From contig NZ_VFNC01000001.1 of the NCBI RefSeq assembly GCF_006715395.1, forward strand, positions 2,232,001 to 2,296,000: a stretch of DNA of 64,000 nucleotides. Direction: 5' to 3'. The position numbers were made by a program, and so were the translations under genes. Position 1 is the stretch's first letter; each line of letters begins with the position of its first letter. Positions 1-64,000 of the stretch are shown here, one piece after another. The stretch comes from Streptomyces sp. SLBN-31. Its GTDB lineage: Bacteria > Actinomycetota > Actinomycetes > Streptomycetales > Streptomycetaceae. The notes beneath the pieces were generated by a model, which was not told the DNA's origin, did no database searches, and saw only the letters and a program-made list of their open reading frames with translations.

Positions 1-88
1 CGTCGACGGTGTGACGGCACACGACGCGTGAATCGCCTCCTTCGGGCCGCCGCGATTTTCCGGGCTGCTCTTCTCTCAACGCAGAAGG

Positions 89-104
89 TTTTGCATAATG
101 CAAT
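89..104 (+). promoter_or_regulatory. TTTTGCATAATGCAA-type palindrome, site 1
   Basis: The sequence reads TTTTGCATAATGCAAT and lies 43 bases upstream of the GTG start of the membrane protein gene at 148. It is one of four near-identical copies in the window (also 3868, 5726 and 7882) and is AT-rich against a very GC-rich background. In the direction of the gene the centre reads TGCATAAT, which also resembles an extended -10 element. It could be an operator, a promoter core or both. The repetition is seen directly; the regulatory role is inferred. Confidence 0.6.
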
Positions 105-147
105 GGAAAGGTGAAGGGCTCTGCCGAACTCCGGCAGTGCTGACGAG

Positions 148-909
148 GTGAAAGCCGGTCCAACCGCGGGGCACGTCCCCGAGTGGTGGCTGGCAGACGG
201 ATGCGGGGGTGTGACGCGCGTGCGTCGCAAGGGTCGGCACTCGTCCCCCTCCCAGCCTCGCCTCATGGAGCATCTGCGGACTTCGGTATGGGGCCCGGCG
301 GAGTTCGTCGGGCGGCCACCCTGGTGGCTGGTGGGGGAGGGGCTCCTGGCGGCAGTACTCGGCGCCGGGGCGATCGTCGGTACGGCGCTTTTCGGTGCCT
401 GGACGGGCAGGCTCTCGCTGGCCGACGGCGAGGCGGGTCTTGTGTGCGCCGGAGCCCTGGCCCTGTATCTGTCTTTTGCCGGGGCCGGACGCGCACTGGT
501 CGGCATCGTCGCGTTGCTCGGTATGTGCCTCGCGCTGCAGGCTCCGCAGGCCGCGGCAGGCATGGTGCTGGCGGAACGGGGGCGGGTGCAGTCCGTGGTG
601 GTGACGTCGGTCGAGGACGGCCGGGCTTCGGACGGCTCCCCTGGCCGGTACCTGTGTTCGGTGGTGGACGCCGACGGTGTTCCGCTCAAGGTCCGCATCT
701 GGCGTGGCTGCGGGAAGACGACCCGGCCCGGAGACGCGCTCGCCGTCGTGGACGACCCGGAGGGACGGGTGCCCCCGCGCGGTGCGCAGACGGGGCCCAG
801 TGCCTCCGGGGCGCTGTTCGACATTGGCCCCTGGATCACAGCCCTCGCAGCCGCGACATTCCTCGCTGTCGTCCGCTCCTACCGGCTCTCCTACCCCGCC
901 AAGACCTGA
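148..909 (+). CDS. Membrane protein of unknown function
   Basis: A 253-residue protein. Residues from about 60 to 135 hold two or three hydrophobic helices. A polar, probably extracytoplasmic domain follows at about 140-225 with the look of a small beta domain (YLCSVVDADG, KVRIWRGCGK), and a last hydrophobic helix lies near the C-terminus (WITALAAATFLAVV). This helix-domain-helix plan resembles DUF3592-type proteins, but I do not recognise a specific family. The GTG start at 148 is preceded by GACGAG; GTG at 211 or ATG at 265 are possible alternatives. It sits just downstream of palindrome site 1 and converges with the DUF4142 gene. Confidence 0.65.
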   Translation: MKAGPTAGHVPEWWLADGCGGVTRVRRKGRHSSPSQPRLMEHLRTSVWGPAEFVGRPPWWLVGEGLLAAVLGAGAIVGTALFGAWTGRLSLADGEAGLVCAGALALYLSFAGAGRALVGIVALLGMCLALQAPQAAAGMVLAERGRVQSVVVTSVEDGRASDGSPGRYLCSVVDADGVPLKVRIWRGCGKTTRPGDALAVVDDPEGRVPPRGAQTGPSASGALFDIGPWITALAAATFLAVVRSYRLSYPAKT

Positions 910-944
910 AATCCGTCCGGCAGCGGTCAGGCAGACCGCGGTGA

Positions 945-1685
945 TCAGCGGGCCGACGGGCTGGGTGCCGGGGAGGCGGTGTTGATGTTCAGGTCGGGAC
1001 GGGGGGTGAGCACGGCGACCGGGGCGCCGGGTTGGGCCGCGGGTGGGGTGAGCTGCTCCTTGGGGAGTTTGGGCGGAGTGGTCTGCTGGAAGTTGACCTG
1101 GTCGAAGTTCACGACGCCGGTCTTCTCCAGCACGGTGATGTGGTCCAGGACGGTGTCGTTGGCCAGGTCGGCGAGCTGACGAACGAGCGTGTTCTTGGTG
1201 CTTGCGCGGATCTTGGCGATGGTGGGGAAGATCTGGCCGTGGGTGACGCGCATGATGTTGGCGGCGGTGGTGTCGAACTGTTTTCCGGACTCGGCCGCCG
1301 ACGTCTGCACGAACTGCTGCTGTTGCGGGGTGGCCTGGTTGGGCAGCGTGATGTTCAGCTCGGGGGCGATCTTGCGGCACAGCTCGTCGAGCCCGGCATG
1401 ACCGACGACCAGATGCCTGCCTGCCTCGCGCATCTCGGCAGTCGACCCCTTCTGGATCGCCAGCTCGCCCAGCGGGTACTCCCACAGCCCGGCTGAACGC
1501 ACCTTGACGACGAAGTCACGGTCGCCTTCGGTGAGCGGGCCGTACTGCGTGCTGGCGATGATCCGGTTCGGGTCGCTGGACACCTTCTGCACGCCGAGCA
1601 TGGCGGGGTAGGCGAGTGCGCTGAGGGTCAGTGCCAGCGCGCCGAGCACGACGACGGATCCGGCCTTGTTGTGTGAGATGGGCAT
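945..1685 (-). CDS. DUF4142 domain protein, paralogue 1
   Basis: A 246-residue exported protein. The N-terminus carries a short basic stretch and a hydrophobic helix (VVVLGALALTLSALAYPAML), likely a signal peptide or anchor. The rest is helical and contains the DUF4142 landmarks: DRDFVVKVRSAGLWE, the GRHLVVGHAGLDE segment and a late TVLDHITVLEKTG helix. The tail is Pro/Ala-rich. DUF4142 proteins are ferritin-like helical bundles of unknown function, often induced by stress. The start ATG at 1685 begins MPIS, as in the neighbouring paralogue. Its upstream region resembles that of the paralogue (a TTGC, GGTAAA, TTGCA series). Family assignment is firm; function is unknown. Confidence 0.85.
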   Translation of the reverse strand: MPISHNKAGSVVVLGALALTLSALAYPAMLGVQKVSSDPNRIIASTQYGPLTEGDRDFVVKVRSAGLWEYPLGELAIQKGSTAEMREAGRHLVVGHAGLDELCRKIAPELNITLPNQATPQQQQFVQTSAAESGKQFDTTAANIMRVTHGQIFPTIAKIRASTKNTLVRQLADLANDTVLDHITVLEKTGVVNFDQVNFQQTTPPKLPKEQLTPPAAQPGAPVAVLTPRPDLNINTASPAPSPSAR

Positions 1686-1800
1686 GCTGCCTCCAGACGC
1701 GAGCGGCTTGTACGTCCAGAGGTACGGGCAGGCCGGACGGGCCGATCATTGCGCTGGGTAAAATTTGCATGCCGGTGTGCCGTGCGTCGCATTGCTGAGG

Positions 1801-2565
1801 TCATCCGACGGTGGGAGCAGGGGACGCCGACGGCGTCGTGGCCGGACCCGTCGGTACGCCCCCGGTCGGCAGTCCGGGGGGCACGGTGAGAGTGACCATC
1901 GGTGCTCCGGGCTGCGGCACCGGAGGTGTGACCTGGCCGGAGGGGAGCTTCGGCGGGGTCGTCTCCTGGAAGTTGACCTGGGCGAAGTTGACCAGCCCGG
2001 TGTTCTCCATCTGCGTGATGTGGTCCAGGACCACGTCGTTGGCCTGGTCGGCCAACTGACGCACGAGGGCGTTCCGGGTGGTGGAGCGGATCTTGGCGAT
2101 GGTGTTGAAGATCGAGCCGTGAGTGACACGCAGGATGTTGGCGAAGTCGGAGTCGAACTGCTTGCCGGTGTCCGACTTGAACGTGTCCAGGAAGCCCTGC
2201 TGCTGCGGTGTGGGCTGGTTGGGGATGGTGATGTTCAGCTCCGGGGCGATCTTGCGACAGTTGGCGTCGAGCGCGGCGTGCCCGATGACCAGGTGCCGCC
2301 CGGCCTCGCGTACGGCCGCCGTCGTTCCCTTCTTCATCGCCAGGTCCCCTGAGGGGCCCTCCCACAGTCCGGCGGAGCGGACGAAGACGACGAAGTTGCG
2401 GTCGGCTTCGGTGAGTGGCCCCCATTGCGTGCTGGCGATCACGCGCGACTGGTTCGTGGACGCGTTCTGGATGCCGAGCATGCTCGGGTAGGCCAGCGCG
2501 GCGAGCGTGACGCTCAGGGCTCCGCCCACGAAGACGGTTCCGATCGTGTTGCGAGAGATGGGCAT
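1801..2565 (-). CDS. DUF4142 domain protein, paralogue 2
   Basis: A 254-residue paralogue of the gene at 945-1685, in tandem and on the same strand, with 115 bases between them. It has the same layout: MPIS start, hydrophobic N-terminal helix, DRNFVVFVRSAGLWE, GRHLVIGHAALD, VVLDHITQMENTG and a Pro-rich tail. The two proteins match along their whole length, so this is a tandem duplication that has diverged considerably. The open frame extends upstream to 3174, but the ATG at 2565 is chosen because it matches the paralogue and the signal-like helix. A partial palindrome (2645-2660) lies 80 bases upstream. Confidence 0.85.
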   Translation of the reverse strand: MPISRNTIGTVFVGGALSVTLAALAYPSMLGIQNASTNQSRVIASTQWGPLTEADRNFVVFVRSAGLWEGPSGDLAMKKGTTAAVREAGRHLVIGHAALDANCRKIAPELNITIPNQPTPQQQGFLDTFKSDTGKQFDSDFANILRVTHGSIFNTIAKIRSTTRNALVRQLADQANDVVLDHITQMENTGLVNFAQVNFQETTPPKLPSGQVTPPVPQPGAPMVTLTVPPGLPTGGVPTGPATTPSASPAPTVG

Positions 2566-3574
2566 GGCGCCTCCCGGTTTGGACGGTGGGTACGTCGGCA
2601 GGTACGGCCCCGCAACGGAAAGAGAACCCTTGCCCCAGGTAAAGCTTGCACTATGCCAAGCTGGGTGAGAGAAGCCGCCGATCATTGATGGTCCGCGCAG
2701 TCGCAGAGTGTTCGAGGGAGGGGCGGTATCTGTGGGGCAAGTGATGCGCCGATACAGCGAGGGAGGCGGCGCGCCTGTGGAAGTCGGTGACATGGGTGGC
2801 CGAACCGTTCGCAGGAGCCGGATACGGGTGACCATCGGAGAAGAGCGGATCGGAGCCGGGGAAAGAGACCCGGCCGGCGGCAGGAGCAACCTCGCTGTGG
2901 TGGCCGGAGACGTGTCGTCCGACGCGATCAAGTTGTTCAGGCAGCGGGTGTCGTCCGGCAGGCGCGGTTTCGGCGTGAGGCGGTATGTACGGCGTCCATG
3001 CCCGCGGTCGGCGTGCGGCCTGTTCGCGTCGCTGTCCTGGAGGGCCTGGGTCTCGTGCTGTTCAGTGCCTTTTCTGATACCGAACAGGTCCCCTTCGAAA
3101 GCCTGGACCGGCACGTCGGCCTGGCGCGGTGACTGTGACCCCGATGTTTCTGACCAGCATGGTGCCGCCCGCACAGATCACGTCGGCCGTGAGGGCCTGG
3201 TGCCGGGAGGTGCCACCGGCCTTGAGGGTCCTGCAGTTGGGGAGCTGGGTGTGTCGCCACCGAACATGTCGGTAGAAGCGTCGATCTTCCAGGCGATCGT
3301 GACACAGGCCGCCCGGGCGACCATTCGCCCGCGATGTCATCGAGCATGCACGCGGCGCCGCAGTGGCTGATGGCCTTGGCGGGGGCCGACCCCCCTGGGG
3401 CGGTTCCGACGGGTGCGGGCCGCCCCCCTTGCGTTCACCGGGCTGGATGTGTGGCGAGCGTGGCCTGGCTGACTCGGCGCATGCCGGAAGCTGTCACGTC
3501 GTCCTGGGCGCCGAGCTTGCGCAACAGCACCGCCAGCGCGGTCTGCAGGACCATCGGGGGTGGTTCTGCGGCCG
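2566..3574. other. About 1 kb without a recognisable gene
   Basis: Open frames exist on both strands (for example 2708-3370 plus), but none has a recognisable domain and they overlap extensively. The first 100 bases hold the promoter region of the second DUF4142 gene. The rest may be decayed coding sequence: one minus-strand stretch near 3430-3560 reads like a short amphipathic helical fragment, but I cannot assign it. Confidence 0.5.
2645..2660 (-). promoter_or_regulatory. Palindrome variant, site 2
   Basis: On the minus strand the sequence is CTTGGCATAGTGCAAG, a near-perfect inverted repeat with the same GCAT-A-GTGC core as the strong sites. It lies 80 bases upstream of the second DUF4142 gene. 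The first DUF4142 gene has only a shortened form (GGCATGCAAATTT, around 1763-1775) at the same distance. Role inferred from similarity to the other sites. Confidence 0.4.
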
Positions 3575-3820
3575 TCACCTCTCGTGCAGGCGCGCCGCCG
3601 CAACGCGCCCCGGCCGCATGATGCGTATCTTGCTGCTTTCGCAGGCGGGGCAGCGAGGCGACTGCAAGGGTGAGGGCACGAGTCTGGCGCCGAGGTGGTA
3701 GACGGCGGTAATCCGCGCGTGCTCGTCCACGGTCACGTCGACGTCGTACGTGTCCTCCCAGCCGTGTCCGCAGTCGAGGCACGCGAACGAGTAGGAGCGC
3801 TGGACGTGCTCTGTGTGCAT
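3575..3820 (-). CDS. Small zinc-ribbon protein
   Basis: An 81-residue protein with two CxxC pairs: FACLDCGHGW near residue 14 and PRCPACESSKI near residue 58. This is the arrangement of a compact zinc ribbon. The segment between them is beta-like (TYDVDVTVDEHARITAVYHL). A strong Shine-Dalgarno, GAGGAGGTGGGCC, immediately precedes the ATG at 3820. The full palindrome at 3868-3884 lies 48 bases upstream. Function is unknown; nucleic-acid or protein binding is possible for a ribbon of this size. Confidence 0.7.
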   Translation of the reverse strand: MHTEHVQRSYSFACLDCGHGWEDTYDVDVTVDEHARITAVYHLGARLVPSPLQSPRCPACESSKIRIMRPGRVAAARLHER

Positions 3821-3867
3821 GGCCCACCTCCTCGTGCGATCGGGATGTCCGGACTCTCTGTACCCAT

Positions 3868-3884
3868 TTTTGCACAGTGCAAAA
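3868..3884 (-). promoter_or_regulatory. Palindrome TTTTGCAC-A-GTGCAAAA, site 4
   Basis: A perfect 17-base inverted repeat centred on one base, located 48 bases upstream of the zinc-ribbon gene. The same flanks (TTTTGCA and TGCAAAA) occur at 5726 and 7882. Likely operator or promoter core (inferred). Confidence 0.6.
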
Positions 3885-3917
3885 GCAGGCGGTGGCTGGA
3901 GTCGCCTCCTGATGTCG

Positions 3918-5708
3918 TCAGGGAGTCGGGTGGACCGCGCGCAGCGCGCTTTGGTGGCTGAGCCAGCCGACCGGTTTCCCCTGCTCCGAGTCGAGGACAG
4001 GTACCCCCGTTCCGGCAGCTGACAGGAGGGCGTGCAGTGCCTGGCCGAGAGGCTGGTCGGCAAGTATGGGCGCCGGAGTCTCGGCGAGCTGTCCGACCTG
4101 CGTCGGCGCGTCTTCCGGCTGTTCCGCGAGTGCTTCGGCCACTGCCTGCGCGGTCACGACACCGGTGTACCCCCCGACGTCGTCGACGACCGGGAGGGCG
4201 CCGTGGCCGGACAGGCTCAGCAGGTCGGCGGCGTCCGCAAGGGCCGTTGACACAGTCAGCGGTGAGGGCAGCGGTTCCATGACGGCGCTGACGCGCTGGG
4301 TGCCGATGCGTGCGCCGGGGACGGGGCCTTCGAGGTCGATGCCGCGCCGGCGCAGCTTGAGGGTGTAGATCGTGTCGTGGGTCAGCAGGCGGCTGGTGGC
4401 CGTGGCCAGGACGATCGCGAGCATCAGCGGCAGGATGATCGAGTACTCGCCGGTGAGTTCGAAGAGGATGACCACGGCGGTGATCGGCGCGCGGGCCGCG
4501 CCGGCGAAGACGGCGCCCATGCCGACCAGCGCGTAGGCGCCCACCGCACCGGCGGAATGGGGCAGCAGGTGATGGACGCCGATGCCGTATGCCGAGCCCA
4601 GCATCGCGCCGATGAACAAACTGGGGGCGAACACCCCGCCCGAGCCGCCGATGCCGATGGTGAGGCTGGTCGCCAGCATCTTGCCCGCGAGCAGCAGGAG
4701 CAGGAAGCCGACCGCGTACTGGCCCTCGGTCGCCTTCTGGAGCACCGGGTATCCGACACCGTACATCTCCGGAAGGACCAGCAGCACCAGGCCGAGCGCG
4801 AGGCCGCCGACCGCCGGGCGCAGCCACTCCGGACCGCGCCAAAGCCAGTCGCAGGCGTCCTCGATCAGATACAGGAACCGGGAGAAGCCCACGCCCACCG
4901 CCGCGGCGCCGACGCCGAGCACGGCGAAGAGGCCGTACTGCGCGAGATGGTCCACGTGGAAGTCCGGAAGGCTCAAAAAGGCGCTGTTGCCGAAAGCGGC
5001 CCGCCCGATGATGCTCGCGGTGACGCTGGCCAGGACCGTCGCCCCGAAGGCCTCGGCGCTGAAGGTGCCCAGAATCAACTCCATCGCGAAGAACACGCCG
5101 GCCAGTGGGGCGTTGAAGGTGGCCGCGATGCCACCCGCCGCACCGCAGGCGACCAGCAGCTTCATCCGGCCCTCGGTCGCCTTCGTGACCCGGCCGAGCG
5201 TGGAGCCGAGAGCCGAGCCGATCTGCACGATCGGGCCCTCACGGCCCACCGAGCCGCCCGAGCCGATGCACAGGGCGGAGGCAAGCGTCTTGACCACGGC
5301 GACCTTGGGGCTGATCCGCCCGCCGCGCTGGGCTACGGCCAACATCACCTCTGGCACCCCGTGCCCGCGCGCCTCCTTGGCGAACCGGTTCACCAGCGGC
5401 CCGTACAGCAGGCCGCCGATCACCGGGGCCAGGAGCACGAAGTACGCGCCGAGCCACGGCACGTGCGGGTTGTCCGCGCCGGGGGAGGCGGCGTAGTCGG
5501 CGTGGCCGGAAAAGAGATGTGTGAAGGTCTTGATGCACCAGCGGAAGACGACCGAGCCCGCGCCGGCCCCGGCGCCGACCGCGACGGCGAGTGCCATCAG
5601 CCCCCGAGGGACGTTTCGAAGTCCCGCGAACCTTGGTGCGGGTGTGAAGCCATGAGTTGTGCTGCTGGACACGTGCTTCCCGTCGGTTGCTGCCGGTACG
5701 ACGCTCAT
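3918..5708 (-). CDS. ClC-family chloride channel/transporter with CBS domains
   Basis: A protein of about 596 residues that moves chloride across the cytoplasmic membrane. The ClC signature runs are present: GSGGSVGREGPIVQIGSALG (with the gating Glu in GREGP), the GSGGVFAPSLFIGAMLG loop and an N-terminal GAGAGSVVFRW segment. Roughly ten hydrophobic helices fill residues 30-440. The C-terminal 140 residues form a pair of CBS-like repeats (SAVMEPLPSPLTVS; then LAETPAPILADQPLGQAL), which usually bind adenine nucleotides. ATG at 5708 fits the AAGGGG ribosome site better than the GTG at 5714. The gene is divergent from the stress protein gene, and a perfect copy of the palindrome lies between them, 18 bases upstream of this start. 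Confidence 0.92.
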   Translation of the reverse strand: MSVVPAATDGKHVSSSTTHGFTPAPRFAGLRNVPRGLMALAVAVGAGAGAGSVVFRWCIKTFTHLFSGHADYAASPGADNPHVPWLGAYFVLLAPVIGGLLYGPLVNRFAKEARGHGVPEVMLAVAQRGGRISPKVAVVKTLASALCIGSGGSVGREGPIVQIGSALGSTLGRVTKATEGRMKLLVACGAAGGIAATFNAPLAGVFFAMELILGTFSAEAFGATVLASVTASIIGRAAFGNSAFLSLPDFHVDHLAQYGLFAVLGVGAAAVGVGFSRFLYLIEDACDWLWRGPEWLRPAVGGLALGLVLLVLPEMYGVGYPVLQKATEGQYAVGFLLLLLAGKMLATSLTIGIGGSGGVFAPSLFIGAMLGSAYGIGVHHLLPHSAGAVGAYALVGMGAVFAGAARAPITAVVILFELTGEYSIILPLMLAIVLATATSRLLTHDTIYTLKLRRRGIDLEGPVPGARIGTQRVSAVMEPLPSPLTVSTALADAADLLSLSGHGALPVVDDVGGYTGVVTAQAVAEALAEQPEDAPTQVGQLAETPAPILADQPLGQALHALLSAAGTGVPVLDSEQGKPVGWLSHQSALRAVHPTP

Positions 5709-5725
5709 CGCCACCCCTTCCCTGC

Positions 5726-5742
5726 TTTTGCATTATGCAAAA
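5726..5742. promoter_or_regulatory. Palindrome TTTTGCATTATGCAAAA, site 5
   Basis: A perfect 17-base palindrome in the 149-base gap between the divergent ClC and universal stress protein genes. Read toward the ClC gene it is TTTTGCATAATGCAAAA, identical in its core to sites 1 and 6. The 18-base distance to the ClC ATG would suit a repressor site or a very short leader. It is the best copy of the motif in the window. Confidence 0.65.
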
Positions 5743-5857
5743 CTAGTCAAGGGTGCGCGTCACAGGCCGTCGTCCGTCGATCGGGGCCGAAGGGCCCCTG
5801 GGGGCGCGGGCCGCCTCGCAGGAGAGTGAGCGCACGCACGAGCCGCGGAGGCGAACG

Positions 5858-6298
5858 GTGAACGATCGCACTTCCCCACCCTTGATCGTGGTAGGTGTCG
5901 ACGGGTCCGAGGCCAGCCGGGCGGCGCTGCGCTGGGCGGCCCGCCAGGCCGAACTGACCGGTGCGCAGCTACGCCCCGTCCAGGCGTGGCGGCTGCCGAC
6001 CACGTACGGCATGCCGGCTGACTACTCGGACACCGACTTTGAGAAACAGACCCGCGACAACCTGCGGCGCACCGTCGAGGAGACACTGGGAGAGCATCCG
6101 GATCTACCCGTAGACCCCCGGGTCGTCGAAGGTCATCCGGCGGCAGTGTTGACCGACACGGCGAGGGAGGCCGACCTGCTGGTCGTCGGCAGTCACGGGC
6201 ACGGCGCCTTCGCCGGAATGCTCCTCGGTTCGGTCAGTCACCACTGCGTGCACCACGCCACCTGCCCAGTCCTGGTCGTCCGGGCCGGCAACGCCTGA
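5858..6298 (+). CDS. Universal stress protein, single UspA domain
   Basis: A 146-residue cytoplasmic UspA-fold protein. It opens with the usual beta strand (PPLIVVGVDGSEASRAALRW) and ends with the ATP-binding motif GSHGHGAFAGMLLGS followed by CPVLVVRAG, so it is of the nucleotide-binding type. GTG at 5858 is chosen because GGAGG stands 7 bases before it and the Usp fold begins right after. It is divergent from the ClC gene and shares the region holding palindrome site 5. Proteins of this family accumulate in stress, hypoxia and stationary phase. Confidence 0.93.
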   Translation: MNDRTSPPLIVVGVDGSEASRAALRWAARQAELTGAQLRPVQAWRLPTTYGMPADYSDTDFEKQTRDNLRRTVEETLGEHPDLPVDPRVVEGHPAAVLTDTAREADLLVVGSHGHGAFAGMLLGSVSHHCVHHATCPVLVVRAGNA

Positions 6299-6312
6299 CT
6301 TTGCCGCCAGGG

Positions 6313-7713
6313 TCAGTCGGCTTCGGCGTGTGCCTCGACGTCCTCGATCCCGCTGGGGCGTCCGGCCCGTGTCCACCGGACGTACAGTCCGGCCGCGATG
6401 AGCAGGGTCGCCGCGAGGGAGAGCATGGGCCAGCCGCGCAGCAGGTTCACTGCGAGGGTGAAGGCGACGGCCGCGGCGGCCAGGCCGTTGACCCAGGCCA
6501 GGGCCGTCTTGTGCTCGCGGGTGGCGAAGCGGGCCATGGCCGCCAGCCCTACCAGGAAGCTCACGAACACCGCGACGGCGTAGAAGAGCACCAGCTCCTG
6601 TTCCTGGCCCGCCGCGGCCACGATGATCAGGGCGGCGGCGGCCAGGTAGACCACGACAGACCAGTACGGGGTGTGGTGGTGGTTGGTGCGGCCCAGCACC
6701 GGCGGCAGTACACCGGGCCGCTCGGCCGTGCCGGACAGGGCTTTGAGCAGTCCGGGTCCGGCCTGGAAGGAGGAGCTGGCGGCGGCGAGCAGCAGCAGTG
6801 AGCTGGTCAGCTGGAAGGCGCCGTAGAGCAAGCCCGGCCCGGTGGCGGCGTGCGCGATGTCGGCGATCTGGGTGGAGTCGGCGCCGGGGATGCCGATGTG
6901 GAGCCGGACGGCGAGTGCTGTCAGGGCCAGGGTCAGGCCGCCGACGATGACGAGCAACAGGGCGAGCGTGCCGCGGCCGAAGCGGCGCCGATGGGTGTCG
7001 TCGAGTTGGGCGAGCTGGGCGATCGCGGTGGAGGGGGCCTCGATGCCGGTGGCCAGTGCCATGGCGACCGGAAAGGCCAGGACCACGGCGAGCACGGCGG
7101 AGCGTCCGGGGTCGGTCGTGGCGGCTGCGTGCCCGGCGGCGTGGGGCGAGGTGAAGCCCAGGACGAGGATGGCCACGGAGATGACGACGAAGGCCACGGT
7201 CATGAACGCGAAGAGCAGCCGTCCGCCGTGCCCGAACCAGGTCAGTCCCGCCACCACCACGAGAAGCAGCAGCGCCAGCGGTATCCGCCAGGCCGCCAGA
7301 GCGGGGAACAGGGCGATGACCGCGCTGGCCGCCGCGGCGATCGAAATACCGATGGTCAGGACGAAGTCGACCACCAGGGCGCCGATGGGCAGGAACGTCC
7401 AGCGGGCGCCGAAGGCTCGCCCGGCCGCAGCTGCCGCGCCGCCGCCCTTGGGAAAGCGCCGCACGAGCTGCCAGTAGTTCGCGGTCACGACCACGACCAG
7501 TCCGATGACCAGGCTCATCGTCGGCAGCAGCAGGGCCAGGTCGCCGTGCAGGGCGCGCAGCGCCGCCTCGATCGCGTATGCCACCGAGGAGACCGGATCG
7601 GCGATCACCGCGAAGGCGAACGCGAAGAAGAGAACCGAACGGCGTGGGCCACGGCCGCGCGCGGCGGGTGACGGGGCGGCTGTGACGGCGGCAGCCGACT
7701 TCGAAGGGGTCAC
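6313..7713 (-). CDS. APC-superfamily amino acid permease
   Basis: A 466-residue membrane protein with about twelve hydrophobic helices. The first helix carries the unwound motif typical of APC carriers (FAVIADPVSSVAYAIEAALR), and a PKGGGAAAA loop follows the second. The C-terminus is short and acidic. Substrate is not clear from sequence; amino acids or polyamines are the usual choices. GTG at 7713 follows a GGAAGG ribosome site. The gene converges with the stress protein gene, leaving only 14 bases between the two stops. Confidence 0.85.
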   Translation of the reverse strand: MTPSKSAAAVTAAPSPAARGRGPRRSVLFFAFAFAVIADPVSSVAYAIEAALRALHGDLALLLPTMSLVIGLVVVVTANYWQLVRRFPKGGGAAAAAGRAFGARWTFLPIGALVVDFVLTIGISIAAAASAVIALFPALAAWRIPLALLLLVVVAGLTWFGHGGRLLFAFMTVAFVVISVAILVLGFTSPHAAGHAAATTDPGRSAVLAVVLAFPVAMALATGIEAPSTAIAQLAQLDDTHRRRFGRGTLALLLVIVGGLTLALTALAVRLHIGIPGADSTQIADIAHAATGPGLLYGAFQLTSSLLLLAAASSSFQAGPGLLKALSGTAERPGVLPPVLGRTNHHHTPYWSVVVYLAAAALIIVAAAGQEQELVLFYAVAVFVSFLVGLAAMARFATREHKTALAWVNGLAAAAVAFTLAVNLLRGWPMLSLAATLLIAAGLYVRWTRAGRPSGIEDVEAHAEAD

Positions 7714-7881
7714 GCGAAGACCTTCCTTGATGTCCTTGCGGACGCTTCATCCAGGCACTTCGCCGACCCGTCTTCCCGGCACACCGCTGTCGATGCTACG
7801 TCAAGAAGCCGTCGAGACGGCGTTAGAAAGGCATCAAGATTCCCGGGTATCGGTCCGCGTGACCAGGCTTCTTGCCGAAAG

Positions 7882-7898
7882 CTTTGCATAATGCAAAA
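7882..7898 (+). promoter_or_regulatory. Palindrome CTTTGCATAATGCAAAA, site 6
   Basis: This copy differs from the 17-base palindrome by one terminal base and lies 47 bases upstream of the FAD monooxygenase ATG. The spacing is almost the same as for sites 1 (43) and 4 (48), which supports a shared promoter or operator function. Confidence 0.62.
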
Positions 7899-7945
7899 GT
7901 ATATGACGGGATGAACTGCCGGTGAGCTAAAGAGGCGAGGTACCG

Positions 7946-9133
7946 ATGAAAGCAGTGATCTGCGGGGCCGGTATCGCCGGACTGGCGCTGGCCGGCCGCC
8001 TGCACAACGTGCTCGGCTGGGAGGTCGTGGTGCTGGAGAAAGCGCCGCAGCCCCGCGCCGAGGGATGCATGGTCGATTTCTCCGGGCCGGGCTACGACGC
8101 GGCCGAGGCCATGGGTGTGCTCCCCTGGCTGGAGGAGCTGAGCTACCCGGTCTCCGAGGCGGCCTTCCTCGACGAGGACGGCCGGTGCCGGGCTCGGCTC
8201 GACTACGACCGTCTCGCCCGCTCCGTGAACGGGCGCCTGCTGAGCATCATGCGGCCGGACCTCGAACTCGCCCTGCGGGAAGGGCTGTCCCTTGCCGTCG
8301 GCCTTCGCTTCGGCGTCGGCCCGGCACGGATCGACCCGAGCACCTATGGCGTCCGCGTCACCCTCACCGACGGCAGCGTCCTCGACGCCGATCTCCTCGT
8401 GGGAGCCGACGGTCTCCACTCCACCGTACGGGCCATGGTCTTCGGCGAGGAACAGCGATATGTGCGTTACCTCGGCTACCACACCGCCGCATTCACCTTC
8501 GATGACCCGTACGTGCACGCGGAACTGGGCAACCGCTTCTGCCTCACCGACACCGCCGAGCGGCAGATGGGCCTGTACGCCCTGCGCGACGGCACGGTCG
8601 CCGCGTTCGCCGTCCACCGCAGCGCCGATCCCCGCCGCCCCGACGACGCACGGGCCGCCTTGTACCACGAGTACGGCACCCTCGGCTGGCTCGTCCCTCG
8701 CGTCCTGGCGGCCTGCCCGCCGCCCCCGAGGGTCTACTACGATCAGGTCGCCCAGACGGACCTGCCCTCCTGGAGCCGCGGGCGGGTCGTGCTGGTGGGT
8801 GACGCCTGCCAAGCCGTCTCGCTCGTGGCGGGGCAGGGTGCCTCGCTTGCGATCGCCGGCGCCTATGTCCTGGTCGACCAGCTCGCCGGCGCCCGCCGGG
8901 TCGAGGACGCGCTGCACGGCTACGAGCGCATATGGCGCCCGGTCATCACCGACAGACAGCGCGCTGCCCGCCGAACGGCCCGCTGGTTCGTCCCCGAATT
9001 CCGGCGGCACCTGCGGGTCCGCCGTGCCGCCCTGCGCTTCGTCGGCCTGCCGGGCCTGAGCTGTCTCGCCGGCACTTCGCTGACGGGGAAGCAGCGGCCG
9101 CTTCTGCGGCAACTCGCCGCAGTGCCCGCTTAG
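7946..9133 (+). CDS. FAD-dependent monooxygenase (PHBH-like)
   Basis: A 395-residue flavoprotein of the aromatic hydroxylase class. Residues 1-20 give the dinucleotide-binding start (MKAVICGAGIAGLALAGRL). A DADLLVGADGLHS segment is the DG motif near residue 150. GRVVLVGDACQAVSLVAGQG near residue 275 is the second FAD motif, with CQ where most relatives have AH. The likely reaction is NAD(P)H- and O2-dependent hydroxylation of a small molecule; substrate unknown. It stands alone behind palindrome site 6. Confidence 0.85.
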   Translation: MKAVICGAGIAGLALAGRLHNVLGWEVVVLEKAPQPRAEGCMVDFSGPGYDAAEAMGVLPWLEELSYPVSEAAFLDEDGRCRARLDYDRLARSVNGRLLSIMRPDLELALREGLSLAVGLRFGVGPARIDPSTYGVRVTLTDGSVLDADLLVGADGLHSTVRAMVFGEEQRYVRYLGYHTAAFTFDDPYVHAELGNRFCLTDTAERQMGLYALRDGTVAAFAVHRSADPRRPDDARAALYHEYGTLGWLVPRVLAACPPPPRVYYDQVAQTDLPSWSRGRVVLVGDACQAVSLVAGQGASLAIAGAYVLVDQLAGARRVEDALHGYERIWRPVITDRQRAARRTARWFVPEFRRHLRVRRAALRFVGLPGLSCLAGTSLTGKQRPLLRQLAAVPA

Positions 9134-9135
9134 CC

Positions 9136-9165
9136 GAGCCAGGGGCATGACACCGTTCCTGGCTC
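9136..9165 (+). terminator. Possible terminator hairpin
   Basis: An 8-base inverted repeat, GAGCCAGG and CCTGGCTC, with a 14-base loop directly follows the monooxygenase stop codon. There is no T tract. Weak candidate. Confidence 0.25.
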
Positions 9166-9225
9166 CAGGAACCCGCAGCTGCAGACGGCTCGGTGCCGTC
9201 GGCCCCACACCTTCGAGAGGTACTG

Positions 9226-9411
9226 ATGCGACCACCCTCACGGCCCGGCCCCGGCATCGTCACTGCCCGGCTGCGCCACGCGCTGAACAGCGCCGACTGC
9301 CGACTGCTCGCCGACGTCCTGCACCCGAACGTGTGCTGGCACCCGCCCGACGGGAACCGGCTGTCACATGCGTTCCCAGGTTCTCAGACGTTGCCGACTT
9401 CAGTCCATTGA
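9226..9411 (+). pseudogene. Truncated NTF2/SnoaL-like fragment
   Basis: A 61-codon frame beginning at an ATG with GAGAGG upstream. The sequence VTARLRHALNSADCRLLADVLHPNVCWH resembles, in separate parts, the first helix and strand of SnoaL/NTF2-like proteins, which are normally 120-140 residues. The likeness stops after about 45 residues and the frame runs into the start of a DUF2795 gene. It looks like a 5' remnant. Family call is tentative. Confidence 0.4.
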
Positions 9412-9583
9412 CCTCCAGAAGGCGCTTTCGGGAGTTGACTACCCTGCCGACCGCGACCACCTGGTCGGTGCGGCCCGGGACAACAACGCACCCGACGGCG
9501 TTGTGAACGCCCTCTCCGAGCCGAGCGAGGAGGGCTACGAAACCCCGGCAGGCGTCAGCAAGGCCGTGTTCAGTCACAGCTGA
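9368..9583 (+). CDS. DUF2795 protein
   Basis: A 71-residue protein whose core (DLQKALSGVDYPADRDHLV, then NAPDGVVNALSEPSEEGYET and PAGVSKAV) is the DUF2795 pattern common in Streptomyces. Function is unknown. The first 13 residues do not look like the family and may reflect fusion to the upstream NTF2-like remnant, so the true start is uncertain. Confidence 0.6.
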   Translation: MRSQVLRRCRLQSIDLQKALSGVDYPADRDHLVGAARDNNAPDGVVNALSEPSEEGYETPAGVSKAVFSHS

Positions 9584-9659
9584 CGTGCACCGGGTGCCGA
9601 TTGCCTCCGTGGGACTCTTACGTACTCGTCGCACGGAGGCATCGTGCCCGACCAGCGAG

Positions 9660-9929
9660 TCAGCGGTTGATGCGGTGTGTCGGACTGCCGAGCCGGTTGC
9701 CGGCACTGGTTTCCCGGTCGGACGCGAGAGCTGTCGCCACGTCCCGGGGATAGGTGCCCAGCACCGCCAGGGTCAGCAGGCCGGCCGCTGCCAGTGGCAC
9801 GAGACGGACGAGGAACGCCGTCTGGAGACCGTCGGCGGACCCGTGGTCGAAAATCTGCGACGACAGGAAACCGAACAGTAGGCGCGGCTGGACTCGGCCC
9901 CAGACCGTACCAGTGGCCAGTGACCTCAT
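9660..9929 (-). pseudogene. C-terminal remnant of an MFS transporter
   Basis: On the minus strand this frame reads LLFGFLSSQIFDHGSADG, then AFLVRLVPLAAAGLLTLAVL and a polar tail with a natural stop at 9660. That is the look of the last transmembrane helices of a drug-efflux MFS protein. No upstream part is present: the sequence above it belongs to another remnant on the opposite strand. Assignment rests on pattern only. Confidence 0.35.
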
Positions 9930-10253
9930 CGGGCACGGGGGATCCCCGCTCTGTTCGTCCACTGGGAGCTGTACACGGTCGTGGCGCTGGCCGTCACTGG
10001 TCTGATGCTCGTGCAGAGCGCCTTCGAAGCCGGGCCTCTGCGGATGTCGCTGCCGGCGCTCACCGCCTCCGAACCGCTCGTCGGTATCGCCGGTGGCATC
10101 GGATTCCTGGGCGACCGTCTGCACACCGACGTGTTCGCGCTGGCCCGGCAGGCAGCGGGCCTGGCCGCCATTGTCGCCGGTGTGGTCCTCCTGGCCCAAC
10201 ACCCGGCGCTGCCGGGGCGCACGGACGCGGGGGAGGAGCAAAGGCGCAAGTAG
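9906..10253 (+). pseudogene. C-terminal remnant of a DMT/EamA-like transporter
   Basis: The frame from about 9945 reads ALFVHWELYTVVALAVTGLM, then QSAFEAGPLRMSLPALTASE, PLVGIAGGIGFLGDRLH and a final helix. This is the C-terminal third of a small-multidrug/DMT-type permease. A SDLIGHG segment belonging to it is one base out of frame near 9937, and the first 180 or so residues are missing. The EamA-type gene at 16305-17207 has the same closing pattern. Confidence 0.5.
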
Positions 10254-10387
10254 AACGGCAAGGGCGGTGCGCTCTCTGCCTGGCGCACCGGCCCACTCGG
10301 GCGAATCGTCGCGGACGAGCGTTTACGAGCGACGCGGTGAGGCAACCCCATGGCCGACCGTTCGTACCTCCAGCTCAGGAGAAGGCC

Positions 10388-12190
10388 ATGACCGAAGTCG
10401 CCGACTACGTGCTGCAGCGTCTGACCGAGTGGGGCGTGAAGCGCGTGTACGGGTACCCGGGGGACGGGATCAACGGGTTGCTGGGTGCCTTCGACCGGGC
10501 CCAGGGCGACCCGGAGTTCATTCAGGTACGGCATGAGGAGATGGCCGCCTTCATGGCATGTGCACATGCCAAGTTCACCGGTGAGGTCGGTGTGTGCACG
10601 GCGACGTCGGGTCCTGGTGCGGTACATCTGCTCAACGGGCTGTACGACGCGAAGCTGGATCACCAGCCGGTGGTGGCCGTGGTGGGCCAGCAGAAACGGC
10701 TGAGCCTGGGGGCGCATTACCAGCAGGAGATCCCCCTGGACCGGCTGTTCGCGGACGTGTCGGAGTACTGCCAGATGGTGGTGCACCCGGGGCAGGCGCG
10801 GCATGTGATCGACCGGGCGTTCAAGACGGCGCTGACCATGCGCGGCGTGGCCACGGTGATCATTCCGGAGGACGTGCAGGAGGAGGACGCCCAGCCCTCG
10901 CCGCCGAAGATGCACGGTTCGGTGTTCTCCAGCGTGGGCTGGAGCCGCCCCCGTGTTCTTCCCGACCACGACGAGTTGCGCAAGGCCGCCGACATCCTCA
11001 ACGAGGGCAGCAAGGTCGCCATGCTGATCGGACAGGGCGCGGCGAAGGCCCAGGAAGAGGTCGTCGAGGTCGCGGAGCTGTTGGGCGCGGGGGTGGCCAA
11101 GGCGCTGCTCGGGCGCGAGGTGCTGCCCGACGACCTGCCGTTCGTCACCGGTCCGATCGGGCTGCTGGGCAGCAAGGCCAGCGACAACATGATCCAGGAC
11201 TGCGACACGCTGCTCATGGTGGGCAGCAGTTTCCCGTACTCGGAGTGGCTGCCGGACGAGGGGCAGGCGCGGGGCGTCGAGATCGACATCGACGGGCGGA
11301 TGATCGGTATCCGTTACCCGATGGACGCCCACCTGGTCGGGGACTCGAAGGAGACACTGAGCGCCCTGATCCCGATGCTGCGCCGCAAGGAGGACCGCGG
11401 CTGGCGGGAGAAGATCGAGAAGGACGTCCGTGAATGGAACGACCTGTGCGACCGGTGGGCCGCCCAGCACTTCGACAAGACGATCAATCCGCAGGCCGTG
11501 GCCGCCGAATTGTCGTCGCGGCTGCCCGACGGCGCCATCCTGACCGCCGACTCGGGCTCGGGCACCAACTGGTGGGCCCGGCATCTGAAGCTGCGCCAGG
11601 GCATGCAGGCGTCCCTGTCCGGAACGCTGGCCACGATGGGGCCGGGCACGCCGTACGCGATCTCGGCGCGGTTCGCCTACCCGGACCGGCCGGTGATCGC
11701 GTTCGTCGGGGACGGGGCGTTCCAGATGAACGGCATGAACGAGATGATCACCGTCAAGCGGTACCTGGAGCGGCTGTCCGGGCCGGCGCCGTTCATCTTC
11801 TGCGTCTTCAACAACCAGGACCTCAACCAGGTCACCTGGGAGCAGCGGGCCATGGCCGGCGACCCCAAGTACCCCGGCTCCCAAGAGATCCCCGACGTCC
11901 CCTACGCCGCCTATGCCGAGCTGCTCGGCTTGAAGGGCATCCTGTGCACCGAGCCGAAGAAGGTCGGCGCCGCGTGGGACGAGGCCCTGGCCAGTGACCG
12001 GCCGGTGGTCCTGGAGTTCAAGGTCGACAACGAGATCGCCCCGATCCCGCCGCACATCATGAAGTCGCAGGGCAAGAAGGCCGCCAAGGCGGCGCTGCAC
12101 GATCCGGAAAAGGTCGGGATCGCCACCAAGGGCGCGCGGCAGAAGCTGACCGAGTACGCCGAACATCTGCCTGGTCGGGGGAAGAAGTGA
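10388..12190 (+). CDS. Thiamine-diphosphate enzyme, pyruvate oxidase/dehydrogenase (PoxB-like)
   Basis: A 600-residue enzyme of the acetolactate synthase/pyruvate oxidase family. The N-terminal Pyr domain holds the catalytic Glu in [10 protein letters not shown] near residue 50. The central domain binds a nucleotide in relatives. The C-terminal PP domain has the thiamine motif starting [14 protein letters not shown] and ending with VFNNQD. Decarboxylation of pyruvate with transfer to a quinone or FAD is the most likely reaction. ATG at 10388 follows AGGAGAAGGCC. The downstream SDR gene overlaps by four bases. A shrunken copy of this gene occurs at 32735-33013. Confidence 0.88.
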
Positions 12191-13353
12191 CCGGCGTTCG
12201 GCGAGTGCCCTGGGGCCGCCGGTCAAGCGGGGTCAAGGAGCACCAAGTGGTGGTCATCACGGGTGCGAGTGCGGGCGTGGGCCGCGCCGCAGCCCGTGCG
12301 TTCGCCACCCGAGGAGCCGCTGTTGCCCTGCTCGCACGGGGCCAGCAGGGCCTGGAGCAGGCCGCCCACGACGTGCGGGCGGCCGACGGGCGAGCGCTGC
12401 CCCTGACGGTCGACGTCGCGGACGCCCAGGCCGTGGACGCGGCCGCCCAGCGGGTGGAGGACGAACTCGGACCGATCGACGTATGGGTGAACGCCGCGTT
12501 CACCACCGTCTTCGCGCCTGTGACCGAGATCAATCCGGAAGAGCTGAAGCGGGCCACCGAAGTGACGTACTTCGGGTTCGTACACGGCACCCAGGCGGCC
12601 CTGCGGCGCATGCTGCCGCGGGATCGGGGCACGATCGTGCAGGTTGGTTCGGCCCTGGCCTACCGCAGCGTGCCGTTGCAGGCGGTGTACTGCGGTGCGA
12701 AGCACGCCATCCAGGGGTTCACCGACTCTCTGCGCTGCGAGCTGTTGCACGACGGCAGCGGCGTGCGGGTGACCACCGTCCATCTGCCGGGCGTGAACAC
12801 ACCGCAGTTCAGCTGGGTGCTGACCCGGTTGCCGCGCCATCCGCAGCCGGTGCCTCCGGTCTATCAGCCGGAGGTGGCCGCCGAGGGCATCCTGTACGCG
12901 GCCGACCATCCCGGTCGGCGCGAATACTGGGTCGGCGGCTCGACCGTCGCCACGCTGCTCGGGCAGCGGATCGCCCCCGCCCTGTTGGACCGCTATCTGG
13001 CCCGTACCGGTTACGACTCGCAGCAGACGGACGATCCCGTCGAACCCTCCCGGCCCGTCAACCTCTGGGAGCCGGCCGACGGCGCCCAGTCGGCCGACCA
13101 CGGCGCCCACGGCGTCTTCGACAACCAGGCTCATGGACGCAGTCTGCAGCTGTGGCTGTCGCGTCACCGGCGCCCGCTCGCCTGGGGAGCGGCCGCCGCG
13201 GCGAGCCTGGGCGGCGTGGGCACGGGGCTGGCCGCCAGTCGGCGCCCGCCGTCTCAGCGTGAACGGCTGGAGGTGTCGTTGAGGCGAGCGGCGCACTCCA
13301 GCAGCAGCCCGTGGACGAAGGCCTGGGGCAGGTTGCCGCGCAGTTGGCGCTGA
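12187..13353 (+). CDS. Short-chain dehydrogenase with C-terminal membrane helix
   Basis: A 388-residue SDR whose GTG start overlaps the upstream stop (GTGA), so the two are translationally coupled. The NAD(P)-binding motif is [19 protein letters not shown] and the catalytic pair is YCGAKHA. Residues 250-300 form a lipid-like or substrate extension, and a hydrophobic run ([18 protein letters not shown]) near residue 345 may anchor the protein. The last 33 codons overlap the convergent GH15 gene by 100 bases, so the original stop may have been lost. Pairing with a thiamine-diphosphate enzyme suggests a two-step aldehyde or ketone conversion (inference). Confidence 0.85.
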
Positions 13354-15035
13354 CGCACGTCGTACTCTTCCGCGAACAGCCCGGACGGTCCGCAGGCCGC
13401 CCGGGTTCGTTCGAACCAGCGCAGCGCGCCGGTCCGGTCACCGAGATGATCGGCGGCCAGCGCCATGGTGAACCCGCACAACAGAAAGGCTCCTTCGGCC
13501 TCCCCGAGGGGCACGCCCGGGTGAGCGAAGCGATACAAATACCCGTCCTCGGCCAGCCGCTCCTCGATGAAGGCGCGCGTGATCGCGTTACTGGGATCGT
13601 CCGCGGACGGGCAGCCACGGGCCAGGGGCAGCAACAGGGCGGCCTCCGCACCGTCGTCGTCGACGGCCCGCCGCCACCGACCGTCGGGACGCAAGCAGCG
13701 CCGCCGGGTCTCCGCGTAGATGACGTCGGCGATCTCGGCACAGCGGCGGCCCGTCGGTCCGGGAAGTGCCTGCGCGATGCCGCGCAGACCGCAGACGACG
13801 CCGAGCCGCGAGTGCGTCCACCATCGCTGTTCCAGCTCCCACAGTCCGGCGTCGGGCCGCTGCCAGTTGTCCCGTACCGCGTCCACTGCCACCGTCACGG
13901 CGCGCTCCGCCTCTGGTTCGAGCCGGTCCATGCGGGCCGCGGCGGCAAAAAGCTGAAGCGCCTCGCCGAAAGTGTCGAGCTGGAACTGTTCGGCTGCCTG
14001 ATTCCCGATCCGGTCACTGCCCCCGGGGTAGCCCGGGAACGGCAGTGTGTCCTCCTCGGGCACCGGTCCGCCGTCGACGCTGTAGGCGGGATGTACTCCC
14101 GCACCGTCGTCCAGGAGGCGTTCCGCGGTGAAACGCACCGCGCTGTCGAACAAGGGATGCGGCCCATGAGCGGCGACGGCCAGGCCCGCGTAGCACTGGT
14201 CCCGCAGCCAGGCGAAGCGGTAGTCGTAACTGCGCCCGCTGTTCGCCCGCTCCGGCAACGACGTGGTGGCGGCAGCGACCATACCGCCCGCGGAGCTGGT
14301 CAGCCCCCGTAGGACGGCATAGGCGTGGCGGGCATCCCGCGGCGCCGCGAGGCCCGAGCAGTCCGGCACCACTCCACGCCACTCCTCTTCCGTCCTGGCC
14401 CACAAGCAGCGCGGCTCCAGGGGGGATGCCTGCTCTCCTGTCGCGAGCTCCAGCACGAGGTCATGCTCGTCGCCCTTGTGCAGCCGGAACTCGCCACGCA
14501 GCCCCGACTCGGGATTCCACGACGCATGGTGCGCGCCCAGGAGCCGCAGGCACAGTTCCGACGACCGAGCCGTCCACACATCTCCCTCCAGTCGAGGACC
14601 CCGTAGGCGGTCCGTACCGAAGCCGGGACGTGGGTCAAGGGACACCCGCAGCCGTGCCTCACCTCGTTCGACGCGCATGCGGCGCAGCAGCACCAGACGA
14701 TCCGGAGACGCCGGCATCGCCAGTGCGTCACGGCATTCGATCACCGAATCCGAGGTCACCCAGCGGCTGACCCGGATGAGCGTGCCATCCTCGTAGTAGC
14801 CGCCCCAGACGTGCCACCGCTCCAGCGGTTCCACCGCGAAGTAGCCGCTGCCGCCGATGAGCGAGGAGAACACGGCGTCGCTGTGCCACCGTGGCGCGCA
14901 CAGCCAGACGATCCTGCCCTCCGGGTCCACCACCGCCCCGCGCTCGCCGTCGGCGAGGACGGCGTAGTCCCGTAGGACCCATGGGGAGCAGGCGCCGTCT
15001 CGTACTGGTGCCGGTCCGTCAGCTCTGTTGTTCAT
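13254..15035 (-). CDS. Glycoside hydrolase family 15 protein
   Basis: A 593-residue cytoplasmic protein with the GH15 two-part layout: an N-terminal beta domain (residues 20-240; [19 protein letters not shown]) and an alpha/alpha barrel. The barrel starts with [12 protein letters not shown] near residue 270, and [16 protein letters not shown] near residue 335 is the other conserved block. Bacterial members of this type hydrolyse alpha-glucosidic bonds, and several actinobacterial ones are trehalases; the exact substrate is not settled here. ATG at 15035 matches the family start, though its ribosome site is poor. The frame is open further upstream without homology. Confidence 0.85.
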
Positions 15036-15466
15036 GCGTCGGGGGTTATCCCGGGCGGCTCGTCCGGAAACCGACGCTCGTGTGCCGCCTCGTGGCCTTA
15101 ATCCAAGCGACTGTGTCCGACACCTGGCGGGACCCCATCGAACCGACGGCTGTGCCGACGGGCGCCGGAACAGCGGCAGCAGTCTCGCCGGAGCACCGCC
15201 GCTCTTGGCGTCCCGGCGGCGGGTGATCCAGGGTTTCCCGCGGCCGCGTGTGTGAGCACCATGAAGGACACGCTGCGGCAGGTGACCCGCAGCCGGTGCG
15301 GTCACCGGCAAGGCTGCCGAGACGAGGAGTCACCCATGGGCCTCGCGGTGAAACCCAGCCGCCCTCCTGGAAACGACGAACGGGACGGGGGACCGGCGTG
15401 ACACGGATCGGAAACCGCACGATACAGCCGCGGGACGGCCGTCCCCGGGTGGTCCACCGGCCTGCG
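15036..15466. other. 431 bases without a recognisable gene
   Basis: This gap holds the upstream region of the GH15 gene and the downstream region of the damaged deacetylase gene. I see no coding signal, tRNA or strong hairpin. Confidence 0.5.
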
Positions 15467-16233
15467 CTACGTGATGCTGCTGGATGCGGCCCGCGCCGTC
15501 GTGCCGTGCTGGGCCAGCGGTCCCACCGACAGACCGGCCTTATGGCAGTCGTTGACGATGCCGGGCAGCGCACCGAGGGCGGAGTGCCACGCGCCGGCGG
15601 CGGAGGTTCGGTCGGAGTCGTGCAGCAGGACCGTGCCGCCGCCGCGTAGATCCGCTTTGATCGCCGCCCGTACGGAGGCCGGAGTGGCGTCGCCGCCCAG
15701 TCCTTGCCCCAGGCCGTCCACAGCACCGGCCGCAGTCCGGCCCTCCGTGCGGCCATCCAGCGTCCCGAGGTGAGGATGCCGTACGGGGGCCGGTACCAGT
15801 GCGGTCGGCTGCCGGTGACGTCGCGGACCGTGTGGACCGCGCACGCGATCTCTGCCGCGTCGGGGGCCGGGGACGGCCGCCAGGGGCGGTCGTGGATCCA
15901 GCCGTGCACAGCCAGTTCATGCCCGCGCTGGACGGTCTCCTGCGCCAGCGCGGGGTGGCGGGCCACGCTCTCCCCCAGCACGAAGAACGTCGCCCGCACG
16001 TCGAGATCCTCCAGGGCGTCGAGGAAGCGCGGGGTGGAGCGCGGATCCGGCCCGTCGTCGAAGGTCAGGGCTACGTGGTTCCAGTGGCCCGAGCCGGAGA
16101 GCCGGGGAAACAGCAGGCGGCATACGCCCGGAAGCCAGGTGGCCGCCGGGCCGATGTGTGCGGCGGCCATGGCGAGCGGCAGCATCATGCCTGCGGCCTG
16201 CCAGGATCGGGGGGAGCCGGGCGCGTGAGACAT
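15467..16233 (-). pseudogene. Polysaccharide deacetylase, one frameshift
   Basis: A NodB-type carbohydrate esterase of about 255 residues if the frame is restored. The first part (start ATG at 16233, AAGGAG upstream) gives the NodB motifs ALTFDDGPDP, HGWIHDRPW and YRPPYGILT, and ends in VLWTAWGKDW. The second part, in another frame, continues GGDATPASVRAAIKADLRGG, then TVLLHDSD and the C-terminus. The break is near 15696, where GACTGGGCGGC would need one more G. It would deacetylate peptidoglycan or an exopolysaccharide. A recent mutation or a base-calling error are both possible. Confidence 0.8.
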
Positions 16234-16304
16234 CAGCGATCTCCTTCCCTGCGTGAGCTGGGGGGTTCCCACGGCACCTTTGGGCGTTCGAGATTCACCG
16301 GAGC

Positions 16305-17207
16305 TCAACCGTTCGATGCGTCGTGGACAGGCTCGTGTGGCGCGGTGTCCCAGGCGCCGCTGACCGACGGGGCACGCGCCAGCTCCAGGCTTCCGGCTCC
16401 GACGAGCGCGATTCCGATCACTTCGGGTACGACCCGCGCGCCGAGTCCGATCTGCTCGCCGAACAACACGCCTCCCAGTGCGACGCTGGTCAGGGCGTCA
16501 CCGAGGGTGAGGGCGGGCTGGGACGCCGTGAGGGAGCCGGCGCGGAACGCGCCCTGTAGCAGCAGGAAGCTGACGAGACCGGTGGTGGCTGTCGCGTACG
16601 GTGACCAGTGCGTCAGCGTGGCGGCCAGTCCCTAGCCGAGCCTGCCCGCGACCTCCTTGAGCAGCGCCGCGGTCGCGGCGAACGAGACCGCGGCGGCGCA
16701 GCCGAGCAAGGCGGCCCGCGGCGCCCCCCGCGTCAGCCGGCCGACTGCGACGAGTGCCGCCACCACGCACAGAAGCGCAGTTCCCGCCCAGAGCGAGGCC
16801 GCGGGGGACGCGGTGGACCGGCCGGCCGAGGGCGAGGCAGCGGCCAGGAAGAGGGCCAGCCCCACGGCGAGGGCCGCGAAAGCCAGCCAGGTGCGACGGT
16901 GGGGGTGGCGGTGGAACACGACGCTGCCCACCGCCAGGGTGAACAGCAGTTCACTGGTCAGCAGGGGCAGGACCACCGCCAGGCTGCCCACGGCCAGCGC
17001 CGAGGCCTGCAGCACGGTGGACAGCAGGAGCAGCCCGGTGCCGGCCAGCCAGTGCGGCCGCCGCAGCACCTGCGTGAGCCAGCGCACGGCCGGCCGGGCG
17101 CCCGGGCCGCTGTCCGGCTCATCGGTGGCCGCCCGCCGCTGCAGGACGGAAGCGGACGCGTTGGACAGGGCCGCGCACAGGGCGATTACGACGGTAAGGG
17201 CGCTCAC
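16305..17207 (-). pseudogene. EamA/DMT-type transporter interrupted by one amber codon
   Basis: Ten hydrophobic helices can be read across 301 codons. The reading frame is perfect except for a TAG at 16632-16634, between RLG and GLAATLTHWSPYA. The second half (SFLLLQGAFRAGSLTASQ, ALTLGDALTSVALGGVLFGE) is typical of the C-terminal half of these permeases. GTG at 17207 lies 6 bases after the stop of the upstream SDR, so the two formed an operon. The stop may be a recent mutation; nothing suggests programmed recoding. Confidence 0.75.
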
Positions 17208-17213
17208 GATTGT

Positions 17214-18060
17214 TCATCCGAACTGGGCGGCGAGCCGCCGGTACAGCCCCGGCGTGGCGCCGCGCATGCGCACGGGCAGGCGCAGCCAGCCGGGCACGTA
17301 GACCTCGTCCTTGCCCCGGCGGACGGCCTTCCACACGGCGTCCGCCACCCGCTCGGGCGGAACCGGCCTGGGCCGCGACCGCAGGTACGGGGCCCCGCGA
17401 CGGTCGAAGAACGGAGTGTCCACCACGCCGGGAATCACATGGCTGACGCCCACGCCGGTACCGCGCAGCTCGTAGCGCAGGGCCTCGGCGAAGGAGGCCA
17501 GCGCGGCCTTGGCGGCGGAGTAGACGGCCTCGCCGCGCACTCCTACGCTGCGGCCAGCGAACCTATGAGCACAATGCGTCCGGAGCCGGCATCGATCATG
17601 TGCGGCAACAACTGCCGCACCAGGTGCAGGGTGGCGACCAGGTCGATGTGGACGACCTCGTCGAGGGTTGCCGAGGGCATGCCGACGAAGTCCCCGGCCC
17701 AACCGATGCCCGCCCCCGCCACCAGCAGGTCCAGGGGGCCGACGTGATTCAGAACGAAGTTCCCAGTCGGCGGTCCGCGCCGGGCCGGGTGAGGTCCGCG
17801 GCAAAGGCCGTACCCGACGCTTGCGCGGCCACCTTCTCCAGGCGTGTCGCGTCCCGCCCGTTCAAAACGAGGCGCCAACCCCCCTCGGTGGCCAGCCGTC
17901 GGGCCACAGCCGCACCGATGCCGGAGGAGGCACCTGTCACCAGCGCGGCGGCTCGGCGAGCTGTCTCACTGTCCGTGCCCTGAGCGACCGGGCTGGCGGA
18001 CGGGGCCGTCACGGGCAGTGCGCGGGTTTCCGATCCGGTGCGGAAGGGGGCATGAAACAT
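17214..18060 (-). pseudogene. Short-chain dehydrogenase with two frameshifts
   Basis: Three frames together give one SDR of about 280 residues. Frame 1: ALVTGASSGIGAAVARRLA with cofactor loop, to about 17775. Frame 2: [19 protein letters not shown] through [10 protein letters not shown], to about 17560. Frame 3: [19 protein letters not shown] with the catalytic YxxxK, through the C-terminus. The second break is repaired by adding one G (TCGCTGGCC-GCAGC). The substrate is unknown. It lies directly upstream of the damaged transporter gene. Confidence 0.75.
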
Positions 18061-18365
18061 GGTGGCTGACCTCGCTGCGTAGCGGAGAAGAGGGGAGCAC
18101 CGCCCCGACAGCGTGCGCTCCTGGCACGCGAGCGGCTGGCGGACCGGGGGAGAGGTGTCCCCCGCGGCCGGTGGCGAAACTCAAGGAACTGCCAGGGCGG
18201 GGCGACAGGTGCCCATGGCGGGCGCGTGGCCTTATCCACCGTGGTCCGCGCATGGCGCGGCGCGCACGTCGAACCAGTTCGCACCGCCGACCGGTACATC
18301 CCCTCCTGCTGGGCTGCCAGCTTCCCGGCGGCATCTTTCCTGACCGTACGCCGGGGCGGAGACCG
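18061..18365. other. 305 bases without a recognisable gene
   Basis: The gap separates the damaged SDR gene from the HPP gene; both are on the minus strand. No coding signal or strong hairpin was seen. Confidence 0.45.
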
Positions 18366-18923
18366 TCACTCACCGTCCTGCCGTCCTGCCGATGCGCGGG
18401 ATGTAGCGGCGGTTAGCAACGGGGCGATCGCCAGAACCAGGGCCAAGCCGACCAGCATGCCGTACAGCGGTGGTCCCGGGCGGGAGATCCCGGACGCGAT
18501 CAGCAAGGTCGTCGCGGCGGCCGGTGGGTGGTGGGCGTCGAGCACATGCAGCAGGAACAGCGTGAGCCCCACGGCGACTGCCTGGGCGCTGATCTGTCGG
18601 GCGGTGTCGTGGTGCAGGACGGCTACCGAGGGGTGACTCCACAGGCCGAAGGCGGCCAGGCATCCGAGGCCGACGCCGACTGCGAGGGTATGGCCGGTCA
18701 CGGCGTTGCGCCATCGTGCGCCCACCGATTCCGGGTGAGCAAGCAGCAGGTAGGCGGTGGGGCCCAGCGTGGTGGTCAGTGCCACCCAGCCGATGAGCCG
18801 TCCGACTGCGCCCACCCCGGCGAGCAGCAGGGCGGACAGGAACAAGAGCCGGAAACCGCCGGCAAGCCGCTCCTTCACAAGCCGGTGGCCCTGTGCGGGC
18901 TCCGCCGTTCGCTTCTCTGTCAC
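18366..18923 (-). CDS. HPP family integral membrane protein
   Basis: A membrane protein of about 185 residues with four or five helices. The family motif appears in LDAHHPPAAATTLL near residue 130. Related proteins have been linked to nitrite transport in plastids, but bacterial function is not established. GTG at 18923 is preferred because GAGG stands before it; the frame is open to a GTG at 18947. An N-terminal CBS domain, found in some relatives, is absent. Confidence 0.75.
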   Translation of the reverse strand: MTEKRTAEPAQGHRLVKERLAGGFRLLFLSALLLAGVGAVGRLIGWVALTTTLGPTAYLLLAHPESVGARWRNAVTGHTLAVGVGLGCLAAFGLWSHPSVAVLHHDTARQISAQAVAVGLTLFLLHVLDAHHPPAAATTLLIASGISRPGPPLYGMLVGLALVLAIAPLLTAATSRASAGRQDGE

Positions 18924-19003
18924 CTGTACCTCGTGTCGCTCGTACACCTTGAGTTGCGGTCGGTTCTGGCCGGGGGCGTTTCGCTGCGGCGCGCTCGCAC
19001 CGG

Positions 19004-19375
19004 TCAGTGCGCGGCATACGCGACGGTCGACAGCAGGGCGTTCGAGGCTTGCCGGCTGTCCAGCCGCGTGTGTTGCACCACGACCGGCACGTCGCTCACC
19101 AGGACCGACGCATAGTCGGTGCCTACCGGGATGGAGCCGTCGTCGGCGAGCTCATTGAAGCGCTGATGCACAGTGCGCCGGGCGGGGACGGTGACCCGGT
19201 ATGGTCCGGCGGGTTCGCGGTTCGGGAAGAAGAGAGTGATCTCCAGGTGGGCGTCCTCGTCACCGGTGTTGAGAACGCATGCCGTCTCATGGCTGGCCAT
19301 CGACTCCGGTCCGGTACTGGACCCGGGGATGAAGCCTTCGGGGATGGCCCATACATGGTGCCCGATGTGTTCCAC
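19004..19375 (-). CDS. Sensory-rhodopsin-transducer-like protein (ASRT family)
   Basis: A 123-residue soluble beta protein. The opening EHIGHHVWAIPEGFIP and the later SHETACVLNTGDEDAHLEIT are the hallmarks of the Anabaena sensory rhodopsin transducer family. Many members occur in organisms without a rhodopsin, and no rhodopsin gene is present here, so light sensing should not be assumed; the fold may bind a small ligand. GTG at 19375 follows GGAG at a suitable distance. No cognate partner is seen nearby. Confidence 0.8.
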   Translation of the reverse strand: MEHIGHHVWAIPEGFIPGSSTGPESMASHETACVLNTGDEDAHLEITLFFPNREPAGPYRVTVPARRTVHQRFNELADDGSIPVGTDYASVLVSDVPVVVQHTRLDSRQASNALLSTVAYAAH

Positions 19376-20485
19376 AGCGTGTCTCTCCTTCAATGAGGAA
19401 TACGACCTCGGGATCTCGTTCCAGGCGCCGGGTGGAGGGTGCGGATGAATCGCGGCGCCCGTTCTGCCGTGTGGGCCCTTCCGGTCGACGCGACGGTTCG
19501 GACTCTTGCCGGTTGCCGTTACGGACCAGCCGCGCAGGAGCGGCGGGATGTGAGGGCCGCCGGACCGGCGACGTGGGACCGCACCTGCCGCTGATCGCCG
19601 CGTCCGCGGGGAGCGGGACGACTCGCCTGCGGTACAGGCGGTCACAGCGGCCATGCGCGGCAGCAGCCCCCGTGACCCGCGCAGGCGGCCGGTCGCGTGC
19701 CGTGGAGGGAGGAACGCGACAACGTCCAAGCGCCAGGGGGCGGGCCCTCGAGCCGTCGGCATCCTGCGCGGGGTCGGGGGCGAGCTGGTGGCACGGGCGG
19801 TTGCCGTGTTCGGTCGGCGGGAACGGCGGTGATCGGATGGGGACGAGCGGGGCGACGTGGCCGAGTGGGCGGCGGTGGGCCGGGTTCCACCCACTTCCGC
19901 GGCCGGGGAGCACCCCAGGAGGGATTCTCGCAGGCGTGCATAACAGCGACAGGGTGCGCGAGATCCGCAACTGGGAGGACACGCCGATCCCGGCGGCGAT
20001 CTGTTGTTGCGTCTTCGTCCTGGTTCGTCCGGTCATTTTGCGCCTCGCCAGCGAACTCCTGCATTCGTCGCCGCAGGCATCGACTTGGTCAAAACGGATC
20101 TCGCCATGGTCACCACGCCTCCCAGGAGCCGTCCTGCCGTGGTCGCTTCCTGGAGTCACCCAGCGGCGTCTGCGTGAAACAACCGATCGTCCGCATGGCA
20201 GTGCCGGCTCGCGGCGGCCTCGGCGAACGGGGGAGGACACCGACCTCCTGCCGGACGGTGGGCCGCTTGCCCGAAGTCCGCAGGTCGTGCCAAGGAGGTG
20301 GCTGGAGCGTCGTCGGCCCTCGCACACGTGCTGGACGAACAGCGCCGGTGATCCGCTGCCCCCGCCGTTCGCCCGCGCGGGACGCGCAGCCCACCCAGCG
20401 GAACGCGCCACCGGCTCCCATGCTTCAAAACCCGGGTCACGGGGGACTCACGCCTGCGCACCGGCCGAGCGGAGGGAAGCGACGT
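19376..20485. other. About 1.1 kb without a recognisable gene
   Basis: Several long frames cross this stretch on both strands because of the GC content, but none shows a domain, signal peptide or conserved motif I recognise. It includes the upstream region of the oxidase operon. It may contain decayed sequence. No confident promoter was found. Confidence 0.5.
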
Positions 20486-21142
20486 ATGAACCAGCGGCAT
20501 GTCTTCGGCGAAGTCTTCACCCTGGAGACAGCTATCGCCTCCTTCGTCTTCGTGACGATCCTCGTCCTGCTGATCGTCGCGCTGGTACGGCGCCGAGCAC
20601 GCCCCGGGACGCAACCCTCGCAACGGACCGAACGAACCCACCTGGAGTCGTACTACCTCGCCGCCCTCGCGGTCGTCGCCACCTTCCTCGTCGTCTACAC
20701 CGCCTACGCCAACCACCGCCAGCAGCAGACGGACCAGCACCGTCCGACCACGAACGTAGACGTGACCGGCTTCCAGTGGTGCTGGCAGTTCGGCTACCCG
20801 GGCACGGCGGGCCAGAAGGTGTCGGTGTCCGGCAACTGCCGCAACGGCCAATTCCCCACCCTGGTGGTACCGACCGGCCACAACATCAAGGTGCGGCTTA
20901 CCTCCAGGGACGTCATCCACTCGATGTGGATCCCCGCACTGCGCTACAAGATGGACGCGTTTCCCAACCGGAAGAACACCTTCACCATGACCTTCGATCA
21001 TGAGGGCCGCTGGCGGGGCCGGTGCGCGGAATTCTGCGGGCTGCGACACCGAACCATGGACTTCTGGGTGAAAGCCGTCTCGCCCGACGAATATCAGCGG
21101 TGGCTCACGAGCCATGCCGCGGGCAGCGGAGCCGCCGCATGA
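20486..21142 (+). CDS. Cytochrome c oxidase subunit II
   Basis: A 218-residue subunit with two N-terminal transmembrane helices (residues 12-36 and 57-78) and a periplasmic cupredoxin domain. The CuA ligand set is complete: His in DVIHSMWIP and CAEFCGLRHRTM near the end. A VTGFQWCWQFGYP aromatic patch, the electron entry site, is also present. ATG at 20486 follows GGAGGGAAG. It is the first gene of a four-gene operon with overlapping stops and starts. Confidence 0.9.
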   Translation: MNQRHVFGEVFTLETAIASFVFVTILVLLIVALVRRRARPGTQPSQRTERTHLESYYLAALAVVATFLVVYTAYANHRQQQTDQHRPTTNVDVTGFQWCWQFGYPGTAGQKVSVSGNCRNGQFPTLVVPTGHNIKVRLTSRDVIHSMWIPALRYKMDAFPNRKNTFTMTFDHEGRWRGRCAEFCGLRHRTMDFWVKAVSPDEYQRWLTSHAAGSGAAA

Positions 21143-22794
21143 AGACCGACCCGCTGGCCGTCACCGAGCCGAGCCCCCGGCCCCGGCCGGGCGGTTGGCT
21201 GGGACTGCTCACCTCCACCGACCACAAACGCATCGGCCTGCTCATCATCGGAACTTCGCTGGTGCTCATGTTCATGATGGGCGTCCTCGCACTGCTGATG
21301 AGGGGCCAGCTGGCCCAGCCGGACGAGCACCTGGTCTCCGGGCAGGTGTACAACCAGCTGTTCACCATCCACGGCTCCGGCATGATCTACATGGTCATGA
21401 CGCCCTTCGCGCTCGGTCTGGGCGTGTACTTGGTGCCGTTGCAGATCGGGGCGCCCGGCATGGCGATGCCGCGCACTACGCTGCTCGGCTACTGGCTGTA
21501 CGTGTTCGGCGCGGTGACGATGTTGGCCGGATTCGCCACCCCCCAAGGCGCGCACGCCGACGGCTGGTTCTCGTATCCGCCCATGGCGGACAGCGAACAC
21601 TCGCCGTCGGTGGGATCGGACCTGTGGATCGTCGGAGTGTTCCTCTCCGCCATCGGGGTCATCCTCATCGGCTGGACCGTGCTGTGGACGGTTCTGCGGA
21701 AGCGTGCCCCTGGCATGACGATGATGCGGATGCCGGTGTTCTCCTGGTCGATGGTGGCCACCTGCCTGATGGTCATCGGCGCGTTCCCGGCGCTGTTGGC
21801 GGCCCTGGTCATGCTGGCGGTGGGCCGCGTCGACCCCTCTGTGTTCGCCTCCAACGTGTGGAACATCGGCTACCAGCACATTTTCTGGTTCTACGGTCAC
21901 CCCGTCGTGTACGTCATGTTCTTCCCGTACCTGGCCGCCGTGGGCGAGGTGCTCGCCGTGTTCTCGGGGCGGCGCTTCTTCGGCTACAAGGGCACGGTCC
22001 TGGCACTGCTGGCCTTCGCGGCCCTGTCGATGAGTGTGTGGGGCCACCACATGTTCGCCACCGGGCAGGCCGCGAACAACTACTACTCCCTGACCTCGAT
22101 CGCCCTGCTGATGCCGGCCGGGATCGAGTACTTCGCGCTGATCGGCACGGTGCTGGGCGGACGTCTCGTCTTCCGCACCCCGATGCTGTTCGCGCTCGCC
22201 TTCATCCCGCAGTTCCTCATCGGCGGACTCACCGGCATCATGGTCGGAACCCCGGTGATCGACTACCACGTCACCGACAGCTACTTCATCGTCGCCCACC
22301 TGCACTACGTGCTCTTCGCGGGCAGCGCCTTCGGTCTCTTCGCCGCCGTGTACTACTGGTTCCCCAAGGCCACCGGGGTGCTGCTGCGCGAGGGCCTGGG
22401 CAAGCTCCACTTCTGGTTGCTCGTCGTCGGCACCAATCTCACCTTCCTGCCCATGTTCGGGCTGGGCTATCTCGGCATGCCACGGCGGATCTCCAGCTAC
22501 TCCACCGTGGACGGGTTCAGCCTGCTCAACCTGCTGTCCAGCTGCGGGGCCGCCGTGCTGGCCGCGGGAATGCTGGTGTTCTTGTTCAACATCCTGGAAT
22601 CCCTGCGCAGCAAGCGACCCGCCGGCGACGACCCCTGGCACGGCCACACCCTGGAATGGGCCACGTCCTCCCCGCCCCCCGAGGTCAACTTCACCCCGCA
22701 ACATCCGCTGCCACCGATCACCAGCAACGCCCCGCTGCTGGACCGGCGCACGCGAGACCGCTCCGCCGTCGACGCAGAGGGGAGCCGCAAGTGA
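21139..22794 (+). CDS. Haem-copper oxidase subunit I with altered proton-channel residues
   Basis: A 551-residue subunit I with about twelve helices. All redox ligands are present: His78 in TIHGSGMIY, His254 and Tyr258 in GHPVVY, His303/304 in WGHHMF, and His387/His389 in AHLHY. The usual proton-channel residues are not. The HPEVY Glu is Val256, the D-channel entry Asp is Gly108 (GAPGMAMPR), and the K-channel Lys is Glu330 (MPAGIEYF). The start overlaps the subunit II stop (ATGA). It should reduce oxygen, with uncertain pumping. No subunit III of the usual type is encoded; two small membrane proteins follow. Confidence 0.9.
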   Translation: MKTDPLAVTEPSPRPRPGGWLGLLTSTDHKRIGLLIIGTSLVLMFMMGVLALLMRGQLAQPDEHLVSGQVYNQLFTIHGSGMIYMVMTPFALGLGVYLVPLQIGAPGMAMPRTTLLGYWLYVFGAVTMLAGFATPQGAHADGWFSYPPMADSEHSPSVGSDLWIVGVFLSAIGVILIGWTVLWTVLRKRAPGMTMMRMPVFSWSMVATCLMVIGAFPALLAALVMLAVGRVDPSVFASNVWNIGYQHIFWFYGHPVVYVMFFPYLAAVGEVLAVFSGRRFFGYKGTVLALLAFAALSMSVWGHHMFATGQAANNYYSLTSIALLMPAGIEYFALIGTVLGGRLVFRTPMLFALAFIPQFLIGGLTGIMVGTPVIDYHVTDSYFIVAHLHYVLFAGSAFGLFAAVYYWFPKATGVLLREGLGKLHFWLLVVGTNLTFLPMFGLGYLGMPRRISSYSTVDGFSLLNLLSSCGAAVLAAGMLVFLFNILESLRSKRPAGDDPWHGHTLEWATSSPPPEVNFTPQHPLPPITSNAPLLDRRTRDRSAVDAEGSRK

Positions 22795-23159
22795 TCAAGA
22801 AGCATCCCGGCTGGGCGGTGATGGCCGCCTGGGGCCTGTTCAACGCCATCCTCGCCGCGATCCTGGTCATCTACCGGGAGGACCTGATCGCGATCATGCT
22901 CTACGTGGGCGCGGTGGTGCTCATCGAGGTCGCCGCCCTTGCCGTGCTGATCTCCTCCCGGCGCGGCCAGCGCGAGCCGGTCACTCACCGCCTGCCGGTC
23001 CGAGGTGCTGTCGCCGTTCCTCCCGCGGCGGCCGGACTGACCCTGGCCGGACTCAGCCTGGCGTACGGCCCATGGATGCTGTCGCTGGCCATTCCACTGC
23101 TCATGGTGGCGGCCGCCCTGGCCGTCCATCGCGGCGCCTGGAGCAGGGAGTCGTCGTGA
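22791..23159 (+). CDS. Small membrane protein of the oxidase operon
   Basis: A 122-residue protein with four hydrophobic helices (WAVMAAWGLFNAILAAILVI; IAIMLYVGAVVLIEVAALAV; two near the C-terminus). GTG overlaps the subunit I stop. I do not recognise the family. Its place suggests an accessory oxidase subunit or assembly factor, in the position where subunit IV-type proteins often lie. Confidence 0.7.
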   Translation: MIKKHPGWAVMAAWGLFNAILAAILVIYREDLIAIMLYVGAVVLIEVAALAVLISSRRGQREPVTHRLPVRGAVAVPPAAAGLTLAGLSLAYGPWMLSLAIPLLMVAAALAVHRGAWSRESS

Positions 23160-23653
23160 ACGGCATGCACGCGCACGGTATGGACACGCAGCCCGTCACC
23201 ATGGCCGTCTCCGGGCTCCTGGTCGCCGTGGCGGTACCGGCGCTGATCCACGTCACCCGGCACCGGGCGGAATGGCAGAAGGTGGCGCTGCCAGCGGCCG
23301 TCGTTCTGCCGCTGTTTCTCGTGCTGCACGGTGTGATCACCCTGACCATGCCCCTCATTTCCTCTCTGCCGGTGCATCTCCTGCTGGAGGCGTTGCTGCT
23401 GTGCGGCGCGATCCTGTTCTGGCTGCCGGTGATGGGCACCCGACACCGGCTGAGCGACCCGGCCCGCTCGGTCTACCTCTATCTGGCGATGCCGCTGCTG
23501 GACCTGCCGGCGGTGGCGATGGTCGCGCTGGGCCATGTCGCCGGTGGTCTGGCGATGATCGTCGCCATGCTGCCGATCGGCCTCGCGGCGCTGGCCATCA
23601 CGTGGCGGTGGGTCACCGCGGAGGAGAGGCTGGCGCAGGCGCAGGTCGAATGA
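23156..23653 (+). CDS. Membrane protein of the oxidase operon
   Basis: A 165-residue protein with five helices, read from a GTG overlapping the previous stop. The N-terminus is His- and Met-rich (GMHAHGMDTQ) and could bind copper, though this is only suggestive. Size and plan recall the CtaG-type membrane proteins or a reduced subunit III, but I see no diagnostic motif. It is the last gene of the operon and converges with the cytochrome b gene. Confidence 0.7.
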   Translation: MNGMHAHGMDTQPVTMAVSGLLVAVAVPALIHVTRHRAEWQKVALPAAVVLPLFLVLHGVITLTMPLISSLPVHLLLEALLLCGAILFWLPVMGTRHRLSDPARSVYLYLAMPLLDLPAVAMVALGHVAGGLAMIVAMLPIGLAALAITWRWVTAEERLAQAQVE

Positions 23654-23704
23654 TGCGGTGCCCCGCAGGGGGAGCCTTCACCCGGTGGGCGCGTCCGTGC
23701 GCTG

Positions 23705-25354
23705 CTACGCGTCCGACGACTCCTCATCGCTCTGGGCCTCGGCCGGATCAGCCGTCACTGCCGCGACGTAGCGGCGGTCATCCTCCGTCAGCGGCATCTC
23801 GATCCGCTTGCCGTAGTACCAGCGGCTCAGTCCCCGCCTGAGCCAGCGCCCCACCGGCTGGTACCAGTGGCCGACGCGGCCGAGGGGCAGGGGGGTGTCG
23901 CGGACGATCAGCGTGTGCAGCTCCTCCTTGGACAGCCCGGAATGGTCCCTGACGTACGAACCGTCGGCGGTCTGCCGTACGTGGTCGGTCGCCGGGCCCT
24001 GCTCGACGCGCGTCCGATCGAGCGCCTGCAGACCCAGACACAGGCGCTTCGTGGCCCAGAAGCACAGGACGGGCAGGACGAAGAGACAGACGCGGAAGGT
24101 CCAGGTGATCAGCTCCATCGGCACCTGGAACACCTTGGCCAGCACGTCCTGGCCGCCGTCAGCGAGCAGGACGGCGTAGAAGGTGATGCCGGCCACCCCG
24201 AGACCCGTGCGGGTGGGCTGGTTCCGCGGACGGTCGCACAGGTGGTATTCCTTGCGCCCGCCGGTCACCCAGCGCTCCAGGAAGGGATAGAGGTACAGCA
24301 CACCGAACAGGGCCAATGGCAGCACCACCGCCGGCAGGAACACGTCCCAGACGATCGTGTGTCCGAGGAAGTTGGTCTCCCACCTGGGCATCAGGCGCAA
24401 GGCACCTTCCAGGAAGCCCAGATACCAGTCGGGCTGGGCGTCGATGGAGGCCTGGTCGGTCCGGTAGGGGCCGTAGTCCCAGATGGGGTTGATCTCCATC
24501 AGCGCCGACATGATGGCCAGGACCCCGAAAAGAGTGAAGAAGAGGCCCAGCGACTTCGTCGTGTACTGCGGGTAGAGCGGCTTGCCGATCACGTTCTGGT
24601 TGGTGCGCTTCGGCTTGGCCCACTGCGTGTGCTTGAGATAGACGACCAACCCTAGGTGAACCGCGATCAGCGCGATCATCAGGCCCGGGATGAGCAGGAT
24701 GTGCGCCGCGTACATTCGGGGGATGATCTCGTGGTCCGGGTACTGGCCGCCGAAGATGAAGAAAGTCAGGTAAGTGCCCACGATCGGGATGGAGAGCACG
24801 ATGCCCTCCGCGGTGCGCAGACCGGTGCCGGACAGTAGGTCGTCCGGCAGGGAGTAGCCGCAGAAGCCCTCGAGGATGGCCATCCAGAACAGGGTCACGC
24901 CGATTGTCCAGTTGACCTCGCGCGGTCGGCGGAAAGCCCCCGTGAAGAAGATCCGCAGCATGTGCACACCGATCGCGGCGACGAAGACCAGCGCCGCCCA
25001 GTGGTGCAGTTGCCGCACCAGAAGTCCGCCCCGCACGTCGAAGGTGATGTGGAGGGCGGACGAGTAGGCCTCCGACGTCATGACGCCCTGCAGGGGCTTG
25101 TACGACCCGGTGTACGGCTGCTCCGTCATGTCCGGGTGGAAGAAGAACGTCAGGAAAGTGCCGGTGACGACCAGGATCACGAAGCTGTAGAGAGCGATCT
25201 CGCCCAGGAGGAAGGACCAGTGGTCGGGGAAGGCCTTGCGCAGGAACTTCTTCCCTGCCTCCGAGACCGGTAGACGCCGGTCCACAGCCGTCACGAGCCG
25301 TTCGCCGCGGGTGGGCTTCGGCTCCGGGTGCAGCAGCTTCCGCAGGAGCGACAA
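23705..25354 (-). CDS. Cytochrome b, QcrB-like
   Basis: About 549 residues. The bis-haem ligand pairs are visible: RQLHHWAALVFVAAIGVHML and AAHILLIPGLMIALIAVHLG, each with His residues about 13-14 apart. The quinol-site PEWY is PDWY (DAQPDWYLGF). The N-terminal FPDHWSFLLGEIALYSF block is typical of actinobacterial QcrB. No Rieske (QcrA) or cytochrome cc (QcrC) gene lies nearby, so this is an extra copy detached from its complex. The start is uncertain: a TTG at 25354 follows GGAGGTGAACCGC and fits well, though the frame is open to 25549. It faces the oxidase operon. Confidence 0.88.
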   Translation of the reverse strand: MSLLRKLLHPEPKPTRGERLVTAVDRRLPVSEAGKKFLRKAFPDHWSFLLGEIALYSFVILVVTGTFLTFFFHPDMTEQPYTGSYKPLQGVMTSEAYSSALHITFDVRGGLLVRQLHHWAALVFVAAIGVHMLRIFFTGAFRRPREVNWTIGVTLFWMAILEGFCGYSLPDDLLSGTGLRTAEGIVLSIPIVGTYLTFFIFGGQYPDHEIIPRMYAAHILLIPGLMIALIAVHLGLVVYLKHTQWAKPKRTNQNVIGKPLYPQYTTKSLGLFFTLFGVLAIMSALMEINPIWDYGPYRTDQASIDAQPDWYLGFLEGALRLMPRWETNFLGHTIVWDVFLPAVVLPLALFGVLYLYPFLERWVTGGRKEYHLCDRPRNQPTRTGLGVAGITFYAVLLADGGQDVLAKVFQVPMELITWTFRVCLFVLPVLCFWATKRLCLGLQALDRTRVEQGPATDHVRQTADGSYVRDHSGLSKEELHTLIVRDTPLPLGRVGHWYQPVGRWLRRGLSRWYYGKRIEMPLTEDDRRYVAAVTADPAEAQSDEESSDA

Positions 25355-26088
25355 GAGCGGTTCACCTCCGATTGGCCCGCGGGCGAGTCGGATCCCGCCG
25401 GAAAGAGCTGAGGCCACTACGGCCGCCGACGGGAGTCCCCGTGTGGGCCGGACTTGAAACGGGGAGGCCTTACCGTTCACGCGTCCGTGTCCGCATGACC
25501 GACGGTGCATGTATCCCCGTGCCGCCAAGGACGCCTTCTTGAACGGCAAGAATGATGTGAGCGCGTCACCGGGGCGGTATTGGCTGCTGCCCGTGTGCTA
25601 GCCGGGGAAACCGTCGGGAGACGCTGTTGCAGGCCTGCGGGACGGACCGGCGCCGGGCGAGGACGGCCCGGGGCTCTTTCCGCTCGGCGGCGGACGCCGA
25701 CCCCCAGGCCTCCGGAGGCAACCGGGGGCCTGCTCGCCGACCGTCTCGGCAGACGCTCACCCGCCGCCGCGTCGACCAAGAGAACCGAGAGAAGTTGGGA
25801 GCTGTCGGCTTCGGTCTTAGCCTGTCGAGGAGTACGGAGTCGGCTGGTCGGCTTACGTTCGGCGGTCGCGCGGCACGCCACAGCCTCAGGGCGCCGGGTA
25901 GCGGCCAGCGGAGGCCGCGTGGATTACAGCCATGGCCGACCGGTCGGTGTGCCGAAAGGAAGCGGCCCCGCGCCTGAGCGCTCCGGAGGAACACAGGACA
26001 CCTGCCGAAAGAGTGATCTTTGCATGGGCTAAGAGAAAACGGGAACCCCTGTCCATGCCCAGGAACCAGCCGACCGCCAGAGGCTCAC
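25355..26088. other. About 0.7 kb upstream region without a gene
   Basis: The gap lies between the divergent cytochrome b and sigma factor genes. No convincing coding sequence was seen. Near 26019-26030 there is TTTGCATGGGCT, a half-match to the window's palindrome, about 60 bases before the sigma gene; a similar half-site precedes the second sigma gene. Confidence 0.5.
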
Positions 26089-27546
26089 ATGACGTCCCTC
26101 AGCAGTCCCAGCGGATCGCCGACGCAGGTGAGCGACGGGGCCGACCTGTCGCCGCAGCTGATCGACGACCTCGTGGGCGCCGTCAGCCGGATGCCTCCGG
26201 GCCGGGAGCGGGAGGCCGCCCGCGACGACGTCATCCGTCGGCTCGTTCCCTTGGCGCGCCGCATCGCCGGCAAATACCGCAACGCCGGCGGCGAAGAGCA
26301 GGACGACCTCTTCCAGGTGGCCTGCCTGGGACTGGTCAAGGCCGTCGACGGCTACGACCCGGAACGGGGCCACGCCTTCCTGTCCTACGCCCTGCCCACG
26401 GTCACCGGAGAGCTGAAGCGGCACCTACGGGACAGGACCGGACTGGTGCGGCTACCGCGTCCCGTGCAGGAAGCCAGACAGCGCGTGAACCGGGTGCAGA
26501 GGGAGCTCGAGCAGCAGTTCGGCGGACGACCGCCCACACCGGCGGAGATCGCGCGGACATGCGGCCTACCCGACGAAGCGGTGGCTGAGGCCCTGTGCTG
26601 CGAGTGGGCGCTGCGCCTTCGGCCGCTGGAGATGCCGGCGGGCGGCACCGACCGGAGACGCCTGGCCCCCGCCGAAGTGATGGGAGACCACGACACGGCC
26701 CTGGAGTTCACCGCGGAACGCCTGGCCCTCATGCAGGCCCTGCGGCAACTCCCGGAAAGAGAACGGCGCATCCTGTTCCTGCGTTTCTTCCACGACCAGA
26801 CACAGCGGGAGATCGCAGCGGCCGTCGGGATCTCGCAGATGCACGTGTCCCGGCTGCTCGCTCGCTGTCTCACCCGGCTGCGCGAGTTGCTGGTCGAGGA
26901 GGTGGACTCGCCGGTCACCGGAACAGGCGCTTGTGCAGGTGCGGACTCCCTTGCTGAAAGTGCCGTGCCACGCCGGGCGGAGGCCCGCAGCACGCCGGTG
27001 TCCTCCAACTCGGCATGGAACGGCCGGGACGCCGAGCGGCCGCGCCGCGATGCCGGTCGGCGGCTGCCTGCGCCACGGATCCGCCGAGACGGTCAGAAGC
27101 ATGCGCGCACTGACTGTCCCTCCCGGCCACTGCTGCTCGCTCGACATCCCGGACCTGGCGAATCCCGGCAACGCATGTGGCGAACTCCTGGTCCGGGTCG
27201 TAGCCCTCGGCGTGCGCGGTACGGGCCGGGAGATCGCTCCGGGGCAGTACGGGTAGGCTCCGCCGGAGCGCGACCGGCTCATCCCGGGGCACGAGTCGCT
27301 CGGCCGCGCGGAAGAGGCCCCGGACGGCTACGCGGTGCAGTTGTGGTCCGCGGAAGCCGATTGCGCGGTCGCTGCCGACGCTGGCCTGGGCCTTGCGGCC
27401 GTAGTCACAAAACCGGCGAGCGTCGTCGCCAGGGCGTGAGGGCAGATCGACAAGGTTGGGACCAGGGCTTGGTTCGAGCCCCACCAAGCGGCCATCAGCC
27501 CGATCGGCCCGGCTCACTTATCACACCACCACGGTGGAGGACTTGA
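26089..27546 (+). CDS. SigB/SigF-type sigma factor with long run-on tail
   Basis: Residues 1-280 are a complete stress-type sigma factor. Region 2 includes EEQDDLFQVACLGLVKAVDGY and HAFLSYALPTVTGELKRHLR. Region 3 follows with PTPAEIARTCGLPDEAVAEA. Region 4 has LPERERRILFLRFF and the HTH QREIAAAVGISQMHVSRLLA. The frame then continues for about 200 residues with no homology, crossing a glucose dehydrogenase pseudogene in a different frame. The natural stop appears to have been lost. The ATG at 26089 has a weak ribosome site. It would redirect RNA polymerase to stress promoters. Confidence 0.85.
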   Translation: MTSLSSPSGSPTQVSDGADLSPQLIDDLVGAVSRMPPGREREAARDDVIRRLVPLARRIAGKYRNAGGEEQDDLFQVACLGLVKAVDGYDPERGHAFLSYALPTVTGELKRHLRDRTGLVRLPRPVQEARQRVNRVQRELEQQFGGRPPTPAEIARTCGLPDEAVAEALCCEWALRLRPLEMPAGGTDRRRLAPAEVMGDHDTALEFTAERLALMQALRQLPERERRILFLRFFHDQTQREIAAAVGISQMHVSRLLARCLTRLRELLVEEVDSPVTGTGACAGADSLAESAVPRRAEARSTPVSSNSAWNGRDAERPRRDAGRRLPAPRIRRDGQKHARTDCPSRPLLLARHPGPGESRQRMWRTPGPGRSPRRARYGPGDRSGAVRVGSAGARPAHPGARVARPRGRGPGRLRGAVVVRGSRLRGRCRRWPGPCGRSHKTGERRRQGVRADRQGWDQGLVRAPPSGHQPDRPGSLITPPRWRT

Positions 27547-27780
27547 TCAGCGCGGTACGCCCCGACGTCGTGGTAGAAGCCACCCAAGCCGCACTGGTGG
27601 TCTTCGACTGTCCGCGCGGAACAGCCGCTCACCGTGTCGTGCGCCTCACCGCTGTCTCTCCGGCCGGGGGGCGGCCGCGAGTGGCTGCACAAGCTCATCC
27701 ACCGCCGCCTGCCTTTGGAGAGGGCGGCCGAGGCGTTCGAGCGGCAGTCCGACGACGTCCACAGCGGCGATCGCCCCGGA
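27101..27780 (+). pseudogene. Glucose 1-dehydrogenase (MDR family) pseudogene
   Basis: The start MRALTVPPG, the GELLVRVVALGVRGTGREI stretch and GHESLGR match zinc-dependent glucose dehydrogenases of the medium-chain family. Later parts survive in other frames: DGYAVQLWSAEADCAV, GQIDKVGTRAWFEP, VEDLISAVRPDVVVEATQAA and RRLPLERAAEAFERQSDDV. There are in-frame stops, frameshifts and large deletions (about 120 residues of the normal 350 are missing). The gene is clearly dead. It overlaps the run-on tail of the sigma factor. Confidence 0.75.
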
Positions 27781-28074
27781 CGGCGCGGAAGAAATCCGGC
27801 CCCCTGACGGGCATCAACGGGAGACCGGCCTCGGCCGCTGGAGCGGCTGGTGAAGGACTCGTAAAGCGGACGGCATGAGCCGCTGTCCGCTGCGGCACGA
27901 AGCCGAACCGGTAGAGGAGCCCTACCTGTCCGCCGTGCGCGGACGTGACAGGCGCACTCTTGCGAAGCCGCCGTCGCGAGAACGAGCCGTACGCCTCCCT
28001 GGCACCGCGCGGTCAGCGGTCCCCGTGTTAGCAGGCGGAAGCGGGTCGCCCCCGGCCGCCCGTGTCGGCGTTGG

Positions 28075-29913
28075 TCAGCGCAGTGTGAATGCCCACCCGG
28101 ATCCGAGGGCGGCCAGCCCCATGACAAACCACAGTCCGTAGTCGCCCACCGCGCCGTCATGAAAGCTCTTGAGAACACCGACCGAGCCGAGCAGCACCCG
28201 CCGGAGACTCGCCGCCATCCTCTGCCAGGAGAGGGCCGCGGCGGCCAATAGCACCGCTCCACCGACCGATGCGCAGGCGCAGATCCAGATGCGTGCGCTC
28301 ACCGTGTAGGGGCCGGGGCCGGTCCGTGCAGGCGGCATCCGTTCGCCGAGGACGTGCGCAGCCGTCTGCCGGGGCTGACTCACCGAGTGCGCGACCGTGG
28401 TGAACCAGTCCGCGATGCCGGGCACGAAGGACAGACCGTACGCCAGGAGCACCAGCACCGCGGGAGGAGCGAGCATGATGACTCGGTGACTGGGGCGCCT
28501 CCAGTCGGCGTTCGGCTGGAAGTCGGGCTCGCCCTCCTGAGGTTCGGTGGGTTGGTGGGTGAGCGCAGGGTCCTCTTTGGGCCCCCAGCCCAGGAAGACA
28601 CGGGCCGCCGCCCGGAGGAACACCGCGCCGGTCGCCATGGCTCCGAAGGTGATCACTGCGGTCAGCCAGTCCCGGTCGGCCCCGTCGACGATCAAGGCCG
28701 TGGCCAAGAAGGGACCGAAGGGCGGCATCAGTGCGAAGCCCAGACCGCAGGCGGCCAGAAGGAGGCCGGGCAGCACACCGCCGGGCCGACGCCCTCGGCG
28801 GTGCAGCAGGAGTTCGTCGCTCGCGCCGAGCCACTGGATGATGGCAGCGATCAGCAGGAAGAGGGCTGCCTTCAACAGCCCATCGACGACGACGAGAAGT
28901 GTCGCCCCGGCCAGTCCGCGCGGTGTGAGCAGCGCGATGCCGGCCAGTACCAGGCCGCCGTTGGCGACCGTGGCGAAGGCGAGCTGCCGTTTGAGATCGG
29001 CCTCCAAAAGCGCCATGGCGGCACCGACCGTGACCGATCCGACGGCGAAGACGAGCAGCGCTGTGCGCACCGCGCCGTGGTGACCCGCGAACGCTTCGGA
29101 GAAGCCGTCCCAGTAGATCCGGGCGAAGGTGTGGAAGGCGAGGTCGCTCATGATCCCGGCGAACAGCGCACCCACCGGTGCGGGGACGACGGTGTAGGCA
29201 TCGGCCAGCCAGAAGTGGAAGGGAACGGCGCCGGCCTTGACCAGCAGGCCTGCCGTGATGAACGTGAAACCGACCACGACGGATCCGCTCGGTGGCTGCT
29301 CCCGCAGGGCCTCACCGATCTGCGCGAGGTTGAGCGCGCCCGTACGGCCGTAGATCAGGGCGATCCCGAACAGCATGGTCAGCGTGCCGACGGTGTTCAG
29401 CACCGCGAACGTGAGCGCGCCCTGCACCACGCCCGGCTGACGGATCTGATAGCCGCACAGCGCGTACGCCGCCACGCTCATCAGCTCCAGCCAGACGAAG
29501 ATGTTGAACAGGTCGGCCGAGAGCGAGAAACCCACCATTCCGGCCAGCAGAACGAGGACCAGCACGTGATAGAGGTGCCCGACCTCCTCGAAGTAGCGCC
29601 AGGAGAAGACCAGACTCGCCACGGTGAGCAGCCCGGCCAGCGCGGCGAGTGTCGCCCCGGCCGGCTCGACGACGAAAGCGATGCCGATCGCCAGACCCCC
29701 CACCGGATGCCAGCCGCCGAACCAGTAGACGATCGGCTTATCGCGAGTGGCCGCCACCAGCACGACGGCCATCACGGTCACCGCGACAGCTGCAGCGAGA
29801 GCCACCAGGTCGGGCCCGCGGCGCGGAATCCACCGGGTCACGGCCGCCAGCACGGCCGCGATGATCAGCGGAACGGCGACGGTCAGCGGTACCAGCGTGC
29901 TCGGCTCAGCCAC
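28075..29913 (-). CDS. mrpD: MrpD-type antiporter subunit (NuoL/M/N-like)
   Basis: A 612-residue membrane protein of the complex-I antiporter family with about fourteen helices. The core carries a conserved Glu in NIFVWLELMSVAAYALCGY and the Lys-bearing AGLLVKAGAVPFHFWLADAY helix. A long polar loop with QPTEPQEGEPDFQPNADWRR is typical of the C-terminal part of Mrp subunits. GTG at 29913 overlaps the mrpC stop. It is the last and largest gene of the seven-gene operon and the only full antiporter subunit in it. Confidence 0.88.
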   Translation of the reverse strand: MAEPSTLVPLTVAVPLIIAAVLAAVTRWIPRRGPDLVALAAAVAVTVMAVVLVAATRDKPIVYWFGGWHPVGGLAIGIAFVVEPAGATLAALAGLLTVASLVFSWRYFEEVGHLYHVLVLVLLAGMVGFSLSADLFNIFVWLELMSVAAYALCGYQIRQPGVVQGALTFAVLNTVGTLTMLFGIALIYGRTGALNLAQIGEALREQPPSGSVVVGFTFITAGLLVKAGAVPFHFWLADAYTVVPAPVGALFAGIMSDLAFHTFARIYWDGFSEAFAGHHGAVRTALLVFAVGSVTVGAAMALLEADLKRQLAFATVANGGLVLAGIALLTPRGLAGATLLVVVDGLLKAALFLLIAAIIQWLGASDELLLHRRGRRPGGVLPGLLLAACGLGFALMPPFGPFLATALIVDGADRDWLTAVITFGAMATGAVFLRAAARVFLGWGPKEDPALTHQPTEPQEGEPDFQPNADWRRPSHRVIMLAPPAVLVLLAYGLSFVPGIADWFTTVAHSVSQPRQTAAHVLGERMPPARTGPGPYTVSARIWICACASVGGAVLLAAAALSWQRMAASLRRVLLGSVGVLKSFHDGAVGDYGLWFVMGLAALGSGWAFTLR

Positions 29914-30250
29914 GAACGCGCGCCAGTGCGTCGGGATCTAGGGTTCCGCCGCGGCGATGACTCTGCTGCGCCAGGGCAAGCATCAGCGCGAGCGCGACCA
30001 CACTGACCACGACATCCGTCAGAGTGAGCGCCTGCACGATCGGGTCGGCCATGGGCTTGCCCGACTGGGCCCCCTGAGCGATGGGCGGCTGGCCGTTACG
30101 TACGGTCCCGAGGGAGAGCAGGGCCACGTACGTTGCGGACTGCGTCACCGTCAGGCACACCGCGATGTGGATGTAGTCGCGACTGCTGACGATGCCGTAC
30201 AGACCAGCGAGGAACAGCACGCCCGCCACCAGGTACGGATAGACGCTCAC
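29906..30250 (-). CDS. mrpC: MrpC (NuoK-like) subunit
   Basis: A 114-residue, three-helix NuoK homologue (YLVAGVLFLAGLYGIVSSRD; ALTLTDVVVSVVALALMLAL). GTG at 30250 overlaps the mrpB stop by four bases. In Mrp antiporters this subunit lines the ion path next to MrpD. The C-terminal 20 residues are basic and polar. Confidence 0.88.
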   Translation of the reverse strand: MSVYPYLVAGVLFLAGLYGIVSSRDYIHIAVCLTVTQSATYVALLSLGTVRNGQPPIAQGAQSGKPMADPIVQALTLTDVVVSVVALALMLALAQQSHRRGGTLDPDALARVRG

Positions 30251-31002
30251 ATGTCCTCCCGGCTGGACTGCGGATGCGGAACGGTGTCGACGTACTCCTC
30301 GAGGAACTCGTGGAACATCAGCACGCAGGCGGCGGCGACCTCCAGCCCGGTCGCCCAGTTCAGCAGGGCGATCGTGCCGCCGGACAGGAGACTGCCGACG
30401 GTACCCAGAGGCAGGAACCCGGCGAGGAACGCCTGCCCTGCCGCGAGCGCGGCCAGCCCGACGGCGATGTACGCGGCAGCGCCGGTCCCCTCGGCCGCGT
30501 CGACGAGGGCGGTCGGCGTCAGCCTGCGATGGTCGCGGTAACTTGCGGCGATCCAGATGAGCAAAGCGGCTCCGGCGCAGATCACTCCGCCCTGGAAGCC
30601 GCCGCCCGGGGTGAGGTAGCCGTAGGCGATCGTCCACAGCCCGAGCAGCAGTGTGACGGGCACGAGGAACGCGCCCGTCCGACGGACGGTGGCACTGGTC
30701 ACCGTGTCCTGGGGCCGCTCGCCAGCGATGTCCCTCGAACTCCTGAGCAGCAGCGCGGTCCCCATCACACTGGTGAACAGGATCAGCTCCTCGCCGAGCG
30801 TGTCCCAGCCCCGGTAGTCGAAGACGACGGCCGACGGGATGTTGGTGACATGCCGCTGTGCGACGGCGTGCCGCAGTACGTACGCGGCATACGCGTGGGG
30901 CCGCGAACCGAAGTCCGGCAGACCCAGCAGCCCCCACAGCAGCACGCCCGCCAGCGCGATGCTCGCCGGCACGAACAACAGCAGCCGCAGCCGGCGGTTC
31001 AT
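30247..31002 (-). CDS. mrpB: MbhE-MnhB type fusion (MrpB)
   Basis: A 251-residue protein joining two pieces. Residues 30-95 (HVTNIPSAVVFDYRGWDTLG, EELILFTSVMGTALLL) match the MbhE-like end of MrpA. Residues 110-240 (YLTPGGGFQGGVICAGAALL) match MnhB. In archaeal membrane hydrogenases these are separate genes, and in Bacillus the first is part of MrpA. ATG at 31002 overlaps the previous stop. Confidence 0.85.
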   Translation of the reverse strand: MNRRLRLLLFVPASIALAGVLLWGLLGLPDFGSRPHAYAAYVLRHAVAQRHVTNIPSAVVFDYRGWDTLGEELILFTSVMGTALLLRSSRDIAGERPQDTVTSATVRRTGAFLVPVTLLLGLWTIAYGYLTPGGGFQGGVICAGAALLIWIAASYRDHRRLTPTALVDAAEGTGAAAYIAVGLAALAAGQAFLAGFLPLGTVGSLLSGGTIALLNWATGLEVAAACVLMFHEFLEEYVDTVPHPQSSREDM

Positions 31003-31256
31003 TCGGAATCCTTGCGCTCGGCGGCGCGGTCGCCGGTGCGGTAGATGGTCGCCAGGAGCAGCATCGGGTAGGCCACCGTGGAGACCACCGCCACGGAGAT
31101 GGCGACGTCCGGGGCCTGCAGGACGGTGAAGAGCACGACGAGCGAGAGGCCGAACAGGCCGTTGACCAGGACTTGGCGCAGTCGGTCGTGACAGGCGACC
31201 ACGGCCACGCCCAGCGCGGCGGTGAGCGTGAGCGCGATGGCTTGGACCGCGGTCAT
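30999..31256 (-). CDS. DUF4040 subunit (MbhD-like, MrpA C-terminal domain)
   Basis: An 85-residue, three-helix protein (VLVNGLFGLSLVVLFTVLQA PDVAISVAVVSTV). In full-length MrpA this segment follows the antiporter domain. Here it stands alone, which shows that the MrpA antiporter part is absent from the operon. The ATG overlaps the mrpG stop. Confidence 0.82.
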   Translation of the reverse strand: MTAVQAIALTLTAALGVAVVACHDRLRQVLVNGLFGLSLVVLFTVLQAPDVAISVAVVSTVAYPMLLLATIYRTGDRAAERKDSE

Positions 31257-31597
31257 CCGGTCTCCTCCGGTGTTCCCATGCGCGGCCCCGAGTCGGGCGG
31301 TTCCAGGTCGCCGTGGATCAGGCGACGCGCGGCCCGTCCGGTCGCGTGCGTGAGCACAGGGTTGAGCACCACTAGGAAGGCCACCGCCGCCAGGGCCTGC
31401 ACCGTGCCGGAGACGGAGGAGAAGCCGGTCAGAGCCACGGACACGCCGATCAGGACGGGGCCGACCGTGGTGCCCGCGGCGGCGAAGTGCAAGCGATCGA
31501 AGACATCGCGCATCCACCACACACCGAGACAGCACACCAGTTGGGCGAGGACTCCGGCGGCCAGGGTCGCGTCGGCCGCGACGCGGACCGCGTTCAT
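31253..31597 (-). CDS. mrpG: MrpG subunit
   Basis: A 114-residue, three-helix MnhG/PhaG protein (RDVFDRLHFAAAGTTVGPVL is the family block). ATG at 31597 overlaps the mrpF stop. Small accessory subunit of the multi-subunit cation/proton antiporter. Confidence 0.87.
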   Translation of the reverse strand: MNAVRVAADATLAAGVLAQLVCCLGVWWMRDVFDRLHFAAAGTTVGPVLIGVSVALTGFSSVSGTVQALAAVAFLVVLNPVLTHATGRAARRLIHGDLEPPDSGPRMGTPEETG

Positions 31598-31848
31598 GGA
31601 CTGCGGTCCAGGAAACGGGTGCAGAGCAGTCCGCTGACCCAGCTGAGGACCGCCGTGATCAGAGCCACCCCCGTCATGGCGGAGCTCTGCGTGCCGACCG
31701 CCACGCACACCAGAGTCAAGGTGGTCATCGCTCCGCCGAGTTCCACTGCCACCAGCCCGTCGATGGGACGGGCACGCATGCTCACCCACGCCAACGGCAC
31801 GATGCCGATCAGCAGGGCGGCCGCACCGATCAAGTACTCCTGTTTCAT
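31594..31848 (-). CDS. mrpF: MrpF subunit
   Basis: An 84-residue three-helix protein of the MrpF/PhaF type (RPIDGLVAVELGGAMTTLTL). A strong GGAGGAGCCCGC ribosome site precedes ATG at 31848, and the start overlaps the mrpE stop. Subunit of the membrane antiporter. Confidence 0.85.
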   Translation of the reverse strand: MKQEYLIGAAALLIGIVPLAWVSMRARPIDGLVAVELGGAMTTLTLVCVAVGTQSSAMTGVALITAVLSWVSGLLCTRFLDRSP

Positions 31849-32342
31849 GCGGGCTCCTCCGACGCTGTCATCGGACGCAGGTCGTGCAGCAGGGCCTGGC
31901 CGGTGCTGCGGTCGACGTCGAGCACGTACGCGTTGGGCGAGTAGGTGGCGGTCATGGTGAGCCATGCCGCGGCCACGCCGCTGTCCGCTTCGGGCAGCCC
32001 GGTGTCCCGGCGTACGAAACGACCAACCGGCCCCCGCCGACCGCCGGCGATACAGCGCGCCAACACCCGGAGGACGACTCCGAAGTCCACCAGCGTCTGC
32101 CAGGCCGCACGGGGCACACTCGCGGCCCACCGTCCCTTCGGCCGCCCCTGCAACAGCCCCTGGACCACCACCACCCGCGCCGCGACCGTGGCCACGGCGG
32201 CCGCGGCGGCGCCCCACGCGGCCACCAGCCAGCCGCCCTGACCGCTGAAGAGGAACCACAGCGAGTACAGCGCGCACCACCATGACAGGACCCCGATTGC
32301 CGTGCGGACCACCGGTCGCCTGAAGGCGGCGGCCGATGTCAT
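31845..32342 (-). CDS. mrpE: MrpE subunit
   Basis: A 165-residue MnhE-family protein and the first gene of the operon. Two hydrophobic helices (residues 12-55) are followed by a cytoplasmic alpha/beta domain with RAAWQTLVDFGVVLRVLARC and TMTATYSPNAYVLDVD. ATG at 32342 follows GGAGACG. Gene order E-F-G-DUF4040-B-C-D resembles archaeal Mrp-type modules more than the Bacillus A-to-G order. Confidence 0.86.
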   Translation of the reverse strand: MTSAAAFRRPVVRTAIGVLSWWCALYSLWFLFSGQGGWLVAAWGAAAAAVATVAARVVVVQGLLQGRPKGRWAASVPRAAWQTLVDFGVVLRVLARCIAGGRRGPVGRFVRRDTGLPEADSGVAAAWLTMTATYSPNAYVLDVDRSTGQALLHDLRPMTASEEPA

Positions 32343-32734
32343 CGTTCGTCTCCGAGTGTCGTCACGGCAACCTCGGGTTCCCGGCAATGCTCCGTTCTAC
32401 GCCGAGCGTCACCCGAAGAGAGCAGAAACTGACGACGGCCGGATCCGACGAGGATTGACGAGACGGTCGGCGACGGCGTCTTCAGGAACGACACAGCGGC
32501 CTTCCGTCCGTCGGGGAGGTGTACGGCCGGACCATGTCCGGACCCCGCGGCACGGATGCCTGAGCGGAGGCCGGTGGCGCTCGTAAGAGTTGCGACCGGT
32601 CTTCCGCTGTCGTCGCATGGGAGCGGTGGCTGCTTCAGCAGATGCACTGGCGGAGCGGAAACGGATCGTTTACGCACCCGTCGGGCGGGTCACCCCCTGA
32701 TGACGTCAGTGGTGTTCGGGCGAGGGAGTGTGTC
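32343..32734. other. 392 bases upstream region
   Basis: This region separates the divergent mrp operon and the thiamine-enzyme remnant, and should hold promoters for both. I see no gene and no clear copy of the 17-base palindrome. Confidence 0.45.
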
Positions 32735-33013
32735 ATGCCGCAGGAGGCCGACTCTGCGCTGCAGCGTCTGCCCGAATGGGGTGTTCGGCGGGCGTACGAG
32801 CATCCCGGTGACGGGATCAAGGGACTTCGGGATGCCTGCGACCGGGGCCGGCGGCAGCCAGATTTCATCCGGGCGGAGCGTGACGAGCCGGCCGGGTTCA
32901 TGGCGTGTGGGCGAGAGGGTGCCTGCCGGGCAGGCGCGGCAGGCATCACGGTGAAGGGTGTGCGCCAGAAGGCCACCGAGCCGGCCGAGCGCCTGCCCCG
33001 GAGGCAGTCGTGA
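32735..33013 (+). pseudogene. Miniature remnant of a thiamine-diphosphate enzyme
   Basis: The 92-codon frame matches the two ends of the enzyme at 10388-12190. Residues 2-58 (LQRLPEWGVRRAYEHPGDGI, DEPAGFMACG) match its first 59 residues. The last 25 (GITVKGVRQKATEPAERLP) match its C-terminus. About 500 residues are missing between, including both cofactor motifs. The frame, its ATG and its four-base overlap with the next gene are intact, so it is probably still translated. It cannot be catalytic. It may be a passive leader for the downstream gene. Confidence 0.7.
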
Positions 33014-34167
33014 CCGGCCGCCGTCAGGCCGTCGGTGCAGCGGAGCTGGACGCCTGCCGTATCGACTCGGTCGATGTTCACGCCTTCGAGGTGCCCACCG
33101 ACGGGCCCGGCGGCAAGGAACAGGACGGGACCCTGGACTGGGACTCCACGACCATGGTCCTGGTCCGGGTGCACGCCGGGGAGAGAGCCGGCCTCGGCTA
33201 CACCTACGGGGACGTTTCCGTCGCCGCCTTCGTGGCGTCCAAGCTCGCGCCGATGATCGAGGGGCAGGATGTCACCGCGCCGCCGGCGCTGGGGCATCGC
33301 ATGGGGGCGCACATCCGCAACGCCGGCCGTCCCGGCGTCGGTGCCATGGCGGTCTCCGCGGTCGACGTGGCGCTGTGGGACCTCAAGGCGAGGCTGCTGG
33401 ACCTTCCGCTCATCCGCCTCCTGCCCGCCTACCACGACCGGGTGCCGGTATACGGCAGCGGCGGCTTCACCAACTACCCGCTCGACCGGCTCACCGGGCA
33501 ACTCGCCGACTGGGTCGCCCAGGGCATTCCCCGCGTCAAACTCAAGACCTCACGCGAACCCGAGCAGGACCCGCAGCGGCTGACGGCCGTACGGAAGGAG
33601 ATCGGCGACGAGGCGGAGATCTTCACCGACGCCAACGGCGCACTCACCCGCAAGGAGGCTCTGTACTGGGCCCGCAGGTTCCATGACGAGTGGGACGTGC
33701 GCTGGCTGGAGGAGCCCGTCAGCTCGGGCGACCTGGAAGGGCTGCGGATGCTGCGCGAGCGCGGCCCGGAACGCCTGGAGATCGCGGCGGGCGAGTACGC
33801 CTTCACCCCGCGCGACTTCGTCAACCTCGTGGAGCCTCCCGCCGTGGACTGCCTGCAGGCCGACGTCACCCGCTGCGGCGGCATCACCGGCGTCCTGGAG
33901 GTGGCCGGCCTGTCGGCGACCCGCCACATCGACCTGTCCGCCCACTGCGCGCCGGCGATCTCCGCCCACGCGTTCTGCGCCGTACGCCGGCTGCGGCACC
34001 TGGAGTTCTTCCACGACCACGTTCGCTTCGAGCAGCTGTTGTTCGACGGCACCCTGTCACCCGTCGGCGGCGCCCTGCGGCCCGACCCCGGCAGTCCCGG
34101 GCTCGGACTGGACGTCAGGTGGGCCGACGCTGAGCCCTACCGCGTGTACGGAACGCGACCGGCCTGA
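33010..34167 (+). CDS. Enolase-superfamily enzyme, mandelate racemase subgroup
   Basis: A 385-residue enzyme, probably acting on a sugar acid or related hydroxy acid by proton abstraction next to a carboxylate. The mandelate-racemase set of residues is visible: Lys177-x-Lys179 in RVKLKTS, metal ligands Asp207 (TDANGAL), Glu234 (WLEEPV) and Glu262 (AAGEYA), then Asp285 (QADVTRCGG) and His312 (SAHCAP). GTG at 33010 overlaps the preceding stop. The FAD/Fe-S dehydrogenase follows 31 bases later, so the pair may oxidise a sugar- or hydroxy-acid. Dehydratase or racemase activity cannot be told apart from sequence. Confidence 0.85.
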   Translation: MTGRRQAVGAAELDACRIDSVDVHAFEVPTDGPGGKEQDGTLDWDSTTMVLVRVHAGERAGLGYTYGDVSVAAFVASKLAPMIEGQDVTAPPALGHRMGAHIRNAGRPGVGAMAVSAVDVALWDLKARLLDLPLIRLLPAYHDRVPVYGSGGFTNYPLDRLTGQLADWVAQGIPRVKLKTSREPEQDPQRLTAVRKEIGDEAEIFTDANGALTRKEALYWARRFHDEWDVRWLEEPVSSGDLEGLRMLRERGPERLEIAAGEYAFTPRDFVNLVEPPAVDCLQADVTRCGGITGVLEVAGLSATRHIDLSAHCAPAISAHAFCAVRRLRHLEFFHDHVRFEQLLFDGTLSPVGGALRPDPGSPGLGLDVRWADAEPYRVYGTRPA

Positions 34168-34198
34168 CCCAGGCGCGCGAAGGAGAGATGAAGACCCG

Positions 34199-37100
34199 AT
34201 GGCCAAGACGACACGCCGGAAAACGCGTGACATCCCGACCAAGACGCATCCCGAGATCGCCGGACCCCCGCGGGCCCGCCAGACCCTCGACGTCGGCACA
34301 CTGGAGCGAGCCCTGCGCAAGGCCGTCGCCGGGGAAGTCCGCTTCGACACCGCCTCGCTGGGCCTGTACGCCCAGGACGCGTCCAACTTCCGGCAGGTGC
34401 CGATCGGGGTCGTCGTACCCCGCACGCTGGACGACGTCGTTGCGGTGCACAAGATCTGCCACCGCTTCGGCGCCCCGATCCTCAGTCGCGGCGGCGGAAC
34501 CAGCCTGTCCGGCGAGACGGTCAACGAAGCCGTCGTCATCGACCATTCCAAGTACCTCACGGACATCGGCGAGATCGACGTCGACCGACGCCTGGTCACC
34601 TGCGAACCAGGCGTCATCAACGAGGAACTCAACCGCCACACCGGCCGCCACGACCTGGTCTTCGGACCCGACCCCTCCTCCCACTCCCGCTGCGTGATCG
34701 GCGGGAACATCGGCAACAACTCCTGTGGCATCCACTCGGTGCAGTCGCAGCTGTATGGTCCCGGCCCCCGCACCAGCGACAACGTCCAGGCCCTGGAGGT
34801 CGTCACCTACGACGGTGAGCGCTTCTGGGTCGGCGTGGACGAGGAAAAGGACCTCGACCGCATCATCGCCAAGGGCGGACGCAAAGGCGAGATCTACGCC
34901 GCGCTGCGCGACCTGCGTGACAAGTACGCCGACGCCATCCGCCGGGGCTTCCGCTCGGCGGAACAGGTGCCCCGCCGGGTGTCCGGCTACAACCTCGACG
35001 AACTCCTGCCCGAGCGCGGCTTCAACGTCGCCCGCGCCCTGGTCGGCACCGAGAGCACCTGCGCGACGGTCCTGCGCTCCACGCTCATGCTCACCCCGGC
35101 CATGCTGCAGCGCACCACCGTGGTGGTCGAGTACGACGACCTCGCCGACGCAGCCGAGCACTGCATGGAGCTCATCGAGAAGTGGAAGCCGATCGGCCTG
35201 GAGGCGCTCGACGACCGGCTCATCCGCAACCAGCAGCTCAGCAACATGAACGCGGAGGACATCGCGGAGCTGCCGCAGCCGGCCGGCGGCGCCTGGCTGG
35301 TGGTCCAGTTCGGCGCCGACTCCACCGAGGAGTCAGTGGCCCAGGCGGAAGGCTTCACACGGTGGCTGACCGACGACAAGGGCTACAAGCGAAACCGCAT
35401 CCGCATCGCCAAGAGCAAGCAGGAGGGCGGCACCAGCGAGCACTTGTGGGCGATCAGGGAGAGCGGACTGGGCTCGACCGCGTTCCCGCCCGACGGCACC
35501 GACCACTGGCCAGGCTGGGAGGACTCCGCGGTCCCACCGGACCGGATCGGCGACTACGTGCGCCGCCTGCGCAAGGTCATGGACAAGCACGGCATCGTCG
35601 GTGCCATGTACGGCCACTTCGGCCAGGGCTGCATCCACTGCCGGCTCAGCTTCGACCTGCGCACCGCCGACGGGCTGGCCACCTACCGGGCGTTCATGGA
35701 AGAGGCCGCCGATCTGTGCGTGGGCATGGGCGGCTCGGTCTCCGGCGAGCACGGCGACGGGCAGCAGCGCGGAGAACTGCTGGAGAAACAGTTCGGGCCC
35801 GAACTCGTACAAGCCATGCGGGAGTTCAAGGCGATCTGGGACCCCCAGTGGAAGATGAGCCCCGGCAAGGTCGTCGACCCCTACCGGATGGACGAGAACC
35901 TCAAGCTGGGCACCGACTACAACCCGCCGCGAACCCCGGTCAAGTTCGCCTACGAGCAGGACGGCGGCGACTTCGCCCACGCCACCCTGCGCTGCGTCGG
36001 TATCGGCAAGTGCCGTGTGCCGCAGGCCGAGACGACGATGTGCCCCAGCTACCAGGTGACCCGCGAGGAAAAGCACACCACGCGCGGCCGGGCCCGCCTG
36101 CTGTACGAGATGCTCAGGGGCGACGTCATCACCGACGGCTGGCAGTCCAACGAGGTCAAGGACGCCCTCGACCTCTGCCTGGCCTGCAAGGGCTGCACCA
36201 ACGACTGCCCCGTCAACGTCGACATGCCCACCTACAAGGCGGAGTTCCTCTACCACCACTACAAGTCGGCCCGCCGGTGGCGCCCGCGCCACGCCTATGC
36301 CTTCGGCTTCATCGACCAGGCGGCCCGCCTTGCCTCCCACGTGCCGGAACTGGCTAACTTCGCCACCCACGTGCCGGGCCTCGCCCGCCTCGCTAAGCTG
36401 GCCGCGGGCATCGACCGGCGCCGCCCGCTGCCACGGTTCGCGCCGATGACGCTGCAGGAGTGGTTCGCCCGGCGTGGAGGCACGGCCAACCCCGGCGGAC
36501 GGCCGGTCGTCCTCTTCCCGGACACCTTCAACAACCACTTCCACACGGGCGTCGGCGTGGCCTGCGTCGAGGCGATCGAGGCCGCGGGCTGGCGGGTGAT
36601 CATGCCCGAGCAGCACGTCTGCTGCGGGCGGCCGCTGTACGACTACGGATTCCTCGACGCCGCCGAGCGCTACCTCCACCGCGTCCTGGACGTCCTTCGC
36701 CCCCATCTGCGAGCCGGCACGCCCATCGTCGGCATGGAGCCCAGCTGCCTGGCCGTCTTCAAGGACGAACTGCCCAAGCTCCTGCCGCACGACGACGACG
36801 CCAAGCGGCTCACCCGAAACGCCTACCATTTCCCGGAGTTCTTCCAGACCTTCGGCATCAAGCCACCGGAACTGGAGGGCACGGCACTGCTGTGGGGCCA
36901 CTGCCACGAGCGCGCCACCGGCGGCATGAATCCCGAACAGGAACTGCTGGAGAAGATGGGCCTCGAGGTCAAGAACCTCCAGGGCGGCTGCTGTGGTCTC
37001 GCCGGCTCGTGGGGCTTCGAGTCCGGCAAGTACCAGATCTCCATGGACTGCGGCGAACAGGCCCTCCTGCCCGCGGTCCGGGACGCCGACGAGGACTGCC

Positions 37101-37354
37101 TGGTCGTCGCCGACGGCTTCTCCTGCAAGACGCAGATCGAGGACGCGGGCACCGGGCGGCGGGCCCTGCACATCGCCGAAGTCATGAAGATCGCCCGTGA
37201 GAAGGGTGCCGACCGGCAGCCGACCCCCCGGCCCGAGCGCGACGCGGCGACGCCCCCGTCCCCGCCGCGGGGCAAACGCGCGCTGCGCCTCTCGGCGTAC
37301 GCCGCCTTCGGCGCGGCGGCCACCGCGGTCGGCGTCCGTGCCGCGCGGCGCTGA
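34199..37354 (+). CDS. FAD-linked oxidase with Fe-S and CCG domains (D-lactate/glycolate dehydrogenase type)
   Basis: A 1051-residue fusion. Residues 40-260 form a PCMH-type FAD domain (PILSRGGGTSLSGETVN, HSRCVIGGNIGNNSCG). Residues 270-570 are the oxidase C-terminal domain (GAMYGHFGQGCIHCR, SGEHGDGQ). Two [4Fe-4S] motifs follow, beginning CVGIGKC and CLACKGCTNDCPV, and then two cysteine-rich CCG domains (EQHVCCGRPLYDYGF and GGCCGLAGSWGF). Such proteins oxidise D-2-hydroxy acids and pass electrons to the quinone pool. A short hydrophobic tail (YAAFGAAATAVGV) may attach it to the membrane. The ATG at 34199 lies 13 bases from GGAG, slightly far. Confidence 0.87.
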   Translation: MAKTTRRKTRDIPTKTHPEIAGPPRARQTLDVGTLERALRKAVAGEVRFDTASLGLYAQDASNFRQVPIGVVVPRTLDDVVAVHKICHRFGAPILSRGGGTSLSGETVNEAVVIDHSKYLTDIGEIDVDRRLVTCEPGVINEELNRHTGRHDLVFGPDPSSHSRCVIGGNIGNNSCGIHSVQSQLYGPGPRTSDNVQALEVVTYDGERFWVGVDEEKDLDRIIAKGGRKGEIYAALRDLRDKYADAIRRGFRSAEQVPRRVSGYNLDELLPERGFNVARALVGTESTCATVLRSTLMLTPAMLQRTTVVVEYDDLADAAEHCMELIEKWKPIGLEALDDRLIRNQQLSNMNAEDIAELPQPAGGAWLVVQFGADSTEESVAQAEGFTRWLTDDKGYKRNRIRIAKSKQEGGTSEHLWAIRESGLGSTAFPPDGTDHWPGWEDSAVPPDRIGDYVRRLRKVMDKHGIVGAMYGHFGQGCIHCRLSFDLRTADGLATYRAFMEEAADLCVGMGGSVSGEHGDGQQRGELLEKQFGPELVQAMREFKAIWDPQWKMSPGKVVDPYRMDENLKLGTDYNPPRTPVKFAYEQDGGDFAHATLRCVGIGKCRVPQAETTMCPSYQVTREEKHTTRGRARLLYEMLRGDVITDGWQSNEVKDALDLCLACKGCTNDCPVNVDMPTYKAEFLYHHYKSARRWRPRHAYAFGFIDQAARLASHVPELANFATHVPGLARLAKLAAGIDRRRPLPRFAPMTLQEWFARRGGTANPGGRPVVLFPDTFNNHFHTGVGVACVEAIEAAGWRVIMPEQHVCCGRPLYDYGFLDAAERYLHRVLDVLRPHLRAGTPIVGMEPSCLAVFKDELPKLLPHDDDAKRLTRNAYHFPEFFQTFGIKPPELEGTALLWGHCHERATGGMNPEQELLEKMGLEVKNLQGGCCGLAGSWGFESGKYQISMDCGEQALLPAVRDADEDCLVVADGFSCKTQIEDAGTGRRALHIAEVMKIAREKGADRQPTPRPERDAATPPSPPRGKRALRLSAYAAFGAAATAVGVRAARR

Positions 37355-37411
37355 AGAGCGTCATCGACCAGATCACTGCACGACACATCCACGAGGAGAA
37401 GGATCCACAGC

Positions 37412-37987
37412 ATGAGCGAGGGACTGAGCGACCGGGACCAGGCCGCACACCTGCCCGAGGGTGACGTGGTGGCGATCCTGCTGGAGCAGCACGCACGGAT
37501 CAAGGAGCTCTTCGCCACGGTGAAGGGAGCCCAGGGCGAGGCGAAGAAGGAGGCCTTCGACGAACTGCGGGCCCTGCTCGCGGTCCACGAGACCGCTGAG
37601 GAGATGATCCTGCGTCCGGTCGCCGCGGACACCGCGGGCAAGGAGGAGGCAGACGCCCGCAACGAGGAGGAAGCGGAGGCCAACAAGGTCCTCGCAGCCC
37701 TGGAGAAGATGGATGTCACCGACGCCGAGTTCGATGCCGAACTGGCGAAGTTCGAACAGGCCGTCGTCGAGCACGCCGAACATGAGGAGCAGGAGGAGTT
37801 CCCCGCCGTGCGGGCCGGCTGCACCGAGGAACAACTGCGCAAGATGGGACAACGCCTTCAGACGGTGGAGAAGATGGCGCCGACCCACCCCCACCCCACA
37901 GCGGCCGGCTCTCCCAAAGCGCAGTGGATGACCGGCCCCTTCGCCTCGATGGTCGACCGCGCCAAGGACGCGCTGAGCCGCGGCTGA
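37412..37987 (+). CDS. Hemerythrin-domain protein 1
   Basis: A 191-residue cytoplasmic protein, mostly helical. The di-iron ligand pattern is present: LLEQHARIKELF, LLAVHETAEEMIL and VVEHAEHEEQEEFP. The C-terminal PTHPHP and GPFASMVDRAKDAL segments are shared with the hemerythrin genes at 39181 and 45581. It can bind oxygen or NO at a di-iron centre; the physiological role is not fixed. GAGGAGAAGG precedes the ATG. Confidence 0.88.
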   Translation: MSEGLSDRDQAAHLPEGDVVAILLEQHARIKELFATVKGAQGEAKKEAFDELRALLAVHETAEEMILRPVAADTAGKEEADARNEEEAEANKVLAALEKMDVTDAEFDAELAKFEQAVVEHAEHEEQEEFPAVRAGCTEEQLRKMGQRLQTVEKMAPTHPHPTAAGSPKAQWMTGPFASMVDRAKDALSRG

Positions 37988-38153
37988 ACACAGGGCACGG
38001 CGAGTTGCGCATGATCGCCGGCAGGGTGGCGCGGGCGTCGACGCGCGCGGCCCTGCGACAATGCGCCCACGGCTGCCACCCGCGTGACCGGCGCGGTGGC
38101 TGCGCTGGATCCGGTGTCGGCCACGTGTGGGCTCTTCGGGGCGCCGTGAGCGG

Positions 38154-38561
38154 TCAGGTCTGCGGTTGCCGCCGCCTGTGTGCGTTGTGCCAGGCGACGG
38201 CGCGGCGGATCTCCGGTTCGTGCAAGCCGGTGCGGCAGGAGAGCTGGGCGAGCGTGCGTACGGGCGTACCGCTGGTCAGCGCTCGGGTGATCTTCGCGGC
38301 CCACAGCTCCTCTTCCACATAGGGACGGTGCCGGTAACGATCCCGGACCATCTGGAAGTGGGCGTCGCTGCACGCGGTGATCCGGCGCAGGCCGTCGAAC
38401 CAGTCGTTGCGAGGGTCAGCGGAGGAGGAGTCGGGAACGTAGCCGCTGACCGCCTCGTGCTCCGGGAAGGTTCGGGCACACAGGTCGCACAGCTCCAGAG
38501 GGAGCCGCCGTGCGGGCGTCGCGGAGTTCTTCTTGCGCTTCCACATCCTGAACGCGGTCAC
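38154..38561 (-). CDS. Conserved-looking hypothetical protein with Cys pairs
   Basis: A 135-residue basic protein. It has CDLC near residue 26 and a CSDAHF segment near residue 65, which could form one metal site, then a helical C-terminal half (EEELWAAKITRALTSG). No family recognised. GTG at 38561 has no clear ribosome site; ATG at 38546 is an alternative. It is transcribed away from the copper-protein gene and sits between hemerythrin genes. Confidence 0.55.
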   Translation of the reverse strand: MTAFRMWKRKKNSATPARRLPLELCDLCARTFPEHEAVSGYVPDSSSADPRNDWFDGLRRITACSDAHFQMVRDRYRHRPYVEEELWAAKITRALTSGTPVRTLAQLSCRTGLHEPEIRRAVAWHNAHRRRQPQT

Positions 38562-38721
38562 GGATGGAAAGTTGCCCGGCGTGCGGACGCCAAACCCAAG
38601 GGAACGGGAAGCGGGCCCGGTGTCTTCCCGGACGACCGCGCCGCTCGCCGAAGACAGCGTTTCGCGCGATGGCCCGCCGGAAACCCCGTCCGATGCCCTC
38701 TACACCGGTGAAAGGAACGTC

Positions 38722-39120
38722 ATGACCGTCACCGAGGACATGCTCAGTGCCCACCCGGCCGTCAAGGACGACGTCGACCGTGATGCCCTCGCGGCCTGCA
38801 TCGACCGATGCCTGCAATGCGTGCAGGCCTGCACGGCGTGTGCCGACGCCTGCCTGGCGGAGGACATGGTGGCGGAGTTGCGCCGGTGCGTGCGCACCGA
38901 CCTCGACTGTGCCGACATCTGCGACGCTACGGCCCGGATCCTGTCCCGTCGTACCGGGCACGACGCCCGTGTCGTCCGCGACATCGTCGCCGCCTGCGCG
39001 GCCGCCTGCCAAGCCTGCGCCGACGAGTGCGAGCGGCATGCCCATCGTCACGAGCACTGCGCCGTGTGCGCCGAGGCCTGCCGCCGCTGCGAGCAGGCCT
39101 GCCGTGCACTGCTCGGATGA
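38722..39120 (+). CDS. Cys-rich four-helix copper-binding protein (DUF326/Csp type)
   Basis: A 132-residue helical protein with 18 cysteines. They recur in the CxxC/CxxxC spacing of copper-storage proteins (CIDRCLQCVQACTACADAC; CAAACQACADEC; CAVCAEACRRCEQAC). Such bundles hold many Cu(I) ions in their core. No signal peptide is visible, so it is cytosolic. GAAAGG precedes the ATG. It stands among hemerythrin and formate dehydrogenase genes, which fits protection of metalloenzymes from copper (inference). Confidence 0.85.
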   Translation: MTVTEDMLSAHPAVKDDVDRDALAACIDRCLQCVQACTACADACLAEDMVAELRRCVRTDLDCADICDATARILSRRTGHDARVVRDIVAACAAACQACADECERHAHRHEHCAVCAEACRRCEQACRALLG

Positions 39121-39180
39121 TGTTTCGGACCGGGAGGCCGGGAAACCCTGAGCAGGCACGACTGGGGAAAGGGTCCCAGG

Positions 39181-40155
39181 ATGCCCACACGTGAGGACGT
39201 ACTGGACCTGCTGAGAAGCGGGGGCACGTACGAGGACATCGGTGACCGCCTCGGCATCCACCCCGGGCTGGCCTACATGATCGCCACGGGGCTGCCTGCC
39301 GACGGTGGCGACGTGCCGAGTCCGGAGGAACTGACGGGTCGTGAAGGCCTCCTGCCAGGCAGTAGCCAGCATCTGGTCAACCCGCCGACCGAGGTACCAA
39401 CGCGGGATCCCACGGTGGAGCGGTGGCTGCGGGCACGCGCCGTGGCCGACGGGCCGATGCGCGAGGCGGCGGCCCGTCGCACCGCCCGGCCGCCGCAGCC
39501 GGCCGAGCAGGAGGCCGACGACGATCTGCTGACCGTACTGGTCCGGGACCACAACCAGATCAAGTACATCCAGGAGCAACTGGAGGCGGTGCCGGGCGTA
39601 CGCCAGGGCGGCGGCGCCGAACAGCAGCAGCGACGGGTATCCCTCGTCGACATGATCCGTGAGCGGCTCGCCGTGCACGAAGCCGCCGAGGAAGAACACT
39701 TCTGGCCCGCGGTGCGCAAGGCGCTCCCGGACGGTGAGGACCTGGCGCGGCAGGGCCGCGGGCAGGAGCGGGAGGGCAAGGACCTGCTCGCGGCGCTGGA
39801 GGGCATGCCAGGTGACGACGACCAGTTCGACGAACTGGTCGAGAAGCTCGCCACGGCGCTGCGTAAGCATGTCGCCTTCGAGGACGCCGTCCTCCTGCGC
39901 TTGCAGGACACCTTGCCTCTCGAACAGTGGGAGAAGCTCGGGCGGCGCATCCAGCGGGCGAAACGGCGCGCGCCCACCCGTCAGCATCCCCACGCACCGG
40001 ACACGCCCCCGTGGAACAAGCTCGGCGCGGTGACGGCGACGCCGCTCGACCGCGCCCGCGACGCACTCGGTCACCGGCCCGCCGAGCGGGAGGGCCAGGC
40101 CGAAGCCGGGGACGCAGCCGACGCGGACGGCAGGCCCGACGACGAACGCCGGTGA
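39181..40155 (+). CDS. Hemerythrin-domain protein 2, with N-terminal HTH-like region
   Basis: A 324-residue protein. Residues 1-50 look like a small helix-turn-helix (TYEDIGDRLGIHPGLAYMIA). Residues 110-265 are a hemerythrin domain (VLVRDHNQIKYIQEQL, ERLAVHEAAEEEHFWPAV, RKHVAFEDAVLLRL). A PTRQHPHAPDTPP linker and a LDRARDAL tail match the other two hemerythrins. It lies 49 bases before the formate dehydrogenase alpha gene and may be co-transcribed with it. A metal or gas-responsive regulator is one possibility; this is not shown by the sequence. Confidence 0.83.
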   Translation: MPTREDVLDLLRSGGTYEDIGDRLGIHPGLAYMIATGLPADGGDVPSPEELTGREGLLPGSSQHLVNPPTEVPTRDPTVERWLRARAVADGPMREAAARRTARPPQPAEQEADDDLLTVLVRDHNQIKYIQEQLEAVPGVRQGGGAEQQQRRVSLVDMIRERLAVHEAAEEEHFWPAVRKALPDGEDLARQGRGQEREGKDLLAALEGMPGDDDQFDELVEKLATALRKHVAFEDAVLLRLQDTLPLEQWEKLGRRIQRAKRRAPTRQHPHAPDTPPWNKLGAVTATPLDRARDALGHRPAEREGQAEAGDAADADGRPDDERR

Positions 40156-40204
40156 GTCCGGTGAACAAGCAGCGGTGCACGGCCGCCAGGGAAAGGAAGG
40201 CACC

Positions 40205-43200
40205 ATGCGCAATCCGCTGATGCGGTGGCCACTGCTGCGCCAGGTCCGGCAGGGCGACCTGTTCGGCCGCGGAGTGGCGGCCAAGTCCGGCACCTCCGAG
40301 CGGCTGCGCCCGCGCACCGTGACCGCCGACAAGGTGGTGAAGTCCATCTGCCCTTACTGCGGTGTCGGCTGCGCCCAGAACATCTACGTCAAGGACAACA
40401 AGATCGTCCACATCGAGGGCGACCCCGACTCGCCCGTCAACCGCGGGCGGCTGTGCCCCAAAGGTGCCGCCACTCTTGAACTGTCGACGGGGCCGAGCCG
40501 CCGTTACCACGTCCTGTACCGCCGCCCGCACGGAACCGACTGGGAGCGGCTGCCGCTGGAGCAGGCACTCGACATGGTCGCCGACCGGGTGATCGAGACG
40601 CGCGCCCGCAGCTGGGAGTGGGAGAGCGAGGGCCGCCGTACCCGCCGCACGATGGGGATCGCCAGCCTTGGCGGCGCCACCCTCGACAACGAGGAGAACT
40701 ACCTCATCAAGAAGCTGTTCACCTCGCTGGGCATCGTGCAGATCGAGAACCAGGCCAGGCTGTGCCACAGTGCCACCGTCGCCGGTCTGGGCACGTCCTT
40801 CGGCCGGGGCGGCGCCACGACGTGCATGCAGGACATGCAGCACTCCGACTGCATCGTCATCGAGGGCTCCAGCTTCGCCGAGGCCCACCCGGTGGGCTTC
40901 CAGTGGGTCATGGAAGCCAAGGCCCGTGGAGCCACGGTCATCCACGTCGACCCGCGCTTCACCCGCACCAGCGCGCTCGCGGACATCCATGTGCCGATCC
41001 GGGCCGGCAGCGACATCGCCTTCCTCGGCGGGATCATCCGGTACGTCCTGGAGAACGACAAGTGGTTCCGCGACTACGTGCTGAACTACACCAACGCCTC
41101 CACCATCGTCACCGACGACTATGAGGACACCGAAGACCTGGGTGGCCTCTTCGCCGGGCTGCACGAGGAGGAGACGGCCTACGAGAACGACATCTGGCAG
41201 TACGAGGGCTTCCAGAGCCACCCCGAACAGCAGCAGAGCGAACGGGAGTACAAGGAGCGGCTGGAGGCCGTCAAGAGCGCCGGGCACGCCGAGTCGCACG
41301 GCTCGGGCGGCGCGGGCATGCACGGCTCACCGCACCGGGACCCGTCGCTGGAGAACCCGCGCTGCGTGCTCAACCTGCTGCGCCGCCACTTCGCCCGCTA
41401 CACCCCCGAAGAGGTGGAGCGCACCTGCGGCATCCCCCAGAGCCTGTTCCGGCGCGTGTGCGAGACCATCACCGAGCGCTCCGGGCCTGACCGCACCACC
41501 GCCTTCGCCTACGCGGTCGGCTGGACGCAGCACACGGTCGGTTCGCAGTTCATCCGCGCCGCCTCGGTGCTGCAGCTGCTGCTGGGCAACATCGGCCGCC
41601 CGGGCGGCGGCATCCAGGCTCTGCGTGGACACGCCTCCATCCAGGGCTCCACCGACGTGCCCACGCTGTTCAACCTGCTCCCCGGCTACCTGCCGATGCC
41701 GCACGCCTACGATCACCAGTCGCTCGACGAGTACGCGTCGGGGGAGGAGCCGGAGAAGGGCTACTGGGGCGACATGCGTGCGTACATGGTGAGCCTGCTC
41801 AAGGCGTGGTTCGCCGGCGCGGCGCACGCCGGTAACGACTACTGCTGGGACTACCTGCCCCGGCTGACCGGCAGCCACAGCACCTACGAGACGGTCATGG
41901 CCCAGCTGGAGGGCACCTGCAAGGGCTACTTCCTGATGGGTGAGAACCCCGCCGTGGGCTCGGCCAACGCCAAGATGCAGCGGATGGCGATGGCCAACCT
42001 CGACTGGCTTGTAGTGCGCGACTTCTCCCTCATCGAGTCGGCGACCTGGTGGAAGGACGGTTCGGAGATCGACACCGGGGAACTGCGCACCGAGGACATC
42101 GGCACCGAGGTGTTCTTCTTCCCGGCCGCCTCGCACACCGAGAAGAACGGCGCGTTCACCAACACCAACCGGCTTCTGCAGTGGCACTACGCGGCGAAGG
42201 AACCGGACGGCGAGGCCCGCAGCGACCTGTGGTTCATGTACCACCTGGGCCGCAAGATCCGGCAGAAGCTGGCCGGCTCCACCGAGGAACGCGACCGCCC
42301 GTTGCTGGATTTGACTTGGGACTACCCCACCGAGGGCACGCTGGAGGAGCCCAAGGCCGAGGCGATCCTGGCCGAGATCAACGGCTACGACGCCGAGGGC
42401 AGCCCGCTCGCCTCCTATGAGCAGCTCAACGACGACGGCTCGACCGCCTGCGGCTGCTGGATCTACTGCGGCAGCTACGCCGACGGCGTCAACCAGACCG
42501 CACGACGGGTGCCCGCCAAGGACCAGAACTGGCTGGGCCCCGAGTGGTGCTGGGCCTGGCCCGCCAACCGCCGCATCCTGTACAACCGCGCCTCGGCCGA
42601 CCCCGACGGCAAACCGTGGAGCGACGACAAGGCCCTGGTGTGGTGGGACGAGGACAAGGCCCTGTGGACGGGCCACGACATCGCCGACTTCAAGGCGACC
42701 AAGAGCCCGTACTACCGCCCGCCGAAGGGCGCGACCGTGGCGGAGGCGCTGGCCGGCAACGACCCGTTCATCATGCAGGCGGACGGCAAGGGCTGGCTCT
42801 ACGTGCCCGCCGGCCTCGTCGACGGGCCGATGCCGACCCACTACGAGCCCCAGGAGTCGCCCGTCGCGAATCCGATGTACCACCAGCAGCGCAACCCCGT
42901 CCGCGAGGTCTTCACCCACGAGTACAACCGCTACCACCCGAGCGGTCGCGAACCGGGAGCCGAGGTGTTCCCGTACGTGGTGACCACCTACCGGCTGACC
43001 GAGCACTTCACCGCCGGCGGCATGTCCCGCTGGTCGTCCTACCTGTCCGAGCTGCAACCGGAGATGTTCTGCGAGCTCTCTCCGGAACTCGCCGAGGAGC
43101 GGGGCCTCGAACACGGAGGCTGGGCCACGATCGTCACGGCCCGCAACGCCATCGAGGCCCGGGTGATGGTGACCTCGAGGATCGCGACGCTGACGGTCGA

Positions 43201-43450
43201 CGGCCGCACGGTCCACCAGATCGGGCTGCCGTTCCACTGGGGCACCAACGGCTACACCCAGGGCGACTCCGCCAACGACCTCACCTCCATCGCCCTCGAC
43301 CCCAATATCCACATCCAGGAGGTGAAGGCGCTGACCGCCGACATCCGGCCCGGGCGTCGCCCGCGCGGCCCGGCCCGGGCGGAGCTGGTGCGCGAGTACC
43401 AGCGCCGTGCGGGCATCACCCCCGCCACCGGAACCGAGGTGATCTCATGA
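40205..43450 (+). CDS. Formate dehydrogenase alpha subunit (molybdopterin, Cys type)
   Basis: A 1081-residue molybdopterin oxidoreductase. The N-terminal [4Fe-4S] motif is CPYCGVGCAQN with the fourth Cys in RGRLCPKG. The active-site region QARLCHSATVAGLG has Cys where many formate dehydrogenases have selenocysteine. It oxidises formate to CO2 and feeds electrons to the FeS and NrfD subunits. No twin-arginine signal is present, so the catalytic side is probably cytoplasmic. ATG at 40205 follows GGAAAGGAAGG. The stop overlaps the next gene. An insert near residues 320-390, rich in Glu and Gln, is longer than usual. Confidence 0.9.
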   Translation: MRNPLMRWPLLRQVRQGDLFGRGVAAKSGTSERLRPRTVTADKVVKSICPYCGVGCAQNIYVKDNKIVHIEGDPDSPVNRGRLCPKGAATLELSTGPSRRYHVLYRRPHGTDWERLPLEQALDMVADRVIETRARSWEWESEGRRTRRTMGIASLGGATLDNEENYLIKKLFTSLGIVQIENQARLCHSATVAGLGTSFGRGGATTCMQDMQHSDCIVIEGSSFAEAHPVGFQWVMEAKARGATVIHVDPRFTRTSALADIHVPIRAGSDIAFLGGIIRYVLENDKWFRDYVLNYTNASTIVTDDYEDTEDLGGLFAGLHEEETAYENDIWQYEGFQSHPEQQQSEREYKERLEAVKSAGHAESHGSGGAGMHGSPHRDPSLENPRCVLNLLRRHFARYTPEEVERTCGIPQSLFRRVCETITERSGPDRTTAFAYAVGWTQHTVGSQFIRAASVLQLLLGNIGRPGGGIQALRGHASIQGSTDVPTLFNLLPGYLPMPHAYDHQSLDEYASGEEPEKGYWGDMRAYMVSLLKAWFAGAAHAGNDYCWDYLPRLTGSHSTYETVMAQLEGTCKGYFLMGENPAVGSANAKMQRMAMANLDWLVVRDFSLIESATWWKDGSEIDTGELRTEDIGTEVFFFPAASHTEKNGAFTNTNRLLQWHYAAKEPDGEARSDLWFMYHLGRKIRQKLAGSTEERDRPLLDLTWDYPTEGTLEEPKAEAILAEINGYDAEGSPLASYEQLNDDGSTACGCWIYCGSYADGVNQTARRVPAKDQNWLGPEWCWAWPANRRILYNRASADPDGKPWSDDKALVWWDEDKALWTGHDIADFKATKSPYYRPPKGATVAEALAGNDPFIMQADGKGWLYVPAGLVDGPMPTHYEPQESPVANPMYHQQRNPVREVFTHEYNRYHPSGREPGAEVFPYVVTTYRLTEHFTAGGMSRWSSYLSELQPEMFCELSPELAEERGLEHGGWATIVTARNAIEARVMVTSRIATLTVDGRTVHQIGLPFHWGTNGYTQGDSANDLTSIALDPNIHIQEVKALTADIRPGRRPRGPARAELVREYQRRAGITPATGTEVIS

Positions 43451-44562
43451 CCGGCCCCACTCCCCGAAGCGGCGGTTGCGGCGGTGGCTGCGCGTGCGGC
43501 GGCCCCGCGCCCCAGGGCGCGGGCGGTGGCTGCGGCAGCGCGGGTGCGGGTGGCGACGGGGGACTGCTGAGCATCGGCCGCCGTCACGCGGACGGCACCG
43601 TCGGGCCCCTCGGCATGGCCGGGGTCCTGGGCGCTGCCGTGGGGGCCGGCGCCACCGCCGCCGTCGGCTCGGCCGCGACCACCGCCGAGCGCGGCGGCGG
43701 AGACGGCGGCTTCGGCAGCGGCCAGGACCCCGCCGCTGGCAGCGGCTACCGGTCAGCCCCGCCGCGCATGGGATTCTTCACCGACACGTCCGTGTGCATC
43801 GGATGCAAGGCGTGCGAGGTGGCCTGCAAGGAGTGGAACGCCATCCCGGAGGACGGCCTGACGTTCACCGGAATGTCGTACGACAACACGATCGGGCTCG
43901 GTGCCGACAGCTGGCGGCACGTCGCCTTCATCGAGCAGGACAAGCCGCTCGCCGGCCAGGTCACCGGAGGGGTGACGGGCGAGGACGCGCAGGGCATGCG
44001 CTGGCTGATGGCCTCCGACGTCTGCAAGCACTGCACCGAGGCCGCGTGCCTCGACGTGTGCCCGACCGGATCGCTCTTCCGCACGGAGTTCGGCACGGTC
44101 GTCGTCCAGGAGGACATCTGCAACGGCTGCGGCTACTGCGTGCCCGCCTGCCCCTACGGCGTCATCGACCAGCGGCACGGCGACGGACGGGTGTGGAAGT
44201 GCACCCTGTGCTACGACCGGCTCGAAGTCGGCCAGCAACCCGCCTGCGCCAAGGCATGCCCCACCGACTCGATCCAGTTCGGGCCCTTGGACGAACTGCG
44301 CGAGCGGGCCGCGCTGCGCGTGGACCAGTTGCACGAGGCTGGCGTCACCGAGGCCCGCCTGTACGGGCACGACCCGCAGGACGGGGTCGGTGGCGACGGC
44401 GCGTTCTTCCTGCTGCTGGACGAACCGGAGGTGTACGGGCTGCCCCCGGACCCCGTCGTCACCACCCGTGACCTGCCCAGGATGTGGAAACTCACGGCGG
44501 TCGCCGCCGTCTCACTGGCGGCGTCGGTGGCCGCCGCGTTCGCAAGGAGGGCCGGCCGATGA
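43447..44562 (+). CDS. Formate dehydrogenase FeS subunit with Gly/Cys-rich N-terminus
   Basis: A 371-residue ferredoxin-type subunit. Four [4Fe-4S] motifs can be read (CIGCKACEVAC, CKHCTEAACLDVC, CNGCGYCVPAC, CTLCYDRLEVGQQPACAKAC). A single C-terminal helix (LTAVAAVSLAASVAAAF) anchors it, as in FdnH. The first 100 residues are unusual: a Gly-rich start with five Cys in CxxxCxC-like spacing (GGCGGGCACGG and GGGCG), then an Ala-rich hydrophobic stretch. ATG overlaps the alpha subunit stop. The N-terminal Cys could bind metal or simply be low-complexity. Confidence 0.88.
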   Translation: MTGPTPRSGGCGGGCACGGPAPQGAGGGCGSAGAGGDGGLLSIGRRHADGTVGPLGMAGVLGAAVGAGATAAVGSAATTAERGGGDGGFGSGQDPAAGSGYRSAPPRMGFFTDTSVCIGCKACEVACKEWNAIPEDGLTFTGMSYDNTIGLGADSWRHVAFIEQDKPLAGQVTGGVTGEDAQGMRWLMASDVCKHCTEAACLDVCPTGSLFRTEFGTVVVQEDICNGCGYCVPACPYGVIDQRHGDGRVWKCTLCYDRLEVGQQPACAKACPTDSIQFGPLDELRERAALRVDQLHEAGVTEARLYGHDPQDGVGGDGAFFLLLDEPEVYGLPPDPVVTTRDLPRMWKLTAVAAVSLAASVAAAFARRAGR

Positions 44563-45584
44563 GCGATGCCCGGATCACCCCGGACGGTCTGCGGGGCGGG
44601 CGCCCCGGCCGGGAGGCTCCCACCGGGACCAACGTTCCGGCGGGCGGCGGTGGACCGCGCCGCAAGCGGCGCGGGAAGCGCAGGGACAAGGAGCCGGAGT
44701 TCCGTTCGTACTACGACCTTCCGGTCATCAACAAACCGGTGTGGGAGTCACCGGACATCCCCGGCTACCTCTTTCTCGGCGGCCTCGCCGGCGCCGGGGC
44801 CCTGATCGGCGCCGCCGCACACGCCACCAGTCGTCCCGTGTTGAGCCGGGCGAGCAAGGTAGCCGCCGCTTCGGCCGGCCATCTGTCGCTGGTGGCGCTC
44901 GTCCACGACCTCGGACGGCGCGGGCGCTTCCTGAACATGTTGCGGGTGTTCAAGGTGACGTCGCCGATGAGCGTCGGCTCCTGGCTGCTGGCCGGATTCG
45001 TGCCCTCGGCCAGCGTCGCCGCCCTGTGCGACGTGACCGGGGTGGCGCCGGCGCTCGGCGCGTTGACCACCACGGGTTCGGCCGTGCTGGGCGGCCCGGT
45101 GGCCGCCTACACCGCGGCGCTGATCTCCAACACCGCCGTGCCGGCCTGGCACGAGGGCCAGCGCTGGATGCCGTTCGTCTTTGTCAGCAGCGGCCTGTCC
45201 GCCGCCTCCGGGCTGGGACTGATGGCCGCGCCCCCGGCCGAGACCCGGCCGCTGGTGCCGCTCGCCGTGGGTGGTGGACTGGCGGAGGTCGTCCTGGTCA
45301 AGGCCATGGAGGAGCGCGGCGGAGTGGTCAAGGAGGCCTACCAGAGCGGGCCGGCCAAGAAGTTCCTGCGGGCCGCGGAGATCCTCACGGTGGGCGGCGC
45401 GCTGCTGGCCGCGACCAGCGGGCGCAGCCGCTCCCGGGCCGTGGCCGGGGGTGCCGCCCTGCTCGCCGGTTCCGCGCTGACCCGGTTTGGGATCTTCCAT
45501 GCGGGTCTGATCTCAGCTGAGGACCCGAAATACACCGTCGTACCTCAGCGGGAACGCCTGCAGAGTGAGGCGGACGCCGGATGA
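44559..45584 (+). CDS. NrfD-like membrane subunit
   Basis: A 341-residue polytopic protein of the NrfD/PsrC type, the likely quinone-reactive anchor of the formate dehydrogenase. The first 50 residues are basic and cytoplasmic. The landmark is PVWESPDIPGYLFLGGLAGA at about residue 62, followed by about seven helices. AAGAEILT-type residues near the C-terminus precede the last helix (residues about 280-310). ATG overlaps the previous stop by four bases, and the next hemerythrin gene overlaps in the same way. Confidence 0.85.
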   Translation: MSDARITPDGLRGGRPGREAPTGTNVPAGGGGPRRKRRGKRRDKEPEFRSYYDLPVINKPVWESPDIPGYLFLGGLAGAGALIGAAAHATSRPVLSRASKVAAASAGHLSLVALVHDLGRRGRFLNMLRVFKVTSPMSVGSWLLAGFVPSASVAALCDVTGVAPALGALTTTGSAVLGGPVAAYTAALISNTAVPAWHEGQRWMPFVFVSSGLSAASGLGLMAAPPAETRPLVPLAVGGGLAEVVLVKAMEERGGVVKEAYQSGPAKKFLRAAEILTVGGALLAATSGRSRSRAVAGGAALLAGSALTRFGIFHAGLISAEDPKYTVVPQRERLQSEADAG

Positions 45585-46134
45585 ACCGGCTGTGGACGCC
45601 GGTGCAGGACGACCATGACGCGATCTGGCGCCTGCTGGACCGGATCACGGTGGCTCGGGCACACCGGAGCCCGACACCGGCACACAGCGTCGCCTGGCCC
45701 GTCGGCTCGTCGCTCTGCAGTCGGCACACGAGTTCGCCGAGGAGATCGTCCTGTGGCCGGCGGTGCTCAGGCACTGTCCAGCCGGCGATGCGCTGGTCAC
45801 CACGGCGCTGGAGCAGGAACGGCAGCTCAAGCGGACGCTTGAGGAACTCGCCCATATCTCGCCCGGGAGCCAGGAGTTCACGCAGTGCGTCAACACCCTC
45901 GCCGGGCTCAACCGCACGCACCTGACCTATGAGGAGAACCAGGTCTGGCCCCGCCTGCAGGACGGGCTCACCGCACGTGACACCGTCCGGCTCGCCCGTC
46001 AGTGGAGTGGTGCCCGCCGCCGTGCCCCGACCCGGCCTCACCCTCGCCTGGCGGCCCGGCCCGTGGTCCTCGGCACGGTCGGGCTGGCGGTGGCGGTGGT
46101 GGACCGCACCCGCGATGGACTGACGGCACGGTAG
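45581..46134 (+). pseudogene. Hemerythrin-domain protein 3, one frameshift
   Basis: The start overlaps the NrfD stop (ATGA) and reads MNRLWTPVQDDHDAIWRLLD. After about 45650 the frame is off by one; the continuation, in another frame, is ALQSAHEFAEEIVLWPAVLR and then THLTYEENQVWPRL, with the usual hemerythrin ligands. The C-terminal APTRPHPRL tail is shared with the other two hemerythrins. Restored length is about 184 residues. Real mutation or base-calling error cannot be told apart. It is the fourth gene of the operon. Confidence 0.75.
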
Positions 46135-46184
46135 ACGCGGACACCCCGCCATCCGCGGGGTGTCCGCGTCTACCGTGCCGTCAG
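46120..46184. terminator. Bidirectional terminator with 29-bp perfect stem
   Basis: Two perfect 29-base arms (46120-46148 and 46156-46184, starting CTGACGGCACGG) are separated by 7 bases. It lies between convergent genes, with the hemerythrin stop inside the left arm and the sigma factor stop inside the right arm. There is no T tract on either side. Its strength and place argue for termination on both strands, though the length is unusual. Confidence 0.8.
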
Positions 46185-46987
46185 CCGGCCAGGAGGCTGC
46201 GGCGCAGAAGCGCACAGGATCGGTTGAGGAGCCGTGACACGTGCATCTGTGAGATGCCGACGATGTCCCCCACCTCCCGCTGAGTCAGGGCGTTGAAGAA
46301 GTACAGGCACACCACGGCCCGTTCTCGCTCCGGCAGCTTCGGCAGGGCCGAGCCCAGCGCCACCATGTCGGTGACCAGGTCCAGGCGGGGGTCCTCCGTG
46401 CCGAGGGTCGTCGCCAGCGAAGCGCTCCTGCCGGGGCCGCGTTGCTCGTCCATCGAGACGAGACGGCGAGCCTGGTCGGCCCGCAGGGCGAGCCTGATGT
46501 CCTCCTCGTCGATCCCCGTGAGGTTCTTCAGGTCGCCTACGGTGCCGCCCCGGCCGTCCCCGGACCGGCGTATCTCCTCCTGGGCCCGGCGGACCTCACG
46601 GTGTTTTTCTTGCACCCGGCGTGGCACGTGGACCTGCCACGTGTGGTCGCGCAGGTGGCGTTTGACCTCACCGTCGATCGTGGGCACGGCGTACGACAGA
46701 AAGGCGTGCCCACGGGAAGGGTCGAAGCGGTCCACGGCCTTGACCAGTCCCAGGCACGCCACCTGGTAGAGGTCTTCCCGGTTCTCGGGAGGGCAGCCGT
46801 AGCGACGGGCGATCCGGCGGGCCACCGGCAGGAAGGCGATGATGGCATGTTCCCGCAGGGATTCACGCTCCGGCCCGGGCGGGCAGGCGGCCATGCGGTG
46901 AACGAGCTGTTCCTCGGGTGTCCGGTCGCCGGGGGCCTGCTGCCGAGGAGACGGCGCGGTGTCGTGGGGGGTGGCGGAAACGTTCAT
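46181..46987 (-). CDS. SigB/SigF-type sigma factor
   Basis: A 268-residue sigma factor of normal length. Region 2: NREDLYQVACLGLVKAVDRF and HAFLSYAVPTIDGEVKRHLR. Region 3 is shorter. Region 4: LPERERAVVCLYFF and QREVGDIVGISQMHVSRLLN. It is a divergent paralogue of the one at 26089. Such factors in Streptomyces respond to osmotic and oxidative stress and are normally held by anti-sigma proteins; none is encoded beside it. A weak palindrome-like site (TTTGCATAGGACAAA on the minus strand) lies about 95 bases upstream. The last codons sit in the terminator stem. Confidence 0.92.
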   Translation of the reverse strand: MNVSATPHDTAPSPRQQAPGDRTPEEQLVHRMAACPPGPERESLREHAIIAFLPVARRIARRYGCPPENREDLYQVACLGLVKAVDRFDPSRGHAFLSYAVPTIDGEVKRHLRDHTWQVHVPRRVQEKHREVRRAQEEIRRSGDGRGGTVGDLKNLTGIDEEDIRLALRADQARRLVSMDEQRGPGRSASLATTLGTEDPRLDLVTDMVALGSALPKLPERERAVVCLYFFNALTQREVGDIVGISQMHVSRLLNRSCALLRRSLLAG

Positions 46988-47080
46988 GGCGCGTTCACTC
47001 TCGCTCGATCCGCGGGGCCGGGCGGCCCCGCGCGAACCATGGGTTGCGACCTCTGGGCGAGAAGCGAGTTCCCCACCTAA

Positions 47081-47095
47081 TTTGTCCTATGCAAA
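47081..47095 (-). promoter_or_regulatory. Degenerate palindrome upstream of sigma factor
   Basis: On the minus strand this reads TTTGCATAGGACAAA, which keeps TTTGCATA and CAAA of the consensus with three changes between. It is about 95 bases upstream of the sigma factor start at 46987. Weak; listed because the other sigma gene also has a TTTGCATGGG half-site. Confidence 0.3.
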
Positions 47096-47152
47096 GGTTC
47101 TTGCTCTTCTCTCGGAGATCCGGCGGGTGGCCGCAACTCCGCCACCCGCTAC

Positions 47153-48370
47153 GTGCCGGTGTTTGGACATCGCGGGCCGGGACAACCCGCTTGGGTGACC
47201 GCGACACCACGGAGCCCGCAACGGCGACAGGCACCCGTCGGCGACGCTCGCCGGGTCCTGATCGTCAGCGCGAGCATGGGCGCCGGACACGACACAGTGG
47301 CTGCGGAACTCGCCCGCCGCGCGCGGCAGTACGGCCAAGAACCGTACGTCGTCGACATTCTCCGGCTGCTGCCGTACGGCCTGGGCACCGGTCTGCGCCA
47401 CTTCTATCAGGCGTCGGTACGGCACTTCCCCTGGGTGTACGAGGGTTTGTACCGGGCCTTCCTGCGTCCGGGAAACGGGGTCCGTCCCAGCGGGGTCCCG
47501 CTGGCTCGGCTGGCCGCCGACCGGCTGACGGAACTGGCCGACCGCACCGGGGCGGATGTCGTCGTGCCGGTCTTCCACCTCGCCGCGCAGCTGACCGGCC
47601 ATCTCAGGTCCCGGGGGCGGCTGCTGGTACCGAGCGCCGTGTTCGTTACCGACTTCGCGGTCCACCGGCAGTGGCTGCATCCCGGCAACGACCGCTACCT
47701 CTGCCTCACCGACGACGTGGCGCGTGAGGTGCGCGCCGGCGTGAACGCGCCCGCCGACACGACGGGCCCGGTCGTCGCACTGGAGTTCTTCGCCCCGACC
47801 CCCGGCGCGCGGCGGTGGCGGCGGGAATGGCACCGACACGCCCCCGGCCGAACGCCGGTCCTGCTGTCCGCAGGAGCCTGGGGCGCCGCCTCCCGGCCGC
47901 ACGAGAGCGTCCGGCTGCTGGCCGCGGCCGGGTACCTGCCGGTTGTCCTGTGCGGCCGCAACGAACGCCTTCGCCGGCGGCTGACCGGCCTCCCCGGCAC
48001 CCTGGCGCTGGGCTGGGTCGCCGACATGCCCGGCCTGCTGCGCGCCGCCCACGCCCGGGCCGACAACGCCGCCGGACAGACCGCCGTGCAGGCACTCGCC
48101 GCGGGCCTGTCCGTGGTCGGCTACCGCCCGCTGCCGGGCCACGGCGCGGACGGCGTCCTGCGCATGGCCGCGCTCGGCCTGTCGGAGATCGCCGCGGACG
48201 AGGCCGGCCTACTGGGGGCGCTCGAGCGCCTGCCGGTGTCCGGCAGGCGCCCGCCGACGCCGCGTGGCCCAGGGCCGTGCGCTGTTCCGGGGCGACGCCC
48301 TGGCCCAGGCGATCGACCTCGCCCGCGCCGCACCGGGCAGATGGGCGCCGTTTCGCGGGCGGCCGCTTGA
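47153..48370 (+). CDS. MGDG-synthase-type glycosyltransferase, damaged 3' end
   Basis: About 400 residues. The N-terminal part (VLIVSASMGAGHDTVAAELA, then PYVVDILRLLP) is the MGDG-synthase N domain. The C-terminal part (LLSAGAWGAASRP, LALGWVADMPGLLRAAHARA, AVQALAAGLSVVGYRPLPGH) is the UDP-sugar-binding domain. It would glycosylate a diacylglycerol or related lipid. After LPVSG the frame is unlike the family; the expected tail (GRALFRGDALAQAIDLAR) appears in another frame at 48264-48345. The break coincides with a hairpin at 48226-48250. The GTG start at 47153 is not certain. Confidence 0.75.
   Translation: MPVFGHRGPGQPAWVTATPRSPQRRQAPVGDARRVLIVSASMGAGHDTVAAELARRARQYGQEPYVVDILRLLPYGLGTGLRHFYQASVRHFPWVYEGLYRAFLRPGNGVRPSGVPLARLAADRLTELADRTGADVVVPVFHLAAQLTGHLRSRGRLLVPSAVFVTDFAVHRQWLHPGNDRYLCLTDDVAREVRAGVNAPADTTGPVVALEFFAPTPGARRWRREWHRHAPGRTPVLLSAGAWGAASRPHESVRLLAAAGYLPVVLCGRNERLRRRLTGLPGTLALGWVADMPGLLRAAHARADNAAGQTAVQALAAGLSVVGYRPLPGHGADGVLRMAALGLSEIAADEAGLLGALERLPVSGRRPPTPRGPGPCAVPGRRPGPGDRPRPRRTGQMGAVSRAAA
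48226..48250. repeat. 11-bp perfect inverted repeat at frameshift
   Basis: GCGCCTGCCGG, a 3-base loop, then CCGGCAGGCGC. It lies inside the glycosyltransferase gene where the frame is broken. Such hairpins favour small deletions or misreads. Confidence 0.6.
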
Positions 48371-48528
48371 CCGCGGCTCGCGCGAGAGCCAGAGGACGGG
48401 GACCGCACCGCGCCGCAGGCGGAGGCCCACCGTGCGGACGGCCGACGGCGTTCGGGAGGATCGGCCGCACTACCGGGCCGCAGGGGATGCGTCATCCGCA
48501 GCAAGTGCGACTCGCGGAGACGGCCGTG

Positions 48529-48873
48529 CTACCGCGGCCTGGGGGCCTGCGGGCGGGCGGTGCGCCAGGTGACCACGGCGAAGGCTGTGGCGACGACGAC
48601 ATCCGCGAGGGCAGCCGTGCGCCAGCGGCCGTTGCACAGCGCCAGGCCGGCCATGGTCGCGGCGTGCAGAGCGTCCGGTACGGCTCCCCAGACTGCCGGG
48701 AAGGTTCCGCGGGCCACGGCACATCCCTGCAGGACATGCCGCGCGCCCAGAGCGCGCGCCGTCGTGCGGCTCGCCAGGGTCGGCGGAGTACGTGAGCAGC
48801 GGTGCAGGACGGTGTCCGGAAACAGGACGAGCACCGTTCCCCAGGCGATGCGGACGGCGGGTGTGGACACCAT
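48529..48873 (-). CDS. Small membrane protein of unknown function
   Basis: A 114-residue protein with about three hydrophobic helices (AVRIAWGTVLVLFPDTVL at the N-terminus; LADVVVATAFAVVTW near the C-terminus) and a conserved-looking LGARHVLQGCAV block in the middle. No family recognised with confidence. GAGGAGC stands 8 bases before the ATG at 48873, so the start is good. Confidence 0.6.
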   Translation of the reverse strand: MVSTPAVRIAWGTVLVLFPDTVLHRCSRTPPTLASRTTARALGARHVLQGCAVARGTFPAVWGAVPDALHAATMAGLALCNGRWRTAALADVVVATAFAVVTWRTARPQAPRPR

Positions 48874-48929
48874 GGTGGGAAGCTCCTCGTAGTGAGAGGG
48901 GGAATGCCGTAGCCGCTACGGACGCCGGT

Positions 48930-49553
48930 TCAGTTCGGCGGGCTGGTGACAGCCGAGTGACTGTCGACTACTTCGGCCGTCACGGCGTCGACCTGGTAGG
49001 TGATCGTCGGGGCCGACTGCACAGTGGCCACGGTGACGGACCAGACCGTCCGGTCATCCTGCCCCTTCTCCAACGCGACATCGGTCACCTTGCCGAAATG
49101 CGGGTCCTTCGTCGCAGTGGAGGCCACCTTGTCGACCGCCTCCTCGGGAAGCAGCTTCGCCGAGCTCGCCAGCGCCGCGGTGCTCTTCCTGCCCTGCGCG
49201 GACTGCCCGGTCTTGTCGGACGTGCTCAGCAGCCGTCCCAAAGTAGCGTCCACGCGCACGACATGCACGGTTCCGTCACGGGTGGCGACACGCGTGAGCC
49301 AGACCGGTTCCGGTGCGGAGACCCGGCGCAGGCCCACCGACAGCAGCCGGCTGTCGGGCACCTCGTCGAGCGCCTTGCGCACGGCACGGTCGTATCGCAC
49401 CTGGACCTGCTGCAGCACCTCGGGCCGACGGCCAGGCGGCGGGCCACTGCACCCGGCCAGGAGCGCGCCGGCGATGACGAGCGCCGCCGCGACAAACCCG
49501 GGGCGGGTGTACCGTCGTGCTTTCTTCGGTACCGGGCCGACCACCTCTACCAC
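48930..49553 (-). CDS. Lipoprotein with PepSY-like domains
   Basis: About 207 residues. A basic start leads into a hydrophobic helix ending in LLAGCSG, a lipobox with the lipidated Cys near residue 35. Two beta-alpha units follow: VWLTRVATRDGTVHVVRVDA and then DRTVWSVTVATVQSA with TYQVDAVTAEVVDS. Each resembles a PepSY domain, usually a protease inhibitor or cell-surface regulator. GTG at 49553 or 49544 are both possible. Exported and membrane-attached. Confidence 0.7.
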   Translation of the reverse strand: MVEVVGPVPKKARRYTRPGFVAAALVIAGALLAGCSGPPPGRRPEVLQQVQVRYDRAVRKALDEVPDSRLLSVGLRRVSAPEPVWLTRVATRDGTVHVVRVDATLGRLLSTSDKTGQSAQGRKSTAALASSAKLLPEEAVDKVASTATKDPHFGKVTDVALEKGQDDRTVWSVTVATVQSAPTITYQVDAVTAEVVDSHSAVTSPPN

Positions 49554-49668
49554 CTGCCTTTCTGAACCATCCGCTGCCCGCGCGGAAGGCCATGGGAGAA
49601 CCGCACACCTGGGGGTACGCCGACTGACGCGTCGGGAAACCTTCGCGCCGACGCTGTCGGCACCGGGT

Positions 49669-50700
49669 TCAGGCCTCCTCTCCCGCAGCGGCCTCGGCCG
49701 GTGAAGGCCGCTGGAAGGTGGCGTACAGCCACCACAAGGAGGGGACCAGCAGCAGCGATCCCACCGCTGTCGCTGCCAGGCAGGCGACCAGCACGCTGTC
49801 CTGGGACCTGGCCTGTGCCACTGTCGTGCTCGACACCAGTAGGTACGGGTACTGGGCGGCGCCCCACGCCCACAGGATGGCGCCGACCGCGAGCGCCGCG
49901 GACACACGCGCGGCGGTGAAGTGGTGCCGCGCCAGCAGCACGAGTTCGCTCAGGCCGCAGACCGCGCTGAGAACGACCAGGGGCAGCGCCCGGTGGGTGA
50001 GCGCGTGAAACAGGAATGGCGCGTCGGCGTGCAGCACCGCGATGCCGGCCAGCGCCACCGCTCCGCTGACGAGTCCGGAGCCGACCGCCCGGCGCCGGAG
50101 GCCGCTCACCAGGTCCGTGTCACGGGCGCGGGCCGCGTCGGCGCACAGGTAGACCGCGGTGAGGTGGGAGCAGGTGAGGACGGCGAGGACACCACCGAGT
50201 ACGGACGTGGGGTTGAGCCAGCTGGTCAGGGCGTCGCCCGCCGCCATGCCGGGTGGCACCCGCCCGGAGGCGATGCCGCCCGCGACGGTGCCGAGGAAGA
50301 ACGGCGTGACGACGGAGGACACCGTGAAACAGGCGCCGAACAGGCGCTGCTGCCACAACTGGTCGCTGGCCTTGCGGAAGGCGAAGGCGGCGCCGCGGGC
50401 GATGATGCCCAGCGCGGTCAGCGTGAGGGACACGTAGAGGGTCGACAGCACAGCGGCGAACCCTCCGGAGAACGCCGACCACAGGAGCACGACCACGAAG
50501 ATCAGCCACACGTGATTGGCCTCCCAGACGGGACCGATGCTGTGCTCGATCAGCTGACGCTGCGCACGCCCGCGGCGCGGACCGCCGGCCAGTAGATCCC
50601 ACAGGCGCGCACCGAAGTCCGCCCCGCCGAATAAGGCGTAACAGGTCAGCCCGGTCCACATCACCGCGAGCATCACGTCTGCGAGCACCATCACCTCCAC
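49669..50700 (-). CDS. cydB: Cytochrome bd-type quinol oxidase subunit II
   Basis: A 343-residue membrane protein with about nine helices. The family start (MLAVMWTGLTCYALFGGADFG) and the IGPVWEANHVWLIFVVVLLW block identify CydB. It pairs with CydA to reduce oxygen at high affinity. The GTG at 50700 is the longest choice; ATG three codons later is possible. The upstream cydA gene, which carries all haem ligands, is destroyed, so this intact subunit has no working partner in this window. Confidence 0.9.
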   Translation of the reverse strand: MEVMVLADVMLAVMWTGLTCYALFGGADFGARLWDLLAGGPRRGRAQRQLIEHSIGPVWEANHVWLIFVVVLLWSAFSGGFAAVLSTLYVSLTLTALGIIARGAAFAFRKASDQLWQQRLFGACFTVSSVVTPFFLGTVAGGIASGRVPPGMAAGDALTSWLNPTSVLGGVLAVLTCSHLTAVYLCADAARARDTDLVSGLRRRAVGSGLVSGAVALAGIAVLHADAPFLFHALTHRALPLVVLSAVCGLSELVLLARHHFTAARVSAALAVGAILWAWGAAQYPYLLVSSTTVAQARSQDSVLVACLAATAVGSLLLVPSLWWLYATFQRPSPAEAAAGEEA

Positions 50701-50709
50701 ACGGCCGGG

Positions 50710-52092
50710 TCAGACGACGGGGTAGTGCCGGACATCGCTCTCCTGGGGTGCGACGGGTACGGGCGTCGACGGGGCGACTCTGCGCAGCACGTACAGGGTG
50801 GCGGCGGTCATGGCCGCGTACACGGCGAGCACCAGCCACAGGCCCAGCATGAGTCCGGGCGCCGGATTGACCGCGTCGCGCACGTTCATCAGGCCCCCGA
50901 CGATCCAGGGCTGGCTGCCGAGTTCGGTGACGGTCCAGCCGCACTCCAGCGCGACCACCGAAGCCGGACCGGCCAGGGCCGACGCCCACAGGAACAGACG
51001 CGGCCCCCCGGAGGCCAGGACGCTCCTGCCTCCACGGCGGCGGCCGAGCCACCAGGCCACGGCCAGCCACAGGCCCAGGGCCAGCAGGAAGAAGCCGACG
51101 AGGACCATCAAGTTGAAGGCCAGGTGGACGCCGGTGACGGGCGGCCGCTGGGCGGGTGGTGTCAGGTCCAGTCCTTTCACGACCGTGTCCGGGTCGTAGC
51201 CTACGAGCAGGGAGAGGTCGTCAGGAACCTCCAGGCCGTACTTCAGGCCGTGGTCGCCCGCGACACCTCCGAGGGTGAGCGGCACGTGGGAACCAGTGAC
51301 GTAGACGCCCTCGGCGGCCGCGAGCTTGGTGGGCTGGTAGTCCGAGAGGAACCGGGCCGCCCAGTCGCCGACGAAGCTCTGGAACGGCGTGACGATCGCG
51401 CCCAGCGCGAACGGGATCAGGAAACCCGCCCGGTGGTAGGCGTCGTCGCGCCCCCGGATCAGGGCGGACGGCGTACACGCTCGCCGTGAGGAACGAGGCG
51501 ACCATGAGGGCCGCGAGGATCATGTGGACCGTTTCCGGCGGACTGGCCGGGTTGAGCATGGCCGCCCAGGGATTGACGCGCATGAACCAGCCCCGTGGCG
51601 CACGGTGACGCCGCGGGGCTGGTTCATCCACGCGTTGGCGCACACCACGAAGAACGCGGAGGCGGTACCCGCGACGACGACCGGAACACCGGTGAGCAGA
51701 TGCCGCAGAGGGGACATCCGGTCCCAGGCATAGAGGTAGATCCCGTGGAAGATCGCTTCGATGAAGAAGGCGAAACCCTCCAATGCGAACGGCAGGCCGA
51801 TCACCTGGCCGTAGCTGCCCATGAACCCGGCCCACAGCAGGCCCATCTCGAAGCTGAGGATGGTGCCGGAGACGGCGCCGACGGCGAAGAGCACGCCCAT
51901 GGCCCGCGCCCAGCGCCGCGCGAGCAGCCGTAGGGCCGGGTCGCCGGTGCGCCAACCACGCCACTCGGCGATCAGGGTGAGCAGCGGCAGTCCGACACCG
52001 AGTCAGGCTACGACGATGTGCCAGGCCAGCTAGAACCCCATCTGCGCTCGCGCAGCCAGCAGGTCTCCCGGCGACGCGGGCGCGGCCCACAC
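50710..52092 (-). pseudogene. cydA: Cytochrome bd oxidase subunit I, multiply disrupted
   Basis: CydA can be pieced together but carries at least four lesions. Two are in-frame stops near the N-terminus, in ARAQMGF-stop-LAWHIVVA-stop-LGVGLPLL. The third is an inverted-repeat insertion at 51582-51627. The fourth is a one-base shift near 51470, between TASVYAV and RGRDDAYHRAGFLIPFA. Intact parts include FEMGLLWAGFMGSYGQVIG, VNPWAAMLNPASPPETVHM and GSHVPLTLGGVAGDHGLKYG. The C-terminal frame ends at 50710, 9 bases before cydB. The likely start is a GTG near 52092. Confidence 0.85.
51582..51627. repeat. 19-bp imperfect inverted repeat inside cydA
   Basis: ATGAACCAGCCCCGTGGCG and its inverted copy (one mismatch) flank an 8-base loop. 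In the gene this follows MNQPRGVTV, and the second arm is the reverse complement of the codons for that same segment. The original frame resumes just after it. It looks like a templated inversion rather than an ordinary indel. Confidence 0.7.
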
Positions 52093-52419
52093 CGTCGCCC
52101 AGACTCGGGCGGAAGGACCGGGCAGGGACACGGGGGTGCTCCACGGGGTCGGGGGCCGTGACGGCTGGCTCGGGCGGATGGTCGCCGCCCGGAGTATCCC
52201 GGCAGGCACGCGCCGAAACGGCACCCTCACCGCGGACAGTGGAACCCGGCGGGCACTCATCCCGGAGCCTGGCGTGTCGCCGGGCGCACGAAGGCTGGCG
52301 CCGTGTGCGCACACGGCGCCAGCCTCCGTGAATGGTTCCTCTGTGATGTGCTGTTGGATATCGACCGCAAGCCGGTCGGGCCGGCCCACGCCCGTCAGCG
52401 GTGCGGGCCGGCTGGGTGT
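52093..52419. other. 327 bases between SPW and cydA remnants
   Basis: Apart from the strong palindrome at 52292-52325, I see nothing coding in this gap. Confidence 0.5.
52292..52325 (-). terminator. 34-bp perfect palindrome, likely terminator
   Basis: AGGCTGGCGCCGTGTGC is followed by its exact inverse complement with no loop bases. It lies 95 bases after the SPW gene stop on the minus strand and upstream of cydA. Likely a transcription terminator; a protein-binding site is possible given the perfect symmetry. Confidence 0.55.
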
Positions 52420-52845
52420 TCAGGAACGGCCGCGCGCCATCGCCGTCGTCATGAGTCCGAGGATCACGGCGACTGCCCCCGTGATGGTGTTGCTGACGAT
52501 GGTGCCCGTCGTCGCCGAGGCGTTCTGCACCACCCAGGGGGCGATGATCGCCCAGGCGCCGATAGCGGCGGCGGCCCAGCCCATGCCGAAGGTGCGCTCG
52601 AAGACCGAGCCGAAGCCCAGGGCCAGGACGGCCAGGGCGATACCGGTGACGAGGTTGCTGACGGCCAGCGGGTTGCCGCTGAAGCCGACGACCCAGGGGG
52701 AGATCGCCAGATACAGGCCGGTCAGCAGGGTCAGGCCCTCCGTCGCCTGTGCGGACGGCTTCGCCGAGACCTCGGCGGCACGGACCCGCATGGCCCGAAT
52801 GTCGGGATGTTCCTCGATACGTGGGTGCATGGTCACCAAAGCCAC
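52420..52845 (-). CDS. SPW-repeat membrane protein
   Basis: A 141-residue protein with two copies of a two-helix unit, each ending in the SPW-type motif: YLAISPWVVGF and WAIIAPWVVQ. The first 30 residues are acidic and soluble. SPW proteins are widespread in stress-related loci; the function is unknown. GTG at 52845 is preferred; ATG at 52830 is possible, and the frame is open to 52923. A palindrome variant (TTGCACTGTGCCA) lies about 66 bases upstream. Confidence 0.82.
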   Translation of the reverse strand: MALVTMHPRIEEHPDIRAMRVRAAEVSAKPSAQATEGLTLLTGLYLAISPWVVGFSGNPLAVSNLVTGIALAVLALGFGSVFERTFGMGWAAAAIGAWAIIAPWVVQNASATTGTIVSNTITGAVAVILGLMTTAMARGRS

Positions 52846-52910
52846 CTGCTCTCTTTCTCTTGGGGCTCTTTGCCTACCTCTCGCGTATCCACCCAGAGCG
52901 AGCGGAATCA

Positions 52911-52923
52911 TGGCACAGTGCAA
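52911..52923 (-). promoter_or_regulatory. Palindrome variant upstream of the SPW gene, site 9
   Basis: On the minus strand the sequence is TTGCACTGTGCCA: the same TTGCAC-T-GTGC core as site 4, with one arm shortened. It lies 66 bases upstream of the SPW gene and is flanked by an AT-rich tract (CAATTATTTTTTTG on the plus strand), rare in this genome. Confidence 0.4.
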
Positions 52924-53129
52924 TTATTTTTTTGCTCTTTCCTGCTGTACCCCTGGTCCGCCAAGGTGCCGTGGTGACCACTGGAACCGCCCTGGAGGAG
53001 CGCCGCAAGGGTGGATCCGGCCTTGATCGGTAACAGCGGATTCCGTGGGTCGCTTCTTGTGATCGTTGCATTCTCTAAAGGGTCGGCCAGACCATGCACG
53101 AGAGGAGCGCCGCAGGTTCAGCCCGATGG

Positions 53130-53560
53130 TGTCGGTGGCGGGCGTCGCCGCGGCGGGCGTCGCGGCGGCGGTGATGCGCTCGCGCCGGGAGCCGGAACTG
53201 GCCAGCGTGCACTCGATCGCGGAGGTGCCGCAGCGGGTGTCGCTGCGCCCGGTGCCGTGTCCCGTGCGTCCGCTGCAGGCGGCGGTGTCGTGTATGTCGG
53301 CGGTTGCCGGGGCGCGCATCGGTGGGTGACCTGTACGAGGTGGTTGCCTCGCCGCACGAAATCCGGGGGGGGCATCGTCGGGAGGTACCGGGCAAGAGGT
53401 CGGCCACGGGGGTGGCCGGCGCCTTCCGGTAGACGGCCCACGGCGAGCCCGATATCGCCGGGCTCGGCGAGCGTCTGGAGCGCAGTGGGGCCTGGGAGCC
53501 GGAGCGGGAGGAGTTCGTCACCGCTTTGCCGGCCGGATCGGCGAGCCCCAGGAGGTCGCC
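53130..53560 (+). pseudogene. PP2C/SpoIIE-type serine phosphatase remnant
   Basis: Short pieces of the phosphatase domain can be read: SVHSIAEVPQRVSLRPVP, then ARIGGDLYEVVASPH (the metal-binding GGD block) in the next frame after an extra G near 53328, and DIAGLGERLERS with EFVTALPA further on. A stop lies between them and the C-terminal half is missing. Such phosphatases act on anti-anti-sigma factors in the SigB/SigF network, which fits the two sigma genes nearby. Confidence 0.6.
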
Positions 53561-53704
53561 TAACGCCAGGGAAACTACACCCGTGCGGCGTAGCCGGCAC
53601 CGACCCGGACATGCCGCGAAGGGCGGCCGCCGCCGACGAGCCCGGCAGGGAATAGACGGCCGTGGGTCAGCCGTCGCCTCCGACGCGCTCGCCGCCCTCC
53701 TTAC

Positions 53705-53885
53705 CGTACGTTCGACTTCGACTTCGCCCGCGCGTTGGCGATCGTCTTCCAATTCCTCACCATCGTGCCGATGCGCGACATCGGAGAGGTCAAGGCGATC
53801 AGGCCGCCGTGAAGGTCGCGCTGTACATCCTCGCCTTCAGGTCGGCCCTATCCTCCTCGGCTCGACTCGCTCGCGAAATGACACG
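53705..53885 (+). pseudogene. DUF4396 protein remnant
   Basis: The stretch FDFDFARALAIVFQFLTIVP and then MRDIGEVKAI match the membrane part of DUF4396 proteins. After a frame change near 53810 the continuation AVKVALYILAFRSAL fits the next helix of the family. Only about 55 residues survive. Function of the family is unknown. Confidence 0.5.
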
Positions 53886-54022
53886 ACCATGCGGGACCGC
53901 TGTGATTGAGGATGCCCCAGGGGGGTACTTCCAGGGCTCCGCGACATGGAAAGGACTGATGGGCGGATGGCGGTAGGACGGGACCCTTTGGTGCGACACC
54001 CCCATACCTCCGGGCCAAGGCC

Positions 54023-54373
54023 GTGAGCGGATTCACGGCGGCATTGTCCCTGCTCGGCGTAGTGCTGCTTTCGATTGCTGCACTGTACGGGGTGGGCTGG
54101 ATCCTGCGGGTGTCGCGAGACCCGTTCGCGGCTCAGCCGTTCGGTTCGGGGCTGGAACCGGCCGAGCACGCGGTGAGCCGCTTCCACGTGCGCTGGTACG
54201 CGGTGACGATGCTGTTCCTGGCCTTCGACATGGAGATGGTCTTCATGTATCCGTGGACGCGGGTCATCTCTGTGATGGGGCCGAGCGCCGTGATCGAGAT
54301 GTTCACGTTCCTGGCGATTCTGCTGGCCGGGGTGGTCTATGCCTGGCGGGAGGGCGCTCTGCGATGGGTCTGA
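54023..54373 (+). CDS. nuoA: NADH-quinone oxidoreductase subunit A (second nuo set)
   Basis: A 116-residue, three-helix NuoA. The family block between helices 1 and 2 (DPFAAQPFGSGLEPAEHA) is present with the Cys of the usual YECG replaced. The second helix has FHVRWYAVTMLFLAFDMEMV and the third is near the C-terminus. GTG at 54023 follows GGGCC and is weakly supported. First gene of the nuo operon; the next gene overlaps its end. Confidence 0.82.
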   Translation: MSGFTAALSLLGVVLLSIAALYGVGWILRVSRDPFAAQPFGSGLEPAEHAVSRFHVRWYAVTMLFLAFDMEMVFMYPWTRVISVMGPSAVIEMFTFLAILLAGVVYAWREGALRWV

Positions 54374-55761
54374 CCGCCTGGGCGCTGCGCGCCGCCGCCG
54401 AACGTCCCCGTGTCCTACTGGCGCCCATGCCGGGCTCCACTGAGCTGCGGGTAGCGGTTGAACGAGAGCTGCGTCGCCGGGATCTGCCGCTCGCGCTGAC
54501 TCCTGCTGAAGCTGACATCCTGCTTGTCACGGGACTCGACTGGCCTGGCCTGAGGGCAGCGGTCGAAAGGTTGTGGCACGACATGCCCGCGCCCCGGTCC
54601 TGGTCTGCTGTTCGGACCGTCGGTGAGATCGCGTCGGCGCTCACCGCAGCCCAGTCTCGCCTCGCCACCTGCCCTGCGCCGGCTCCGCACGCCGTCGAGC
54701 ACGGCAACGGCGACGGTCTCGAGGACCAGTTCGAAGGGGATCAGGAGCGGGCCAGCGGTGATGAGGACGCCGACGGGGACGGTCACCAGCCGCCGGAATC
54801 CGAGGAACACCAAGGCGAGCACACGGGGCAGGAGGAACAAGGGCACCAGGAGCACGACCACGGCGGGCAGGAGCATCAAGAGCACGACGACCACAGCGAT
54901 CACAGCGGTGATGACGGTGGCCAGGAAGGCCACGGCGGTCACGGGCATGGAGAGATGAAGATGCCCGCCGGGTTGCCGATGGCCGACACCGGCCCCGACC
55001 GTGATGGTCTGGCCTTGGACCGGCTGCATGTCTCCCTCGGTCCGCTTCTCGCCGACTGGCCCGCCGGTCTCACCCTCCGCCTCACCCTCCAGGGCGATGT
55101 CATCCAGGAGGTGGAGACGGACAGCCTTGAGCTCAGCGGCGTGGTACCAGGCTCGTGGCCGTCCTTCTGGACGGAGCCATGGGCACGCGCTGCCGCCGGG
55201 GAGTACGTCAGCGTGGGCGAGGCTGCCCGGCGCCGGGCAGCCTCCCATCTGGACAGCCTGGGGCGGCTGCTCGCTGTTGCGGGCTGGTCTGCCATGGCCA
55301 CCACCGCGCGACGCCTGCGCGACGACCTGCTTGACATGGCAGCCGGCGTCGAGCTGGAGCGGCGGGTACGCCAACTGTCCCGACAGATGGGGCGCTCCCA
55401 TACGTTGCATTGGCTGACGCGCGGTCTGGGGCAGCTGTCCGCGGCGGACGCACGCGCCGCGGGGGTGGGCGGTCCGGCGGTACGGGCAGACGGGGACGTG
55501 TCTGCCCGCTATCGGCAGTGGCTGGCCGCGGTGGCAGAGGGCGTTGCCCGGCTGGAGGATGCCACGCCGCTCGATCCCAGCCGCGAGGAAGGTCCGCGTG
55601 GTCTGCCGGACGGGGCGCGCGCTCCGTCGGCTGCGCTGGTGGAAGTGCTGCCGGGGCTGCTGGAGGGCGCTGAGCTTGCTGCGGCACGGCTGATCGTGGC
55701 CAGCCTGGATCCGGATCCTGACGAGTTGGTGGCCCGGCCGCTGGAGGTGGCCGGTGGTTGA
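54364..55761 (+). CDS. NuoB-like/NuoD-like fusion with His-rich linker
   Basis: A 465-residue soluble protein. Residues 15-100 resemble the fold start of NuoB (DLPLALTPAEADILLVTGLD) but lack the Cys needed for cluster N2. Residues 120-205 are a low-complexity segment of Asp, Glu, Gln, Gly and His (for example QGHQEHDHGGQEHQEHDDHS) ending in GHGHGEMKMPAGLPMA. From residue 205, LALDRLHVSLGPLLADWPAG resembles the NuoD start (LHVSLGPHHP), with His lost, and a helical domain follows. It occupies the place of NuoB-C-D in the operon. The role is probably structural or metal-related, not electron transfer. Confidence 0.7.
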   Translation: MGLTAWALRAAAERPRVLLAPMPGSTELRVAVERELRRRDLPLALTPAEADILLVTGLDWPGLRAAVERLWHDMPAPRSWSAVRTVGEIASALTAAQSRLATCPAPAPHAVEHGNGDGLEDQFEGDQERASGDEDADGDGHQPPESEEHQGEHTGQEEQGHQEHDHGGQEHQEHDDHSDHSGDDGGQEGHGGHGHGEMKMPAGLPMADTGPDRDGLALDRLHVSLGPLLADWPAGLTLRLTLQGDVIQEVETDSLELSGVVPGSWPSFWTEPWARAAAGEYVSVGEAARRRAASHLDSLGRLLAVAGWSAMATTARRLRDDLLDMAAGVELERRVRQLSRQMGRSHTLHWLTRGLGQLSAADARAAGVGGPAVRADGDVSARYRQWLAAVAEGVARLEDATPLDPSREEGPRGLPDGARAPSAALVEVLPGLLEGAELAAARLIVASLDPDPDELVARPLEVAGG

Positions 55762-56683
55762 GAGCGCGCCGTGGTGGGGGCTCCTCATTGCCCCCGCTCT
55801 CCTGGTCCTGTTGGCGGTGCTCGCGAGGGCGGGTGACGCGCTGCTGGCCGCGGCGGAGGCCGGGCGGCCGGTCACGGTCGCGTCGGCGCTTCGTCCCCTG
55901 GTCGACGTACCGCGGCTGCTGGTGGCCCAGTCGCGCCGCATGCCGGCTCCGGACGTGCTGCTGTGGCGGATCGGCGTGGTGACGGTACCGGCTGCGGCCG
56001 TGCTGTCCGTGCTGGTGGTACCGCTCGGCCATCGGACACTCGCCGACCTCTCGGTGGGCGTGGTGTGGTTCAACGCCATGGAGGTGCTGACCTGGGCGGG
56101 GCTGTGGCTGGCCGGCTGGGGTCCGAACGCGGCGTTCTCCCTGATCGGTGGGTACCGGTTCATCGCCCAGGGCCTGGCCTATGAGCTGCCGCTGATGTTC
56201 GCCCTCATCACGCCCGCGACCGGGGCGCAGTCGCTGCGGGTCGGCGACATCGTCGCCGCCCAGCACGGTCTGTGGTTCGCGGTGTGGATGCCCCTTGCGT
56301 TCGTCGTCTACCTGGCTGGCGTGCTGGCCTTCAGTTTCCTGGGCCTGTTCGCGTATCCCGTCGGCACGGACATCGCGGGCGGTGTGCTCGGCGAGGCGGT
56401 GGGGGTGGACCGGCTGCTGTTGCGAACGGGCCGCTGGCTGTGGCTGACGGCCGGGTCCGCGATGGCGGTGCCGCTCTTCCTGGGCGGCGGCGAGGGTCCC
56501 GGACTGCCCGCCTGGGCCTGGTCCATGTTGAAGACGCTGGCGGTGCTCGCCGTGCTGGTGTGGGCCAGGCGGCGCCTGCCCGTCATCCGCGCCGACCGGT
56601 ATGTGGAGCTGGCCTGGGTCGTCGTGCTTCCGTTGACGATTCTTCAGGCCCTGGCGCCGGCGCTGGTCGTGCTGAACCGCTAG
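55754..56683 (+). CDS. nuoH: NADH-quinone oxidoreductase subunit H
   Basis: A 309-residue membrane protein with eight helices. The NuoH block FSLIGGYRFIAQGLAYELPL is near residue 128, and the ETN/DR-type loop is present as EAVGVDRLLL. GTG at 55754 overlaps the preceding gene by 8 bases. In full complex I this subunit forms the quinone chamber with NuoB and NuoD, which here are degenerate. Confidence 0.88.
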   Translation: MVESAPWWGLLIAPALLVLLAVLARAGDALLAAAEAGRPVTVASALRPLVDVPRLLVAQSRRMPAPDVLLWRIGVVTVPAAAVLSVLVVPLGHRTLADLSVGVVWFNAMEVLTWAGLWLAGWGPNAAFSLIGGYRFIAQGLAYELPLMFALITPATGAQSLRVGDIVAAQHGLWFAVWMPLAFVVYLAGVLAFSFLGLFAYPVGTDIAGGVLGEAVGVDRLLLRTGRWLWLTAGSAMAVPLFLGGGEGPGLPAWAWSMLKTLAVLAVLVWARRRLPVIRADRYVELAWVVVLPLTILQALAPALVVLNR

Positions 56684-56729
56684 AGCTGCAAAAAACAACA
56701 GTCATCACCGCGGAGTCGAGGAGGTTGGC

Positions 56730-57290
56730 ATGGAGGCGGTGCTCTTCTGGGTGTTCGCCGTCCTTGCCCTGGCCGGGGCCGTACTGGTGTTCACCTGCAA
56801 TTCGATGGCCCGCGTCACCTTCGCGCTGCTGGCCTGCCTCGCCTGCGTCGGCGGCGTGGTGGTCGTGCTGGGCCTGCCTTATCTCGGTGTCGTCATCGTG
56901 TTGATGATGGTCATGGAGATGGTGATCATGGCCGTGTTCATGATCGCGTACATGATGAATCCCGCCGGTCTGATGCCGATGTCGATGCTGCACAACAAGC
57001 GCGGCGCGTTCGTCATCAGTACGGCGGTGTTCGTGGCGATGGTGTCCGGGATCTGGCTGGTGCCTTGGTCGCACCGGTACGGAAACCGCCCCGCGGACAC
57101 GACGTTCCAGGTGGGCGAGTCGCTGATGGGTGACCAGATGCTGACCATGATCACGCTCGGGGTCGCGCTGCTGGCCACGATGGTGGCGGCCACCGTGCTG
57201 GCCACCCATCGCGGGCGCTACGACCGGTTCGGAGACGAGCTGGACCGGCGCCCGGCGGACGACCCGGCCGGCGGAGGGGTGGGCCGATGA
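56730..57290 (+). CDS. nuoJ: NADH-quinone oxidoreductase subunit J
   Basis: A 186-residue, five-helix NuoJ (VTFALLACLACVGGVVVVLG near residue 29; YLGVVIVLMMVMEMVIMAVF with the usual Met-rich helix). ATG at 56730 follows GAGGAGGTTGGC. A 46-base gap with AAAAAACAACA separates it from nuoH. Confidence 0.88.
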   Translation: MEAVLFWVFAVLALAGAVLVFTCNSMARVTFALLACLACVGGVVVVLGLPYLGVVIVLMMVMEMVIMAVFMIAYMMNPAGLMPMSMLHNKRGAFVISTAVFVAMVSGIWLVPWSHRYGNRPADTTFQVGESLMGDQMLTMITLGVALLATMVAATVLATHRGRYDRFGDELDRRPADDPAGGGVGR

Positions 57291-57592
57291 CGTTGGAACT
57301 GGTGCTGATGCTGGCCGCGGGACTGTTCTCGGTCGGCCTGTTCGGGGCCCTGTCCCAGCAGTCCATCGTGATGATCATGATGGGGATCGAGCTGATGATC
57401 GGCGGCGTCATCGTCGCCGCCGCTGCCTTCTGGCACTACCTCGCCCCCGCCACGGCGAGCGGGCAGGTCGTCGTGGTGGCTGCGGTCGTCGCCATGGCGG
57501 TGGAGATGGCCATGGGGTTCGCCGTCGTCACCGCGATCTACCGGGCCCGCCAGGTCGACATGACCGACATGGCCGAGGACCTCAAGGGATGA
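57287..57592 (+). CDS. nuoK: NADH-quinone oxidoreductase subunit K
   Basis: A 101-residue, three-helix NuoK. The two membrane Glu residues are visible (MGIELMIGG near residue 32 and MAVEMAMGFAVV near residue 70). ATG overlaps the nuoJ stop. It forms part of the proton path next to NuoJ and NuoN. Confidence 0.9.
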   Translation: MTLELVLMLAAGLFSVGLFGALSQQSIVMIMMGIELMIGGVIVAAAAFWHYLAPATASGQVVVVAAVVAMAVEMAMGFAVVTAIYRARQVDMTDMAEDLKG

Positions 57593-57596
57593 GCCG

Positions 57597-59468
57597 ATGA
57601 GCGTACTGCTGGTGATGCTGGTCGCCGTGCCGCTCGGCTCCGGCACCCTGCTCGGGGTGACCGGCCGCCGGTTCAACCGCCTCGTCCCCGCTGCCGGTCT
57701 CGCGACAGCCGTCGCCACCCTGGGCCTGGCGATCGGCGCGGCGGTGCAACGACGTGCGGCGAGTGCACCGCTGTTCACCGGGATGCGTGCCGGGCTGGCA
57801 GTGGACGGCCTGTCCGCCGTCATGGCGATCACGGTCCCGGCGGTCACGACCGCCGTCCTGGCCTTCTCCGCCGCACAGTTCGACGAGACGGCCAACCGTG
57901 GCCGCTTCTTCGGGCTCATGCTGCTGTTCGCCGGCGCGATGCTCGTCACGGTCACGGCCACGACGCTGCCGCTGCTGCTCATGGCGTGGGAGGTGATGGG
58001 CGCCATCAGTTGGGCACTCATCGGTTTCTGGTGGCAGGAACCGGACCGGGTGCGCGCTGCTGACACGGCATTCCTCACCACCCGCACCGCCGACCTGGGC
58101 CTGTACTTGGCCGCGGGCGCCGCTCTGGCCGGCGGCGTCGGCTCGCTGCGGCTGGACGCACTGTCCGGTACCGGCGGGGCGTGGCTGCACGTGGTGACCG
58201 GCGGGGTTGTGGCGGCCGCATTGGGCAAGTCGGCCCAACTGCCCTTCTCCTTCTGGCTGTCGCGCGCGATGGAGGGACCAAGCCCCGTGTCGGCACTGCT
58301 GCACTCGGCCACAATGGTCGCCGCCGGGGCCTACCTGCTGCTGCGCCTCCATCCGCTGCTGACCGCCACCGCTTGGGGCGGGCCGCTGGTCTCCTGGACC
58401 GGGGCCGTCACCGCGCTGGCCTTGGGGGGCGTGGCCGTGGCGCAGACCGATCTCAAGCAGTTGCTGGCCGCGTCCACCTGCGCGCAGGTCGGCTTCATGG
58501 TGCTCGCCGCCGGCAGCGGCGGAATCGCCGGCGGAACCGCGCAACTCGTCGCCCACGCCGCGACCAAGGCGGGACTGTTCCTGGCCGCCGGGGCCTGGCT
58601 GACCGCACTCGGCACCAAGCACCTGCCGGCGCTGCGCGGTGCCGTCCGCAAGTACCCCTTGGTCGGTGCCGCGTTCGCCGTCGGTGCGCTGGCCCTGGCG
58701 GGGCTGCCCCCGCTGTCGCTGTGGGCCACCAAGGACGAGGTCCTCGCCGCCGCGTTGGCACGCGAGCCCGCACTGTACGCCGTGGGGCTGGCCGCCGCGG
58801 CGGTGGCGGCCGTCTACAGCGTCAAGGCGCTGTGGTACGTGACGCGTCCGCAGCCCGCGGACGCCGCAACCGGATACGACACCGAGCAGCGCGGCACCCG
58901 CAAGGTCCCACCGGCGATGGCCCCTTCCCTGATGGTGCTCGCCCTGGGCGCCGCCGTGCTTGGCGTGCTGGCTCTGCCCGCTGTCGCCGACGCACTGCGC
59001 TCGGCCCTCGGGGTGCCCGGTGAACCGTCCCCGCGGCCGTGGGAGCTGGGTTTGTCCGCCGGCGTGGCGTTGGCCGCCACGGGACTGGCCTGGTGGTGGC
59101 AGCCGCGCACCGGTCCCGCCACCGGTGCGGTGGGCCGATGGGCGGCGGGGTGGCTGTGTCTGGAACGGGCGGCGCACGCCGTCGTCGTCCGTCCCGTGTT
59201 CGCCCTGGCTCGCGCGCTGGCCGCCTTCGACGACGGCGTCGTGGACGGCACTGTGCGGCAGGTGGCACGCGGCGGCCTCACGGCGGCCCGGCTCGCCGGG
59301 CGGGTCGACGACGGCGGTGTGGACGCACTGGTGCGCTCCGTCGCCGCGGGCGCCCGCAGCCTCGGCCGGTGGGCGCGCCTGCCCCAGACCGGACTGCTGC
59401 ACCAGTACTACGCCCAAGTAGCGGTCGGCTTCGCCGTACTGACCCTGATCGTGCTGTTGGTGAGGTAA
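57597..59468 (+). CDS. nuoL: NADH-quinone oxidoreductase subunit L
   Basis: A 623-residue antiporter-like subunit with about sixteen helices. The family core is present (LLLMAWEVMGAISWALIGFW with conserved Glu; GKSAQLPFSFWLSRAMEGPS with conserved Lys; LLHSATMVAAGAYLLLR). The C-terminal amphipathic helix is seen in the last 90 residues. ATG at 57597 lies 4 bases after the nuoK stop. It should pump ions if the complex is driven. Confidence 0.9.
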   Translation: MSVLLVMLVAVPLGSGTLLGVTGRRFNRLVPAAGLATAVATLGLAIGAAVQRRAASAPLFTGMRAGLAVDGLSAVMAITVPAVTTAVLAFSAAQFDETANRGRFFGLMLLFAGAMLVTVTATTLPLLLMAWEVMGAISWALIGFWWQEPDRVRAADTAFLTTRTADLGLYLAAGAALAGGVGSLRLDALSGTGGAWLHVVTGGVVAAALGKSAQLPFSFWLSRAMEGPSPVSALLHSATMVAAGAYLLLRLHPLLTATAWGGPLVSWTGAVTALALGGVAVAQTDLKQLLAASTCAQVGFMVLAAGSGGIAGGTAQLVAHAATKAGLFLAAGAWLTALGTKHLPALRGAVRKYPLVGAAFAVGALALAGLPPLSLWATKDEVLAAALAREPALYAVGLAAAAVAAVYSVKALWYVTRPQPADAATGYDTEQRGTRKVPPAMAPSLMVLALGAAVLGVLALPAVADALRSALGVPGEPSPRPWELGLSAGVALAATGLAWWWQPRTGPATGAVGRWAAGWLCLERAAHAVVVRPVFALARALAAFDDGVVDGTVRQVARGGLTAARLAGRVDDGGVDALVRSVAAGARSLGRWARLPQTGLLHQYYAQVAVGFAVLTLIVLLVR

Positions 59469-59473
59469 TCCTT

Positions 59474-60979
59474 GTGCTGACCGTCGTCGCTTTCCTACCG
59501 ATGCTGGCGTGCGCCGCCTTGTTGCTGACCCCCCACACCGTCCCGGACCGGGCCTGCGTCTGGGCGTGGATCGCCACCGCCACCGCCGATCTTGCCCTGG
59601 TCATCGCGCTCTGGGTCGGCTTCGATGTCGGCGGCGGCGTGCAGTACGAGCAGCGTGCCCGCTGGATCCCCGGCGCCGGGGTGGGCTACCACGTCGGCGT
59701 CGACGGCCTGTCTCTGCCCCTGGTGGCGCTGACCTGCGTGCTGTTCCTCGCCGTCGCCGTCTACTCGCTGCGCGAGACCCGACGGGTCCGCGCGTACGTG
59801 TCCCTGTTCCTGTTTCTGCAGACCGTCTGCCTCGGCCTGTTCATCGCTTTGGACCTGATTCTCTTCTTCCTGTTCTTCGACCTGTCCATCGTCGGCATGT
59901 TCTTCGTCATCGCCGGCTGGGGCCCCGGCGAACGGGCTCGGGCGGCGGCGCTGAAGTTCTTCCTGTACACCTTCGTCGGCTCCCTTGCCCTGCTGCTCGG
60001 CTTCATCGGCCTGTATCTGGCCGTCACCCCGCACACCTTCGACATCATCGACCTCACCCGCAGCAACCCACTGGCCGGCCAGGGCACCTACGCGGCACTC
60101 GTGCTGCTGGCCATCGGAGTCGGCCTGGCCGTCAAGACGCCGACCGTGCCCTTTCACACCTGGCTGCCACCCGCCCACACCGATGCCCCGGCGGCCGGCT
60201 CGGCGATCCTGGCCGGAGTTCTGCTGAAGATGGGCACGTACGGCTTCGTCCGCATCGCCATGCCCCTGCTGCCCGGCAGCTGGCGCCAATACGCCTTGGT
60301 GTTCATCGTCGTCGGCGCCGTCTCCGTCATCTACGGGGCGCTGGTCGCCCTGGCCCAGACGGACTTCAAACGCATGATCGCCTACACGTCGGTCAACCAC
60401 ATGGGCTACGTCATCCTCGCCATCGGCGCCGCCGGAGTACTTGCGGGCACCGACGCCCAGGCCCGTTCCCTGGCCGTCACGGGAGCCGTCACTCAGATGG
60501 TCAGCCACGGCCTGATCACCGGTGCCCTCTTCCTTCTCACCGGCGTTCTGCATGACCGGGCCGGGACCTATTCCATCGACGCCTACTCCGGACTCGCCAC
60601 CCCTTCGCCCAGGTTCGCCGCGCTCACCGCCATCGCCGCCTTCGCCAGCCTCGGCATCCCCGGATTCTCCGGCTTCATCGCCGAATTCCAGATCTTCGCC
60701 GGCAGCCTCGCCTCTCAGGCCACCGCGACTGCCCTCGCGCTGACCGGCATCCTCATCACCGCTGCCGTGTTCTTGCGCGCCCTGCGGAGCATGTTCCTCG
60801 GCCCGACCCGCCTGCCCGGGAGCATCAGCACCCGCGGCTTCGGCGACCTGGCCGCCGAAGAGGCCCTCTCCATCGGCCCGCTGCTGGTGATTGCCCTGGT
60901 CATCGGAGTCGTACCGCGCTTCCTCCTCGATGTCATCGAGCCGGCCAGCCGGGCCTTGGTGGGACTGGTCGCCCGATGA
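59474..60979 (+). CDS. nuoM: NADH-quinone oxidoreductase subunit M
   Basis: A 501-residue antiporter-like subunit with fourteen helices (LILFFLFFDLSIVGMFFVIA has Asp where most NuoM have Glu; GLAVKTPTVPFHTWLPPAHT; TDFKRMIAYTSVNHMGYVIL). GTG at 59474 follows the nuoL stop by 5 bases. The next gene overlaps by four bases. Confidence 0.9.
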   Translation: MLTVVAFLPMLACAALLLTPHTVPDRACVWAWIATATADLALVIALWVGFDVGGGVQYEQRARWIPGAGVGYHVGVDGLSLPLVALTCVLFLAVAVYSLRETRRVRAYVSLFLFLQTVCLGLFIALDLILFFLFFDLSIVGMFFVIAGWGPGERARAAALKFFLYTFVGSLALLLGFIGLYLAVTPHTFDIIDLTRSNPLAGQGTYAALVLLAIGVGLAVKTPTVPFHTWLPPAHTDAPAAGSAILAGVLLKMGTYGFVRIAMPLLPGSWRQYALVFIVVGAVSVIYGALVALAQTDFKRMIAYTSVNHMGYVILAIGAAGVLAGTDAQARSLAVTGAVTQMVSHGLITGALFLLTGVLHDRAGTYSIDAYSGLATPSPRFAALTAIAAFASLGIPGFSGFIAEFQIFAGSLASQATATALALTGILITAAVFLRALRSMFLGPTRLPGSISTRGFGDLAAEEALSIGPLLVIALVIGVVPRFLLDVIEPASRALVGLVAR

Positions 60980-62400
60980 ACGAGAACGTCGCCGCCCTTC
61001 TGCCCGAGACCTCCCTGACCGCCGCCGCGGTCATCGGACTGCTCGCCGCCGGCTGGCTACCGCGCCGCCGACAGTGGGCTGTCGCGGCTCTGGCCGCCCT
61101 CGCGGGCATCGTCGGACTGGCCGCCACCGCCCACACCATGGCCACCGACGGGGAACAGACCGTGTTCTCCCGCGCCTTCGCCGTCGACACCGCCACCGAC
61201 CTCGGCCGCCTGACCGTGCTCGGCGCGCTCCTGCTGGTCATCGCCATGTCCGTGGAGACCGTACACGGCCACAAGCGCGAGGCCGAGTACTACGTACTGC
61301 TGCTCCTCACCAGCACCGGAACGCTCGCCATGATCGGCGCGAACGATCTGCTGATGCTCTTCGCCGGCTACCTGCTCGCCAGCATCCCCGCCTACACCCT
61401 GGCCGGATTCGCCAAGGACGCACCCGGCACCGAATCCGCTTTGAAGTACTACCTGATGGGCGCCCTCCTCGGCATCACCATGCTGGCCGGAATCGCGCTC
61501 CTGTACGGCGCCGGCCGCACCACCCTCTACCCGGACCTACGCACCGCCCTGCCCACCGCTCCCTACGGACTGGTCGCTGTCGGCCTGGTAGCCGTGCTGG
61601 CCGGGCTGCTGTTCAAGGCCGGCGGGGTACCGGCGCACTTCTGGGTGCCCGACGTCACCGACGGCAGCACACCTCCGGTGGCCGCGTACGTCACGACCCT
61701 GCCCAAGATCGGCGCGCTCATCGCCGGGTTCCGGCTGCTGCACCAGGCCCTTCCCGACACCGACGTAACCTGGCCGCTGCTGCTGGCCGTCCTCGCCGCC
61801 GCCTCCATGACCCTAGGCAATCTCGCGGCGTTCTTCCAGACCTCGGTCAAACGTCTGCTGGCCTACTCCACCATCAGCCAGGTCGGCTACCTCCTCATGC
61901 CCCTCGCCGTCGCCACCCGCACCGACCTCGCCCAAAGGGGCCTGCTGTTCTACCTCGCCGCCTACGCCCTGACCAACCTCGGCGCCTTCGCAGTCGTCAC
62001 CGAACTCCCCCACGCCCGAACGCTGGACGACTACCGCGGCCTCGCCCGCCGCCGCCCCGGCCTCGCCGCTGTCCTCGTCGTCTGTCTGCTCGGCCTGGTC
62101 GGGACCCCACCGACCGGCGTCTTCCTCGGCAAGCTCGAGATTTTCAGCGCCACCATCGACGGCGGCTACACCTGGCTCGCCGCCCTCGCCGTCGCCAACA
62201 CCGTCGCCTCCCTCTTCTACTACCTGCGCTGGCTCGCCCCCGTCTTCCAGCCCGCCCCCGCAGACCAACCCGCCACCACTCACGTCGTCCTGGGGCGCTG
62301 GTCCGCGATCACCGCCTACGCCGCCGGCACCGCCTCCCTCGCACTCGGCATCGCAGGCGGAGTCGTCCTGCCCATCACCACGGGACCGCTGCTGCCCTGA
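60976..62400 (+). CDS. nuoN: NADH-quinone oxidoreductase subunit N
   Basis: A 474-residue antiporter-like subunit with fourteen helices. It has the Lys-bearing FKAGGVPAHFWVPDVTDGST helix and the TSVKRLLAYSTISQVGYLLM block. ATG overlaps the nuoM stop. It closes the operon. No nuoC, E, F, G or I gene is present in or around it. Confidence 0.9.
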   Translation: MNENVAALLPETSLTAAAVIGLLAAGWLPRRRQWAVAALAALAGIVGLAATAHTMATDGEQTVFSRAFAVDTATDLGRLTVLGALLLVIAMSVETVHGHKREAEYYVLLLLTSTGTLAMIGANDLLMLFAGYLLASIPAYTLAGFAKDAPGTESALKYYLMGALLGITMLAGIALLYGAGRTTLYPDLRTALPTAPYGLVAVGLVAVLAGLLFKAGGVPAHFWVPDVTDGSTPPVAAYVTTLPKIGALIAGFRLLHQALPDTDVTWPLLLAVLAAASMTLGNLAAFFQTSVKRLLAYSTISQVGYLLMPLAVATRTDLAQRGLLFYLAAYALTNLGAFAVVTELPHARTLDDYRGLARRRPGLAAVLVVCLLGLVGTPPTGVFLGKLEIFSATIDGGYTWLAALAVANTVASLFYYLRWLAPVFQPAPADQPATTHVVLGRWSAITAYAAGTASLALGIAGGVVLPITTGPLLP

Positions 62401-62644
62401 CGCCGGCCCCGGACGATGCGCGCGCAGGTTCCCTCACCCTCCCACCAAGAGACTCAGCCCAACCCACGGGCGCCCCCGAAGATCATGTGACCGCCGATCC
62501 TGAGAGCCCGACAGCGAACCACCTCGCGCCGAAGGCTCCTTCAAGCTCCGGTCGATCGTCAGCGCCCATCCATCGGATGGCCTACGGCCTGTCTCACGGG
62601 GAGTGCCCAATAGACGGCGGATCCGATGATCAAGGAGACGCCTG

Positions 62645-62896
62645 ATGAGCGAGACCATCACCGAGCATGAGGCTGCGGAGGAGCCGGTCGTCGAGTCGGC
62701 CGCGGAGGGCGGGCTGCTGCAGATCCGCACTTTGATCGTCACGGCCCCTGCCGAAGTGCGCGAGCAGTTCCGGGGCTTGCCCACGGTGGAGCTGCTTGAC
62801 CACCTGGCCCGCTCCCGCCCCGCCGGCAATCTGGCGGACCCGGCCTGCGCCGTCAGGACGGCTCTGCGGCGTCTTGCCCGTCGTGGCAGACGGTGA
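62645..62896 (+). pseudogene. IS110-type transposase fragment
   Basis: An 83-codon frame with GGAGACG before its ATG. Residues 24-80 (LIVTAPAEVREQFRGLPT, LADPACAVRTALRRLARR) match the middle of IS110-family transposases; the catalytic DEDD part and the C-terminal Ser region are missing. The match ends near 62883, where it meets another transposase remnant on the other strand. Confidence 0.55.
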
Positions 62897-63491
62897 TGGC
62901 CAGGCCGGTCTCGGCTGCGAACCGGGCGAGTTCGGTCTTCCAGGTGCGGGTGCGATACCTGTTGGAGCCGCTGGCATCGGCGGTGATCAGCAGCTGGCCC
63001 GCTGTCGGGTAGGTGGCCCGCCCGGTGCCGTTCCACCAGCGGCGGATCGACTCGACGGCGAATGCGGCGGTGTCGTGGTCGGTGCCCACGTTGACCCAGC
63101 CGGTGTTCGCGGCGACGTCGTAGATGCCGTAGGGCACCACTCTGCGTAGGGGGTCCAGCGCAGCGGTGACATGGGATCTCCGCGGACGTCGGGCTCGACC
63201 AGTGTGAGGAGTGCCTCCCGAACAGCCGGGTTCCGGTCGACGACGCGTTTGCGGCCGGCGCCGGGCCGGCGGACGCGTCGCAACGGGGCTGCTGCGGAGT
63301 CGAGTTCCCGCACTCCGGCAGACACAGTGGCCTCGCGAACCCCGGCGGCACGGGCGACCGCTCTGATCCCGCCGTGGCCGAGGGACTGGGCCTCCGCCTA
63401 TCAGCAGGCGGCGCTGCCGCTGGTCGAGGTGCGGCGGAATCGCCTCGAACTGGACTGCCAGCGCGGCCTGTTGCCCATCCAACCAGCTCAT
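62883..63491 (-). pseudogene. ISAzo13-family transposase remnant
   Basis: Starts at ATG 63491 with MSWLDGQQAALAVQFEAIPP and HLDQRQRRLLIG, shifts frame, then reads VSAGVRELDSAAAPLRRVRR and SPLRWT. After an internal deletion near 63145 it continues VPYGIYDVAANTGWVNVGTD and TAGQLLITADASGSNRY, ending at AITVCH. Both a middle portion (roughly 90 residues) and the C-terminus are missing. Dead transposase. Its broken end touches the IS110-type fragment. Confidence 0.7.
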
Positions 63492-63885
63492 GCCAGACCA
63501 ACGAACAACCAAGCAGAAAGCCACGAGTTAAAGATCCGCACGCCGTAACACCGATCACATTCGGTGGTGACGGATCGCGTCAGTGGTTACTGATGGTAAG
63601 GGGCGCGGTCGGAGGGGTATATGGGGGTGTCAGGCTGGATCCTCGCCCCCGGATGCATCGAGGGTGCCCGCTCGCGAGCTGCGCATTCATGGACTGGACG
63701 AACGTGACGCGCGGTCACACCGGATGAGACAGGGCCGTCATCGTACAGACCCGTCCCTTCTCCGGATGGCCCTGCCGGTCGGCTCCTTGTGCCTCAACTG
63801 TGCTTGGCCATCTGACGAACAGCCCATCTCGTGAGCGTCGAGGTTAGGGTGGCGCGCGGGATGGTGCTGTGAGGGAGGGGTGTTC
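63492..63885. other. 394 bases upstream of the kinase gene
   Basis: No gene seen. The last part presumably carries the kinase promoter; a GAGGGAGGGG tract lies just before its start. Confidence 0.45.
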
Positions 63886-64000
63886 GTGCAGCGGATCGGC
63901 TCCTACGTGATCGAGGGAGTGCTCGGCGAGGGCGGTATGGGGACGGTGTATCTCGCTCGTTCACGGGGTGGACGTCCGGTGGCGGTGAAGGTTGCCAAGC
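63886..64000 (+). CDS. Serine/threonine protein kinase, N-terminal part
   Basis: The gene runs off the window. The first 38 residues contain the glycine loop (LGEGGMGTVYLAR) and the ATP-binding lysine (PVAVKVAK) of a Hanks-type kinase. GTG at 63886 is supported by GAGGGAGGGG upstream. Signalling protein; substrate unknown. Confidence 0.85.
   Translation, partial: MQRIGSYVIEGVLGEGGMGTVYLARSRGGRPVAVKVAK

What the first reader, a model, noticed from the sequence alone, without database searches (positions are those of the whole stretch)
89..7898. Repeated AT-rich palindrome TTTTGCATAATGCAAAA suggests an unrecognised regulon
Four strong copies (89, 3868, 5726, 7882) lie 18-48 bases upstream of genes with unrelated functions: a membrane protein, a zinc-ribbon protein, a ClC channel (and divergent Usp), and an FAD monooxygenase. 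Weaker copies precede a DUF4142 gene (2645), the SPW gene (52911) and one sigma factor (47081), with half-sites before the other DUF4142 gene and the first sigma factor (26019). All are intergenic, near starts, and AT-rich in a GC-rich genome. I do not recognise it as the site of a known Streptomyces regulator. In three strong copies the centre reads TGCATAAT in the direction of the gene, so operator and -10 element may overlap.
Basis: partly seen in the sequence, partly recalled or inferred. Interest (0 to 1): 0.78.

Follow-up and report, generated by a model that had tools for sequence, protein, structure and literature searches.

The report
Operator of a local MarR-type regulon
The repeated palindrome is very probably the docking site of one MarR-family switch protein, whose gene sits across the left edge of the window and which appears to control a small set of stress and detoxification genes in many Streptomyces.

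Summary
In detail: four strong palindromes sit at the stated places (0.01 expected per window) and a fifth lies 2.25 kb left of it. In the 9.47 Mb genome all five exact cores (TTGCAYNRTGCAA) fall within 10.2 kb, so the regulon is local. The likely binder is a MarR-family protein encoded at window -505..31, cut by the window's edge. All 14 motif-bearing genomes among 150 Streptomyces carry this marR; none of the 90 marR-negative ones has the motif. Clustering of genes near the motif finds marR in 16 of 16 locus groups and no other regulator in four or more. A matrix from 33 motif-selected sites finds sites in 33 of 40 loci chosen by the marR protein alone, and none in 598 kb of control DNA. ClC promoters keep the site in 15 of 15 marR-positive genomes and 0 of 3 marR-negative ones. 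Closest solved relative: Rv1404 (54% identity), whose recognition helix differs. DNA binding, repression and the signal are inferred, not shown.

The parts
1..31 (+). 3' end of the marR gene (whole gene window -505..31 = C1:2231495-2232031); proposed binding protein
   Evidence: Pfam MarR PF01047 E 6.7e-13; present in 16 of 16 motif-selected locus groups
89..105 (.). operator TTTTGCATAATGCAATG, 29.8 bits
   Evidence: site of >=12 bits before 18 of 24 homologues of the WGPAEF gene
148..909 (+). membrane protein ('WGPAEF' family, no Pfam match); start may be 265
945..1685 (-). DUF4142 protein, second copy
   Evidence: PF13628 E 3.2e-15
1749..1761 (.). degenerate site, 9.1 bits, 63 bp upstream of the DUF4142 gene at 1685
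   Evidence: same place in L296
1801..2565 (-). DUF4142 protein, first copy
   Evidence: PF13628 E 8.7e-18
2646..2658 (.). operator variant TTGCACTATGCCA, 20.1 bits
   Evidence: sites of >=12 bits before 15 of 31 DUF4142 homologues
3575..3820 (-). zinc-ribbon protein, 81 aa
   Evidence: weak Zn_ribbon_8 match below cut-off
3868..3884 (.). operator TTTTGCACAGTGCAAAA, 30.3 bits
   Evidence: site before 8 of 10 homologues, core 47-52 bp from the start
3918..5708 (-). ClC chloride channel/transporter with CBS domain
   Evidence: Voltage_CLC E 1.2e-101
5726..5742 (.). operator TTTTGCATTATGCAAAA, 33.9 bits
   Evidence: ClC site in 15 of 15 marR-positive and 0 of 3 marR-negative genomes
5858..6298 (+). 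universal stress protein, divergent from ClC, 115 bp from the operator
   Evidence: Usp E 4.1e-33; site shared with L296 only, of 3 homologues counted with this genome
6313..7713 (-). multi-pass membrane protein (APC-permease-like by eye; no Pfam or NCBIfam match)
   Evidence: shares the divergent site here and in L143 and L148, 3 of 5 homologues
7882..7898 (.). operator CTTTGCATAATGCAAAA, 35.6 bits
   Evidence: site of >=12 bits near 7 of 7 monooxygenase homologues, one of them (L147, 13.3 bits) doubtful in place
7946..9133 (+). FAD-dependent monooxygenase
   Evidence: FAD_binding_3 E 3.9e-16
26020..26032 (.). degenerate site, 7.3 bits, upstream of the sigma factor at 26089; not confirmed
   Evidence: no site at the G003 homologue, a marR-negative genome
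46181..46894 (-). sigma-70-family sigma factor (start may lie further upstream)
   Evidence: Sigma70_r2 and r4
47082..47094 (.). site TTGTCCTATGCAA, 17.1 bits
   Evidence: two sites each upstream of the orthologues in L356 and L357, none in L358
52420..52791 (-). SPW-repeat protein
   Evidence: SPW E 4.7e-19
52911..52923 (.). operator variant TGGCACAGTGCAA, 18.9 bits
   Evidence: sites of >=12 bits before 5 of 5 SPW homologues, this one included
53066..53078 (.). degenerate site, 7.1 bits, at a broken SpoIIE-like stretch

Best explanation
The palindrome is the operator of one MarR-family winged-helix protein encoded at window -505..31. A homodimer puts its two recognition helices on the half-sites TTTTGC/GCAAAA, which are separated by 5 bp. 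Bound there it covers the promoter or transcript start and most likely represses about ten transcription units of this region: a SpoIIE-type phosphatase with marR itself (conserved variant site TTGCATAGTCTAA), a divergent F420H2-quinone-reductase-like gene, an FAD monooxygenase, a ClC chloride transporter with a divergent Usp, a zinc ribbon, DUF4142 and SPW proteins and other small proteins, and one sigma factor. A stress signal, most likely a small aromatic or quinone-like compound, possibly acid, would release the dimer. Shown by computation: the motif, its confinement to this region, its conservation, its co-occurrence with marR, and its target set. Inferred: DNA binding by this protein, repression, and the signal.
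For: Loci fetched by motif alone hold marR in 15 of 16; the exception, L146, lies on the same contig as L145. Clustering of all called genes there: marR in 16 of 16 locus groups (this genome included), ClC in 12, no other regulator in 4 or more. Genomes: motif in 14 of 60 marR-positive and 0 of 90 marR-negative (Fisher 9.7e-7, nominal because the genomes are related). Reverse test: a matrix from 33 motif-selected sites finds a site of >=12 bits in 33 of 40 loci chosen by marR protein, 64 sites in 742 kb; controls 0 in 399 kb of own genome and 0 in 199 kb at 55 sigma-gene loci of relatives (the three close orthologues of the regulated sigma factor and the own loci left out). ClC chosen by ClC protein: site in 15 of 15 marR-positive genomes that have the ClC 5' end, none in 3 marR-negative ones. 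Site columns 0.95 identical against 0.51 and 0.60 in the flanks of ClC promoters. Only 1 of 56 exact sites lies in a called ORF though 72% of those loci is coding. Sites lie upstream of marR itself in 16 of 79 rows, e.g. L152, L298, L297. In other families the site moves with the protein: L285, L287 and L288 have 18.8-24.1 bits upstream of marR; in L292-L294 three of five sites read TTGTAYNRTACAA and two mix TTGTA with TGCAA, with a changed recognition helix. The protein is a MarR by Pfam, model and structure match.
Against: No binding or expression data exist here. 7 of 40 marR-selected Streptomyces loci have no site of >=12 bits, nor do L299, and L295 of the TTGTA family. Five of eight mycobacteria-like loci (L284, L286, L289, L290, L291) have marR but not this motif. 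The G077 sigma orthologue lacks a site. About half of DUF4142 (16 of 31) and SpoIIE-like (20 of 41) homologues lack a site of >=12 bits. The genomes are related, so co-occurrence is partly inheritance. The target functions do not point to one signal.
Confidence: 0.88

Rival explanations
1. Another DNA-binding protein, for example the TetR-family protein at window -3697..-3053, binds the palindrome, and marR is only a linked passenger.
For: A TetR gene lies in the same cluster, and TetR sites are also palindromes (recalled).
Against: No regulator other than marR occurs in 4 or more of the 16 motif-selected locus groups. The site follows marR into other families and changes along with its recognition helix. 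marR has the site before itself in several genomes.
Confidence: 0.05
2. The motif is a promoter element (a -10 such as CATAAT read by a dedicated sigma factor), not an operator.
For: The centre base keeps its orientation towards the gene in all 31 aligned ClC and WGPAEF promoters, and a TTGAC lies nearby in 9 of 14 ClC promoters.
Against: A two-fold symmetric 17-mer with inverted half-sites is not a sigma signature. Zinc-ribbon sites mostly read CACTGTG (5 of 7), without an A/T-rich centre. The distance to the start varies from under 20 to over 200 bp between target classes. The most likely truth is that operator and promoter overlap.
Confidence: 0.04
3. Same operator and regulator, but the system is a pH-responsive counterpart of the Rv1404 acid-stress circuit, with ClC as acid-resistance effector.
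For: Closest solved relative is Rv1404 (54% identity over 147 residues), described as an acid-stress regulator (passages of PMC5936775 and PMC6536590; the original paper was not seen). E. coli ClC proteins act in acid resistance (recalled).
Against: The recognition helix differs (APSTAMRM against QPSATGRM), the four loci with the QPSATGRM helix lack this operator, and widely shared targets are an F420H2-quinone-reductase-like gene and an FAD monooxygenase.
Confidence: 0.25
4. The copies are a small mobile palindromic repeat, or chance AT-rich sequence.
For: The copies are short and alike, in one region.
Against: Identity falls off at the edge of the site, the sites recur at orthologous promoters, the reversed-pattern control gives 0 in 150 genomes, and shuffles give 0.01.
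Confidence: 0.01

Closest known systems
Rv1404 (M. tuberculosis MarR-family regulator, PDB 2nyx)
   Same: Closest solved relative: phmmer E 1.5e-43, 54% identity over 147 residues. Described in citing papers as controlling adjacent genes in acid stress (passages).
   Different: Recognition helix QPSATGRM instead of APSTAMRM. The four loci here with that helix, all with a methyltransferase gene beside marR, lack this operator. Rv1404 targets are reported as two methyltransferases (passage).
CouR of Rhodococcus jostii (MarR family)
   Same: Same operator geometry: its box is cATTGA-N5-TCAATg, 6+5+6 bp, overlapping promoter elements (passage); here TTTTGC-N5-GCAAAA.
   Different: Different half-site. 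CouR controls p-hydroxycinnamate catabolism and answers to p-coumaroyl-CoA (abstract and passages).
SCO3205 (S. coelicolor MarR family, PDB 3zpl)
   Different: 20% identity. Its operators are described by a TT/AA palindrome (passage); the full operator sequence was not seen.
MalR of Corynebacterium glutamicum
   Same: Actinobacterial MarR regulator in an operon with a universal stress protein, with an AT-rich palindromic motif and stress targets (passages).
   Different: More than 60 targets across its genome; its motif letters were not seen. Sequence similarity was not tested.

Membership tests
MarR family of transcriptional regulators | MarR winged-helix domain | tested here: met
MarR family of transcriptional regulators | Inverted-repeat operator near its own and neighbouring genes | tested here: met
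   6+5+6 bp palindrome; sites before marR or the SpoIIE-marR unit and neighbours
MarR family of transcriptional regulators | Homodimer that binds the operator | not testable with these tools
   No binding data; symmetry of the site is consistent
MarR family of transcriptional regulators | DNA binding changed by a ligand or by oxidation | not testable with these tools
   No ligand known; a conserved cysteine switch is unlikely, 70 of 76 homologues have no Cys
Rv1404 subgroup | Sequence similarity well above other MarR proteins of known structure | tested here: met
   E 1.5e-43 against 5.7e-11 for the next PDB sequence
Rv1404 subgroup | Recognition helix of the Rv1404 type | tested here: not met
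   APSTAMRM here, QPSATGRM there
Rv1404 subgroup | Same operator in loci with the QPSATGRM helix and methyltransferase neighbours | tested here: not met
   L284, L286, L290, L291 lack the motif
OhrR-type MarR (thiol switch) | Conserved reactive cysteine (defining feature recalled) | tested here: not met
   No Cys in 70 of 76 homologues, none in this protein
NCBIfam equivalogs (HpaR, BilQ, Rv0880 type and others) | Score above curated cut-off | tested here: not met
   Best match 40.7 bits against cut-off 230

The most novel reading that the evidence does not exclude
A widespread but patchy actinobacterial one-component switch sits above a sigma-factor/SpoIIE phosphatase cascade, and its operator alphabet has drifted together with the recognition helix: TTGCA with (A/N)PSTAMRM in Streptomyces, TTGTA with HPSTATRM in a second family, TAGCAC/TGCAA with QPS(S/T)TGRM in mycobacteria-like genomes, and no such site with QPSATGRM. 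Two proteins do not fit simply: L289 (QPSTTGRM) and L295 (HPSTATQM) have no detectable site. The family would then be a natural series for reading MarR specificity, and the MarR would couple chemical sensing to the general stress response.
Probability: 0.4. Interest if true: 0.65.

Novelty: new member of a known kind. Interest (0 to 1): 0.52.

Why it matters
It turns an anonymous palindrome into a nearly complete, testable regulatory circuit: binding protein, operator matrix, target list and co-occurrence controls. It puts several genes of unknown purpose (DUF4142, SPW, the WGPAEF membrane family, a zinc ribbon) under one switch together with flavin- and F420-linked redox genes, ClC and a sigma factor, which gives a lead to their shared condition. 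It also offers a natural series of operator and recognition-helix variants in the family around Rv1404.

Tried and rejected
Rfam on the window at gathering thresholds: no match. Paper searches for the motif letters and for MarR with Streptomyces plus DUF4142, SpoIIE, deazaflavin, acid stress/chloride or stress-protein terms found no report of this motif or regulon; only an open-licence library was searched, and papers were seen as listings, abstract starts or passages. TetR as binder: rejected. Genome-wide regulon: rejected. Thiol-switch MarR: rejected. Known arginine-repressor and DevR/OsdR-type sites were considered from memory only and not tested. The first F420-reductase-like query was in the wrong reading frame; those rows are discarded and were redone. 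The same call counts a broken SpoIIE-like copy of the window (68%) among its 41 SpoIIE rows, and its distances rest on extrapolated starts (5 of 16 ClC rows come out negative). The sigma factor at 26089 as a target stays unconfirmed. Gene starts come from my own simple ORF caller and may be off. Of the marR matches I fetched regions for the motif-bearing ones and 40 more; the rest, mainly of low identity, were left out.
Full report
Observation. A whole-genome pattern scan (9.47 Mb; the window is C1:2232001-2296000) with up to 3 mismatches finds 6 places, 5 of them within 10.2 kb, against 2 for the reversed control; the fifth strong copy lies 2.25 kb left of the window. The exact core TTGCAYNRTGCAA occurs 5 times in the genome, all in this cluster. 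One mismatch adds 5 places, 3 of them local (window -8891, 2646, 52911); all three carry the same TGCCA/TGGCA half. The reversed core gives 6 at up to one mismatch, so the one-mismatch hits tell by position and not by number. The motif is therefore local.

Relatives. In 150 Streptomyces genomes drawn evenly from the genus, the 17-mer TTTTGCAYNRTGCAAAA with up to 1 mismatch occurs in 14 (own genome included), while the reversed pattern gives none. I fetched 16 regions of about 20 kb around the sites of the 13 other genomes. They contain orthologues of the window's genes with a site upstream: ClC, FAD monooxygenase, zinc ribbon, the WGPAEF membrane protein, DUF4142 and SPW.

The regulator. One gene is common to these loci: a MarR-family protein 63-89% identical (tblastn) to the product of window -505..31, in 15 of 16 loci; the exception, L146, lies on the same contig as L145. 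Clustering all called genes gives marR in 16 of 16 locus groups (this genome being one), ClC in 12, SpoIIE-like in 9, and no other regulator in 4 or more. A protein search of the same 150 genomes finds marR at E <= 1e-25 in 60. All 14 motif genomes are among them and none of the 90 others has the motif (Fisher 9.7e-7; nominal, since the genomes are related).

Reverse test. I then fetched 40 further loci chosen by the marR protein, not all of the remaining matches: most lower-identity ones were left out. They hold 23 exact core sites in 743 kb against 0 for the reversed core; with one mismatch 16 against 2. 18 of 40 loci have an exact core. A matrix from the 33 motif-selected sites finds at least one site of 12 bits or more in 33 of 40 of these loci (64 sites), 0 in 399 kb of this genome's control DNA and 0 in 199 kb at 55 sigma-gene loci of relatives (left out: this genome's two loci and the three close orthologues of the sigma factor at 46181). 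Of 56 exact sites 1 lies in a called ORF, while 72% of those loci is coding. Seven loci remain without a site.

This genome scored with foreign sites. A 21-bp matrix from 56 sites, none from this genome, gives 10 sites of at least 15 bits in 104 kb, against a best of 6.7 in 400 kb of control: window 7884 (35.6), 5728 (33.9), -2250 (32.4), 3870 (30.3), 91 (29.8), 2646 (20.1), 52911 (18.9), 47082 (17.1), -8891 (16.0), -1715 (15.4); then 1749 (9.1), 26020 (7.3), 53066 (7.1). These are core starts; none of the 13 lies in a called gene.

Targets. Homologues with a site of at least 12 bits in the 350 bp upstream (to 60 bp inside), counted over all loci held, motif-selected ones and this genome included: ClC 16 of 16, FAD monooxygenase 7 of 7 (one doubtful), SPW 5 of 5, the small protein gene at -8913 4 of 4, zinc ribbon 8 of 10, the membrane protein at L008:16973-17530 8 of 10, WGPAEF 18 of 24, SpoIIE-like 21 of 41 (one row is the broken copy in the window), DUF4142 15 of 31, marR's own upstream 16 of 79, F420H2-quinone-reductase-like 25 of 32. 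That last label rests on Pfam PF04075 matches of three homologues; the copy in this genome has no Pfam match. Divergent genes share sites, so the rows are not independent. The SpoIIE-marR unit carries the variant core TTGCATAGTCTAA in 15 of its 21 rows, with GGGTAA about 36 bp further upstream in 12 of 19 aligned promoters (the resemblance of GGGTAA to a sigma-B-type -10 is recalled). The 17-mer CTTTGCATAGTCTAAAG occurs once in the genome, at this unit, plus one place with 3 mismatches at a broken SpoIIE-like stretch in the window.

Independent ClC test. Searching by ClC protein gives 19 of 150 genomes with a match at E <= 1e-120. In the 15 marR-positive genomes whose ClC 5' end is present, every ClC has a site of 25 bits or more upstream; four of these (G023, G069, G090, G148) had not been picked up by the motif scan. 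The 3 marR-negative genomes (60-61% identical ClC) have no hit of 3 bits or more. A 16th marR-positive genome (G144) holds only a ClC fragment and was set aside.

Trans target. The sigma factor at 46181-46894 has close orthologues (64-69%) in three of the other 149 genomes, all marR-positive. Two of them have two sites each upstream (26.0 and 20.3; 26.0 and 13.9 bits) on contigs other than those of their marR matches (G106: C37 against C24 and C4; G148: C33 against C14, C2 and C5; draft contigs). The third (G077) has none.

Beyond the genus. In 296 genomes of the class, marR occurs in 47. I fetched 20 regions. Three of the eight (L285, L287, L288) have 18.8-24.1-bit sites in front of marR, shared with a divergent FAD monooxygenase (L285, L288) or a PF04075 protein (L287). 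The five with the methyltransferase neighbour do not; four of these have the helix QPSATGRM, one (L289) QPSTTGRM. In another family (L292-L294) three of five sites read TTGTAYNRTACAA and two mix TTGTA with TGCAA, before marR and before ClC, with the helix HPSTATRM; L295 of the same family (HPSTATQM) has none. The f4 genomes were only compared; no work with that germ is proposed.

Mechanism. In aligned ClC promoters the site columns are 95% identical and the flanks 51-60%, so selection acts on the site. The short, class-specific distances from core to start (ClC 16-26 bp in the 11 of 16 rows with a usable start, zinc ribbon 47-52 bp in 8, DUF4142 63-80 bp in 13 of 15) fit an operator overlapping promoter or transcript start, hence repression; this is inference. 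The centre base is A in the gene's direction in 31 of 31 ClC and WGPAEF sites, as if the operator doubles as a -10 element, but transcript starts are unknown. Widely shared targets are redox and flavin enzymes, so I rate an aromatic or quinone-like ligand most likely (about 0.5) and acid second (about 0.25).

Novelty. The kind is known: a MarR protein with a local operator set. I found no report of this regulon in the open-licence library; papers were seen as listings, abstract starts or passages only.

Noticed in passing
window about 52868-53700 (+): A second SpoIIE-like stretch (68% identity to the SpoIIE gene at window -1595) that is interrupted by stops in all three forward frames, next to a degenerate site of the SpoIIE type at 53066.
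   Followed up: partly
L008 about 18237-18245 and relatives (upstream of SpoIIE): GGGTAA about 36 bp upstream of the operator in 12 of 19 aligned SpoIIE promoters; looks like a sigma-B-type -10 element (recalled), which would join general stress control with this MarR.
   Followed up: no
MarR residues 165-168: A low-confidence C-terminal tail ends in PLGW in the Streptomyces homologues shown; L292-L295 keep LGW, and the f4 proteins lack it.
   Followed up: no
G146, G080, G079, G097, G108, G366: Several Streptomyces genomes carry two or three close marR copies, some with separate site clusters (G146: contigs C2 and C20); only 60 of 150 genomes have marR, so the cluster seems to come and go.
   Followed up: partly
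L321/L324 (G007:C1:6909192-6910957): The ClC gene matches as two separate open frames in this relative although its operator is intact.
   Followed up: no
window -3697..-5182 (L008): A TetR-family regulator followed by an ABC transporter pair lies beside the cluster; ABC ATPases (loosely clustered) recur in 6 of 16 motif locus groups, the TetR gene in fewer than 4.
   Followed up: partly
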